From IMG/VR virus record IMGVR_UViG_3300042402_003745, positions 1-36,981 of that record: DNA of 36,981 nt. One strand, 5' to 3'. The stretch's first letter is position 1, and every line of letters begins with the position of its first letter. The stretch comes from a virus. A program made the translations under genes and the position numbers. Shown in pieces: positions 1-36,981 of the stretch. The notes beneath the pieces were generated by a model, which had not been told where the DNA came from, ran no database searches, and saw only the letters and a list, made by a program, of their open reading frames with translations.

Positions 1-230
1 ATGAACCTAGTTTTAAAGTAAGTAGCTAAATGTATCTTATCAGCTTCAGCAGCTGATGTGTCATACATCACTTGCAAGTAATTTTGTATTGTCTCATGAA
101 AAGCTGTACCAAAAACAGTATGCACAGAAGGTCTATAGGGTTGTAGACCTTTTACATATGAAAGATACCATTGATGAGGACAAGCTTTGTATATTGAATA
201 CTGCGAAAACGAAACGTGTTTACCTTCCAC
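1..230 (-). CDS. PD-(D/E)XK (RecB/Cas4-like) nuclease, partial
   Basis: This gene starts at a GTG (228-230) and runs off the left edge, so only about 76 N-terminal residues are visible. They read SFSQYSIYKACPHQWYLSY near the start and FGTAFHETIQNYLQ later, the N-terminal signature of RecB/Cas4-type PD-(D/E)XK nucleases: a Ser-rich start, a Cys-Pro-x-x-Trp motif and a Gly-x-x-x-His motif. The GTG overlaps the end of the upstream gene (stop 220-222). The first in-frame ATG would remove both motifs, so GTG is preferred. The catalytic D/E-x-K residues lie outside the window. A role in phage recombination or host DNA degradation is inferred. Confidence 0.72.
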   Translation of the reverse strand, partial: MEGKHVSFSQYSIYKACPHQWYLSYVKGLQPYRPSVHTVFGTAFHETIQNYLQVMYDTSAAEADKIHLATYFKTRF

Positions 231-531
231 TATATAAGTCTCTTATTTTTTTTCCTAATTCTGTATCATCTGAATAATTCCTAACTAAGTCTTGGACTGT
301 ATTTAAAGTTGTTACTTCCTTCTTTAAGTATTGTGCAAGATCAAGAGCTTCTTCATAAGCATGTTGAAGCATGTTCTGGTGATTGTTTTCGTTTAAGGTT
401 GTGTTATACTTTTCTACTCCTCTCTTTGCTCTTAAAGTAAGATCATTCATAACAGCCCAAGTAATATCGTCCTTAGGTCTCTGAATCTCATCTATAACTT
501 GATTAAAGTTATTTATCTTAACATACTTCAT
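220..531 (-). CDS. MazG/DUF5664-like small phage protein
   Basis: This is a 103-residue, largely helical soluble protein. The segment around residues 32-70 (AKRGVEKYNTTL, then HAYEEALDLAQYLKKEV) resembles the phage family in which a YG/YN-type segment is followed by an EALDxxxYLKK helix. That family is often placed near MazG-like NTP pyrophosphohydrolases. The acidic pattern of the second helix fits a metal-binding all-alpha pyrophosphatase, but the full set of ligands cannot be seen, so nucleotide clearance is only suggested. Its stop overlaps the GTG start of the nuclease downstream, so the two are probably translated together. Confidence 0.6.
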   Translation of the reverse strand: MKYVKINNFNQVIDEIQRPKDDITWAVMNDLTLRAKRGVEKYNTTLNENNHQNMLQHAYEEALDLAQYLKKEVTTLNTVQDLVRNYSDDTELGKKIRDLYSGR

Positions 532-534
532 ATC

Positions 535-762
535 TTAATTCTGCTGTAGGTTTTTAGGTTGGAATTCTTCATTTACGTGACCACACTTACTGCAAGCAAA
601 GCTTGGGATCGGAGTAAGACCGTCTTGTGGTGTACCAATAACAAATCGACTAACCTTTCTCAAAAAGACAACTTGTGTAAAAGTCTCAGACTCACACTCT
701 TCGCAAACGATTGGTGTTGTCTGCTCTAAAGAAACGTTGATGTTTAAATTCTGTTGTGCCAT
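535..762 (-). CDS. small zinc-ribbon protein
   Basis: This 75-residue protein has two CxxC pairs: CEEC near residues 20-23 and CSKC near residues 57-60. The roughly 33-residue spacing between them is typical of a structural zinc ribbon. The region between the pairs contains basic and hydrophobic strands. No enzyme signature is visible. It is the first gene of a minus-strand group and is divergent from the plus-strand holin-like gene at 880, so the 763-879 gap should hold its promoter. Nucleic-acid binding or a small transcription regulator is possible but not shown. Confidence 0.6.
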   Translation of the reverse strand: MAQQNLNINVSLEQTTPIVCEECESETFTQVVFLRKVSRFVIGTPQDGLTPIPSFACSKCGHVNEEFQPKNLQQN

Positions 763-831
763 TATATCGTATTTTATTAACCTTAAGAAATCTATTACAA
801 TCTACCAAAACCATTTTGCAGAATTTTAAAA

Positions 832-840
832 CTATTTATT
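832..840 (+). promoter_or_regulatory. CTATTTATT motif upstream of plus-strand gene
   Basis: This is the only plus-strand copy noticed of a motif that recurs upstream of gene starts in this window, always on the coding strand. It is followed 40 bp later by the start of the holin-like gene. It is a candidate promoter element; no transcription start is known. Confidence 0.3.
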
Positions 841-850
841 AGTGCACTAA
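839..850. promoter_or_regulatory. 12-bp perfect palindrome in divergent intergenic region
   Basis: TTAGTGCACTAA is its own reverse complement. It lies between the divergent genes at 762 (minus) and 880 (plus), about 30 bp before the plus-strand start, and overlaps the end of a CTATTTATT motif at 832-840. A dimeric repressor site is a natural reading, but no regulator has been linked to it. Confidence 0.35.
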
Positions 851-879
851 GTGCATATTGTTAACTTAAATTCATTACT

Positions 880-1041
880 ATGAATGACAAAATTTTAGGC
901 CTTATCAGACACGTTCTCACCTTTGTAGGTGGTATTATTGTTGCAAAAGGTTTAATAGAATCAAGCTTAACTGAAGAGCTCATCGGTGGTATTATGACCA
1001 TTGTTGGAGGTGTTTGGTCTGTTATTTCTAAGAAGAAGTAA
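880..1041 (+). CDS. small holin-like membrane protein (Pam3-gp28-like)
   Basis: This 53-residue protein is the only gene found on the plus strand. It reads MNDKILGLIRHVLTFVGG, then a hydrophobic Gly-rich helix, a short polar turn (ESSLTEEL), a second helix and a KKK C-terminus. This pattern (LIRHVLTFxGG, then IGxIMTxxGxxWSxxSKKK) is the one I know from the Pam3-gp28 type of putative phage holins. Two helices with a basic tail fit an inner-membrane pore former. Its reversed strand, its own upstream spacer and a strong terminator at 1064-1089 suggest transcription separate from the neighbours, perhaps to time lysis. Confidence 0.72.
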   Translation: MNDKILGLIRHVLTFVGGIIVAKGLIESSLTEELIGGIMTIVGGVWSVISKKK

Positions 1042-1063
1042 TCCATCATCTACCATTACAAAG

Positions 1064-1089
1064 AAGGCCAGCATTAGCTGGCCTTTTTT
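1064..1089 (+). terminator. rho-independent terminator after plus-strand gene
   Basis: AAGGCCAGC pairs with GCTGGCCTT around an ATTA loop, giving a 9-bp stem, followed by a run of six T on the plus strand. It lies 22 bp after the holin-like stop codon. Because the stem has an A-run on its other side it might also act on minus-strand transcripts. Confidence 0.85.
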
Positions 1090-1112
1090 AGTTACTGTTC
1101 TTCGACTAATTT

Positions 1113-1388
1113 TTATTTTTTATTAATTAATCTTGTTTCTAATTTGTCCAATCTTGAATCTAATTGAGAGTAGATGTCTTTTTCAAAGATATCGACCTTT
1201 AAATGGATCTGTCTATTTTCTTCAGCTATTGACTGATAGACATCTGTAAATCTTCGATCTGTTTCTCTCATTAATTCTTCTGTTGTTTTTCGCACTTGGA
1301 TTACCTTAACGAAAGCATAAGTAGCAACTACTGCCAAAGCAATAACCACTACAAGAGCTATCCCTAAAACGAATGATAGTGTTTCCAT
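1113..1388 (-). CDS. N-terminal membrane anchor plus coiled coil protein
   Basis: The 91-residue product has one transmembrane helix at about residues 4-27 (VLGIALVVVIALAVVATYAF) and then a charged, heptad-like helix to the end. This is the shape of i-spanins and of many small phage envelope proteins. The open frame continues upstream to 1454, but that part translates the T-arm of the tRNA-like element. The ATG at 1388 has a good AAGGAG about 9 bp upstream and gives a normal anchor sequence, so I start there. A lipoprotein gene lies just upstream, which would suit a two-component spanin, but function is unproven. Confidence 0.65.
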   Translation of the reverse strand: METLSFVLGIALVVVIALAVVATYAFVKVIQVRKTTEELMRETDRRFTDVYQSIAEENRQIHLKVDIFEKDIYSQLDSRLDKLETRLINKK

Positions 1389-1427
1389 AATTTGTTTCTC
1401 CTTATGTGCCAAAGAACAGTAACTAAG

Positions 1428-1587
1428 CTGTTGAGGGAGGATTCGAACCTCCAAGCTGGGATTCAGTATTTGACAAAATAAGCCGGCTTTGTGGTCAACC
1501 CATATCTAAATACCTATCTCATTTTTCAGCGCCCACGAGACGAGTGGGTGTGTTTGCCACGGTAGCTATCCTTTTCACCACTCAACA
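1428..1587 (-). tRNA. tRNA-like RNA with about 84 nt of extra sequence
   Basis: Read on the minus strand, TGTTGAG (1581-1587) pairs perfectly with CTCAACA (1429-1435) as a 7-bp acceptor stem. A canonical T-arm, GGAGG-TTCGAAT-CCTCC, lies at 1436-1452. A D-arm-like hairpin (GGTG, an A-rich GG loop, TACC) follows the 5' acceptor strand. The element is about 160 nt, whereas a tRNA is about 76. No single anticodon arm fits cleanly: a CCCAC/GTGGG hairpin carries the loop TCGTCTC but lacks U33, and a later TTGTCAA has poor stems. CCA is not encoded. It may be a tRNA with an insertion or intron, or a tRNA mimic. Confidence 0.5.
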
Positions 1588-1593
1588 ATAATA

Positions 1594-1797
1594 CTATTTA
1601 ATTGGTTGCTCGTGAGTTACACTACCGCCACCTACTGGATCTGATACAGGAATGTGTGCTGTGTTTGTATCTGCTACTACTTGTTCAACTGCTACGCTGT
1701 CAACTACTGTAGAGTCTGATACTTCTGAAACTGGATCTGCTCCTGCACATGATGCTAGAATAAAACTAGAGATGATTAAGATTGCTACTTTTTTCAT
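1594..1797 (-). CDS. small secreted lipoprotein
   Basis: The 67-residue product starts MKKVAILIISSFILASCAG, a clear lipoprotein signal peptide with lipobox LASC and Cys at about residue 17. The mature part is short, acidic and rich in Ser, Val and Asp (SDSTVVDSVAVEQVVADT), with no fold I recognise. It would sit in the outer or inner membrane facing the periplasm. Small phage lipoproteins are often o-spanins, and a membrane-anchored coiled-coil protein is encoded downstream at 1113-1388, but the tRNA-like element lies between them, so pairing is a guess. Confidence 0.65.
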   Translation of the reverse strand: MKKVAILIISSFILASCAGADPVSEVSDSTVVDSVAVEQVVADTNTAHIPVSDPVGGGSVTHEQPIK

Positions 1798-2115
1798 TTT
1801 TTATATTTGTTTTGTTTTTATTAAGTTAAGGAAAGTAGAAGATGGGTGCGTGGACATCTACTTTTACGATTGGCTTTTCTTGAGATCTTCTCTCACCTCT
1901 GAAAGATGAAGTACCTACTTCATCGATCGTTCCCCAATCAACCTATAAGTTTATACCCACTCCCACCAGTTGTGATCTGTTATCTGTTCGTTTATGTTTT
2001 GTTTTGGTTTAGTCCTTGTAAAAATTCTTTTACACAAAGAATAGATAGACTTGTTTAGATTCTTTAGTCTACTTAACACTGATTGATTTGATATAACCTT
2101 TTTGGTTTTCATTTG
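1798..2115 (-). other. 318-bp non-coding stretch with predicted RNA structure
   Basis: No convincing gene is seen. On the minus strand there are several hairpins: GATGAAGTA against TACTTCATC (1905-1924), GATTGG against CCAATC (1868-1873 with 1934-1939) closing a loop that contains that hairpin, TGTAAAA against TTTTACA near 2018-2034, and TAGACT against AGTCTA near 2047-2072. It directly precedes the lipoprotein gene at 1797 and so may be its 5' leader, a regulatory RNA or a processed small RNA. No known riboswitch consensus was recognised. Confidence 0.35.
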
Positions 2116-2349
2116 CTACAAGAATTTATTTTTATTTATTCTTGACTCTTCTGCTTCTTTTGCTAAACGTATCCATGTCAATGAAACATCAACAATGGCT
2201 AACACTGGTGCAAAGACTATTACAACCAGTGTATCTAATCCTGGGGTTGGTCCTATTTGGGAGTTTCCAAAAGCTTTGTTGTAACTTTTAATAATTCTCC
2301 AAAGACAATAAGCAACACTAATAATGTAAATATACCAAAACATATTCAA
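2116..2349 (-). CDS. small two-helix membrane protein
   Basis: This 77-residue protein has an N-terminal hydrophobic segment (about residues 3-20, MFWYIYIISVAYCLW), a polar middle with PTPGLD, a second hydrophobic segment (about 40-60, LVVIVFAPVLAIVDVSL) and a charged tail. The second Met (2343) is an equally good start. No family is recognised. It lies downstream of the terminator of the structured RNA and upstream of a structured non-coding stretch, among other small envelope proteins, so a membrane or lysis-related role is possible. Confidence 0.5.
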   Translation of the reverse strand: MNMFWYIYIISVAYCLWRIIKSYNKAFGNSQIGPTPGLDTLVVIVFAPVLAIVDVSLTWIRLAKEAEESRINKNKFL

Positions 2350-2386
2350 TAATTTAAAAATTTAGGTGGCCACCGAAATGACCACC
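2350..2386 (-). terminator. rho-independent terminator of the structured RNA
   Basis: On the minus strand GGTGGTCA pairs with TGGCCACC over 8 bp (one G-U) around a six-base TTTCGG loop, followed by TAAATTTTTAAATT. It closes the structured RNA region 2387-2675. Confidence 0.7.
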
Positions 2387-2675
2387 CTTAAAATTGATGG
2401 GAGTAACGATTACCCATAATCCCTGGACGGACCCCTTTTCACCCATAGTCCACAAAGATGATCAGTCTAAGTGTTAAGACTAGCTGGGTTGTATACCAGC
2501 AACGCCTGCGGAGATCGTCTTGATTTATCTTCGGCGTATCCAGAGCACTGTTGGGTTGCGCATTCTACCCTTAGTGATGGTGGTTTTAACTCACCCGTCT
2601 GTGAAACCCAGCTCAATAACTTTTCAGTTATCTCACCAGTGCCTTAATCCCTCTCAAGGATTTATTCGGCCACAT
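2365..2675 (-). ncRNA. unidentified structured non-coding RNA (about 310 nt)
   Basis: There is no coding frame here, but the minus-strand transcript is rich in helices. A perfect 9-bp long-range pairing joins AGCTGGGTT (2605-2613) to AACCCAGCT (2482-2490). A 6-bp hairpin is capped by a GAAA tetraloop (2616-2631). AGTCT/AGACT lies at 2464-2481, GATTA/TAATC near 2407-2420, and ACGCC/GGCGT lies inside the long-range loop. It ends in a strong terminator. It lacks the RNase P core (GAGGAAAGUCC, ACAGAA), tmRNA ends and group I intron P7/J8-7 signatures, so I cannot name it. It sits in a cluster with the tmRNA and the tRNA-like element. The 5' end is uncertain. Confidence 0.6.
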
Positions 2676-2685
2676 TTTATTTTTG

Positions 2686-3093
2686 TTACTTTTTACTTAC
2701 GTAGTAAACAGGTACTTTAAGTCCAATAAATCTTAATCTATCATTAAAAGAGCTTGTAAAGGCTAATCTAACTTGTTCAGATATTTTTACATCAACTCCA
2801 AACATTGGTTCAAAGGTTTGATTCTGGATATAAGCACCGCTCAATGTAAATCCAACATTATCCTTCCACGTTGATTGTCTTAGTCCGACTGTTGAAACAT
2901 CGTACCCTGCTAAAACTTTAGAATACGTTCCAACTACGTGTAGATTTCTAGATACACGTCCGCTAACTTCTAGCTGAGAGAAGCCGTAATTTTTACCTCT
3001 GTAAGTTACGTTTCCGCCTTGAACTGATACTACCTGTGCTTTGATTGCTGCAGTACTTAGTACTAGAGCTACCATAAGAAATAGTTTTTTCAT
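2686..3093 (-). CDS. secreted protein, outer-membrane beta-barrel-like
   Basis: The 135-residue product begins MKKLFLMVALVLSTAAIKAQ, a Sec signal peptide ending in a Bacteroidota-typical KAQ cleavage site. The mature part alternates short polar and aromatic strands (NVTYRGKNYGFSQLEVSG, VGFTLSGAYIQ, VRLAFTSSFNDRL), as in small outer-membrane barrels. The open frame reaches 3168, but that extra part reads through the tmRNA 3' end; the ATG at 3093 is the sensible start. Host-like sequence style suggests it could alter the host surface, for example to exclude other phages. That is an inference from the fold only. Confidence 0.62.
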   Translation of the reverse strand: MKKLFLMVALVLSTAAIKAQVVSVQGGNVTYRGKNYGFSQLEVSGRVSRNLHVVGTYSKVLAGYDVSTVGLRQSTWKDNVGFTLSGAYIQNQTFEPMFGVDVKISEQVRLAFTSSFNDRLRFIGLKVPVYYVSKK

Positions 3094-3126
3094 TTTGTTT
3101 TGTTTAATTAATAAATATAAAATCAG

Positions 3127-3572
3127 TGGAGATAGTGGGATTCGAACCCACGTCTCCGAAAGAGACAATAATACTAACGTCTCACATGCTTAGTACTGAG
3201 TTGTAAGAGATGTGGGTAGTAGCTTTTATCTCTTCTTTGCTCCATCAGTCTTTGCAGACCAACTCTGCACCGTAAGGGCTGACCATGTTATGGTCTGATC
3301 CACCACTTGATTTTATGACTATCAAGAAAACTAATCCACAGTCCTTCTTTAATGAGTCGATCGTGAACACTCAGTGGTCTTCTGTTCCTAGGTTACTCAC
3401 ACCCGATGCGAACTAGGCTGCAAGAGCGTAGTCGGCGCCTACGAAAGCCATAAGGTCATCGTAGGTCATTTCTGACATTTCGTCATTTATTGTTTAGTAT
3501 CTTCTAAGGCAGTATACTCAAATGCCTGCATGTAGTATTACCTCTGCATCCGGATCGATACCGGTTATCCCC
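3127..3572 (-). ncRNA. ssrA: transfer-messenger RNA (tmRNA)
   Basis: The 5' end GGGGATA (3566-3572) pairs over 7 bp with TATCTCC (3128-3134), with discriminator A at 3127. The 3' domain has a canonical T-arm, GTGGG-TTCGAAT-CCCAC. The 5' side reads GGGGATAACCGGTATCGA, the usual tmRNA start with the GGxxTCGA element. A short frame at 3413-3439 reads Gly-Ala-Asp-Tyr-Ala-Leu-Ala-Ala-stop, very like Bacteroidota tags ending NYALAA. CCA is not encoded. Length is about 446 nt, somewhat longer than the usual 350-400. tmRNA rescues stalled ribosomes and tags the nascent chain for proteolysis. Confidence 0.9.
3413..3439 (-). other. tmRNA tag-encoding frame (GADYALAA)
   Basis: Codons GGC GCC GAC TAC GCT CTT GCA GCC TAG encode GADYALAA and a stop. 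The resume codon is assumed to be GGC by comparison with Bacteroidota tags that begin with Gly; the preceding codon is GTA. The ALAA end is the standard ClpXP-type degradation signal. The exact resume codon could be one triplet off. Confidence 0.8.
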
Positions 3573-3635
3573 ATATTTTCAAAGATCTACTGTATATATA
3601 AATATACGGAACCTACTTTAAACAACAAGCGATTA

Positions 3636-3890
3636 TCAAAATTTATTAAGTAAATTTAGTAAATCACTCTTACTTATTACTCCACTATGCCTAAACTCTA
3701 CTTTACCATCTCTAACTACTACAATGGTTGGTACTGAGTTAATACCATATCTATTGGCTAGATCTTTGTTTGATTCCGCATCTATAAAGTTTATATGCTT
3801 GCCAGCCTCCGAAGAAGCTTGTACAACTATAGGTTTAAATGTCTTGCATGGTTGACACCAAGTGGTGCTAAAATAAAAAATGTCTGCCAT
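3636..3890 (-). CDS. thioredoxin-like protein
   Basis: This 84-residue single-domain thioredoxin fold has the active site WCQPC at residues 11-15 and a cis-Pro loop (NSVPT) near residue 54, followed by a VVVRDGK strand-turn-strand. There is no signal peptide, so it is cytoplasmic. It is shorter than host thioredoxins (about 105) but of normal length for phage ones. It could reduce the C-terminal cysteines of the phage ribonucleotide reductase (21638-23494), which needs a dithiol donor, or serve as a general reductant. The CQPC dipeptide differs from the classic CGPC. Confidence 0.88.
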   Translation of the reverse strand: MADIFYFSTTWCQPCKTFKPIVVQASSEAGKHINFIDAESNKDLANRYGINSVPTIVVVRDGKVEFRHSGVISKSDLLNLLNKF

Positions 3891-3900
3891 AATATTAATT

Positions 3901-4650
3901 TTAAATTGCTGTAACTTCTTTGCCTACTATATCAAATACCCAAGGTTCGTTAGTAGGATTATAGTACTGATTACAAATAGAAGCATTAACAAAGGTCGTA
4001 TCTAAATTATAATCTAAACCATAACCTTCGTGTATATGTCCACAAACGTGCATTATTGGTTTGACTGTGGTTACTACTTTGTGTAGATCTTCGCAACCTA
4101 CATACTCTTGTGAACTTGGTACGTAGTCTAATTTGTATGAAACTGGTGTGTGGGTTATTAAAATATCTGTTGTCATTGATATCTCATCCCATACGTTTCT
4201 AATGTCTTCACCACGATGTTCATTGAATGCCCACCTATCTCCATGAAACCAGGGTGAGTATGGTGATCCCCATATTTTTAGTTTGTCCTCACCACTTCCT
4301 ACTTCTATCCAACTATCCTCCAAATAATGAACCCCAGTATTGCTAAATTTAAGATTATGTAAAGCGTCAACAAGCCATTTTGGTTTTCGTTTAGGACCTT
4401 CCTTATATTCATCTTCCGGATCATATTCTCCAAATTTAGGATCAAAACATCTATCGTGATTACCAGCTATGAAAGCTATACCGTAAGTAAACCTCTTGGC
4501 TTCTTTTATAGCCCATTCAAAAAAGGATTTAACTTCCTCTTGCTTTCCTATACCACTTATATCTCCAGCATGTAATAGAATATCGCCATCAGGTATAGAT
4601 GGCATGGAGTTGTGCTGGTTATGTGTATCACTTATGCAAACTACTCGCAT
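3901..4650 (-). CDS. calcineurin-like metallophosphoesterase
   Basis: The 249-residue protein carries the full metallophosphatase set: SDTH (residues 7-10), GD (29-30), GNHD (63-66), an HTP motif around 169 and CGHIH near 208-212. These supply the ligands of a two-metal site that cleaves phosphomono- or diesters. No signal peptide is present. Substrate cannot be told from sequence; phage members include protein phosphatases and 2',3'-cyclic or nucleotide phosphodiesterases, some of which counter nucleotide-signalling defences. It lies 10 bp upstream of the thioredoxin gene and is probably co-transcribed with it. Confidence 0.85.
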   Translation of the reverse strand: MRVVCISDTHNQHNSMPSIPDGDILLHAGDISGIGKQEEVKSFFEWAIKEAKRFTYGIAFIAGNHDRCFDPKFGEYDPEDEYKEGPKRKPKWLVDALHNLKFSNTGVHYLEDSWIEVGSGEDKLKIWGSPYSPWFHGDRWAFNEHRGEDIRNVWDEISMTTDILITHTPVSYKLDYVPSSQEYVGCEDLHKVVTTVKPIMHVCGHIHEGYGLDYNLDTTFVNASICNQYYNPTNEPWVFDIVGKEVTAI

Positions 4651-4699
4651 AACTTTAAATTACTTTTTAAATTTTAAATTACAACCGCTTCATACACTT

Positions 4700-4927
4700 T
4701 TAGAAAATTTTCCACCAAGGCTTCTTTTCATTAGATATTTTCTTTTTTGATACATCTATATTTCTATGAAAAGCAATTTGTGCTGCTCTAAATATAGTTA
4801 ATCTTTCACCTTGATTCAGATTAGATATGTCCACTTGAACTTGAATAGGACAGTTTATTTCATTAATCTGAAAGGTACTATCTATTACTATATAGTCCTT
4901 CTTACTATGTTTGACGTACTTAATCAT
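4700..4927 (-). CDS. hypothetical small basic protein
   Basis: This 75-residue protein is rich in Lys and Ile, with a beta-like first half (YIVIDSTFQINEI, IQVQVDIS), a helix (GERLTIFRAAQIAFHR) and a basic tail ending KKPWWKIF. No family or motif is recognised. A CTATTTATT motif lies 17 bp upstream of its start, so it may begin a transcript that continues into the metallophosphatase and thioredoxin genes. Confidence 0.5.
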   Translation of the reverse strand: MIKYVKHSKKDYIVIDSTFQINEINCPIQVQVDISNLNQGERLTIFRAAQIAFHRNIDVSKKKISNEKKPWWKIF

Positions 4928-4943
4928 ATATCAACTGGTGTCT

Positions 4944-4952
4944 AATAAATAG
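4944..4952 (-). promoter_or_regulatory. CTATTTATT motif
   Basis: This is the coding-strand copy of the recurring motif, 17 bp upstream of the ATG at 4927 and just downstream of the terminator at 4973-4991. That position suits a promoter for the 4927-3636 gene group. Confidence 0.35.
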
Positions 4953-4972
4953 CTATTCGTATAAAAAAGAAA

Positions 4973-4991
4973 ACTCACTGTAAAAGTGAGT
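4973..4991 (-). terminator. rho-independent terminator after holin-like gene
   Basis: On the minus strand ACTCAC-TTTTACA-GTGAGT is followed by TTTCTTTTTT. It ends the transcript of the 7329-5017 membrane-protein cluster. Confidence 0.8.
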
Positions 4992-5016
4992 CTCTTTAAC
5001 TAACTAAACTTTAACT

Positions 5017-5268
5017 TTACTCTTCTGTTTTATCCGTATTCTTTGAATTGATCCACTTATCAACAGAAGCAATACCAAAAGCACCCAATGTAATTATCAT
5101 GAAACCGTCAAAGATGAATTTGTTTATGAGCAATTCTTTTCCTAACCAACCTGTTACTAGATCTACTACAAGAGCTATTACCATACAAACGAATGCTATG
5201 AAACCAATAAAAGACTTTTCATTGATTGTATTGTTATCGTCAAATAGTTTACTAAAAAATTTTTTCAT
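5017..5268 (-). CDS. holin-like two-helix membrane protein
   Basis: This 83-residue protein has a short basic N-terminus (MKKFFSKLF), two hydrophobic helices at about residues 21-40 and 52-69, and a polar, charged C-terminal tail. That layout is common in class II or III phage holins, which permeabilise the inner membrane at the end of infection. It is the last gene before a terminator in a cluster that also encodes spanin-like proteins, which supports a lysis role. No named family is recognised with certainty, and another small membrane protein (880-1041) competes for the holin role. Confidence 0.55.
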   Translation of the reverse strand: MKKFFSKLFDDNNTINEKSFIGFIAFVCMVIALVVDLVTGWLGKELLINKFIFDGFMIITLGAFGIASVDKWINSKNTDKTEE

Positions 5269-5302
5269 GCTTTTTGATTTTACTGTTTGTTTTTAATATA
5301 TG

Positions 5303-6418
5303 TTATTTCTTTTCTTTTCCGCCCTCTTGTGTAGCATACTTTATACCCATAATTGTTCCAACTATTGAGAATGCATTTGTTAATAATACACTAAACATAT
5401 TACTCCAAGTCGAGCCAATAATCTGTGTGTCTTTACCGGTAAGCATAGCCATCCAATATAATACAGTTGTTACAACACCTACCCCGACAATAACGGCTAA
5501 TGCAACTTTTACGATTGTTTTTATTAACTCAGATTGACTTTTCTTCATCACTACGTCTAAATCATTCAACGCAGCGTTCTTCTCTATTTCAATCGCATCT
5601 TTAAGTTTTTTAGAGTTATCTAACTCAATCTGTAAATCTTTTGAAAGAGTGTCTATCTTGTTTTTACTGTTGACAGCTTCAGTAACATCAGTAGCAATTT
5701 TGATTACATTTGTAACGTTTCCTTTGCTGTCAAAGACAGGATTATAGGTGGCTTGTAAATAAATAATAGACCCATCTACTTTTTTTCTTTCAAATATCCC
5801 GTCAAAAAACTTACCGCTTTTTAAGGATTTCCAAAATTTACTATACTCATCTGATTTTGAATACTCATAACTAACAAAAATACTGTGGTGCTTTCCTATT
5901 ACTTGGTTTTTTTCATTAGCCTTATAACCCATTGTTTCTAAGAACACAGAATTCGCATCTACGATAAAACCGTTAATATCAAAAGTAATAGTTGCAGTAC
6001 TTTTATTAATTGCGTCTATCTGTTTTTTACTATTAACAATCGTAGTAATGTCAGTAGCAACTTTCATTACTTTAGTAATAGTACCACTTTCATCGTAAAT
6101 AGGATTGTATGTTGCTTGTAAGTTGATAAGACTACCGTCTCTTTTTCTTCTTTCAAATTCTCCTTGATAGTATTTACCACTTCTTAATATATCCCAGAAC
6201 TTTTCATATTCCAATGACCTTGCATAATCTTCACACACAAAAATACTATGGTGTTTACCAATGACTTGTTCATGCTCATCTACACCGTATCCCATTGCTT
6301 GTAGAAAAATTGCATTAACACCTAAAATTTTTCCATTTAGATCAAAATAGATAATAGCATTACTACGATTAATCGCTTCTAGTCTACTAAGTAATTCCTC
6401 TTTTGATAAGTTTTTCAT
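5303..6418 (-). CDS. tandem PAS sensor protein with two-helix membrane C-terminus
   Basis: The 371-residue protein has two PAS domains (about 13-130 and 134-250) that are internal repeats of each other. Both contain MGY, VIGKHHSIFV (52-61 and 173-182), EYxKFW, a DGSxI strand, LQATYNP and ATDxT, as in the PAS units of chemoreceptor and BdlA-like proteins. A coiled coil (about 250-300) leads to two transmembrane helices (about 302-325 and 340-358) and a short charged tail (QEGGKEKK). There is no kinase, MCP or output domain. Such PAS domains bind small cofactors or ligands and report redox or oxygen state. In a phage lysis or envelope cluster, a sensor joined to a holin-like membrane unit is the obvious hypothesis. 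Confidence 0.82.
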   Translation of the reverse strand: MKNLSKEELLSRLEAINRSNAIIYFDLNGKILGVNAIFLQAMGYGVDEHEQVIGKHHSIFVCEDYARSLEYEKFWDILRSGKYYQGEFERRKRDGSLINLQATYNPIYDESGTITKVMKVATDITTIVNSKKQIDAINKSTATITFDINGFIVDANSVFLETMGYKANEKNQVIGKHHSIFVSYEYSKSDEYSKFWKSLKSGKFFDGIFERKKVDGSIIYLQATYNPVFDSKGNVTNVIKIATDVTEAVNSKNKIDTLSKDLQIELDNSKKLKDAIEIEKNAALNDLDVVMKKSQSELIKTIVKVALAVIVGVGVVTTVLYWMAMLTGKDTQIIGSTWSNMFSVLLTNAFSIVGTIMGIKYATQEGGKEKK

Positions 6419-6688
6419 TTATTGAGCTATTACACTATCTACAACTTCAATAGCTAAAGTATCTACAGGAAAAATAATGCTATCTGCAGGAACAGCAATG
6501 CTGTCAGTAAAGGTGTTACTGATGTAATCTACAACTATATCTAACTTAATAGCATCTTCTGCAATGTATCCTTTTTGTACAGCAAACACATATGCAGCAA
6601 TAGCTGCCACAGATAAAATTATAACAATTTTCTTTTTACCTTTTAATTTTTGCACTAAAGGCATAAGCTTACTTACTAAATTTTTCAT
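6419..6688 (-). CDS. small membrane protein
   Basis: The 89-residue protein has a basic N-terminal segment (LVQKLKGKKK), one hydrophobic helix (about residues 22-38, VIILSVAAIAAYVFAVQ) and an acidic, Val/Ile/Asp-rich C-terminal half. This suggests an N-in, C-out single-pass protein with a periplasmic tail. No family is recognised. It directly abuts the start of the PAS protein and follows the spanin-like pair by 4 bp, so it is in the same operon. Confidence 0.6.
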   Translation of the reverse strand: MKNLVSKLMPLVQKLKGKKKIVIILSVAAIAAYVFAVQKGYIAEDAIKLDIVVDYISNTFTDSIAVPADSIIFPVDTLAIEVVDSVIAQ

Positions 6689-6692
6689 AGTT

Positions 6693-7061
6693 TTAATTTT
6701 GTAGTGAATCTATAATTACTGTACTATCTGATACTACAGTAGTTTTAGTTCTTTCCTTTCCCCAAAAGTTTTTCTTAGTCTCAATATAAACTGTATCAAT
6801 TCTAACTTTCTCTATCTTTTGTACAGACTTCAAACTTTTTAATTCAGCCTTAGCATTATCAAGTTGACCTAAAACTTCTACTATTTCTTTTTTTACTATT
6901 GAATCTACTTTATGATTTGCAGACTCAGATTTGTATATAATCTCTTTACTATGATTGATCAAACTATCGAACTCCAATGTTTCTTTTTCTGAGTATATAG
7001 GTTCTACTTTATTTACACATCCTACGATGCATATAGCTAATAAGATTAAAGTGGCTCTCAT
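6693..7061 (-). CDS. lipoprotein, o-spanin-like
   Basis: Started at the ATG at 7061 the 122-residue product begins MRATLILLAICIVGC, a lipoprotein signal peptide with Cys at residue 15. The frame is also open upstream to a TTG at 7118, but that would bury the signal. The mature part is a long helical, coiled-coil-prone segment (residues 30-85) and a beta-like tail. The ATG lies one base after the stop of the i-spanin-like gene. A membrane-anchored coiled-coil protein followed at once by a lipoprotein is the classic two-component spanin order, which fuses inner and outer membranes in the last step of lysis. Confidence 0.65.
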   Translation of the reverse strand: MRATLILLAICIVGCVNKVEPIYSEKETLEFDSLINHSKEIIYKSESANHKVDSIVKKEIVEVLGQLDNAKAELKSLKSVQKIEKVRIDTVYIETKKNFWGKERTKTTVVSDSTVIIDSLQN

Positions 7062-7062
7062 G

Positions 7063-7329
7063 TTAGTTAATTTTACCAAGATCTTGCAATACTGATATTT
7101 TTGATACAGCTGCTGCAAGAGCGCTGTCAGACCTTCTTAGCTGAGTCGTAAGAATGTCTACCTTAGTTTCCAGCACTTCAATCTTCTTTCCTTGATTCTC
7201 AATCTGATTTGTGTAGTTTACTTTACCATCTATATATAGATAGCCTACAGCGATTATAACAATAAATAAAAGACCCTTAACTGGATCCTTACTAAATTCC
7301 TTAAAAGAAATTGGGGGTTTCATGTTCAT
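7063..7329 (-). CDS. i-spanin-like membrane-anchored coiled coil protein
   Basis: The 88-residue product has one transmembrane helix at about residues 17-31 (VKGLLFIVIIAVGYLYI) and then a heptad-rich periplasmic helix (ENQGKKIEVLETKVDILTTQL). A second in-frame ATG lies two codons in (7323). It is followed after one base by a lipoprotein gene, as in Rz/Rz1-type spanins, although here the two genes are adjacent rather than nested. It is the first gene after the groEL terminator, and a CTATTTATT motif lies about 60 bp upstream, a reasonable promoter place. Confidence 0.65.
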   Translation of the reverse strand: MNMKPPISFKEFSKDPVKGLLFIVIIAVGYLYIDGKVNYTNQIENQGKKIEVLETKVDILTTQLRRSDSALAAAVSKISVLQDLGKIN

Positions 7330-7388
7330 TTTGATGTTAGTTTGTTTTAGTAAAAAACCTTTAACAACCTATATCAAAACTTTACGTA

Positions 7389-7397
7389 AATAAATAG
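7389..7397 (-). promoter_or_regulatory. CTATTTATT motif
   Basis: This copy of the recurring motif lies between the groEL terminator (7412-7434) and the start of the lysis/envelope cluster at 7329, about 60 bp upstream of the start codon. Confidence 0.35.
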
Positions 7398-7411
7398 GAT
7401 ATATAAAAAGA

Positions 7412-7434
7412 AAACCCCTCACTTGGAGGGGTTT
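7412..7434 (-). terminator. rho-independent terminator after groEL
   Basis: On the minus strand AAACCCCTC-CAAGT-GAGGGGTTT forms a 9-bp stem followed by TTCTTTTT. It lies about 20 bp after the groEL stop and ends the long chaperone transcript. Confidence 0.9.
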
Positions 7435-7452
7435 ACCTATCAAAATCAAACC

Positions 7453-9117
7453 TTATCCAAACATACTCATATCCTGTTCATCTTTTTTCTTACTGTCTTT
7501 CTTTTCAAAAATAACTGATTCAGTTGTTAGGATAGTTCCTGCTACCGATGCTGCATTCTCTAGTGCGGTACGTGTTACTTTAGTAGGATCTAGTAGTCCT
7601 GACTCCATAGCTGTTACTACATTTTGAGTCTTAGCATTATAGGTATAGAGTTCATCTTCACCACCACTTCCAACTAACTCTGTTCGTGCATCGTGTACTG
7701 ACCTTAAAATTGAATAGTAATCTTCTACACCACAGTTGTTAAGGATAGTCTTAAATGGTTGGTAACATGCTTTACGTACAATGTCAAAACCTAACATCTC
7801 ATCTGCTGATACTTCTTTTGGTTTAATTGAAAGACCGTTGAATGCTTCGATCAAAGCAATACCACCACCAGGTACCACACCTTCAACCAATGCTGCCTTT
7901 GTAGCAAACAAAGCATCTTCAACTCTATCCTTCTTTTCTCTAATCTCAATATCTGAGTTACCTCCTACTGAGATAATAGCTACACCACCGATCAACTTAC
8001 CCAATCTCTCTTGTAGCTTTTCCTTTTCGTAGAACGAAGTAGCTTTATCAATTTGATCTTTAATCTCTTGTGCTCTTAAAGCTATTGCTCCTGCTTCACC
8101 ATGACCATCAATCACAGTTGTAGATTCCTTTGATACTGTTACTGTTCTTGCTACACCTAGGAATTCGTTAATTTGGACAGGACTGAGCTTATCTATCTTG
8201 TGACCCTTGTTTTTACTAATTACAGTACCACCTGTTAGGATTGCTAAGTCTTCTAAGATCAAAGTTCTTCTTTCACCAAAGTCAGGAGCTTTAACAGCAA
8301 CCACCTTAACAATACCTCTCATCTTATTTACAATGAGAGTAGCAAGTGCCTCATCTTCAATATCCTCAGCTACAATAAGTACTGATTTGTTTTCTCCACT
8401 AACCTTACTAAGTACGTTTAGAAGTTCTGCTGCTTTAGTAATCCTTCCATCGTAGATGAAGATATAAGGTTCCTCAAGTACAGCATTCATTGTTGTGTTG
8501 TTAGTAACAAAGTAAGGTGACTTGTATCCACGATCAAACTGCATACCTTCTACTACTTCTAAACTTGTCTCTCCGGTTTTCGATTCTTCTATCGTAACAA
8601 TACCTTCACGACCTACCTTCTCAATGGCAGTAGAGATAAGCTCTCCAACACTTGAGTCATTGTTAGCAGAAATGGTTGCTACTTGTTTAATCTGATCTTG
8701 AGAAGCAATATCTTTTGATAACTCTCTTAACTGATCTACTACTTCAGATACGTACTTATCAATACCTTTCTTAACTTCTACTGGATTAGAACCTTGATTA
8801 ATTAGTTTCAATCCTTCTTCAACCATTGTTGTTGCAAGTAAAGTAGATGTAGTAGTACCGTCACCTGCTTCGTTAGCAGATTTAATCGATACTTGTTTTA
8901 CAAGTTGTGCACCTAAGTCTTCAACTTGATCTTCTAATTCATGAAATGATCTAGCTACTGTAACACCATCTTTAGTTACTTTAACTTCGCCTGATTGTTC
9001 TTTAATAAGAACTGTTCTACCACCTGGACCTAGTGTAGAAGAAACTGATTGATTTAGTTTCTTAATACCTGCTAGTAACTTGTTCTTTAACTCTGTTCCG
9101 AAAACTGTTGTTGTCAT
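7453..9117 (-). CDS. groEL: chaperonin GroEL (Hsp60)
   Basis: The 554-residue protein is full length for a group I chaperonin. It has [14 protein letters not shown] in the N-terminal region, the ATP-binding [14 protein letters not shown] near residues 86-99, the apical domain through about 190-370, and [12 protein letters not shown] near 412. The C-terminus is [11 protein letters not shown] rather than the usual GGM repeats. It folds newly made proteins in an ATP-driven cage with GroES; phages that carry it probably fold their own capsid or tail proteins. It is one base downstream of groES, so translation is coupled. Confidence 0.96.
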
Positions 9118-9118
9118 A

Positions 9119-9409
9119 TTAGTCTAGTTTTGAATAAATGTCTTGTTCTTTTGTTATGTAATACTCTTCACTTTCAACTGTGATTCTCACTGATCCTAGT
9201 TTTGGAATAAGAACCTTGTCTCCAATTTGTAGTTGAGACTTTACAAACTTATCTGAGTTGTAGTTGTAGGTTTCTGATACCGCAACTACTTCACCCATTT
9301 CAGGTCTTTCTTTTCCTAAGTCAGGAATTACAATATTACCGTACATTGTCTCTTCTTCTTCGATTGGCCTAATAACGATGTAGCCATTTAGTGGTTTGAG
9401 TTTATTCAT
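9119..9409 (-). CDS. groES: co-chaperonin GroES (Hsp10)
   Basis: The 96-residue protein has the normal length and fold: a PLNGYIVIRPIEEEE first strand, a mobile-loop region (MYGNIVIPDLGKERP), then VVAVSETY and GDKVLIPKLGSVRITVESEEYYITKEQDI, the barrel end with the usual tyrosine-rich strand. It caps the GroEL cage. The mobile loop MYGNIVIP carries a hydrophobic triplet needed for GroEL docking. It is encoded directly before groEL, the standard order, which suggests the two evolved as a matched phage pair. Confidence 0.95.
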   Translation of the reverse strand: MNKLKPLNGYIVIRPIEEEETMYGNIVIPDLGKERPEMGEVVAVSETYNYNSDKFVKSQLQIGDKVLIPKLGSVRITVESEEYYITKEQDIYSKLD

Positions 9410-9411
9410 AT

Positions 9412-9606
9412 TTAATTTGATTTAGTTTCTTCTAAAATTTCTAGCTCTGGTACGAGTTCTACAAAGTAGAATAGACCATCTTTCTTCAGAACTATATCTG
9501 CTCTAAGATGTTCTTTCCAAACATCTACGTTCGGTTCTAGTTCTTCCTTTATTACTCTTTTAAGAATGTAAAGGTTATTATTGAATGTAAGGAATTGTTT
9601 GTTCAT
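9412..9606 (-). CDS. hypothetical small protein in chaperone operon
   Basis: This 64-residue protein looks mostly beta (NNLYILKRVIKEE, ADIVLKKDGLFYFVELVPELEI), with an acidic C-terminus. It is not recognised. Only two bases separate it from groES and it follows hsp20, so it is co-expressed with the chaperones. It may be an accessory factor, but nothing in the sequence shows this. Confidence 0.5.
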   Translation of the reverse strand: MNKQFLTFNNNLYILKRVIKEELEPNVDVWKEHLRADIVLKKDGLFYFVELVPELEILEETKSN

Positions 9607-9611
9607 AACCT

Positions 9612-9625
9612 AGGTATCGACAGGC
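9612..9625 (+). repeat. inverted repeat copy 1 flanking hsp20
   Basis: AGGTATCGACAGGC here matches the reverse complement of 10127-10141 (AGGTACTCGACAGGC) with one inserted base. The two copies bracket the hsp20 gene closely. In the minus-strand mRNA they could pair as a long-range stem joining the 5' leader and 3' end. Confidence 0.6.
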
Positions 9626-9631
9626 TTTTTT

Positions 9632-10063
9632 TTATTTTTTTAGTTGCTTGAGAGTTGGTTTAATCTCAATCCTACGTATGGCCTTCCCTTCAGCAACAGG
9701 TATTGTTAGTATTAACAATCCTTTCTCAAGTGATGCCTCTAGTTTAGTTAGATCAAATTTAGATGAGATTTTCCAACTAAGATCAAAGCTTGACCTTTTA
9801 ATACCTCTATAGATGTGAGTTCTCTCTTCTTTCTTACCTTCATAGCGGATGCGGAGCATATCGCCTTCAACCAGAATTTCTATATCTTCTTGGTTAAGAC
9901 CAACAGCAGCAACCTCTAGTGTAATGCCTGTCTCGTTTTCAAAAATGTCTACTGGGTGTGTTACTTTCTGCGTGATTGCAGAGAAATGTGAATTTGTTTC
10001 AAATAGATCCTTCCAAAGAAGGTCAAATGGGTCCAAGTCGAATGGACGTAGAAATTGTGTCAT
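9632..10063 (-). CDS. small heat shock protein Hsp20
   Basis: The 143-residue protein has the alpha-crystallin domain at about residues 33-133. Visible marks are HPVDIFENETGITLEVAAVGL, then a VEGDMLRIRYEG strand, a loop with SFDLSW, and the closing motif LEKGLLILTIPVAE near 112-125. The short C-terminal extension ends IEIKPTLKQLKK, with an IxI-type anchor (IEI). Hsp20 proteins are ATP-independent holdases. It is the first gene of the hsp20, small gene, groES, groEL cluster and is flanked by an inverted repeat. Confidence 0.93.
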   Translation of the reverse strand: MTQFLRPFDLDPFDLLWKDLFETNSHFSAITQKVTHPVDIFENETGITLEVAAVGLNQEDIEILVEGDMLRIRYEGKKEERTHIYRGIKRSSFDLSWKISSKFDLTKLEASLEKGLLILTIPVAEGKAIRRIEIKPTLKQLKK

Positions 10064-10126
10064 ACGATCATAATTTGTGTTCCCTTACGGTGAACGGTTA
10101 ATTAATATTTAATTACAAAACTTAAG

Positions 10127-10141
10127 GCCTGTCGAGTACCT
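10127..10141 (-). repeat. inverted repeat copy 2 flanking hsp20
   Basis: This is the partner of 9612-9625 and lies about 65-80 bp upstream of the hsp20 start, in the presumed 5' leader or promoter region. Confidence 0.6.
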
Positions 10142-10164
10142 TGTTTATTATAAATATATAGAAA

Positions 10165-11247
10165 TTAAAAATTCTGTTGTATTACTTTAGCTAATTCAGG
10201 TGAATTTACTATATTTTGGTGATCAGCATCATCAATAAAAATTGTATTGCTATTTTTATTAGTTGAAGCTGCTTTATTAGATAACTCTGTTTTATTTTTT
10301 TCATCCTGCGATCTTGGTTTCCCAGACTTATCTAGTCCTGCCATAATTGAAATTATTTCAACTCCACTTAAAGGAGGTAATGTTGGATTTCTTGGGTCTC
10401 CTGTTTCTCGTCCTAACCCTTTTTTCTTTAGTGTGTCTGTTTCTTGAACTTTTTGTATTATTATAGGATCACCTTCTTCAAATGTTTTACCTGCAACATC
10501 AGCTCCTATCTTAACCATGTTGCTAAATCTTTTTTTAAAATTTGTAGTATCAAACTTATCTTCAATTATCCATGGGTTTGTTTGACCTATCTTTTTAGCA
10601 TCAGCATCTAAACCAGAATCAGTAGGGGGAGGAAATTCACTACCAGTATATTCTAAGTAGTTACCTTCATTCTCTTCTTTAAAAGCATTCAATTTACTTG
10701 TATTAAAAAATCTCCTACCCTTTTCTTCTGCTTCACTATCTGATACAGGTGAACCTTTCCTCACTCTTTTAAAAACATCTAATGGCCAAGCAATTGCTAT
10801 TCTAGGTGGATTTTCTTTATCTAATCCTTTAGCAAACTCTTGTGTAGAATTTGGTATACCACTATCTATAAAAAATAATTTATTTTCAAATTCTTTTCTT
10901 AATTTATTCTCCGATTCTAATTTTTGTAATTGTCTACACAAATGCCATGCCATTGCGCCACCAATAGAGTATCCTCCAACTGCAAAGTCGTTAATGTTAG
11001 GATCATTATTTATTTCATTAGCAATTTGTTCTGTATATTTTCTTACGTCTACTTTATTAGGAAAATTCACAGTATAGATAGAGAAACTATTACTTAAATT
11101 TTTTATAAGACTTTTAAAATCATCTGCTGCGTTGCCCCCTGATCCTGGTATTAGAATTAGTGTTTTACCTCCGTCTGAGTGTTTAGTCAGTAAGCGTTCT
11201 GTGTTTTTTTCTGTGATCTCTTTTAATATGTCTAACAGTTTAATCAT
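10165..11247 (-). CDS. alpha/beta hydrolase with capsid-targeting-like N-terminus
   Basis: The 360-residue protein has an alpha/beta-hydrolase core: oxyanion-loop-like LIPGSGGN (32-39), nucleophile elbow GYSIGG with Ser94, and a late DADHQNI that supplies the likely catalytic His near 345. Esterase or thioesterase activity is likely; the substrate is unknown. The middle (about 170-330) is Lys-, Pro- and Asn-rich and not recognised. Its first 11 residues, MIKLLDILKEI, nearly match those of the gene upstream (11276-11947), and resemble the short N-terminal helix used by T4 to pack internal proteins into the head. Confidence 0.72.
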   Translation of the reverse strand: MIKLLDILKEITEKNTERLLTKHSDGGKTLILIPGSGGNAADDFKSLIKNLSNSFSIYTVNFPNKVDVRKYTEQIANEINNDPNINDFAVGGYSIGGAMAWHLCRQLQKLESENKLRKEFENKLFFIDSGIPNSTQEFAKGLDKENPPRIAIAWPLDVFKRVRKGSPVSDSEAEEKGRRFFNTSKLNAFKEENEGNYLEYTGSEFPPPTDSGLDADAKKIGQTNPWIIEDKFDTTNFKKRFSNMVKIGADVAGKTFEEGDPIIIQKVQETDTLKKKGLGRETGDPRNPTLPPLSGVEIISIMAGLDKSGKPRSQDEKNKTELSNKAASTNKNSNTIFIDDADHQNIVNSPELAKVIQQNF

Positions 11248-11275
11248 AGCTTTTCCATTTATTCATGGATTTAAT

Positions 11276-11947
11276 TTATACATTAAACCATTTTCTTTCT
11301 GTGGTATATTCAAAACTTTTTTCTTCATTTTCATCTTTTGATACATAATATTTACCACCAATTAATTTATAATCTCCTAATTCACTTTTTAGATAATCTG
11401 CCATTTCTTGATCATCTTTAAATATTTTAGGTTCTCCAATTCGTTTTCCACGTTTATCTAAATATAAAACAGAAGATTTCTTCCAATACATTATTTTTTT
11501 AAAATATTTAATAGCTTCAGGATTTAATAAATTTAATTCTTCTCCGTCACTTAGAGCATCTATTCCTTCTTGTTTGAATTTTTCAAAAGTTTGCTTACTT
11601 ACATTATGTAATTCAGAATATTGCTTTATATTTGATTCCGGTTTTAATTTCATTTCATACATAAAACCTTGTGTGTAAGGAGCAGCGTCAAGATCAAATC
11701 CTGTATATGACATTGGGCATGTAGCACAACGGCTTGTTTTATCTTTACCAAAGTAAATACCTACTCCTCCTTTACTAGAACCTGTAGCCGACCATTTCCA
11801 TTTATCTTCATACCCTTTTTTGTAAACATCTGAATCTCTATGTAGGGGATCTAGGTCATTTTGATCGATATCTGCAGTAGAACCATGATACCAAACTACA
11901 TTATGTTCGTCTATAATTTCCTTAATTAAGTTTAATAATTTAATCAT
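11276..11947 (-). CDS. ADP-ribosyltransferase-like protein
   Basis: After an N-terminal helix MIKLLNLIKEI, this 223-residue protein reads VVWYHGSTADID (18-27), then GVGIYFGKDK (61-70), and MYEMKL (96-101). The H-G-S plus G-I-Y-F-G pair is the pattern of PARP- or toxin-type ADP-ribosyltransferases (His and Tyr that hold NAD). A final Glu cannot be fixed by eye. T4 injects ADP-ribosyltransferases (Alt) that modify host RNA polymerase; this protein may act similarly if packaged. It is adjacent to the alpha/beta hydrolase with the same N-terminal helix. Confidence 0.6.
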   Translation of the reverse strand: MIKLLNLIKEIIDEHNVVWYHGSTADIDQNDLDPLHRDSDVYKKGYEDKWKWSATGSSKGGVGIYFGKDKTSRCATCPMSYTGFDLDAAPYTQGFMYEMKLKPESNIKQYSELHNVSKQTFEKFKQEGIDALSDGEELNLLNPEAIKYFKKIMYWKKSSVLYLDKRGKRIGEPKIFKDDQEMADYLKSELGDYKLIGGKYYVSKDENEEKSFEYTTERKWFNV

Positions 11948-11971
11948 ATATGAATCTTTAACATCCTTTAT

Positions 11972-12280
11972 CTACCTTTTATCCTTTTTAGGAAACTCTC
12001 TTATTGGTGCAGTTCTAGGTACTATTGGAGTATGTGGTGGAGCAGTTGGCCCTAATCCGTTATTCCTAGGTTGTTGAGGTTGTCTAGGAGTGTGAATATA
12101 TCTATCTCTGTATATTATAATAGGTTCTCTTCTGTAAAAAAAAGGATCAATGTAGCCTGGTATATAGTAGATTGGGTCCCAATCATACATTCTTCTATCC
12201 TTATAATCTATATATCCTGTTCTAGGAGTATAGCAGCCAGCTACTAAAAAAAGTAGGAAAATGAATAGGATCCTTTTCAT
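11972..12280 (-). CDS. Pro/Tyr/Arg-rich lipoprotein
   Basis: Started at the ATG at 12280 the 102-residue product begins MKRILFIFLLFLVAGC, a lipoprotein signal with Cys at residue 16. The frame is open 12 codons further up, but that would bury the signal. The mature protein is rich in Tyr, Arg and Pro (DPIYYIPGYIDPFFYRREP, then PRQPQQPRNN), low complexity and probably extended. It is a surface or periplasmic protein of unknown role. A CTATTTATT motif sits only 3 bp upstream of the start codon. Confidence 0.62.
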   Translation of the reverse strand: MKRILFIFLLFLVAGCYTPRTGYIDYKDRRMYDWDPIYYIPGYIDPFFYRREPIIIYRDRYIHTPRQPQQPRNNGLGPTAPPHTPIVPRTAPIREFPKKDKR

Positions 12281-12283
12281 AAT

Positions 12284-12292
12284 AATAAATAG
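12284..12292 (-). promoter_or_regulatory. CTATTTATT motif
   Basis: This copy lies 3 bp before the ATG at 12280. If it is a promoter element the transcript would be nearly leaderless; it could instead act in translation. Confidence 0.25.
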
Positions 12293-12293
12293 T

Positions 12294-12497
12294 CTATTTA
12301 CTCCTCTCGTAATCAAGCTTACCTACCTCTTGATATGCATCCCATAGTTGTCCTAAGGCATATTCTAGCTTGAACTTAATCTCTTTGTTCTCTTTTGAAA
12401 CAGGATGCTTTATACAGTGTTCATCTAAGTTACACATAATAATATGTAACCGGTCTATAAGTTCTAAGTAATGTCCTGAATTAATCTTCTCTTTCAT
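12294..12497 (-). CDS. hypothetical helical protein
   Basis: The 67-residue protein is predicted to be mostly helical (YLELIDRLHIIMCNLDEHC, then FKLEYALGQLWDAYQEV), with two Cys and several His but no clear metal motif. It is not recognised. It overlaps the end of the gene at 12481-12678 by 17 bp, so it is translationally linked to it. Confidence 0.5.
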   Translation of the reverse strand: MKEKINSGHYLELIDRLHIIMCNLDEHCIKHPVSKENKEIKFKLEYALGQLWDAYQEVGKLDYERSK

Positions 12498-12678
12498 TTA
12501 GATTGAGTGGGTTGCGCCATAGTTCAGGATTCATGATAGGACCATCTGTAAAATATATGTTACGTTTCTTTGGTACATTATCATTAATCCATTTAATTGC
12601 TAGATCAATTTTTTTATCTACCTGAGCTTGTCTTGCTTCTAGTTCTTCTATTCTTTTGATTAATTCTAATTCAGTCAT
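12481..12678 (-). CDS. small coiled-coil protein
   Basis: The 65-residue protein begins with a heptad-patterned helix (residues 3-33, LELIKRIEELEARQAQVDKK) and ends with a polar tail (NIYFTDGPIMNPELWRNPLN). It is not recognised. It lies one base after a membrane-anchored coiled-coil protein (12680-12946), so interaction through the coiled coils is possible. Confidence 0.5.
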   Translation of the reverse strand: MTELELIKRIEELEARQAQVDKKIDLAIKWINDNVPKKRNIYFTDGPIMNPELWRNPLNLNERED

Positions 12679-12679
12679 A

Positions 12680-12946
12680 CTATTCAGTCATTGATAAACG
12701 TTTGTTAAATTCAGATGCTGCTTGGTGGTTTTCGTCTTCTAACATTTCAAGAGCAATTTCATAACGATTCAATTGAGTCTCAAGTACAAATAGTTCACTT
12801 TTAATACTATCGACTCTATATTCAAGAGTGTCGATTTCAAAGTGAGCTAAATTTACTTCGTCATTAACTGTCTTGTTTAGGTACACTTGAACAAATAACA
12901 TTACCATCGCTACTACGAGCGCTGTGCTTAAAACTTTTACAATCAT
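12680..12946 (-). CDS. membrane-anchored coiled coil protein
   Basis: The 88-residue protein has a transmembrane helix at residues 5-24 (VLSTALVVAMVMLFVQVYL) and a long heptad-like helix after it (IDTLEYRVDSIKSELFVLETQL). This again is an i-spanin-like layout, the third in this window, but no lipoprotein gene follows directly. Its ATG overlaps the TGA of the small membrane protein upstream. Confidence 0.6.
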   Translation of the reverse strand: MIVKVLSTALVVAMVMLFVQVYLNKTVNDEVNLAHFEIDTLEYRVDSIKSELFVLETQLNRYEIALEMLEDENHQAASEFNKRLSMTE

Positions 12947-13098
12947 AGTATTTCGTTTTTATCTTCTTCGTTAAAAAAATCTTCTCCTTTATAGTCTGGA
13001 TGATGTTTAGCCATATACTCAATTCCGCCAACCCAAATCCAAACTAACGAACCTAATAAGGTTACTGCAAGTAAACCTAATAAAATTTTAGTGACCAT
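12943..13098 (-). CDS. small single-pass membrane protein
   Basis: This 51-residue gene starts inside the end of the DNA polymerase gene (ATG 13096-13098; polymerase stop at 13088) and ends with a TGA that overlaps the next ATG by four bases. The product reads MVTKILLGLLAVTLLGSLVWIWVGG and then a short acidic tail (HHPDYKGEDFF). Tight overlap at both ends supports a real gene despite its size. It is probably an inner-membrane protein; the role is unknown. Confidence 0.6.
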   Translation of the reverse strand: MVTKILLGLLAVTLLGSLVWIWVGGIEYMAKHHPDYKGEDFFNEEDKNEIL

Positions 13099-15397
13099 CT
13101 CTGAAGTTTATTGTTATTTCTGGCTCAGCTATTAAAGCTACACCATCTAAAATTGTTGTATTCTCCATACATTCCTGCACAATTACAGAAGCTCTCTTGG
13201 TATCTTCTTCGTGTACTTGACACACAAGCTGGTCATGAATCTGAGCTATAACCTGTCCTCGTATGTTCTCACTGCTAAATTTCCTGTTTATTTGTACAGC
13301 TGCTCTGTTTACCACTGAAGCTGCGAAACTCTGAATTTGGAAGTTTAAACAGTTATTAAGTGCATTCCTGTAATCTCTATATAATGAAGTTATCTTTTCT
13401 AATCCGTATTCTCTTTCTAAATCTTTTCTAACTTTCCAATCAAGTAACTTATCTTCCATTGCTCCGTATATCTCTTTAGCAATAGGTAAATGCCTGATCC
13501 TACCTACCTTATTTTTGATATACCCGTTAGCTTTCACAAAAGCTCTTGAATCTTCTCTCCACTTCTTAAGATCTGGAAATCCCTCTAAGTAACCTTCTAC
13601 TAACCTATCTGCTTCTTTTGGAGCTACGTTCAGAGTCATTGCTAAAGCATATCCTGACATACCATACGCAATACCTAGTGAGTAGGACTTTGCAGTTTGT
13701 CTCTTTACCGGATCTAACTTCTTCAGGTAGTTAGGTGCTTTGGTATCAGGACTAACTCCTTCTAGCTTTTCTGTTTTGATAGCAATGGTAGAATAGAAAT
13801 CCCATCCATTTGCAAAGATATCTTTCAAACCTTGATCACCTGCTACTGCAGCAAAGATTCTTGGTTCAAGAGATTGGTAGTCCGTATCAAGTAACCTGTA
13901 GCCGGGATCAGATATGAAGAATGCTCTTACCACATTTGTATAATCCATCACTATTTGTTCATCCTGTCCTGGTTCCAATGGTTTAGGTAACTGCTGTAGA
14001 TCAGATCCGTACCTACCCGATACTGTTCCATTTTGTTTGAAGTAAGGATAAAACCTTCCGTCTTCTGAAGAATCTAAGAATCTATCTATGTAAGCTGTTT
14101 TAATTTTAGTTAGCTTATTGTAGATTCTTAAATACTTAGCCCAAGTGTATTCACCACTTATGGATTGTATAAGATCTTCATCGAATTGTGGTTTACCTTT
14201 AGTTGTTTCCGACAATGGTTTTATACCAAGTACATCAAAAGCTATCTTACCTAGTTGGTCTTTGGATTGAATGTTAAAGAATTTACCATCATTATCCTCT
14301 TTCCATAGTGATAAAGAGCACTTAACTATCTGTTCCTTAGTGAGATAGCTCTGATCTCCAGTGATCAAGTAATCCTTGATAGTTGACTCAGGAAGTGATA
14401 TAATTGCTGATTTGTTAATTGTGAACTTTCCAGTCTTGTCAGACCTTACAAGGTCTATGTTATTTTGCTCAAGTAGTCTTTGAGCAAAGGTTCCTTTAGA
14501 CTTAGGTGGATAAGCTTCCACTGCTTTGTCTATAATCCAAGCTCTAATTCTACTATCCTTTAATAATTCCTCAACCACTAATTCTGCATGCCTGGTTAAG
14601 TCTTCAATGATGTTACCTTTTGTCTTCTCCATCAACTCTACATCAAGTCTTACACCGTGATCTTCCATTGGAATAGTAACCTCTTTGTAAAGTGGCATGA
14701 CTTCTTCTTCAAAGAAGAACCTCTCAAGATTTTCTTCCTTAAGTAACTTCATAAAGTGAAAGTAGATCCTCAAGGTAAGGTCAGTATCAGCTGCTGCATA
14801 CTTAGCTAAGATGTCCTGGTCTGCTTTATAAATTTCAAAATTGACTTTTGAAACTTGACCACCATTCTCTTTTATACTAGCCTTCAAAGCTAATTGTTCT
14901 TCGTTGGCATCCTTTTCTACATCCAGTCCAATCTCTTGTTGAACCATCATAGCTATAGGTTTAAGACCAAAAGGATTACCATAACCAAAAGCACCTTCTT
15001 CTCTAACTGTATGAACTAGTAAACCTGTATCAGCATACAAAGCTGGTAGTAAGTCTATACCGTAGTGGTTCTTAGTAAACCTAACGTCGAAAGATGCGTT
15101 GTGCATGATAAGCTTTTTGTCTAATAACTTACCTATTACTACCTTAGCTAGATCACTTGCCTTTCTATCTTCTATGTAAATGTCATGCAAAGCTTCATCT
15201 CTATATTCCTTTACAGGCATATAGTATCCCTTACCTACTTCACCTGAGATTGAGAAACCGATAATGTTTCCTTTACGAGGATTCAAGCTATCGGTTTCAG
15301 TATCGTAAGCACAAAACTCACTATCTTGTATGTGCTTCATCAACTCAACTAAAGTCTCTTTATCACTAACCTTTACATAACTCTTTTCTTGTGTCAT
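13088..15397 (-). CDS. DNA polymerase I (family A) with 3'-5' exonuclease
   Basis: The 769-residue protein has exonuclease motifs YDTETD (31-36), HNASFD (99-104) and YAAADTDL (200-207), and polymerase motifs A (LDTDYQSLEPRI, catalytic Asp504/506 region), B (RQTAKSYSLGIAYG, 566-579) and C (QIHDQLV, His721-Asp722). There is no 5'-3' exonuclease domain; a separate exonuclease is encoded at 25246-26265. It is the likely replicative polymerase. The residue aligned with E. coli Phe762 is Leu574, a variant discussed for phage polymerases. The start overlaps the upstream dCTP deaminase-like gene by 4 bp. Confidence 0.96.
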   Translation of the reverse strand: MTQEKSYVKVSDKETLVELMKHIQDSEFCAYDTETDSLNPRKGNIIGFSISGEVGKGYYMPVKEYRDEALHDIYIEDRKASDLAKVVIGKLLDKKLIMHNASFDVRFTKNHYGIDLLPALYADTGLLVHTVREEGAFGYGNPFGLKPIAMMVQQEIGLDVEKDANEEQLALKASIKENGGQVSKVNFEIYKADQDILAKYAAADTDLTLRIYFHFMKLLKEENLERFFFEEEVMPLYKEVTIPMEDHGVRLDVELMEKTKGNIIEDLTRHAELVVEELLKDSRIRAWIIDKAVEAYPPKSKGTFAQRLLEQNNIDLVRSDKTGKFTINKSAIISLPESTIKDYLITGDQSYLTKEQIVKCSLSLWKEDNDGKFFNIQSKDQLGKIAFDVLGIKPLSETTKGKPQFDEDLIQSISGEYTWAKYLRIYNKLTKIKTAYIDRFLDSSEDGRFYPYFKQNGTVSGRYGSDLQQLPKPLEPGQDEQIVMDYTNVVRAFFISDPGYRLLDTDYQSLEPRIFAAVAGDQGLKDIFANGWDFYSTIAIKTEKLEGVSPDTKAPNYLKKLDPVKRQTAKSYSLGIAYGMSGYALAMTLNVAPKEADRLVEGYLEGFPDLKKWREDSRAFVKANGYIKNKVGRIRHLPIAKEIYGAMEDKLLDWKVRKDLEREYGLEKITSLYRDYRNALNNCLNFQIQSFAASVVNRAAVQINRKFSSENIRGQVIAQIHDQLVCQVHEEDTKRASVIVQECMENTTILDGVALIAEPEITINFRDGH

Positions 15398-15942
15398 AGA
15401 GATGAACGCTGCTTGTCATTTTGCCATTGTCCACGATAAAGATTTTCATCGTCAACACTTGTACATTCGTGAAAATAAATTTGTGCTACTCTTGCATTCC
15501 TTTCTACAAAGATAGTTTCATTAACTACCATTACAGTACCCATGAACTCTGTTTCAAATCCTGGATCGAATACTGAAGAGTGTAGCACTGTTCCGTTTCT
15601 TAACATAGAAGATCTCTGTCTAATTAGACCAACTAAGTTTGAAGGTATGTTACATCCTTCCCAAAAGGTAATGTCATAAGCACCTCTGTATAGAAGCCAA
15701 CCTTCAACTCCATCCAACATAATAGTTTTTACATCAGTGTAAGTAGTTAGTTCTGTTTTGTCTTTTAATACCTTTCCAATGTTACCATCTTTAGTTAGAT
15801 TGTAAGGATTGTTTGCAATGCTAACTCCAATTCGGTTTACAGCTTTCAAAGATAGATCATAACCAATCTGTGCTGCTTTACCTTTTGAATGTTCTAGTTT
15901 TAACAAACCACCATCAACGATTTCTTGTGCATTTAACATCAT
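15394..15942 (-). CDS. dCTP deaminase/dUTPase-fold enzyme
   Basis: The 182-residue protein shows the trimeric dUTPase/Dcd pattern: YDLSL near 28-32, the RQRSSMLRNG motif (RSS plus Arg) near 109-118, VFDPGFE near 125-131 and a C-terminal YRGQWQ. It would deaminate dCTP to dUTP or hydrolyse dUTP, feeding dTTP synthesis or keeping uracil out of DNA. The PGFE plus YRGQWQ ending favours dCTP deaminase. It overlaps the polymerase start by 4 bp and the 5' neighbour is a small membrane or helical protein. Confidence 0.82.
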   Translation of the reverse strand: MMLNAQEIVDGGLLKLEHSKGKAAQIGYDLSLKAVNRIGVSIANNPYNLTKDGNIGKVLKDKTELTTYTDVKTIMLDGVEGWLLYRGAYDITFWEGCNIPSNLVGLIRQRSSMLRNGTVLHSSVFDPGFETEFMGTVMVVNETIFVERNARVAQIYFHECTSVDDENLYRGQWQNDKQRSSL

Positions 15943-15951
15943 ATAATATAA

Positions 15952-16116
15952 TTAAAATTCTTCAACGATACCAGCTATCTCTGCAGTCATTAATAATACA
16001 GCAGCTGTTTCTAAATCTTTAAATAACAAAGCTATAAAACCAAGAAATCTTATAGCTGATTTAAGTAGACTGACTCTGAAGTGAAATGGGTCTTTTGATT
16101 CTTTAGGTTGCATCAT
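15952..16116 (-). CDS. small hydrophobic protein
   Basis: This 54-codon gene starts at an ATGATG (16111-16116) overlapping the end of the phosphoribosyltransferase gene and ends just before the Dcd-like gene. The product reads MMQPKESKDPFHFRVSLLKSA and then a hydrophobic stretch (IRFLGFIALLF) and an acidic, Ala-rich helix (DLETAAVLLMTAEIAGIVEEF). It has one possible membrane or amphipathic helix. It fills an otherwise 160-bp gap and is spaced like a real gene. Function unknown. Confidence 0.5.
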   Translation of the reverse strand: MMQPKESKDPFHFRVSLLKSAIRFLGFIALLFKDLETAAVLLMTAEIAGIVEEF

Positions 16117-16525
16117 GAATTTTTTTATAATCTTGAATTGTCTCCGAGTCTTCTCTTTCCCATGGATACACTATCCACTCATCCTCACTAGCCATCCTAA
16201 ACCAAAAGTCAGGTTCGTAACATGCTGATGGTTTGTAATGTATCGTCACCGTCCTAGTGAACTCTTTAAACTCTTTGAACTTTTCTAATGTTACTCCTGA
16301 ATCACAGATGTCGTCTACTATTAGTATACGATCAAAGTCTCCACAACCTTCGTCTCTACTAAAGAAAGGTATGCCCAACCTATGAGATAACATCACGGCG
16401 GGCACTAAACCTCCTCTAGGGAGTCCTGTGACTGCTTCATACTTAAAGTCGCTGTTTTCAATATTTAAGGCAAGCCTTTCAACAGCATCCTGTATAAACT
16501 GCCAATCAAAGAACCTCTTTTTCAT
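16103..16525 (-). CDS. phosphoribosyltransferase
   Basis: The 140-residue protein has the PRPP-binding loop ILIVDDICDSGVTLEKF (residues 68-84), and an upstream TGLPRGGLVPAVMLSHRLGI (residues 33-52), a type I phosphoribosyltransferase fold of the xanthine-guanine or adenine type. It would join a free base to PRPP. It lies next to the DpdA-like gene, so salvage of a purine released by base exchange, such as guanine, is an attractive idea but not shown. A small membrane protein starts inside its 3' end. Confidence 0.88.
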   Translation of the reverse strand: MKKRFFDWQFIQDAVERLALNIENSDFKYEAVTGLPRGGLVPAVMLSHRLGIPFFSRDEGCGDFDRILIVDDICDSGVTLEKFKEFKEFTRTVTIHYKPSACYEPDFWFRMASEDEWIVYPWEREDSETIQDYKKIHDAT

Positions 16526-16709
16526 TTATATTGGTTTTGTACGGGACAATTTTATTAAGCTTCTTTCTTCTTCTATTACATCCACAATCTTCTTTTCCAA
16601 AAAGCTTTGCTATCTTATCAGCTAACACATCCAATCCTAACACATTTGTGATCTTTGCTATCGTATCACCTAAGCCTGCTGATTTCTGTTTTGGGTTAAA
16701 CTCTTTCAT
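16506..16709 (-). CDS. small basic Cys-containing protein
   Basis: The 67-residue protein has an amphipathic helix (GLGDTIAKITNVLGLDVLADKIAKLF), then DCGCNRRRKKLNKIVPY. The CGC-RRR-LN pattern recurs in small phage proteins of Bacteroidota, as I recall, without known function. It overlaps the phosphoribosyltransferase start by 20 bp and the DpdA-like stop by 4 bp. The amphipathic helix could bind membranes. Confidence 0.55.
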   Translation of the reverse strand: MKEFNPKQKSAGLGDTIAKITNVLGLDVLADKIAKLFGKEDCGCNRRRKKLNKIVPYKTNINEKEVL

Positions 16710-17515
16710 TTTAATATTTGGTTTTCCATGTAGTTGATATTAAATAGAATATCTTTTACAGAATCCAAATCACGTTCAACTTCAAACCTTACTTCTAATT
16801 TAGTCTTACCATCCTTTAGACCCCATGCTGATTCATCAAATCTCACACCCAAATGACCATGCCAAAAAGGTGATGAACTATCATTGCTATCCATAAGTCC
16901 TAACTGTCTTTGTAATGTGATCTCTCTTGGTCCGTCTCCAAGACCTAAGTAGTGATGCCATTTATAGTCTCTAGAAATAAGATTATCAAGAAGGTACTGT
17001 GTAGCAAATACTCTATTGATAGCTATATTGCTTGTGTTAGTGAGACTACAAAATGCATTTGGTATTCCTAAAATAGACATTCCTATTACTTCAATATCTG
17101 GATGATTGAGCATATGTCTATATCCTTCGATCCATCCTTTGTAATCACCTTTCTTACTTTGAGGTACAGCCATCACCTTATACTTTGTACCCTTAACTTC
17201 ATCTATGAACTTAAGAGTTGATTTCCAAGTCACTTCCCAATCTTCAAAAGGATAGTCAGGTGCTACAATATAGGTAGGTTCAATACCGCTACGTTCAATA
17301 AATCCAAAGATCTCTTCAGAGCTTAATGCTCTCTTAAATTCAAATGCACTATTATCTAAGATTACTGTATCACCTCTTTTGATCTTTTCTTTGTAGAAAT
17401 CTACATACTCTTTGCTGTCCAAGAGGTGAGCTAAGATCAAATGAAAGTCAGCACTCTCTGGTATGAGATCTTGATAAGCTATTGGTGCTATGTAACCGTA
17501 CTTTATCTTTTTCAT
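16706..17515 (-). CDS. dpdA: DpdA-like DNA guanine transglycosylase
   Basis: The 269-residue protein resembles the TGT/DpdA barrel: VILDNSAFEFK (51-61), VAPDYPFEDWE (84-94), VMAVPQSKKGDYKGW (114-128) and VIGMSILG. In TGT enzymes the Asp residues of the first two motifs are catalytic and the PQ/VQG segment binds the base. Phage DpdA swaps guanine in DNA for a 7-deazaguanine made by FolE-QueD-QueE. The genes for those three enzymes lie directly upstream, and DpdA overlaps folE by 4 bp, which supports the call. Confidence 0.82.
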   Translation of the reverse strand: MKKIKYGYIAPIAYQDLIPESADFHLILAHLLDSKEYVDFYKEKIKRGDTVILDNSAFEFKRALSSEEIFGFIERSGIEPTYIVAPDYPFEDWEVTWKSTLKFIDEVKGTKYKVMAVPQSKKGDYKGWIEGYRHMLNHPDIEVIGMSILGIPNAFCSLTNTSNIAINRVFATQYLLDNLISRDYKWHHYLGLGDGPREITLQRQLGLMDSNDSSSPFWHGHLGVRFDESAWGLKDGKTKLEVRFEVERDLDSVKDILFNINYMENQILK

Positions 17516-18156
17516 GAATGTCTGCTTTGATCGATTAGATTAAAGAATTCTGCACGAGTACCTACTTCATTAGTCCAGAAGTATCCTGACATTTGAGATG
17601 TCTTCATCACACTGTCTTGTTTAATACCTCTACACTTAACACAGTTATGTTGGCTTTCAATAACTACAGCAACACCTCTATTACCTACACACAATCTATC
17701 AATGTGATCATGTATCTGCTTAGTTAAAGACTCTTGGATATTTGGTCTGCGACTATAAAAGTCAACAATACGATTGAGTTTACTTAGTCCAATAACCATG
17801 TCTGTCTTCTCTTTACCAGCAATATAAGCTACGTGAGCTACACCAGTAAAAGATAAGTTATGATGTGCACATAAGCTAACAACTGGAATACGAGTTTGAC
17901 AGATCAATCCTGTATACCCTTCATCATTAGGAAATGCTCTGATCTCTGGTTCAGGATTGATAGAACCTGCGATTAAATCATTTACCCAAGCTTTCGCAAC
18001 ACGTCTTGGAGTGTTTGCAGAATGTTCATCTGCTGCCCAATCAAATCCCATTGCTGTTAAAAACTTACCATAATATTCTGCAGCTTCCTCAATCATCTTA
18101 GCTTTCTCTTCCTGTGTGCGTACAATGTTGCCGTTCGCTTTTTTAATGAGCTCCAT
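17512..18156 (-). CDS. folE: GTP cyclohydrolase I
   Basis: The 214-residue protein has the GTP cyclohydrolase I signature: TPRRVAKAWV (49-58), the zinc and catalytic motif CAHHN (96-100), and ESQHNCVKCRG (167-177) with the second Cys ligand, plus SKLNRIVDFYSRRPNIQE (125-142). It opens GTP to dihydroneopterin triphosphate, the first step of both folate and 7-deazaguanine synthesis. Linked queD, queE and dpdA genes make the second route the likely purpose. Confidence 0.96.
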   Translation of the reverse strand: MELIKKANGNIVRTQEEKAKMIEEAAEYYGKFLTAMGFDWAADEHSANTPRRVAKAWVNDLIAGSINPEPEIRAFPNDEGYTGLICQTRIPVVSLCAHHNLSFTGVAHVAYIAGKEKTDMVIGLSKLNRIVDFYSRRPNIQESLTKQIHDHIDRLCVGNRGVAVVIESQHNCVKCRGIKQDSVMKTSQMSGYFWTNEVGTRAEFFNLIDQSRHS

Positions 18157-18642
18157 TTAATAATTATTTATAATTGTTAACTTATCTTTGAAGATATTAA
18201 ATATCTTTTGACATTCCAACTCTATTTGCTTATTATCTGCTACGTCAAAATCTTCTACATCCTTCTCATCTTTCCTTGCATTATACCTTCTTCTTCTTTC
18301 CTCAACTGGTACTTCTAACCAAACAAGTTCTGCTTCTGGATAACGTTCTAACACCTTTTCAACTATGCTCGGTTGTCTTATTCCGTCTACAATAATAATA
18401 TTCCACATATCCATCTTAATTAATAAATCAACTCTATTAATAAGCATGTGAGCTATTGCTTGATCAAACTGTAACGTATCTTGTAGTACACTTCTGTCAG
18501 ATGATTTAACTAATGCTCTTACAACATCCGATACAACTATCCTTGCATTTTCATCAGGATTGTTTTTGTAGCTACCTTTACCACTACAGATCCTACCAAA
18601 GACTAGAACTATGTTATTTTTCAATTGTTGCTCCGTTTTCAT
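18157..18642 (-). CDS. P-loop nucleotide kinase-like protein
   Basis: The 161-residue protein has a Walker A motif GRICSGKGS (16-24), an acidic strand (NIIIVDGIRQP, 81-91), and a lid-like EVPVEERRRRYNARKDEKD (104-122). This is the layout of small adenylate/deoxynucleoside monophosphate kinases (AAA-type). It could phosphorylate dNMPs from host DNA breakdown to supply replication. The Cys in the P-loop is unusual. It ends one base before folE, so it may belong to the same transcript. Confidence 0.7.
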   Translation of the reverse strand: MKTEQQLKNNIVLVFGRICSGKGSYKNNPDENARIVVSDVVRALVKSSDRSVLQDTLQFDQAIAHMLINRVDLLIKMDMWNIIIVDGIRQPSIVEKVLERYPEAELVWLEVPVEERRRRYNARKDEKDVEDFDVADNKQIELECQKIFNIFKDKLTIINNY

Positions 18643-18961
18643 TGTCTTCCCAAACAGTTACAGATTGGCATTCAAATTCTTCCATAATCTCTTTTGCTAT
18701 CATTTCACAACTCATAGGACCAAAGTCATGAGACCTTTTCTCAGAGTCGTAGAACTTATCAAACAAGAAAGCTTCTATATCTCTTTTAAACATTATAAAC
18801 TCTACATCTCTATCATCGTGATAAACTTCTTTCTTTGCCTCAACATGGAACACATGTCTGTGTGGGTGAGAAAGAAAATCAACTTCCTTAAAGTATTGTC
18901 CTGCTTGTGGCCAGTTATGTAGACCATCAACTTGTAGCTTCACTATCACGTATGTCTTCAT
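18614..18961 (-). CDS. divergent QueD/PTPS-like T-fold protein
   Basis: The 115-residue protein reads LHNWPQA (14-20), FLSHPHRHVFHVEA (29-42), a VEFIMFKRDIEAFL helix (53-66), PMSCEMIAKEIMEEF (82-96) and SVTVWEDNENGATIE (100-114). The order His, then HxH, then (D/E)F, then a C/T-x-E-x-x-A helix, then an E-D/T strand follows QueD and 6-pyruvoyl-tetrahydropterin synthase. The Cys nucleophile upstream of HxH is absent, so activity may differ. It lies in the 7-deazaguanine cluster and overlaps the kinase gene by 29 bp. A phage-specific relative of QueD is my best reading. Confidence 0.5.
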   Translation of the reverse strand: MKTYVIVKLQVDGLHNWPQAGQYFKEVDFLSHPHRHVFHVEAKKEVYHDDRDVEFIMFKRDIEAFLFDKFYDSEKRSHDFGPMSCEMIAKEIMEEFECQSVTVWEDNENGATIEK

Positions 18962-19163
18962 CTGTGTGTTTCTTTTTTATTAATTCTTTTTCTAGTTCAG
19001 TAATTCTTGAAGAGGTAGCAAGTATCACAGTTCCTATCTGGCCCCATATCTGATCTATCTCTTTCTTTATGCTATGGATACGTGTTTGCTGATACACCTG
19101 TATACCCATTAAAATGAGAATAACTATTAGATAAATGTTATCTTCTCCTAATGTAATTGTCAT
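18927..19163 (-). CDS. small membrane-anchored coiled coil protein
   Basis: The 78-residue protein has an N-terminal hydrophobic helix (about residues 10-22, IYLIVILILMGIQV), a basic and polar helix with heptads (IHSIKKEIDQIWGQIG, ITELEKELIKKK) and an acidic tail. This is the fourth single-pass plus coiled-coil protein in the window. It overlaps the T-fold gene by 35 bp. Function unknown. Confidence 0.5.
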   Translation of the reverse strand: MTITLGEDNIYLIVILILMGIQVYQQTRIHSIKKEIDQIWGQIGTVILATSSRITELEKELIKKKHTDEDIRDSEATS

Positions 19164-19182
19164 GAGTTATGTTTATTTGAAC

Positions 19183-19446
19183 TTACGACTTTTTACTTGA
19201 ATCAACAACATCGGTTCGTAAAAATTCATAAGCTTCAGGTGTTCCTGGAAATGCTATAAAGTTGGGTTCCATCATAACACGTTTTAATACTCTAATTGTT
19301 AGGTCTTTATTCTTTGTATCTATTATTACAGGTTCAAACACAAACTCAGTTTCGGATCCTGCTTTCTTAGATAAGTAATATAAACTACCTGCTCCTATAT
19401 CTTTGATAGCTTCAAAGAAATCTTCAGCGGATGTTTCTTGCTTCAT
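19183..19446 (-). CDS. hypothetical protein
   Basis: This 87-residue protein has an acidic N-terminal helix (SAEDFFEAIKDIGAGSLYYL), then strands (TEFVFEPVIIDTKNKDLTIRVLK) and a mixed end. No motif is recognised. It overlaps the zinc-finger-like gene by 23 bp and sits inside the 7-deazaguanine gene group. Confidence 0.5.
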   Translation of the reverse strand: MKQETSAEDFFEAIKDIGAGSLYYLSKKAGSETEFVFEPVIIDTKNKDLTIRVLKRVMMEPNFIAFPGTPEAYEFLRTDVVDSSKKS

Positions 19447-19705
19447 AGAATCTATTTCTTATTATTCCACCAAGCTCCATATCATTTGGAGTATCTAAAA
19501 TTTCCTCTCCTGAGATGGTGATTAGGGTAGTACGATTTCTCATCGTTCTGGTTATGTAATCTTCTTCCTTACTTTTTGAAGGACCATCGTAGCAATCCTT
19601 ACAACATTGTCCTGCACCCTCAACATAACCGTACCTCATATCAATGTGAGTTTCAAACTCGTAAGCGGTTTCTTTGCCGCACATAATACAGAGATCTTTT
19701 GCCAT
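19424..19705 (-). CDS. zinc-finger-like small protein
   Basis: The 93-residue protein has CIMC at residues 6-9 and CCKDC near 34-38, spaced like a treble-clef or zinc-ribbon finger. The C-terminal half (TLITISGEEILDTPNDMELGGIIRNRFYEA) is a mixed alpha/beta region of unknown type. DNA or RNA binding is a natural guess. Confidence 0.55.
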   Translation of the reverse strand: MAKDLCIMCGKETAYEFETHIDMRYGYVEGAGQCCKDCYDGPSKSKEEDYITRTMRNRTTLITISGEEILDTPNDMELGGIIRNRFYEARNIR

Positions 19706-19708
19706 AAC

Positions 19709-19939
19709 TTAAATTTTATATTCTTTATCAAAGGTTACAATTACTTCTCCTGGATTGTGAGCTGGGATGTAGTATTCAAACTTGTGTTTTATCAAAATAT
19801 TTTCAGTAAGATTTCTCATTCTATTCGAACTACCAATTATAATACGAACAGGTAATTCTTTAGCATTTAGCAATACGAAGTTTTCAACTTCATCTCTAAC
19901 TTGATGATGATATAAACCGTGCAAGTCTAACTCTTTCAT
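19709..19939 (-). CDS. Smr-domain protein
   Basis: The 76-residue protein starts KELDLHGLYHHQVRDEV, matching the DLHG motif that opens Smr (small MutS-related) domains. A basic strand and loop (PVRIIIGSSNRM) follows in place of the usual TGxGxH/R motif, and the end reads PGEVIVTF. Smr domains nick or cleave nucleic acids, mainly RNA in recent work on related proteins. The second motif (GSSNRM) is altered, so nuclease activity is uncertain. It overlaps queE by one base. Confidence 0.68.
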   Translation of the reverse strand: MKELDLHGLYHHQVRDEVENFVLLNAKELPVRIIIGSSNRMRNLTENILIKHKFEYYIPAHNPGEVIVTFDKEYKI

Positions 19940-20829
19940 TACACATTTAGTGTTTTATTCCAAGCTGCGATATGTAAACGAGTCAATCCTCTAAACTTAT
20001 ACTTCTTAGCCATTTCAAGAACAAATTGAGTACGTTCTTCAAAGTTAGCTACATCATCTAGTCCTGGCATACAAACCACGTTGTAAAGAGGTATATTAAG
20101 TGGTACGATGAAATCTCTAAAAATTTCTTGTACATCTTCTTCATTAGATATAACAAATTTAAATTGATAGTTTCTATGTTCCATAATACGTTTAAGAGCA
20201 GCTTCGTTAAAGCGTTGACTCTTACTCATACCTGAGTTTGATAACTTAGGTGAGCAGTTGATTTGGTCAATAAATGTAAACAATGGTTCATCAATGTAAA
20301 CTGTTCCGTTTGTTTCTATTTCATTAAAAGCTGTTACTTTTCTAACCTTATGTGTTGTACCAGACTCTAAATCAAATCCCGTAAATATATTTTTTACACT
20401 AGGATCTTGGTCAATCCAATATTCAAAGAAGTTACAAATTGCTTGCTGGTGTCCTTTAATTGTTGGTTCACCACCAGTCCAAATGATATGAATATAGTCA
20501 TTTTTAATATCATCATAGATACCTTGTTCTTTCCACCTATCGATTAGATATTGGAATTCTTTATCTTCACCTCTCCACAACCATTGGCTTGTAGAATCAC
20601 AAGTCCAAGTTGCTTTACCTTCTTTAACTAAATCACCTTCAAATATTTCTCCGTCCTCTAGTGATTGTTCTTTAGCTAAGTTATTTGCAAACTGACGAGA
20701 CATACCGCAAGTCAAATTACAGATACCTAAACGAACAAAGTAGGAAGGCACTCCAGATGAAATGCCCTCACCTTGGACAGAGTAGAAGTCTGAACTAATC
20801 AATAATTTATTTGGATCTATTTTACTCAT
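19939..20829 (-). CDS. queE: 7-carboxy-7-deazaguanine synthase QueE
   Basis: The 296-residue radical SAM protein reads SVQGEGISSGVPSYFVRLGICNLTC (17-41), then a Cys at 77 (TWTCDS), then IIWTGGEPT (115-123). QueE binds a 4Fe-4S cluster by three Cys and turns carboxytetrahydropterin into 7-carboxy-7-deazaguanine. Here the cysteines fit C37-x3-C41 and C77, with a 35-residue insertion in place of the usual short spacer, so the fold around the cluster is enlarged. The C-terminal part (LHIAAWNKTLNV) is normal. It is the key step that commits to 7-deazaguanine. Confidence 0.92.
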   Translation of the reverse strand: MSKIDPNKLLISSDFYSVQGEGISSGVPSYFVRLGICNLTCGMSRQFANNLAKEQSLEDGEIFEGDLVKEGKATWTCDSTSQWLWRGEDKEFQYLIDRWKEQGIYDDIKNDYIHIIWTGGEPTIKGHQQAICNFFEYWIDQDPSVKNIFTGFDLESGTTHKVRKVTAFNEIETNGTVYIDEPLFTFIDQINCSPKLSNSGMSKSQRFNEAALKRIMEHRNYQFKFVISNEEDVQEIFRDFIVPLNIPLYNVVCMPGLDDVANFEERTQFVLEMAKKYKFRGLTRLHIAAWNKTLNV

Positions 20830-20951
20830 TTAAAAATTGTTTTAATGTAATTAAGTATAGGACTAATGTTTTGCCAATCTAATACTACTGATAGTATACT
20901 GAAATGTTTTTCACCACACAATCCTAATATGTGTTCTATTTCATGCATCAT
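20826..20951 (-). CDS. 41-residue small protein, HExxH-like
   Basis: This small frame starts at ATGATG (20946-20951) just after queD and ends with a TGA overlapping the queE ATG by 4 bp. The product is MMHEIEHILGLCGEKHFSIL and then a hydrophobic stretch. HEIEHILGL resembles the HExxH...G zinc-peptidase helix, but the protein is far too short to be an enzyme. It may be a remnant or a short zinc-binding peptide. Tight packing supports translation, but no conservation check was possible. Confidence 0.4.
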   Translation of the reverse strand: MMHEIEHILGLCGEKHFSILSVVLDWQNISPILNYIKTIFK

Positions 20952-20955
20952 AGTT

Positions 20956-21417
20956 TCATTTTATATATGAAGCTGCGTTTTTACGATTTTCTGCTACGTC
21001 TACTCTTGTTACATAGACTCTTTCTTCAGTTTCCTTTCTTACAAACTGATCTACTTTTTCAAAGACGTACTTTGCAAACTGTTCAGCACCTACTGCTGGT
21101 ATTACTCTTAATTGAATAATTCGCTCCTCGTGCATTAATTTAAACTGAGGCAGAAAAGGATCATCTTCAGCAACTACTGTTGTGTGATCAAACATATAAT
21201 CAAACCACTCTTTTGGGTTGTGGCCATCAATCTTTCCATTAGCTCTTTTCATTCCACCAAAGTCCCAAACCCAATTTCTGTGATCTAACTCTCCTTCAAA
21301 ATATACTTTAATCTCTACATCATAACCGTGAAGATACTTACAGTGAGTACCATCTGCTTTCCACTGTCTGAATACAGTAGAGAAGCCGTCGAAGACTTTA
21401 CTTGATTGGAATTTCAT
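20956..21417 (-). CDS. queD: 6-carboxytetrahydropterin synthase QueD-like
   Basis: The 153-residue T-fold protein reads FSTVFRQWKADGTHCKYLHGYDV (12-34), NWVWDFGGMK (48-57), MFDHTTVVAEDDP (75-87) and ends with EQFAKYVFEKVDQF and VTRVDVAENRKNAA. It matches a QueD branch in which the first His ligand and the second His of HGH are replaced (FRQW, HGY), while Cys26 and His30 remain, so zinc binding may differ. It makes 6-carboxytetrahydropterin from dihydroneopterin triphosphate for QueE. The gene is just upstream of queE. Confidence 0.88.
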   Translation of the reverse strand: MKFQSSKVFDGFSTVFRQWKADGTHCKYLHGYDVEIKVYFEGELDHRNWVWDFGGMKRANGKIDGHNPKEWFDYMFDHTTVVAEDDPFLPQFKLMHEERIIQLRVIPAVGAEQFAKYVFEKVDQFVRKETEERVYVTRVDVAENRKNAASYIK

Positions 21418-21438
21418 AAAACTAAATTTAAAACGAAC

Positions 21439-21636
21439 TTACGTAGACTTTTTCAAATGACAAAATTCTTTTTTTATTTCTTCAATTCCTTGATTATGAG
21501 GGGGATCAAAGGGACAATGCCTACATTTACTACCACAACAGAATCCTCTTTCTAAGAGGTATAGGGCCGTAAAAACGACCCTGTTACCATCTAAATAATA
21601 ATGCTTGCCTTCTTCAAATTCCTTAACAATTGGCAT
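21439..21636 (-). CDS. DUF5522-like Cys-rich protein
   Basis: The 65-residue protein contains ERGFCCGSKCRHCPFDP (residues 29-45), the cysteine pattern of DUF5522 (CCGxxCRHCP), a short bacterial and phage family of unknown role, probably metal-binding. It lies one base after the ribonucleotide reductase stop and upstream of queD, so it connects the two functional groups. It is not QueC, which is much larger and has an ATP-pyrophosphatase P-loop. Confidence 0.78.
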   Translation of the reverse strand: MPIVKEFEEGKHYYLDGNRVVFTALYLLERGFCCGSKCRHCPFDPPHNQGIEEIKKEFCHLKKST

Positions 21637-21637
21637 C

Positions 21638-23494
21638 TTAGACTATTTCACAAGCACCTCCTGCACAAGCAGCTTCACCTTTTAGGTCGGTATTGTCATT
21701 ATATTCAACTACCTGAGATAGATCAATATTATGTAGACTACCTAACTTCTGCTCATATTCTTCTTTAGTTGAATCTTCGAAAGGCGCTTGAATATAACTA
21801 TGATCTGAAAATGGAAGTACTGACAAACCGTTGTAGAACTTTCTATTCTCCCACATCCACTTACCTACAACTTCCCACTCATCATCTTTTATTGATACTG
21901 TAGCTGATATATTATGTGTGTTACTACCGTTTCTATGTCCAGGTTTAATCCAGTTTTGATAGAAATGTTTAACTCTTTCAAGAAGATCCAAAGCTGATTC
22001 GTGTCTTAGAATAGAACCTTCTGGTGCTTTCTGTGGTACAGAGATTACAGCAGTGTCATGTGGACGGAAGTACTCATCTTCAACAAGCTCTGGATGATGA
22101 ATAGCTAGGTAGGTGTAGATAGCTTCATTCTTACCTACTCTGATTCTACGAACGTAGTAATCATTGTGCCAAGCATGGATACCACTTGAAGTACCTAAAG
22201 TAAGAGAGGAAGTACCTGAAGGTTTGATTGTAGTACATCTAGCAGCTGCATTGATGCCTAACAGCTTAGCCACTCTCTCATTCTCTACTTTTACAATTTC
22301 TGCTGCTTGCTTGAGATCAAGTTTCTGTGCAGCTCCAGATCCAATACCTGTCATACCTACACCAATCAAAGCATCCTTTTCAGTAGTACGTTGCCATACT
22401 GGTCTTAGATAATGGAAGTTAGTGTAAGAAGCTTGTAGAGTACCAATGAATGTTGCTGCTTTTACTCTAGCATTAAGATCGTCTTGATCTACAACATCAC
22501 TAACATTTACTTCACATAGGTTACAGAATTGAAAAGGACGTAGTGCAATTTCGCAACATGGGTTAGTTCCCCAGTCCTTGTCGTTGTTAAAATAAATACC
22601 GGGTTCACCAGCTCCACTAGCTTTGATCTTTTCCCAAAGACCAAAGAAAAAGTCCTCAGTTACTTTACTTCTAAGAAGTACTGCTGAGTTATTTGCACGT
22701 CCTCGTTGAGGATGGAGCTCCCACCAAGAACCTGACTTTGCTGAAATCATCTCTTCATCGTCAGCACTAAACAAACTAATCAATGCTGCTCTACGAATAC
22801 CACCTGCAAGTACTGCATCTGCGATGTGACAGATGATATCGTGTACTTCAATTGGCTTTAACTTTTCGTTATCTTGTTTAGAATCTAAGATACCTTGTAC
22901 TTTAATTAAACATTCTTTTAAAGGCTGAGGACCAGGTGCTTTACCACCTGAAGTAATTAAGGCTGCACCTTTTGGACGAATATCTGAGAAATCAAACACC
23001 GGAGTAGTGCCGCCTTCAAAGTAAGATTTAACAAGCACCTTAACAGCATCTGCCCAACCTTCAATACTATCACCTATCAAGAATCTTCTATTCTTCTTTG
23101 GATCGGGTTTTCTGATTTCAGGTAGTTTCTCAATGTGGTGATACTGAACTGAGTATCCAACTCCTGTACCTCCTAACAAAAGAAACATAGTTTCACCAAA
23201 AGCTCTCCAATCGTCAATTGGTAAGTAAGCACAGTTGTAGATACGGTTAGGACTGATTTCAATAGGTTTACCTGCAAACTGCATTGAACGCATTGAAGGC
23301 AGTGCCTTTTTATCATAAACGAAACTATAAGCATTCTCAATTTCATCAGCAAGATGAGGAAATTTTGCAAGGTGCATGTTCTTATTCCTACTAACTAAGT
23401 CATTCCAAGTTTCTCTTCTTTGTAATTCAGGAACGTACTTGCTGTACTTCATGTAGACAGTGATGTCCGATAGAATGCTCTGCGAAATGTCCAT
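21638..23494 (-). CDS. nrdJ: adenosylcobalamin-dependent ribonucleotide reductase (class II)
   Basis: The 618-residue protein resembles the monomeric B12-dependent reductase of Lactobacillus. Key cysteines can be placed: Cys88 (N-terminal redox Cys), Cys313 in NPCCEI (radical Cys), Cys324 in FCNL (11 residues later, as in the known enzyme), and Cys610 and Cys615 in the C-terminal CAGGACEIV, which carry reducing power in. It turns ribonucleoside triphosphates into dNTPs without oxygen. No B12 synthesis is encoded, so host cobalamin is needed. It is shorter than the 739-residue reference. Confidence 0.93.
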   Translation of the reverse strand: MDISQSILSDITVYMKYSKYVPELQRRETWNDLVSRNKNMHLAKFPHLADEIENAYSFVYDKKALPSMRSMQFAGKPIEISPNRIYNCAYLPIDDWRAFGETMFLLLGGTGVGYSVQYHHIEKLPEIRKPDPKKNRRFLIGDSIEGWADAVKVLVKSYFEGGTTPVFDFSDIRPKGAALITSGGKAPGPQPLKECLIKVQGILDSKQDNEKLKPIEVHDIICHIADAVLAGGIRRAALISLFSADDEEMISAKSGSWWELHPQRGRANNSAVLLRSKVTEDFFFGLWEKIKASGAGEPGIYFNNDKDWGTNPCCEIALRPFQFCNLCEVNVSDVVDQDDLNARVKAATFIGTLQASYTNFHYLRPVWQRTTEKDALIGVGMTGIGSGAAQKLDLKQAAEIVKVENERVAKLLGINAAARCTTIKPSGTSSLTLGTSSGIHAWHNDYYVRRIRVGKNEAIYTYLAIHHPELVEDEYFRPHDTAVISVPQKAPEGSILRHESALDLLERVKHFYQNWIKPGHRNGSNTHNISATVSIKDDEWEVVGKWMWENRKFYNGLSVLPFSDHSYIQAPFEDSTKEEYEQKLGSLHNIDLSQVVEYNDNTDLKGEAACAGGACEIV

Positions 23495-23534
23495 TTCAGT
23501 TTTAAGTTTTAGTTTTTTAGAGATAGGTTATGCA

Positions 23535-23558
23535 CCCGAAAGTGTATCTTTTTTCGGG
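23535..23558 (-). promoter_or_regulatory. hairpin upstream of nrdJ
   Basis: CCCGAAA (minus-strand 5' arm, complement of 23552-23558) pairs over 7 bp with TTTCGGG (complement of 23535-23541) around a 10-base loop, 41 bp upstream of the nrdJ start. No T-run follows, so attenuation or mRNA stability is more likely than termination. The leader is too short for a B12 riboswitch. Confidence 0.45.
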
Positions 23559-23591
23559 AGAGGTTCAAAACCTGTTAATAATTGTTACTGA

Positions 23592-23801
23592 TTATCCAGG
23601 CAGTACACCCTCTTCGAAGAGCTTGCCTAAATATGTATCCGTTACCTTAGGAGGTGTAAAAAGAGGATCAGCTTCGTTTAGAGCAACTAGATTGTTAACT
23701 CCAGCTCTCTCCATATTAAAAACGAACTCTTCATAAGTGTCCTGAACAACAGGAGGTCCGAATGCGGACTTTTTCTCTTCATACAAGGTAAGCAGACTCA
23801 T
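23592..23801 (-). CDS. hypothetical small protein
   Basis: The 69-residue protein contains two similar acidic segments, PPVVQDTYEEFVFNM and PPKVTDTYLGKLFEE, which look like a short internal repeat. It is otherwise unrecognised. It is set off by gaps on both sides, and a CTATTTATT motif lies 19 bp upstream, so it could start a transcript that leads into nrdJ. Confidence 0.5.
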   Translation of the reverse strand: MSLLTLYEEKKSAFGPPVVQDTYEEFVFNMERAGVNNLVALNEADPLFTPPKVTDTYLGKLFEEGVLPG

Positions 23802-23819
23802 ATTCTCGTGATTTGTGTT

Positions 23820-23828
23820 AATAAATAG
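23820..23828 (-). promoter_or_regulatory. CTATTTATT motif
   Basis: This copy of the recurring motif is 19 bp upstream of the ATG at 23801, in the gap after the helicase gene. Confidence 0.35.
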
Positions 23829-23830
23829 CG

Positions 23831-25213
23831 TTATTTCGCTAATTCGAAGAATTTTTGCTGTAGATAATTTCTTTCTTCACTACTAAAACTAGATGGTGTG
23901 TTTGTCTTAACTACAGCATTTCCATTTTCATTTAGACCTAACTCCTCTTCTCCCAACTCGTTAGCACTAATATCTATGTGACCATTGTTTGTGTTTATCT
24001 TGGCAGAGTAGGTCATACCGTCAGATCCATACCTATTTTTCATAATATGTATCCTACCTGTGCCGTTTACTTTGTCTGCCCTTTTTCTTGATAGTGATAT
24101 TGCAAAATCAGCAATCATCATTTTATTATAGGATCCAGCTGCCTTATCACCTTCAATAATATCGTCTTTGGCACCTGCTCTGTTTACTTGAGATACAGTC
24201 CAAATTGGTACATTTAGTTCTCTTGCCATTCCTTTTGTTGATGTATAAACATCATCTATCTCATCCTTTCTATCAATAGACTTTCTCTTAGACTTTAGTA
24301 AGTCAACATAGTCTATGATTACTAGATCAGGAGGATAACCTAAATCTCTACATTTCTGAATGTGTGATTCTATATTAGCAATAGATGCTTTACCCATTGC
24401 AAATTCCTTAATAATGAGTTTACCAGTTACTTTCCCAACAATTTCGTCAATCTCACTTCTATGTTTGTGTAGATCTTGAACTCCAATTCCTGTGAATACA
24501 GAGTCGTATCTCCTTCCTACATAGAACTCTGAAAGCTCTAATGTGTAGTGACAAACATTAAAACCCATCGATGCAGCTTTAGCTCCTATATTGACTAAGA
24601 ACCAACTCTTACCTCCACCTGGATTACCAAACACTAAACCTAAATCACCAGCACCTAAACCACCCATAAGCAGTTCGTTTAGGTGTTCCCATGAAGTTGG
24701 TATTGCTTTCCTTTCTTCTTCTCTATACCTTACTTCAGTATCCTTTTCATACTCATGACCAATGTTCTTATCTTGACCAGCTTTAAGAGCTGTGTCAATT
24801 AGATATCTAATATCATCGTACTGTCCTTTTTCTAATAAGTCCACTGATGAGAGTAGTGCTTTCTTTAATTGTTGATTCTTACAAAAGTTACTAAACTCTT
24901 GCTCAACATATTCTCTATCTTCATTACTAGCTTTGTATGATTCTTTTAACTGTTCTATTACAGAGATCTTAAGAACGTCATTATCTATTTTCTTTACCTC
25001 AACTTGCAGTGCATCTAGGGTTGGAGTTGCGTGGTACTTGTAAAAATATTTTAATATTTCTTCTACTATCCATTTGTGTGCTGGATTATCAAAATAATCC
25101 TCTTCTAGTATATCATGTATGCCTTGTAGAAACTCTCTATGTTTAAGTAAACTTGAAAGAACCTTTATTTGAAATCCAACACCGTAAGCGTTAAGATGAT
25201 TTAATACTGCCAT
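23831..25213 (-). CDS. replicative DNA helicase (DnaB/gp41-like)
   Basis: The 460-residue protein has a short N-terminal helical domain, then a RecA-type ATPase: Walker A GNPGGGKS (196-203), Walker B LVIIDYVDLL (297-306), and SQVNRAGAKDD near 342, with an Arg-containing KNRYGSDG near 393 typical of DnaB-type hexamers. It unwinds DNA at the fork. It carries no primase domain; no primase was recognised in the window. Confidence 0.92.
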   Translation of the reverse strand: MAVLNHLNAYGVGFQIKVLSSLLKHREFLQGIHDILEEDYFDNPAHKWIVEEILKYFYKYHATPTLDALQVEVKKIDNDVLKISVIEQLKESYKASNEDREYVEQEFSNFCKNQQLKKALLSSVDLLEKGQYDDIRYLIDTALKAGQDKNIGHEYEKDTEVRYREEERKAIPTSWEHLNELLMGGLGAGDLGLVFGNPGGGKSWFLVNIGAKAASMGFNVCHYTLELSEFYVGRRYDSVFTGIGVQDLHKHRSEIDEIVGKVTGKLIIKEFAMGKASIANIESHIQKCRDLGYPPDLVIIDYVDLLKSKRKSIDRKDEIDDVYTSTKGMARELNVPIWTVSQVNRAGAKDDIIEGDKAAGSYNKMMIADFAISLSRKRADKVNGTGRIHIMKNRYGSDGMTYSAKINTNNGHIDISANELGEEELGLNENGNAVVKTNTPSSFSSEERNYLQQKFFELAK

Positions 25214-25245
25214 AACTTAATTTTCAATAATGTACTAATGTTTAA

Positions 25246-26265
25246 TTAATTTTCCAACTGATAGTCTTTCAATTTTGCAAAAGTTTCACTTAGCCAGATT
25301 TGTGGATTAAGTAAGCTCTTACCTAACTGATCTTCATTACAAAGTTTTAAGAACGTTTGCGGATCATAATTAGAATTTGGATTAGAAACCATGTAGTCTA
25401 ACCTCATAACATCCTCTTCAGGAATGTTTGGTTCTCTTAGATCCATCAATTGTTTATTAATTAAAAGCTGATGTCTGTAATTGTAAACATCTCTATACTT
25501 ACCTGCTTTATTTTCCGACTCTTGAATTAGATCTGTTAATGAAACTGTTTCTTCATTCTTGAGTTCGGGATACAATTTTATTAGAGTTTTGAGAGCTATT
25601 CCTTTCACACCTGGAACGTTGTCACCTTTGTCACCTACTATGACTTTGTGAGTTAGGAAATTGTTAGGATGAACACCAAACTCTTTTACAACTGTATCAG
25701 TATAGTAGATTGTTTTCTTAACAGGAGAGAAGATTGAAATATTCTCATTAACTAACTGAAGATAGTCTTGATCTGTTGAAAGTATTACAACCTTCTCTTT
25801 GAATTGCTTTGCAAGATATCCAATCACATCATCTGCTTCTATCTTATCTATTGCAACAAGATCAACTGGTAAACACTTGAGATAATCTATAAGTCTAATA
25901 ATCTGTTGAGTAATAGCTTCAGATTCTTCTTCTTGATTATCAAATGCATCCCAGTTTGTAATTTTAGTTATGTGTCTGTTAGCTTTGTATTCAGGATACA
26001 AATATCTCTTGTTTGTTGATCCACCCTGTCCATCAAACACAAGTATAACACGAGTTGGTTCTATATGCCTAATTACAGAGCCAACAGACTTTAAGTAACC
26101 TGATAGACCACCTATGTGGTTACCAGTTGGATTAATATGGTGTATTGCTGCAAAGCTTCTAAGAAAAGTATTTAATGAATCTACTAAGAGTATTTTACTA
26201 TTCTTATGCTGTGTTTGTTTCTCTTGATCCTCTATCTGTTTGAATATCTCCTTGTAGTCTCTCAC
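25246..26265 (-). CDS. 5'-3' exonuclease / flap nuclease (RNase H-like)
   Basis: The 339-residue protein has the FEN-type metal motifs: LLVDSLNTF (26-34), ILVFDGQGG near 78-86, KIEADDVIGYL near 140-150, LSTDQDYLQLV near 162-171, and a helix-hairpin-helix region VGDKGDNVPGVKGIALKTLIK near 213-233. It is like T4 RNase H, which removes RNA primers. It overlaps the upstream glycosylase gene by 62 bp, more than any other pair here, with no good later ATG. Confidence 0.88.
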   Translation of the reverse strand: MRDYKEIFKQIEDQEKQTQHKNSKILLVDSLNTFLRSFAAIHHINPTGNHIGGLSGYLKSVGSVIRHIEPTRVILVFDGQGGSTNKRYLYPEYKANRHITKITNWDAFDNQEEESEAITQQIIRLIDYLKCLPVDLVAIDKIEADDVIGYLAKQFKEKVVILSTDQDYLQLVNENISIFSPVKKTIYYTDTVVKEFGVHPNNFLTHKVIVGDKGDNVPGVKGIALKTLIKLYPELKNEETVSLTDLIQESENKAGKYRDVYNYRHQLLINKQLMDLREPNIPEEDVMRLDYMVSNPNSNYDPQTFLKLCNEDQLGKSLLNPQIWLSETFAKLKDYQLEN

Positions 26266-26647
26266 GTTCTTTTTTTTGTTTTGATAAAGGATTAGCTAAT
26301 CTATCAGCTATGCGCTCACTTACTATTTTGATATCTTTTTCAGTAGGATGATAGTTGTTCATTAGATGACTCGGTACACCATCCCACGAACTCAGATAAC
26401 TCTGAACATTGAATCCTCTCTCTCTACATTCGTTGTAAAGCTCTATGTATCTATCCTTGAGATACCCAAGTTTATCATAAAAGAATGATACATGACCCTT
26501 ACCAAGAGTAAATTCCTTAGGAGCTGTTTTAAGATTGTATCTACCTCTTGATACGACATTGGGTATTCTTTTTAATTCTCTATGTTCAGCCATCAAATGC
26601 TTATCAGTAAGCTGCTTGACAGGTATGCCAATATTAATCCTAGTCAT
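26204..26647 (-). CDS. denV: pyrimidine dimer DNA glycosylase (T4 endonuclease V-like)
   Basis: Started at the ATG at 26647, the 147-residue protein begins MTRINIG and has HLMAEHRELKRIP (17-29), the T4 endonuclease V layout. The catalytic N-terminal Thr2 and the acid Glu24 (Glu23 in T4, one insertion here) are present, as is LGKGHVSFFYDKLGYLKDRYIEL near 53-75. It excises cyclobutane pyrimidine dimers and nicks the strand. The open frame to 26713 would bury Thr2, so the later start is right. It fits a phage exposed to sunlight. Confidence 0.93.
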   Translation of the reverse strand: MTRINIGIPVKQLTDKHLMAEHRELKRIPNVVSRGRYNLKTAPKEFTLGKGHVSFFYDKLGYLKDRYIELYNECRERGFNVQSYLSSWDGVPSHLMNNYHPTEKDIKIVSERIADRLANPLSKQKKERERLQGDIQTDRGSRETNTA

Positions 26648-26669
26648 AACTTTTATTTTAAATATACTA

Positions 26670-27737
26670 CTATTCTGTTTCAGTAGCATCGAAGATATCT
26701 CTATTATCTTCATCGGATTCTATAACAACCTCAAAGTCTGTACTACCAAGTGCTTTTAACCAATCTTTAGAATGTTGCTTTTTATAAGCATCTATTGCTT
26801 GCTTAGTGTCGTCAATAAATCCGTGTGCAGTCATAATAACCTTACCTACTGATGTTACATCGTTAACGTGGTTTTTATCACAACTGATCTTTGTACGTTT
26901 TGCAAACTCTATTTCCTTACCACCTTTAGTAGCCTTGATCTTATTTGTACCTGAGTTTGTAACGTTACCGAATGTAATAATTAGACTTGAGTCGAAGTAC
27001 ATTGTATCACCACCTTTGTTCTTCATCTTAGGTTGTGCCATAATGTTTTCAGCCTTAGCAACCCAAATCTTATTCACAGCAACCATAGTATTTGTGTATG
27101 GTTGTGATTGCTTTCTTGAAAGAACAATCTTTTGATTAATGAAGTTACCAAACTGCTGAGACATTGCTCCTGCATTCCACTCATTGTTGTTCTTGTTTGA
27201 TTCAACACTAAGTCTACAAGGAATTGAACCTACACTATCCCAAAAGAAACAAAGGTCGTAAGGTAGTCTACCGTTCTTCTGTTCATCCAATAAGTCGGCA
27301 ATAAAGGCTGCTACATCTTCAATTGTGTTTAATCTTTCTCTATCTACATAAATAAAGAATCCTTTGTAGTCACTTACTTCACCATCTGCATCAGGTACAC
27401 CTTCAAATTGTAATCCCATTTGCTTTGCATGTTCCCAATTCCACTTCATCTCTGTGATAATGAACACAGGAAGTATTCCCATCTTCTGACAGTTTACAGC
27501 TGCTTCTAACAATGCTGTAGTCTTTCCTGTATCCGAATGACCTCTAAGAAGAGTAATGTGTCCAATTGGTATTCCTGGAACTGATAGACAGTTTTGAAAG
27601 GCTTGTGATAGTGGAATCCACTTTTGTTCTTTCATCTTTATAGAAGTACTTGAAAGATTCTTCGATTTGATAAACTTATCAAGATCAAAAGAACCCTTCA
27701 ATGCATCTCCTATGTTTTCATTCAACGATTTAGCCAT
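26670..27737 (-). CDS. uvsX: RecA/UvsX-like recombinase
   Basis: The 355-residue protein has IPIGHITLLRGHSDTGKTTAL (57-76) with Walker A at 66-73, a Walker B-like LCFFWDSVGSI around 147-157, and a middle matching the UvsX/RecA core. It forms filaments on single-stranded DNA for recombination-dependent replication. It is encoded next to a gp32-like protein and a repair glycosylase. The C-terminus is acidic (ESDEDNRDIFDATETE), usual in recombinases. Confidence 0.88.
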   Translation of the reverse strand: MAKSLNENIGDALKGSFDLDKFIKSKNLSSTSIKMKEQKWIPLSQAFQNCLSVPGIPIGHITLLRGHSDTGKTTALLEAAVNCQKMGILPVFIITEMKWNWEHAKQMGLQFEGVPDADGEVSDYKGFFIYVDRERLNTIEDVAAFIADLLDEQKNGRLPYDLCFFWDSVGSIPCRLSVESNKNNNEWNAGAMSQQFGNFINQKIVLSRKQSQPYTNTMVAVNKIWVAKAENIMAQPKMKNKGGDTMYFDSSLIITFGNVTNSGTNKIKATKGGKEIEFAKRTKISCDKNHVNDVTSVGKVIMTAHGFIDDTKQAIDAYKKQHSKDWLKALGSTDFEVVIESDEDNRDIFDATETE

Positions 27738-27752
27738 AAAATTTATTCTGTA

Positions 27753-28559
27753 TTAGAACGGTGATTTAAAGAGAGCATCAAATTCATCATCTACACTCTT
27801 CTTTGGTGTGTTAAGTGCAAATGCTGCTGGTTGTTCTTTTTCTTCTACCTTAGCTTCCGCTGCAGGTGCTGCTGGCTCTTCGGTTTCAGGATTCAACCAA
27901 CCTAACAAAGACTCTTTCATTTCGTCGTAAGAATACTTCTTAAAAATACTAAACGGCTCAGGTTGTGTGTTCAACCATTTTTGTACTTCATCAGCACTCT
28001 CAGAAAGAGCAGTGATCTTAGTACGAACACGTACTTTAGACTGATTGAAGCTTGTACCATTTGTCTCAGGTCCAGTTGTTTCAATTGTAATGTCGCGACC
28101 TTGAATAGGATCTGTGTAATCTCCTACATCTGGGTCATCAGCAATGCTCAACAACTCTTGATAAACCTGTTTTCCAAACTCCCACAGACGAACTCCTTTC
28201 TCTTCTTCACCTCTAACAACAACAGGAGCAAACACTCTCATCTTAGGTTCTAACTTCTTTGCAAGTGACCAATTATCCTTATCACTTGTCTGTCTTAATT
28301 GTTTTGCAAATTCTACAATTGGGTCTTTCTCTCCAAAGTTTGCAAGAGAGATCATTGTACGATTTCCAATACCGTAGTGTACAAAAACTTCCTTAAAAGG
28401 ATTTGATTTGTCGTAAACAGAAGGTACGATACGTACGCTGTGTTTACCAATTGTGGGTTTCCAAAGGATTAAGGACATATCTCTTTTCTGTCCACCACCC
28501 TGTCGTTGATTCTGAAGAGCACTCAGTTTGCTCTTAATTGCGCTAAGATCCATAGCCAT
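27753..28559 (-). CDS. single-stranded DNA-binding protein (gp32-like)
   Basis: The 268-residue protein has a basic N-terminus (IKSKLSALQNQRQGGGQKR), a core with WKPTIGKHSVRIVPS near 33-47 and VFVHYGIG, and a C-terminal part with Glu/Ala/Pro-rich linker and an acidic, aromatic tip (DDEFDALFKSPF). That three-part design, self-binding basic end, OB core and acidic partner-binding tail, is that of T4 gp32. No zinc-binding CxxC set is visible, unlike T4. It lies directly upstream of the recombinase gene. Confidence 0.85.
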   Translation of the reverse strand: MAMDLSAIKSKLSALQNQRQGGGQKRDMSLILWKPTIGKHSVRIVPSVYDKSNPFKEVFVHYGIGNRTMISLANFGEKDPIVEFAKQLRQTSDKDNWSLAKKLEPKMRVFAPVVVRGEEEKGVRLWEFGKQVYQELLSIADDPDVGDYTDPIQGRDITIETTGPETNGTSFNQSKVRVRTKITALSESADEVQKWLNTQPEPFSIFKKYSYDEMKESLLGWLNPETEEPAAPAAEAKVEEKEQPAAFALNTPKKSVDDEFDALFKSPF

Positions 28560-28576
28560 ATTGTGATTTTTTGTTT

Positions 28577-28592
28577 TCTATACGAACATAGA
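28577..28592 (-). promoter_or_regulatory. TTCG-loop hairpin in the ssDNA-binding protein leader
   Basis: On the minus strand TCTATG-TTCG-TATAGA forms a 6-bp stem (one G-U) capped by a UUCG tetraloop, 17 bp before the start codon of the gp32-like gene, followed by an A-rich run. T4 gp32 represses its own mRNA at a structured leader, so this is a candidate operator. Confidence 0.4.
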
Positions 28593-28613
28593 GAAAATAA
28601 TTCAAACAAACAA

Positions 28614-29033
28614 CTATGCTGCTACGATTTTATAAATCTTTGTTGTAAGTTTTTTTAGATCTTCTCCTTGTGTGAGTAAGACTGTGTTTCTATAGTGTGA
28701 CCAGTCTATTCTAAACGAAGTATCCAACACCCCTTCGTTTAAACTTTTAATTAGTAGATTCAAACTGTTGATTGTGTACAGTGTGTTGGTCTCTTTCTTT
28801 CTATGTAGCAGTATTGTGTTAGGAAGAATTTTAGCACTACCATCTTGCACCTCTATATTATAGGTACAAAGTAGCTCGTCGGAGTCTTGAGATTCCAAAA
28901 CGAAAATTTTATTATACATGATTACGTACTCTCTCTTGATCGTATCTAATGTTTCATCAAGCTTGGTTCTAGAGGAGAACGTGCAAAAAAGCTTATTCTT
29001 CAATTGCTCCTGTGTTAATTCCAAATATTCCAT
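28614..29033 (-). CDS. hypothetical protein between replication genes
   Basis: The 139-residue protein is mixed alpha/beta with a beta-rich middle (YVIMYNKIFVLESQDSDELLCTYNIEVQ) and no recognised motif. It lies between the gp32-like gene and the divergent polymerase-like gene. A CTATTTATT motif directly abuts its ATG. A replication accessory role is suggested by position only. Confidence 0.5.
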   Translation of the reverse strand: MEYLELTQEQLKNKLFCTFSSRTKLDETLDTIKREYVIMYNKIFVLESQDSDELLCTYNIEVQDGSAKILPNTILLHRKKETNTLYTINSLNLLIKSLNEGVLDTSFRIDWSHYRNTVLLTQGEDLKKLTTKIYKIVAA

Positions 29034-29042
29034 AATAAATAG
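29034..29042 (-). promoter_or_regulatory. CTATTTATT motif
   Basis: This copy abuts the ATG at 29033 directly, with no space for a leader, which argues either for a leaderless transcript or a role in translation. Confidence 0.25.
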
Positions 29043-29048
29043 TAGTAA

Positions 29049-30350
29049 TTAGCTGTTAAACGAATAGTTAGAGCCGATCCTAACTTTTACCCTATATCCG
29101 TCTTCTTCTAATATGTTTTTAATTTCTTCTAATGTTTGTCTTCCGTCTAACTTACTGAAATCCACTAAGATAGAATCGTAAACTACTAATATAACTTTGC
29201 TTTTTTTATTTATTAGTAGCTCTCTTAGTTTTGATAGCTTCTTTATATTGTTTACAGTTTCTAAGCACTGAACATAATAATTGAAGAGTTTTTGAGGTGT
29301 TGGGTTCTCAATGGTAATCTTTCTACCATTTGGTAGCAGTAAGAAACCAGTTTCTTTATATCTAGACCAAGCAGCTTGGATTAGTTCGTCAACTTCGTTA
29401 AATAACTCTATGTGTTTATAATTACCTTCAATACCGTTGTATAACTGCCGAAAAGTAATTTTTTTTGAACTTTCATACTCTTCTGCAGTTAGTTCTTCTT
29501 TGCCAAAATAACCTCTACCCAACAAAGTATGAATTGATTCGTTACTTGGTAGATCCAAATTTAACATATTAGCTATCAATCTAATGTGGTAACCATCAAA
29601 ATCAAACTCTACAAAAGCATCGTTTTCTGGTATAAATGATCTTCTTGAGTTATTATCTTTGTTAAATGCTAAGAAGTTTATACCATTGAAAGTATTGGTT
29701 GGTCTCGAAGTTGTGTTGTATAGGTTGTAACTTGTGTAGATTTTACCGTTCCTAACAGATCTAGCTTTCCAGGAAGGTTCAAAGTACTTATCAAAAGATT
29801 TCTCATCTATTTTTAGTCCGTTTTCCTCTACCCATTTATAAGCCTTGTAGAATTCGTTTTTCCACCGTAAATTTTCTTCCTTTCCTATAAAAGGTCTAAT
29901 GACATCAAACAAACACTCACACCTTTCATAATGCTTAGAAATAGGTATAATCGTGTTTACTTCTTCTTGGTATTTTAATTTATTATAGAAATCTAAATGT
30001 AAAGGTGTATAACAATCTGTATCAGATAACTTTCCAGTTTCATCTATGACTGTTTGGTTTACATCTACTGCATTTTCTAAAGTAAGAAAATAGGAATGCC
30101 ACTTAACATCTAATAAGTAAACCTTTTCCTTAGTTGATAAGAACTCAACTATGTCTGATAATTCAATAGAGAATGCTTCTGAGTGTTTTATTGGAAAGAT
30201 GTAACCTTTCTCGAAATCGTTGTAGTAAATGACACAAGCGTTAGTTAGGCTTGGATGTGATTCTTCATTAAGTGGTACCAGCTCTATGAAACAAGTTTTT
30301 GTTTCCTTTAACTTACTAAGCTGCTCTTTTGTTTCTATAATGTAATACAT
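29049..30350 (-). CDS. divergent family A DNA polymerase-like protein
   Basis: In this 433-residue protein the region 246-263 reads FVEFDFDGYHIRLIANML, matching polymerase motif A with Asp250 in place, but with His255 where Pol I has Glu710. Residues 296-305 (KKITFRQLYNG) match the O-helix: Lys, Phe and Tyr align with Pol I 758, 762 and 766. Motif C is VVYDSILVDF with Asp392 and Tyr for His881. There is no convincing exonuclease site in the N-terminal half. It is shorter than the main polymerase. It may be an active specialised enzyme or an accessory factor. Confidence 0.68.
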   Translation of the reverse strand: MYYIIETKEQLSKLKETKTCFIELVPLNEESHPSLTNACVIYYNDFEKGYIFPIKHSEAFSIELSDIVEFLSTKEKVYLLDVKWHSYFLTLENAVDVNQTVIDETGKLSDTDCYTPLHLDFYNKLKYQEEVNTIIPISKHYERCECLFDVIRPFIGKEENLRWKNEFYKAYKWVEENGLKIDEKSFDKYFEPSWKARSVRNGKIYTSYNLYNTTSRPTNTFNGINFLAFNKDNNSRRSFIPENDAFVEFDFDGYHIRLIANMLNLDLPSNESIHTLLGRGYFGKEELTAEEYESSKKITFRQLYNGIEGNYKHIELFNEVDELIQAAWSRYKETGFLLLPNGRKITIENPTPQKLFNYYVQCLETVNNIKKLSKLRELLINKKSKVILVVYDSILVDFSKLDGRQTLEEIKNILEEDGYRVKVRIGSNYSFNS

Positions 30351-30385
30351 AACCTTTAAAGAACCTTACAAAGATATTTTCATCT

Positions 30386-31045
30386 TTACAACGTCTCTTC
30401 ATCTACACGTGCATACTTGGTATAATTTCCACCGATGTATTCAACTAACCCTGAAAATGTTTCGTTCTTTGCAATAGTAACTCTTCTATTGGTTGTTAGA
30501 ACTCCACCCTTAATTTGGTATTGTGAAATTCTTTTGTCTTCTAAAGGACCTGTAAGTTGCCACAACATGTTTGTGTACTCGTATCCCAATATACCAGGCG
30601 ACACTATTTGATTTGATAGATTAGCAAAGTCTGTTTCAGATATTTCAAAAACATAATTAGTACCTGATACTGTCTTTGCAAAGTATCTCATAAAGTAACC
30701 TTTCGTATAATCTTCTTCAAGAGGAAAAGGATAATAAGGTTTGAGTTCTGTTAATCTACTAGAATCAACATCATTAACTTCAATACCTTTTTGCCTAAGA
30801 GACGAATCATAAAAAGCAGTATTAATATTTACAGTTTTACTACCTCTTGATTGATCTAATCTTTGCTGTATTGGTGTTAATTCTTCATTACTACCTATAA
30901 CAGGATTAGCACCTGCAAAAGCTCTACCATCGTAAGTCATATAATATAAACCTGTATATGGTGTTCCGTCAGGTAGCTTATAAGATTGACCTCTTGTATA
31001 CAAGTCAGTCTTAATCATCGTAAGAGGATAGTATCTTAATGCCAT
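30386..31045 (-). CDS. predicted virion (baseplate/tail) protein
   Basis: The 219-residue protein is beta-rich with Gly, Thr and Tyr repeats (GQSYKLPDGTPYTGLYYMTYDGRAF) and has no enzyme motif. It lies just downstream of the 1446-residue tail protein and shares its structural style, so a baseplate or tail component is the best guess. No family is recognised. Confidence 0.45.
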   Translation of the reverse strand: MALRYYPLTMIKTDLYTRGQSYKLPDGTPYTGLYYMTYDGRAFAGANPVIGSNEELTPIQQRLDQSRGSKTVNINTAFYDSSLRQKGIEVNDVDSSRLTELKPYYPFPLEEDYTKGYFMRYFAKTVSGTNYVFEISETDFANLSNQIVSPGILGYEYTNMLWQLTGPLEDKRISQYQIKGGVLTTNRRVTIAKNETFSGLVEYIGGNYTKYARVDEETL

Positions 31046-31059
31046 TCTTTTATTGTAAA

Positions 31060-34000
31060 TTATAGATTATCCAAGAAAACTTTTATTTTATCAAAAAAGA
31101 TATTTGTTCTAAAATTCAATCCTCTATCATATCCTAAATACCTTATTAGTCTAGCTGCGTTTCTAACTTGTAAATCATTTATATCTTCTGTACTTTTACC
31201 CACTATTCTTACTTCAATTCCATCATTGAAAATTCTACTACCATTTTTCAATCCATCTGGCATAAATCTACGGATATTTCCTTGTAAATCTATTACATAC
31301 TGAGAGGGTCTTCCTAGACAATAAAACTCTTCGTAAACATTTTTAATATCAGTTGAATCTAGACTGTATGATGAGTTTATGTATAAAGGAATACCACCTC
31401 GTGAATTTGTATCTAAAAGACCTAAATCAAATCTGTTTTTTCTTGTATCATCTATAATTTCATTTTCGTTCAATAATGGTGCACTAACAGTAACAGGTAT
31501 GTTGGAAGTACCCCTAACAAAATTTACAGTTGGATAATATTGTTTAACATTTTGGGTATTTATTGATTCGGTTTCTGGTACTAGAGGAGCACCTGAGTAA
31601 AGAGTTGGATAAAACTTTGGACATTCAGGTATTCCAGTAGTTGTAGCTACAGGTACAACAGTTGTTGCAGGTACAGTTGGTTTTGTAGTATTCTGTTGAG
31701 CGGTCTGTTTCCTTTTAACCTCCTGAAGTCGAATCATTTGGCCTTTGATCTTTGTAAGCCATTGATTGTTATCCAAAGTGTGCATTAATCCTGATACAAT
31801 AAATCCAACCTTAGTTTGAACGCCATTGCCTCTTAAGGATCTAGGTAATCTGTCTTCTGGAATTGTAAATGCATTACCCATAACTATACCACTTATACCA
31901 TCAATAGTCATATTCAAATTAGCAGATATGAACTGTGCTGATTGTGTTGTTAAATCTAAAGATTTTCTATCAGCCATACTATTAATATAGTAATTTATAG
32001 CAAAGTCTATCCTTCCAGCATTCAGGTATCCGTTGCCTTGATAAATTGCAAAAATATGTGAATTGAATTTTTTTGCTTGATCAACGTCGTTTGATAAAGC
32101 TTTTTTATCTGTTTCAGTTTTGGCAGCTGATGTTAACTTAGTAGAATCAGTAACTTGTGGTTTATATGCATCTTCAAAATCTCTATTCAAATAACTATAA
32201 GATGTATGGTCTGTTGAGTTTACAGCATCGGGTGTTCTTTGTGCAGAAATTGCTATCTGCTTAGACATTGCAGTATTAATGTTTGTTTTAAATTCAAACT
32301 CTCTAATCATACTGTTTAATCCAAATATAGGTATCATACCGTACATAGGATCAACATTGCTAGTAGATGTATATCCTGGTCTGCTTAGAGTGTTAGGTTC
32401 ATCTGCTCTGTTAGGTACAAATTGATCATCCTTTATTACAACTGTATTCGAGTCGTCGTCGTAGGATACCCTAAACATGTTTATATTACCACACGATTTG
32501 TTGATACCCACTACTACAGCATCTAAAAAACCTTTAAGGTTAATTGTGTGAGTGGCATCATTAGTTGTAAAAGATTTAAGAGTATTAAGTAAAAAATCTA
32601 CACTCAATAGTATTTCCATTGTTTTACCTTGGTATACATTTTTTTCATTTTTGAATGCAGTTAAAAACTTAGATGTTGGATTGTCTTTTGTTAAAGGTGG
32701 ATTCTTCGCAGTAAATACTGTGTCAACTATATCTTTTGGAAATAATTCTTTATACTGTTGATCAGTACCTTGGTACGGTATCATACATGTCAACGGATCA
32801 ACACTTAAGTGATAAGGTGTTGTTAGACAAAAATTATATTCAGGATGGAAATCTAAATACACGTACGGACGTTTATCTGTATCTTGTTTTGAGTCGTATA
32901 TTAGACACATGCTGTTTAGAAAAGCTAGGAGATATCCAAACTTAATGTAAACAGGATAATTGTAAGGATTGGTATTATTTTCTATTTTAAACTTAATGTA
33001 GTAAGCTGTACACAGAGCATTGAAATCGACGTCTGATATTTTATTAAACTTATCAGGATCAATCATTAAAGAACTATTAAAGCCCTTTCTTGCATAAGGT
33101 ATAACTTTAAAAGGAGTTCCTGAATCACTGGCTGTAGAAGTTGATGAATCTAGTACACCATACAAAATACCATCTACAAAAAAGTCTTTAGTTATTTTGA
33201 GTATACTAACAGCACTACCTGACTTGTTTTTTAAACTTCCTTTTTCTGCCTGTGTCTGTACTTCACTCTTTACAGCATAGAGCATTGCGTGTAGAGCAGA
33301 TGCAAATTTCTGCGCTTCATCTTTCTGTTCTGCTGTTGAATTATTTATAAAAACAAAAGTATTACCACCGCCACCTAAATTACCGTCCATTCCTATCGCA
33401 ACCGTTGCAGGCGGTCTTGTTAAAACTTGAGTTATGTAATTAGGGTCGTTAGTTGTAAACTTAATAGTTGGTTTTAAACCTGTATCTGGATCAGGTTGTA
33501 GTTGAAGTGGACCACTTATTACGAGATCTTTATAACTATAAATTCCTCCAAAACCTGCTGGTAGAACTACTCCTACTAAATTGTTTAACAATGTTGCAAG
33601 ACCCGCTGTATTATCTCTTGTATAATTAACTGAAAAAAGATCAGTTATATTCCAAATAGGTTGTGAACTAGATAACCACTCTTGAAGTAGTACTAAGCTA
33701 TTACCCCAACTTTGATCACTGGATTTAGTTATGTTAAAAATGTAATAAAATTGTCTGTATTGGGTTTCATCATTAACGGAAATACCTTGTTGATATGTGT
33801 ACACAAAAGATATTTGATCTATGTCTTCTGGATTAGTATTAAATTGTTTACTTCGAAATTTAATTGTGTTATTTATGTCATTAGTAATACTCTCTTTCCT
33901 ACTTAAATTTATGTCAACCCACCCACCAAGAGAGTTTACTTCTCTGGCATCTAATGCAAAATAATAGTCAGTACCAAGAAGTGATTGTAATAAGTTAGAA

Positions 34001-35400
34001 GATTTTATGTAGGGAGCTAAAAAAGTATTTGAAAATTGAAAATTCGAATTAAAAGCGAGTTGTGCTACTGCCAGAAAAGTTTTATTGTCTGCAAATGTAG
34101 CTCTATCTTCTAAAAGTTTTGTGTTTAAAACGACAGGTTGTGGATGGTTTGGTTTTACATCTCCAGGTATAAAATTAGTAAAGTTTTTACTATCTCTTGT
34201 TAAGTATAGTCCTGTTCTTTGATTATTAAGCCTTATACTATCTTGACCAGTTGCAAGATAATAGTAATTTCTGAAAGATGATACACTATCATTTGTTCCA
34301 AGATGTGTATAATAACTAGAATTACTTGCAAAGGTTGTTAAACTTATATTAGTTTTTGGTTGATCATACTTGAATATTGGATCGTATAATTGATCTATAT
34401 TAGTGGGTGGAGGAGGAAGTGGTCCTGCTTTTGGTCTGTTTTTTTCAGCAGCTGCTTCAGCTTTTGCTCTGTTTATTGCTGCTTGTCTTTCTGCTCTTTC
34501 TCTGATTACTCTTTCTTGAGCCTTTTGTTGTTTTTCATACTCTATGAATATTGCATTAGGCATTTTGTAACTAAGATTGATACGTAAAGTATCAATAATT
34601 GATCCTAACCCAATGATCTTTAGAGTACAATCGTAACCACCTTCTTTATTAAACGACCAAGTAAAGTTTGATACAACACCCAACATACCGTCGTAGTTAC
34701 CAGAGGTATTTTTTCTTTTTTTTGCTATTGCTTGTTGAATCTCTTCTTTTCTCGTATTTGTAAACGCATCTATACCACCATCACTTTTTTCAAATTTACC
34801 ATCCACATTTCTATCAGAAACATTAGCATAATACTGAACGTGACCCCATTCTAGTATCATTGAGTAGCCTAATCTAAAGTATAAAGCTTCAATAACATTA
34901 AGCTGCTCTATGTTCCAAACCTTGAATTCTAAGTTTGCTTCTCTTAATGATCCTAGTACACCTTTTGATTCAACTGTAACATTTGTTAGACCTGGCATGG
35001 GTCTATAACCTGAGCTTACTGTACCTCCCATTCCATATGCACCTTCAGGACCTAGACCTGTTCTTAATCCTATACCGGTTGAGCCACTGTAAGATGTACC
35101 AGCTTGTAAAATCCAGTTTTTTCTTAAATCATCTTCATTTTTATATTTTGTTACGTCTAACTCATACGATTTATAAAAATCTGCTAAATCTGCATACACC
35201 TCCTCGTTTTGTCTTATTTTTACTGAAGATGTAAGTTTAACCCATGACATTTTATTTGCCAAAAACAAAATCTCCTCGTTAGATCTTCTACCGTTAGTAC
35301 CTGTACCAATACTATTTCTCCTTGTTCTTATTTTGAGTTGATCTAGAACAAACTGAGAAAAAGGTGCACCAATTACATTTGATAGTCTTTCTGTTGACAT
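31060..35400 (-). CDS. large tail/baseplate protein with amidase-like C-terminus
   Basis: The 1446-residue protein is mostly beta-rich. A charged Glu/Lys/Arg/Ala helix (about 285-320) followed by a PPPP linker splits it. The C-terminal part (about 1340-1446) follows the Amidase_2 plan: PLYINSSYSLDSTDI, then PSQYVIDLQGNIRRF, then GIEVRIVG, but the first zinc His (usually HH) is replaced by NS, so it probably binds rather than cuts peptidoglycan. Size and context suggest a hub or spike that meets the cell wall. It overlaps nothing and is preceded by a LysM-like gene. Confidence 0.65.
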   Translation of the reverse strand: MSTERLSNVIGAPFSQFVLDQLKIRTRRNSIGTGTNGRRSNEEILFLANKMSWVKLTSSVKIRQNEEVYADLADFYKSYELDVTKYKNEDDLRKNWILQAGTSYSGSTGIGLRTGLGPEGAYGMGGTVSSGYRPMPGLTNVTVESKGVLGSLREANLEFKVWNIEQLNVIEALYFRLGYSMILEWGHVQYYANVSDRNVDGKFEKSDGGIDAFTNTRKEEIQQAIAKKRKNTSGNYDGMLGVVSNFTWSFNKEGGYDCTLKIIGLGSIIDTLRINLSYKMPNAIFIEYEKQQKAQERVIRERAERQAAINRAKAEAAAEKNRPKAGPLPPPPTNIDQLYDPIFKYDQPKTNISLTTFASNSSYYTHLGTNDSVSSFRNYYYLATGQDSIRLNNQRTGLYLTRDSKNFTNFIPGDVKPNHPQPVVLNTKLLEDRATFADNKTFLAVAQLAFNSNFQFSNTFLAPYIKSSNLLQSLLGTDYYFALDAREVNSLGGWVDINLSRKESITNDINNTIKFRSKQFNTNPEDIDQISFVYTYQQGISVNDETQYRQFYYIFNITKSSDQSWGNSLVLLQEWLSSSQPIWNITDLFSVNYTRDNTAGLATLLNNLVGVVLPAGFGGIYSYKDLVISGPLQLQPDPDTGLKPTIKFTTNDPNYITQVLTRPPATVAIGMDGNLGGGGNTFVFINNSTAEQKDEAQKFASALHAMLYAVKSEVQTQAEKGSLKNKSGSAVSILKITKDFFVDGILYGVLDSSTSTASDSGTPFKVIPYARKGFNSSLMIDPDKFNKISDVDFNALCTAYYIKFKIENNTNPYNYPVYIKFGYLLAFLNSMCLIYDSKQDTDKRPYVYLDFHPEYNFCLTTPYHLSVDPLTCMIPYQGTDQQYKELFPKDIVDTVFTAKNPPLTKDNPTSKFLTAFKNEKNVYQGKTMEILLSVDFLLNTLKSFTTNDATHTINLKGFLDAVVVGINKSCGNINMFRVSYDDDSNTVVIKDDQFVPNRADEPNTLSRPGYTSTSNVDPMYGMIPIFGLNSMIREFEFKTNINTAMSKQIAISAQRTPDAVNSTDHTSYSYLNRDFEDAYKPQVTDSTKLTSAAKTETDKKALSNDVDQAKKFNSHIFAIYQGNGYLNAGRIDFAINYYINSMADRKSLDLTTQSAQFISANLNMTIDGISGIVMGNAFTIPEDRLPRSLRGNGVQTKVGFIVSGLMHTLDNNQWLTKIKGQMIRLQEVKRKQTAQQNTTKPTVPATTVVPVATTTGIPECPKFYPTLYSGAPLVPETESINTQNVKQYYPTVNFVRGTSNIPVTVSAPLLNENEIIDDTRKNRFDLGLLDTNSRGGIPLYINSSYSLDSTDIKNVYEEFYCLGRPSQYVIDLQGNIRRFMPDGLKNGSRIFNDGIEVRIVGKSTEDINDLQVRNAARLIRYLGYDRGLNFRTNIFFDKIKVFLDNL

Positions 35401-35401
35401 T

Positions 35402-35710
35402 TTACGAAACGTTGTTCTGTATGTTATAAGATGTTAAAATCTCTGGTAAATTTGTTGGTATCCTAAGTTGTATACCTGCAGGTGGATAAATTGAGTCTCC
35501 TGGTAATGCGTTTGCAGAAGCTATAACCCACCACAAACTACTATCTTGGTAAAAATCATAAGCCATTAGATCAAGTCTGTCATCGGCTGTTGTAATCACA
35601 TAGTAATCATCATTCGTTGGCTCTATGGTAGGATAAATATTTGTTTGATAGTATACGCTACCTGTTACATTTAACTTAGTTGTTCTTATATTTTGATATC
35701 TATCTGCCAT
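35402..35710 (-). CDS. LysM/tail-X-like baseplate protein
   Basis: The 102-residue protein contains ADDRLDLMAYDFYQDSSLWWVIASAN (residues 42-67), then a Pro/Gly-rich stretch ending GIQLRIP. This is the usual pattern of phage tail-X/LysM or gp53-like baseplate proteins (D-x-L-x-x-I-A-x-x-x-Y-x-x-x-x-L-W-W-V-I-x-x-x-N, GxxLRIP). It would sit at the baseplate and bind the hub. It is one base upstream of the large tail gene. Confidence 0.8.
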   Translation of the reverse strand: MADRYQNIRTTKLNVTGSVYYQTNIYPTIEPTNDDYYVITTADDRLDLMAYDFYQDSSLWWVIASANALPGDSIYPPAGIQLRIPTNLPEILTSYNIQNNVS

Positions 35711-35712
35711 TT

Positions 35713-36981
35713 TTATATTCTAAAATTTGCATTTACTGCTGGTGTTGATAAACCTGCCAATCTATCTCTAGCTATTTTCCTATCCTCCAATCTAGCTGCT
35801 CTTGTTCTTCTAGCAACTTGAGCTACTAAGTTATTTTTAAATTTTTGTTTCTTTCCAGTACTCGTATTTGATAATGCAGCATTTGCGTCTATTGCATCAT
35901 TCTGAGCATTGACTTGATTTGTTAACGGATCGGTTGAATTTACTACATTTGATATTGTAGTAGATTCTGTATTTTTTGGTTTAGTAGTATAATCTATATA
36001 ACTATTGAGAAAAGAAGTATTGTTGTTGGCAATAAGTGGTACATTAGGGTTTTTAGAAGTAACTCTACGAGGAAGAATATCCATTATTGGAAGGAATGTA
36101 ACACCAACGCTAACTAAATGTGGTAGTTGTGCTACATCAGATTCAACTTCAGGACCATACAATTGAATCTCCCAAGGTGTATTTGAATTATCAATTGTTA
36201 CGTCTACATTTTGTATGAATCCTGGCATCCTATAAATATAGTCTCCTATTGTCAGTTTAACAACAGATCCTCTCATTAAATTAGAGTTTGCTGAATAGTC
36301 TGGATACACCTGAGAAATCAATGCATTCAATTTTGTAAAGAGTGGTTGCATTTCATTTCTAGTCTGTACAAATACTTTAAAACTAAATGATATTGTTCTA
36401 CTAAAACCTTGATATGTTCTAAAAGTTTCTCCTCTTCCTAAATATTTAAAACTATTATACTCAGCTGTGTTATTATCCGATATACTACCATCTAAAAAAG
36501 CTCTAAACACTAATGCCATGGCTTTAGATGTATCGTCATTGTCTATACATTCAAAGGCAAACTTTATAATATCCTTTGTATTGTTAGTTTGTTCCCAAGG
36601 TGTTTCGGATACATTATAATAAAAAGGAGGTAGTGAATTTAAAAGATCATCTGCTCCTGGTTTGGATGTTACATTATCTAATAATTCATATGGTGCACCA
36701 GGATTACCAATACCCAAACCACCTTGACCATTATACGGATTTTGTATATTGTAGATACTGTAATCAGTAGATGGCATTACTTGACCTTGTAACTTTTCTA
36801 TAAAGTTTTGAACTGTTACAGCTGTCGGAGAAGTTGGTGAATAAGTATTTTGTGCAGCTATCTGTGCATACGTAAACGCAATATTTGAATAAGGTTGATC
36901 TGTTACAGGATTAACTGTTGGTTGTGTATCTGTTACTCTAAATATTCTAGTGTTCCCAATACCATAAACAGAACCAGGACC
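35713..36981 (-). CDS. tail/baseplate protein, partial (5' end beyond window)
   Basis: The frame is open from 35713 to the right edge, 422 codons, with no stop. The ATG at 36777 is inside this frame, not a proven start: the upstream part reads GPGSVYGIGNTRIFRVTDTQ, a structured Gly/Tyr-rich segment with the same style, so the true start lies outside the window. The visible protein is beta-rich, with SRTISFSFKVFVQTRNE and a GDYIYRMPGFIQNVDVTIDN segment, and an Asn/Ala-rich, basic end. A tail or baseplate role is inferred from its neighbours. Confidence 0.65.
   Translation of the reverse strand, partial: GPGSVYGIGNTRIFRVTDTQPTVNPVTDQPYSNIAFTYAQIAAQNTYSPTSPTAVTVQNFIEKLQGQVMPSTDYSIYNIQNPYNGQGGLGIGNPGAPYELLDNVTSKPGADDLLNSLPPFYYNVSETPWEQTNNTKDIIKFAFECIDNDDTSKAMALVFRAFLDGSISDNNTAEYNSFKYLGRGETFRTYQGFSRTISFSFKVFVQTRNEMQPLFTKLNALISQVYPDYSANSNLMRGSVVKLTIGDYIYRMPGFIQNVDVTIDNSNTPWEIQLYGPEVESDVAQLPHLVSVGVTFLPIMDILPRRVTSKNPNVPLIANNNTSFLNSYIDYTTKPKNTESTTISNVVNSTDPLTNQVNAQNDAIDANAALSNTSTGKKQKFKNNLVAQVARRTRAARLEDRKIARDRLAGLSTPAVNANFRI

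Follow-up and report, generated by a model that had tools for sequence, protein, structure and literature searches.

Most of what is known about how a phage sets the moment of lysis comes from two cases, clock-like holins and superinfection sensing of the T4 type. A gene on a 36,981-nucleotide stretch of viral DNA (IMG/VR record IMGVR_UViG_3300042402_003745; hereafter the window) raises the question of whether a phage could also time lysis by the state of its host, through a sensor built into a membrane protein of the lysis cassette. The initial annotation of the window had proposed just this: a tandem PAS sensor joined to a holin-like membrane unit inside a lysis/envelope cluster, sensing redox, oxygen or a ligand and acting on the membrane.

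The protein itself stands as first described. The open reading frame (ORF), Pfam and AlphaFold2 agree on two PAS domains, a coiled coil and two transmembrane (TM) helices, and we add the strand, which had been left unstated: the gene is encoded on the minus strand, as are nearly all genes of the phage fragment (table 1). Both motifs noted at the outset, VIGKHHSIFV and LQATYNP, are present in each PAS copy, and the copies are identical to each other at 65 of 114 positions (57%). Pfam matches PAS_3 (PF08447) twice (E 1.1e-26; 93.4 bits against a curated cut-off of 25.6) and, beyond it, returns only overlapping PAS models and no other family. In an AlphaFold2 model built with 48 relatives (mean pLDDT 80.8), the PAS pair is followed by a single helix, residues 246-327, that becomes the first membrane helix (TM1), and by a further helix, residues 332-364, that forms the second (TM2). 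Foldseek neighbours of the PAS pair are the sensors MmoS, DosP, NifL and FixL. The lack of a conventional output is also borne out: neither Pfam nor the model gives a kinase, cyclase, DNA-binding or chemoreceptor domain in the 371-aa protein. A chance ORF or a misread frame is ruled out because more than 100 distinct viral loci encode the protein at full length.

Table 1. Features of the PAS gene and of its gene unit (nucleotide positions in the window; residues are those of the 371-aa protein).
Feature	Position	Strand	Basis
PAS-PAS-coiled coil-2TM protein, P0001	5303..6418	minus	371-aa ORF, Pfam, relatives, AlphaFold2
PAS domain 1, residues 6-123	6050..6403	minus	Pfam, AlphaFold2, Foldseek
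PAS domain 2, residues 125-244	5687..6046	minus	Pfam, AlphaFold2
Signalling helix/coiled coil, residues 246-303, unbroken into TM1	5510..5683	minus	AlphaFold2
TM1, residues 304-327, variable across relatives	5438..5509	minus	sequence comparison
TM2 and its approach, residues 331-363, TQIIGSTWSNMFSVLLTNAFSIVGTIMGIKYAT, polar S/N/T/G face	5330..5428	minus	invariant in 58 distinct copies
i-spanin-like protein, N-terminal TM and coiled coil	7063..7329	minus	architecture; family beside PAS in about 10 loci
o-spanin-like lipoprotein, lipobox IVGC	6693..7058	minus	sequence architecture; no family match
89-aa single-TM protein, stop codon abutting the PAS start codon	6419..6688	minus	sequence
83-aa 2TM holin-like protein, homologue of Flavobacterium phage immuto gp79	5017..5268	minus	family adjoins PAS or directly precedes GH19 lysins
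Terminator-like hairpin closing the unit	4994-4970	minus	hairpin scan
Terminator-like hairpin between the unit and upstream GroEL	7434-7412	minus	hairpin scan

In PAS domains of the NifL, MmoS and Aer kind, the Trp and Asn of the W-x-G...N-R signature contact FAD. In our alignment, the Trp and Asn columns common to NifL, MmoS and an aerotaxis receptor are occupied by Tyr/Phe and Glu in each PAS domain of the phage protein. FAD may still be the ligand despite these missing residues, because sequence analysis predicts FAD for the PAS domains of BdlA (PMC8694187). The best tblastn match outside the family in phage records is a BdlA-type PAS-PAS chemoreceptor (43% identity over residues 13-255), and the match covers the PAS part only. 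Chemoreceptors of the BdlA/McpS type (Pseudomonas BdlA; a 675-aa protein on MT836939) share tandem PAS domains with GxHHxxFV and QA(S/T)YNPI/V. They differ in what follows: they have a methyl-accepting signalling domain, absent from the 371-aa protein in both Pfam and the AlphaFold2 model, whereas the phage protein has a coiled coil running into a unit of two TM helices (2TM). MT836939.1 (L082), although labelled as phage, looks bacterial and also carries GGDEF/EAL-like genes; we rejected it as a phage relative, as a mislabelled contig with a PAS-PAS-MCP protein. Two further records with PAS matches, OR848218/OR848229 (‘Listeria phage LM 4-14-1’), may also be contamination.

The C-terminal unit is carried by at least 554 stretches in IMG/VR, and 133 distinct near-complete proteins were obtained from the fetched loci. 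Two architectures occur, PAS-PAS-helix-2TM (about 370 aa) and PAS-helix-2TM (about 250 aa), which have the same helix and 2TM unit. The fusion is found in none of 50,697 named phage records, where the C-terminus is also without a match, and no PHROGs family carries it; INPHARED matches were rejected as named phage relatives since they cover the PAS part only. A cellular origin was set aside as well: the genome_contigs scan (84,980 genomes with an exact-peptide prefilter, hence of limited reach) gave only PAS relatives, and a search of 395 genomes of one phylum, likewise limited in reach, gave no convincing match. Recent spread is insufficient to explain the similarity between copies, which differ by 0.34-0.58 at 4-fold sites. 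The PAS proteins are about as conserved as the lysins.

In the window, five same-direction minus-strand genes, from 7329 to 5017, form an envelope unit framed by terminator-like hairpins (a hairpin scan over 4.5 kb found 6, against 1.3 expected). The setting given initially, with the PAS gene between a spanin-like pair and a holin-like gene and a terminator at the end, is confirmed, except that an 89-aa gene also intervenes. The spanin-like pair matches no spanin family in Pfam or PHROGs and takes its name purely from its architecture. Neither an endolysin nor a 4TM holin was identified within the 37-kb fragment. The fragment is likely incomplete because its relative, Flavobacterium phage vB_FspM_immuto (Immutovirus), has 160 kb. 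This phage is the nearest isolate and the one cultured relative (DNA polymerase 56%, GroEL 54%, gp79 46%) and has a matching genome region: a few genes past GroEL it encodes the 83-aa 2TM homologue gp79, a chitinase-type endolysin and an annotated holin. It differs from the window in having the chitinase and the holin and in lacking a PAS protein. Because the matching site holds these three genes, the window region corresponds, by comparison of gene content, to a lysis locus.

The association with lysis genes extends across the family. An endolysin lies within three genes of PAS in 79 of the 90 loci that have at least three genes on each side. Among the 74 loci with at least four on each side, the lysin is found at +1 (46%), +2 (32%), +3 (14%) or -1 (8%) and hardly ever at a distance of four genes or more; where it is adjacent, the median gap to the PAS gene is 11 bp. 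Four lysin types occur beside PAS (GH19, GH24, M15 and PG_binding, from Pfam and PHROGs), and a 4TM gene often seen nearby belongs to Phage_holin_4_1. A tree built from 92 PAS sequences shows at least 24 switches of lysin type among the 77 that could be labelled, so that PAS and lysin were not inherited together as a single block. PAS is the sole same-strand membrane gene within three genes of the lysin in seven loci. Comparison gives strong support to the proposed place in a lysis cluster. Copies in phages without lysis genes nearby, which had been named as evidence that would count against it, amount to at most three to four of the 74 loci; L029, L044 and L152 are without a recognised lysis gene within four genes.

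Some further neighbours were recorded. Candidate unimolecular spanins (158-163 aa, with a lipobox at the start and a TM helix at the end) recur beside PAS, for example as gene +2 in L225 and gene -2 in L023; PHROGs gave no match for the one candidate examined. What looked in some loci like antisense genes next to PAS proved to be reverse readings of the 2TM gene. In two cultured Cellulophaga phages, phi19:1 gp108 (L273:4202-4924) and phi18:3 gp090 (L274:39102-39620) have one N-terminal TM helix and lie a few genes from an endolysin. Their lengths match two BFVD entries with a weak PAS-like fold (Foldseek, 11-15% identity), and the order of parts is reversed relative to the PAS-2TM protein.

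Which membrane gene of the cassette does the PAS protein resemble in its role? A reciprocal set of loci, fetched by the GH19 lysin alone with no reference to PAS, gave 44 usable distinct loci. The 39 without PAS mostly have the order small 2TM gene (s2TM)-GH19-4TM holin (hol4), with s2TM and hol4 each in 38 of 39. In the five with PAS, s2TM is found once and hol4 every time (Fisher p 0.0002 for s2TM, a value that is indicative because some loci are related to one another). Among the 16 loci selected by PAS in which GH19 is the next gene downstream, s2TM occurs in 5 (11 clusters at 90% identity). By these gene counts, what PAS tends to replace in GH19 cassettes is the small 2TM gene; replacement of the 4TM holin is not seen. 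M15 cassettes fetched by their lysin in the same way show no replacement of s2TM by PAS.

TM2 is under tight constraint. Residues 331-363 are without a single amino-acid change across 58 distinct copies that were retrieved with patterns outside TM2, while TM1 and the coiled coil vary among copies. Synonymous codon diversity over these 33 residues is 0.394, equal to that of the rest of the gene, and conservation as a DNA element was rejected for this reason. The exact motif is also present in 133 of 133 later-collected copies, a count with some circularity in it, since TM2 patterns had served to collect these copies. TM2 is amphipathic (helical moment 0.297 against 0.125 for shuffles, p 0.009), with S336, N340, S343, T347, S351, G354 and G358 on one polar side. 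Since the amino acids are frozen at normal synonymous diversity, TM2 is, judged from its codons, more than an inert anchor; this and the polar face tell against the anchor-only C-terminus that the initial annotation had named among the things that would count against it. Lys/Arg counts (three before TM1, one in the loop, four in the tail) fit a predicted N-in/C-in topology. The C-terminus of the 371-aa protein has no match to holin families in Pfam or PHROGs, and homology to the s2TM family found no support in a profile comparison. A dual-start holin/antiholin arrangement with a short 2TM product was rejected because an internal start before TM1 is not conserved (only 71 of 133 copies have an ATG at 286-296). 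In PHROGs, there is a weak match (E 0.003) between the 2TM part of the PAS proteins and the C-terminal third of phrog_1544 (200 positions, unknown function). Its matches are mostly the 2TM part of the PAS genes themselves, and it may be another phage membrane family.

Among known systems, Class II holins (phi21 S2168) and mycobacteriophage LysF1a are close in form, with two TM helices, N-in/C-in topology, a short loop and a place in a lysis cassette (PMC9636201, PMC13056207). The PAS-2TM family has the two TM helices with a short loop, may have the same topology, and sits in a cassette beside an endolysin at the frequency given above, with no lysin found in the window. No sequence relation to these holins was found, the PAS-2TM protein has a cytoplasmic sensor of about 300 residues at its N-terminus, and a holin role for it is putative. 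LysF1a, a 2TM protein with N-in/C-in topology, regulates lysis together with LysF1b (PMC13056207). In T4, holin T is regulated by the antiholin RI, and the trigger time of a lysis membrane protein follows a sensed condition (PMC11413866); there, superinfection is sensed in the periplasm by a separate antiholin, whereas the PAS-2TM sensor would be cytoplasmic and in the same chain. A phage-encoded PAS sensor that commits a phage to host lysis is also on record, namely VqmA of vibriophage VP882 (PMC8284805). VqmA senses DPO and acts through transcription, as a DNA-binding factor; the PAS-2TM protein has no DNA-binding domain and is placed in the membrane. A literature search, covering few subscription papers, turned up no case in which a membrane protein of lysis is fused to a PAS domain, and the lysis-cassette protein appears to be previously undescribed.

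On balance, we lean towards reading the PAS-2TM protein as a sensor-controlled 2TM component of the lysis machinery, either the holin itself or a 2TM partner of the holin. Two cytoplasmic BdlA-type PAS domains would read an internal host signal (redox, oxygen or a small ligand), and the continuous signalling helix would pass their change into TM1. The polar S/N/T/G face of TM2 would suit helix packing or pore lining as the protein assembles in the inner membrane. There it could be the holin, as would suit those PAS-lysin loci that have no further membrane gene, or a 2TM partner beside a Phage_holin_4 holin, and the state of the PAS domains would advance or delay the moment of endolysin release or activation. 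The analysis shows the architecture, the link to lysis cassettes, the constraint on TM2 and the exchange with a 2TM gene in GH19 cassettes; membrane action, gating by PAS and N-in/C-in topology are what we infer for this protein. PAS need not be the pore former, because many of these cassettes also contain a canonical holin (Phage_holin_4) or the small 2TM protein. The bolder form, a ligand-gated holin whose lysis pore is opened directly by a cytoplasmic PAS sensor of host redox, oxygen or a metabolite in hundreds of environmental viruses, is a tentative proposal that we think less likely than not. More broadly, the pattern suggests that viruses with the PAS-2TM protein may time bursting by sensing host state.

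The same co-occurrence with Phage_holin_4 or s2TM in many cassettes could mean an antiholin-like restraint, in which the TM helices pair with a separate holin (s2TM or Phage_holin_4) and let go when the PAS signal changes, making no lesion of their own. Two holin-like proteins per cassette are a known plan, as in LysF1a/LysF1b (PMC13056207) and T4 T/RI (PMC11413866). We regard this restraint as unlikely, given the seven loci with no other membrane gene beside the lysin and the replacement of s2TM in GH19 cassettes, which fits a holin-like role over a purely added inhibitor.

Replacement of s2TM also bears on whether the protein might be a late accessory passenger, serving superinfection exclusion or forming mixed dimers with host PAS chemoreceptors, with the 2TM part a special anchor. 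Accessory genes often insert in lysis regions, the PAS pair most closely resembles PAS-PAS chemoreceptors of the BdlA type, and a few copies do sit away from lysis genes. A passenger would be expected at many late sites, yet most copies keep within three genes of a lysin, across four lysin types, and neither the exchange with s2TM nor a frozen TM2 is expected of a passenger with an anchor; we hold this quite unlikely. Finally, single-gene lysis proteins bind cell-wall synthesis enzymes, and the invariant TM2 might in a similar way bind one conserved host membrane protein, with PAS controlling that inhibition. Thirty-three unchanged residues at normal synonymous diversity would be stricter than pore-forming helices usually need. 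An endolysin next door in most loci makes an inhibitor of wall synthesis unneeded, however, and the polar face of TM2 follows the helical period, as self-packing would give. This is the least probable of the readings, and we give it very little weight beside a sensor-controlled lysis component.

If a widespread protein of lysis cassettes has its own cytoplasmic sensor, the idea that host physiology sets the time of lysis would become open to direct test, and the viruses that carry the protein are common in environmental samples. The frozen TM2 offers a defined target for mutagenesis. If the protein is ligand-gated, it would be a natural switchable lysis device; a ligand-gated holin would, if true, set timing by a sensor domain inside the pore protein, without transcription or superinfection.

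Other genes of the window were noted in passing. Directly upstream of the lysis unit, phage GroEL, GroES and Hsp20-like small heat-shock genes lie in a row (7453-10063), and GroEL and GroES are syntenic with Flavobacterium phage immuto. Two otherwise unrelated proteins (10165-11247 and 11276-11947), one of them thioesterase/alpha-beta hydrolase-like, have the same N-terminus, MIKLL(D/N)(I/L)(L/I)KEI, and similar N-termini recur on other proteins in the related loci L251, L265, L066 and L003. By analogy with T4 internal proteins, this common N-terminus could be a capsid-targeting sequence. Genes for GTP cyclohydrolase and a QueE-like radical SAM protein (17512-18156 and 19939-20829) suggest 7-deazaguanine modification of the phage DNA.
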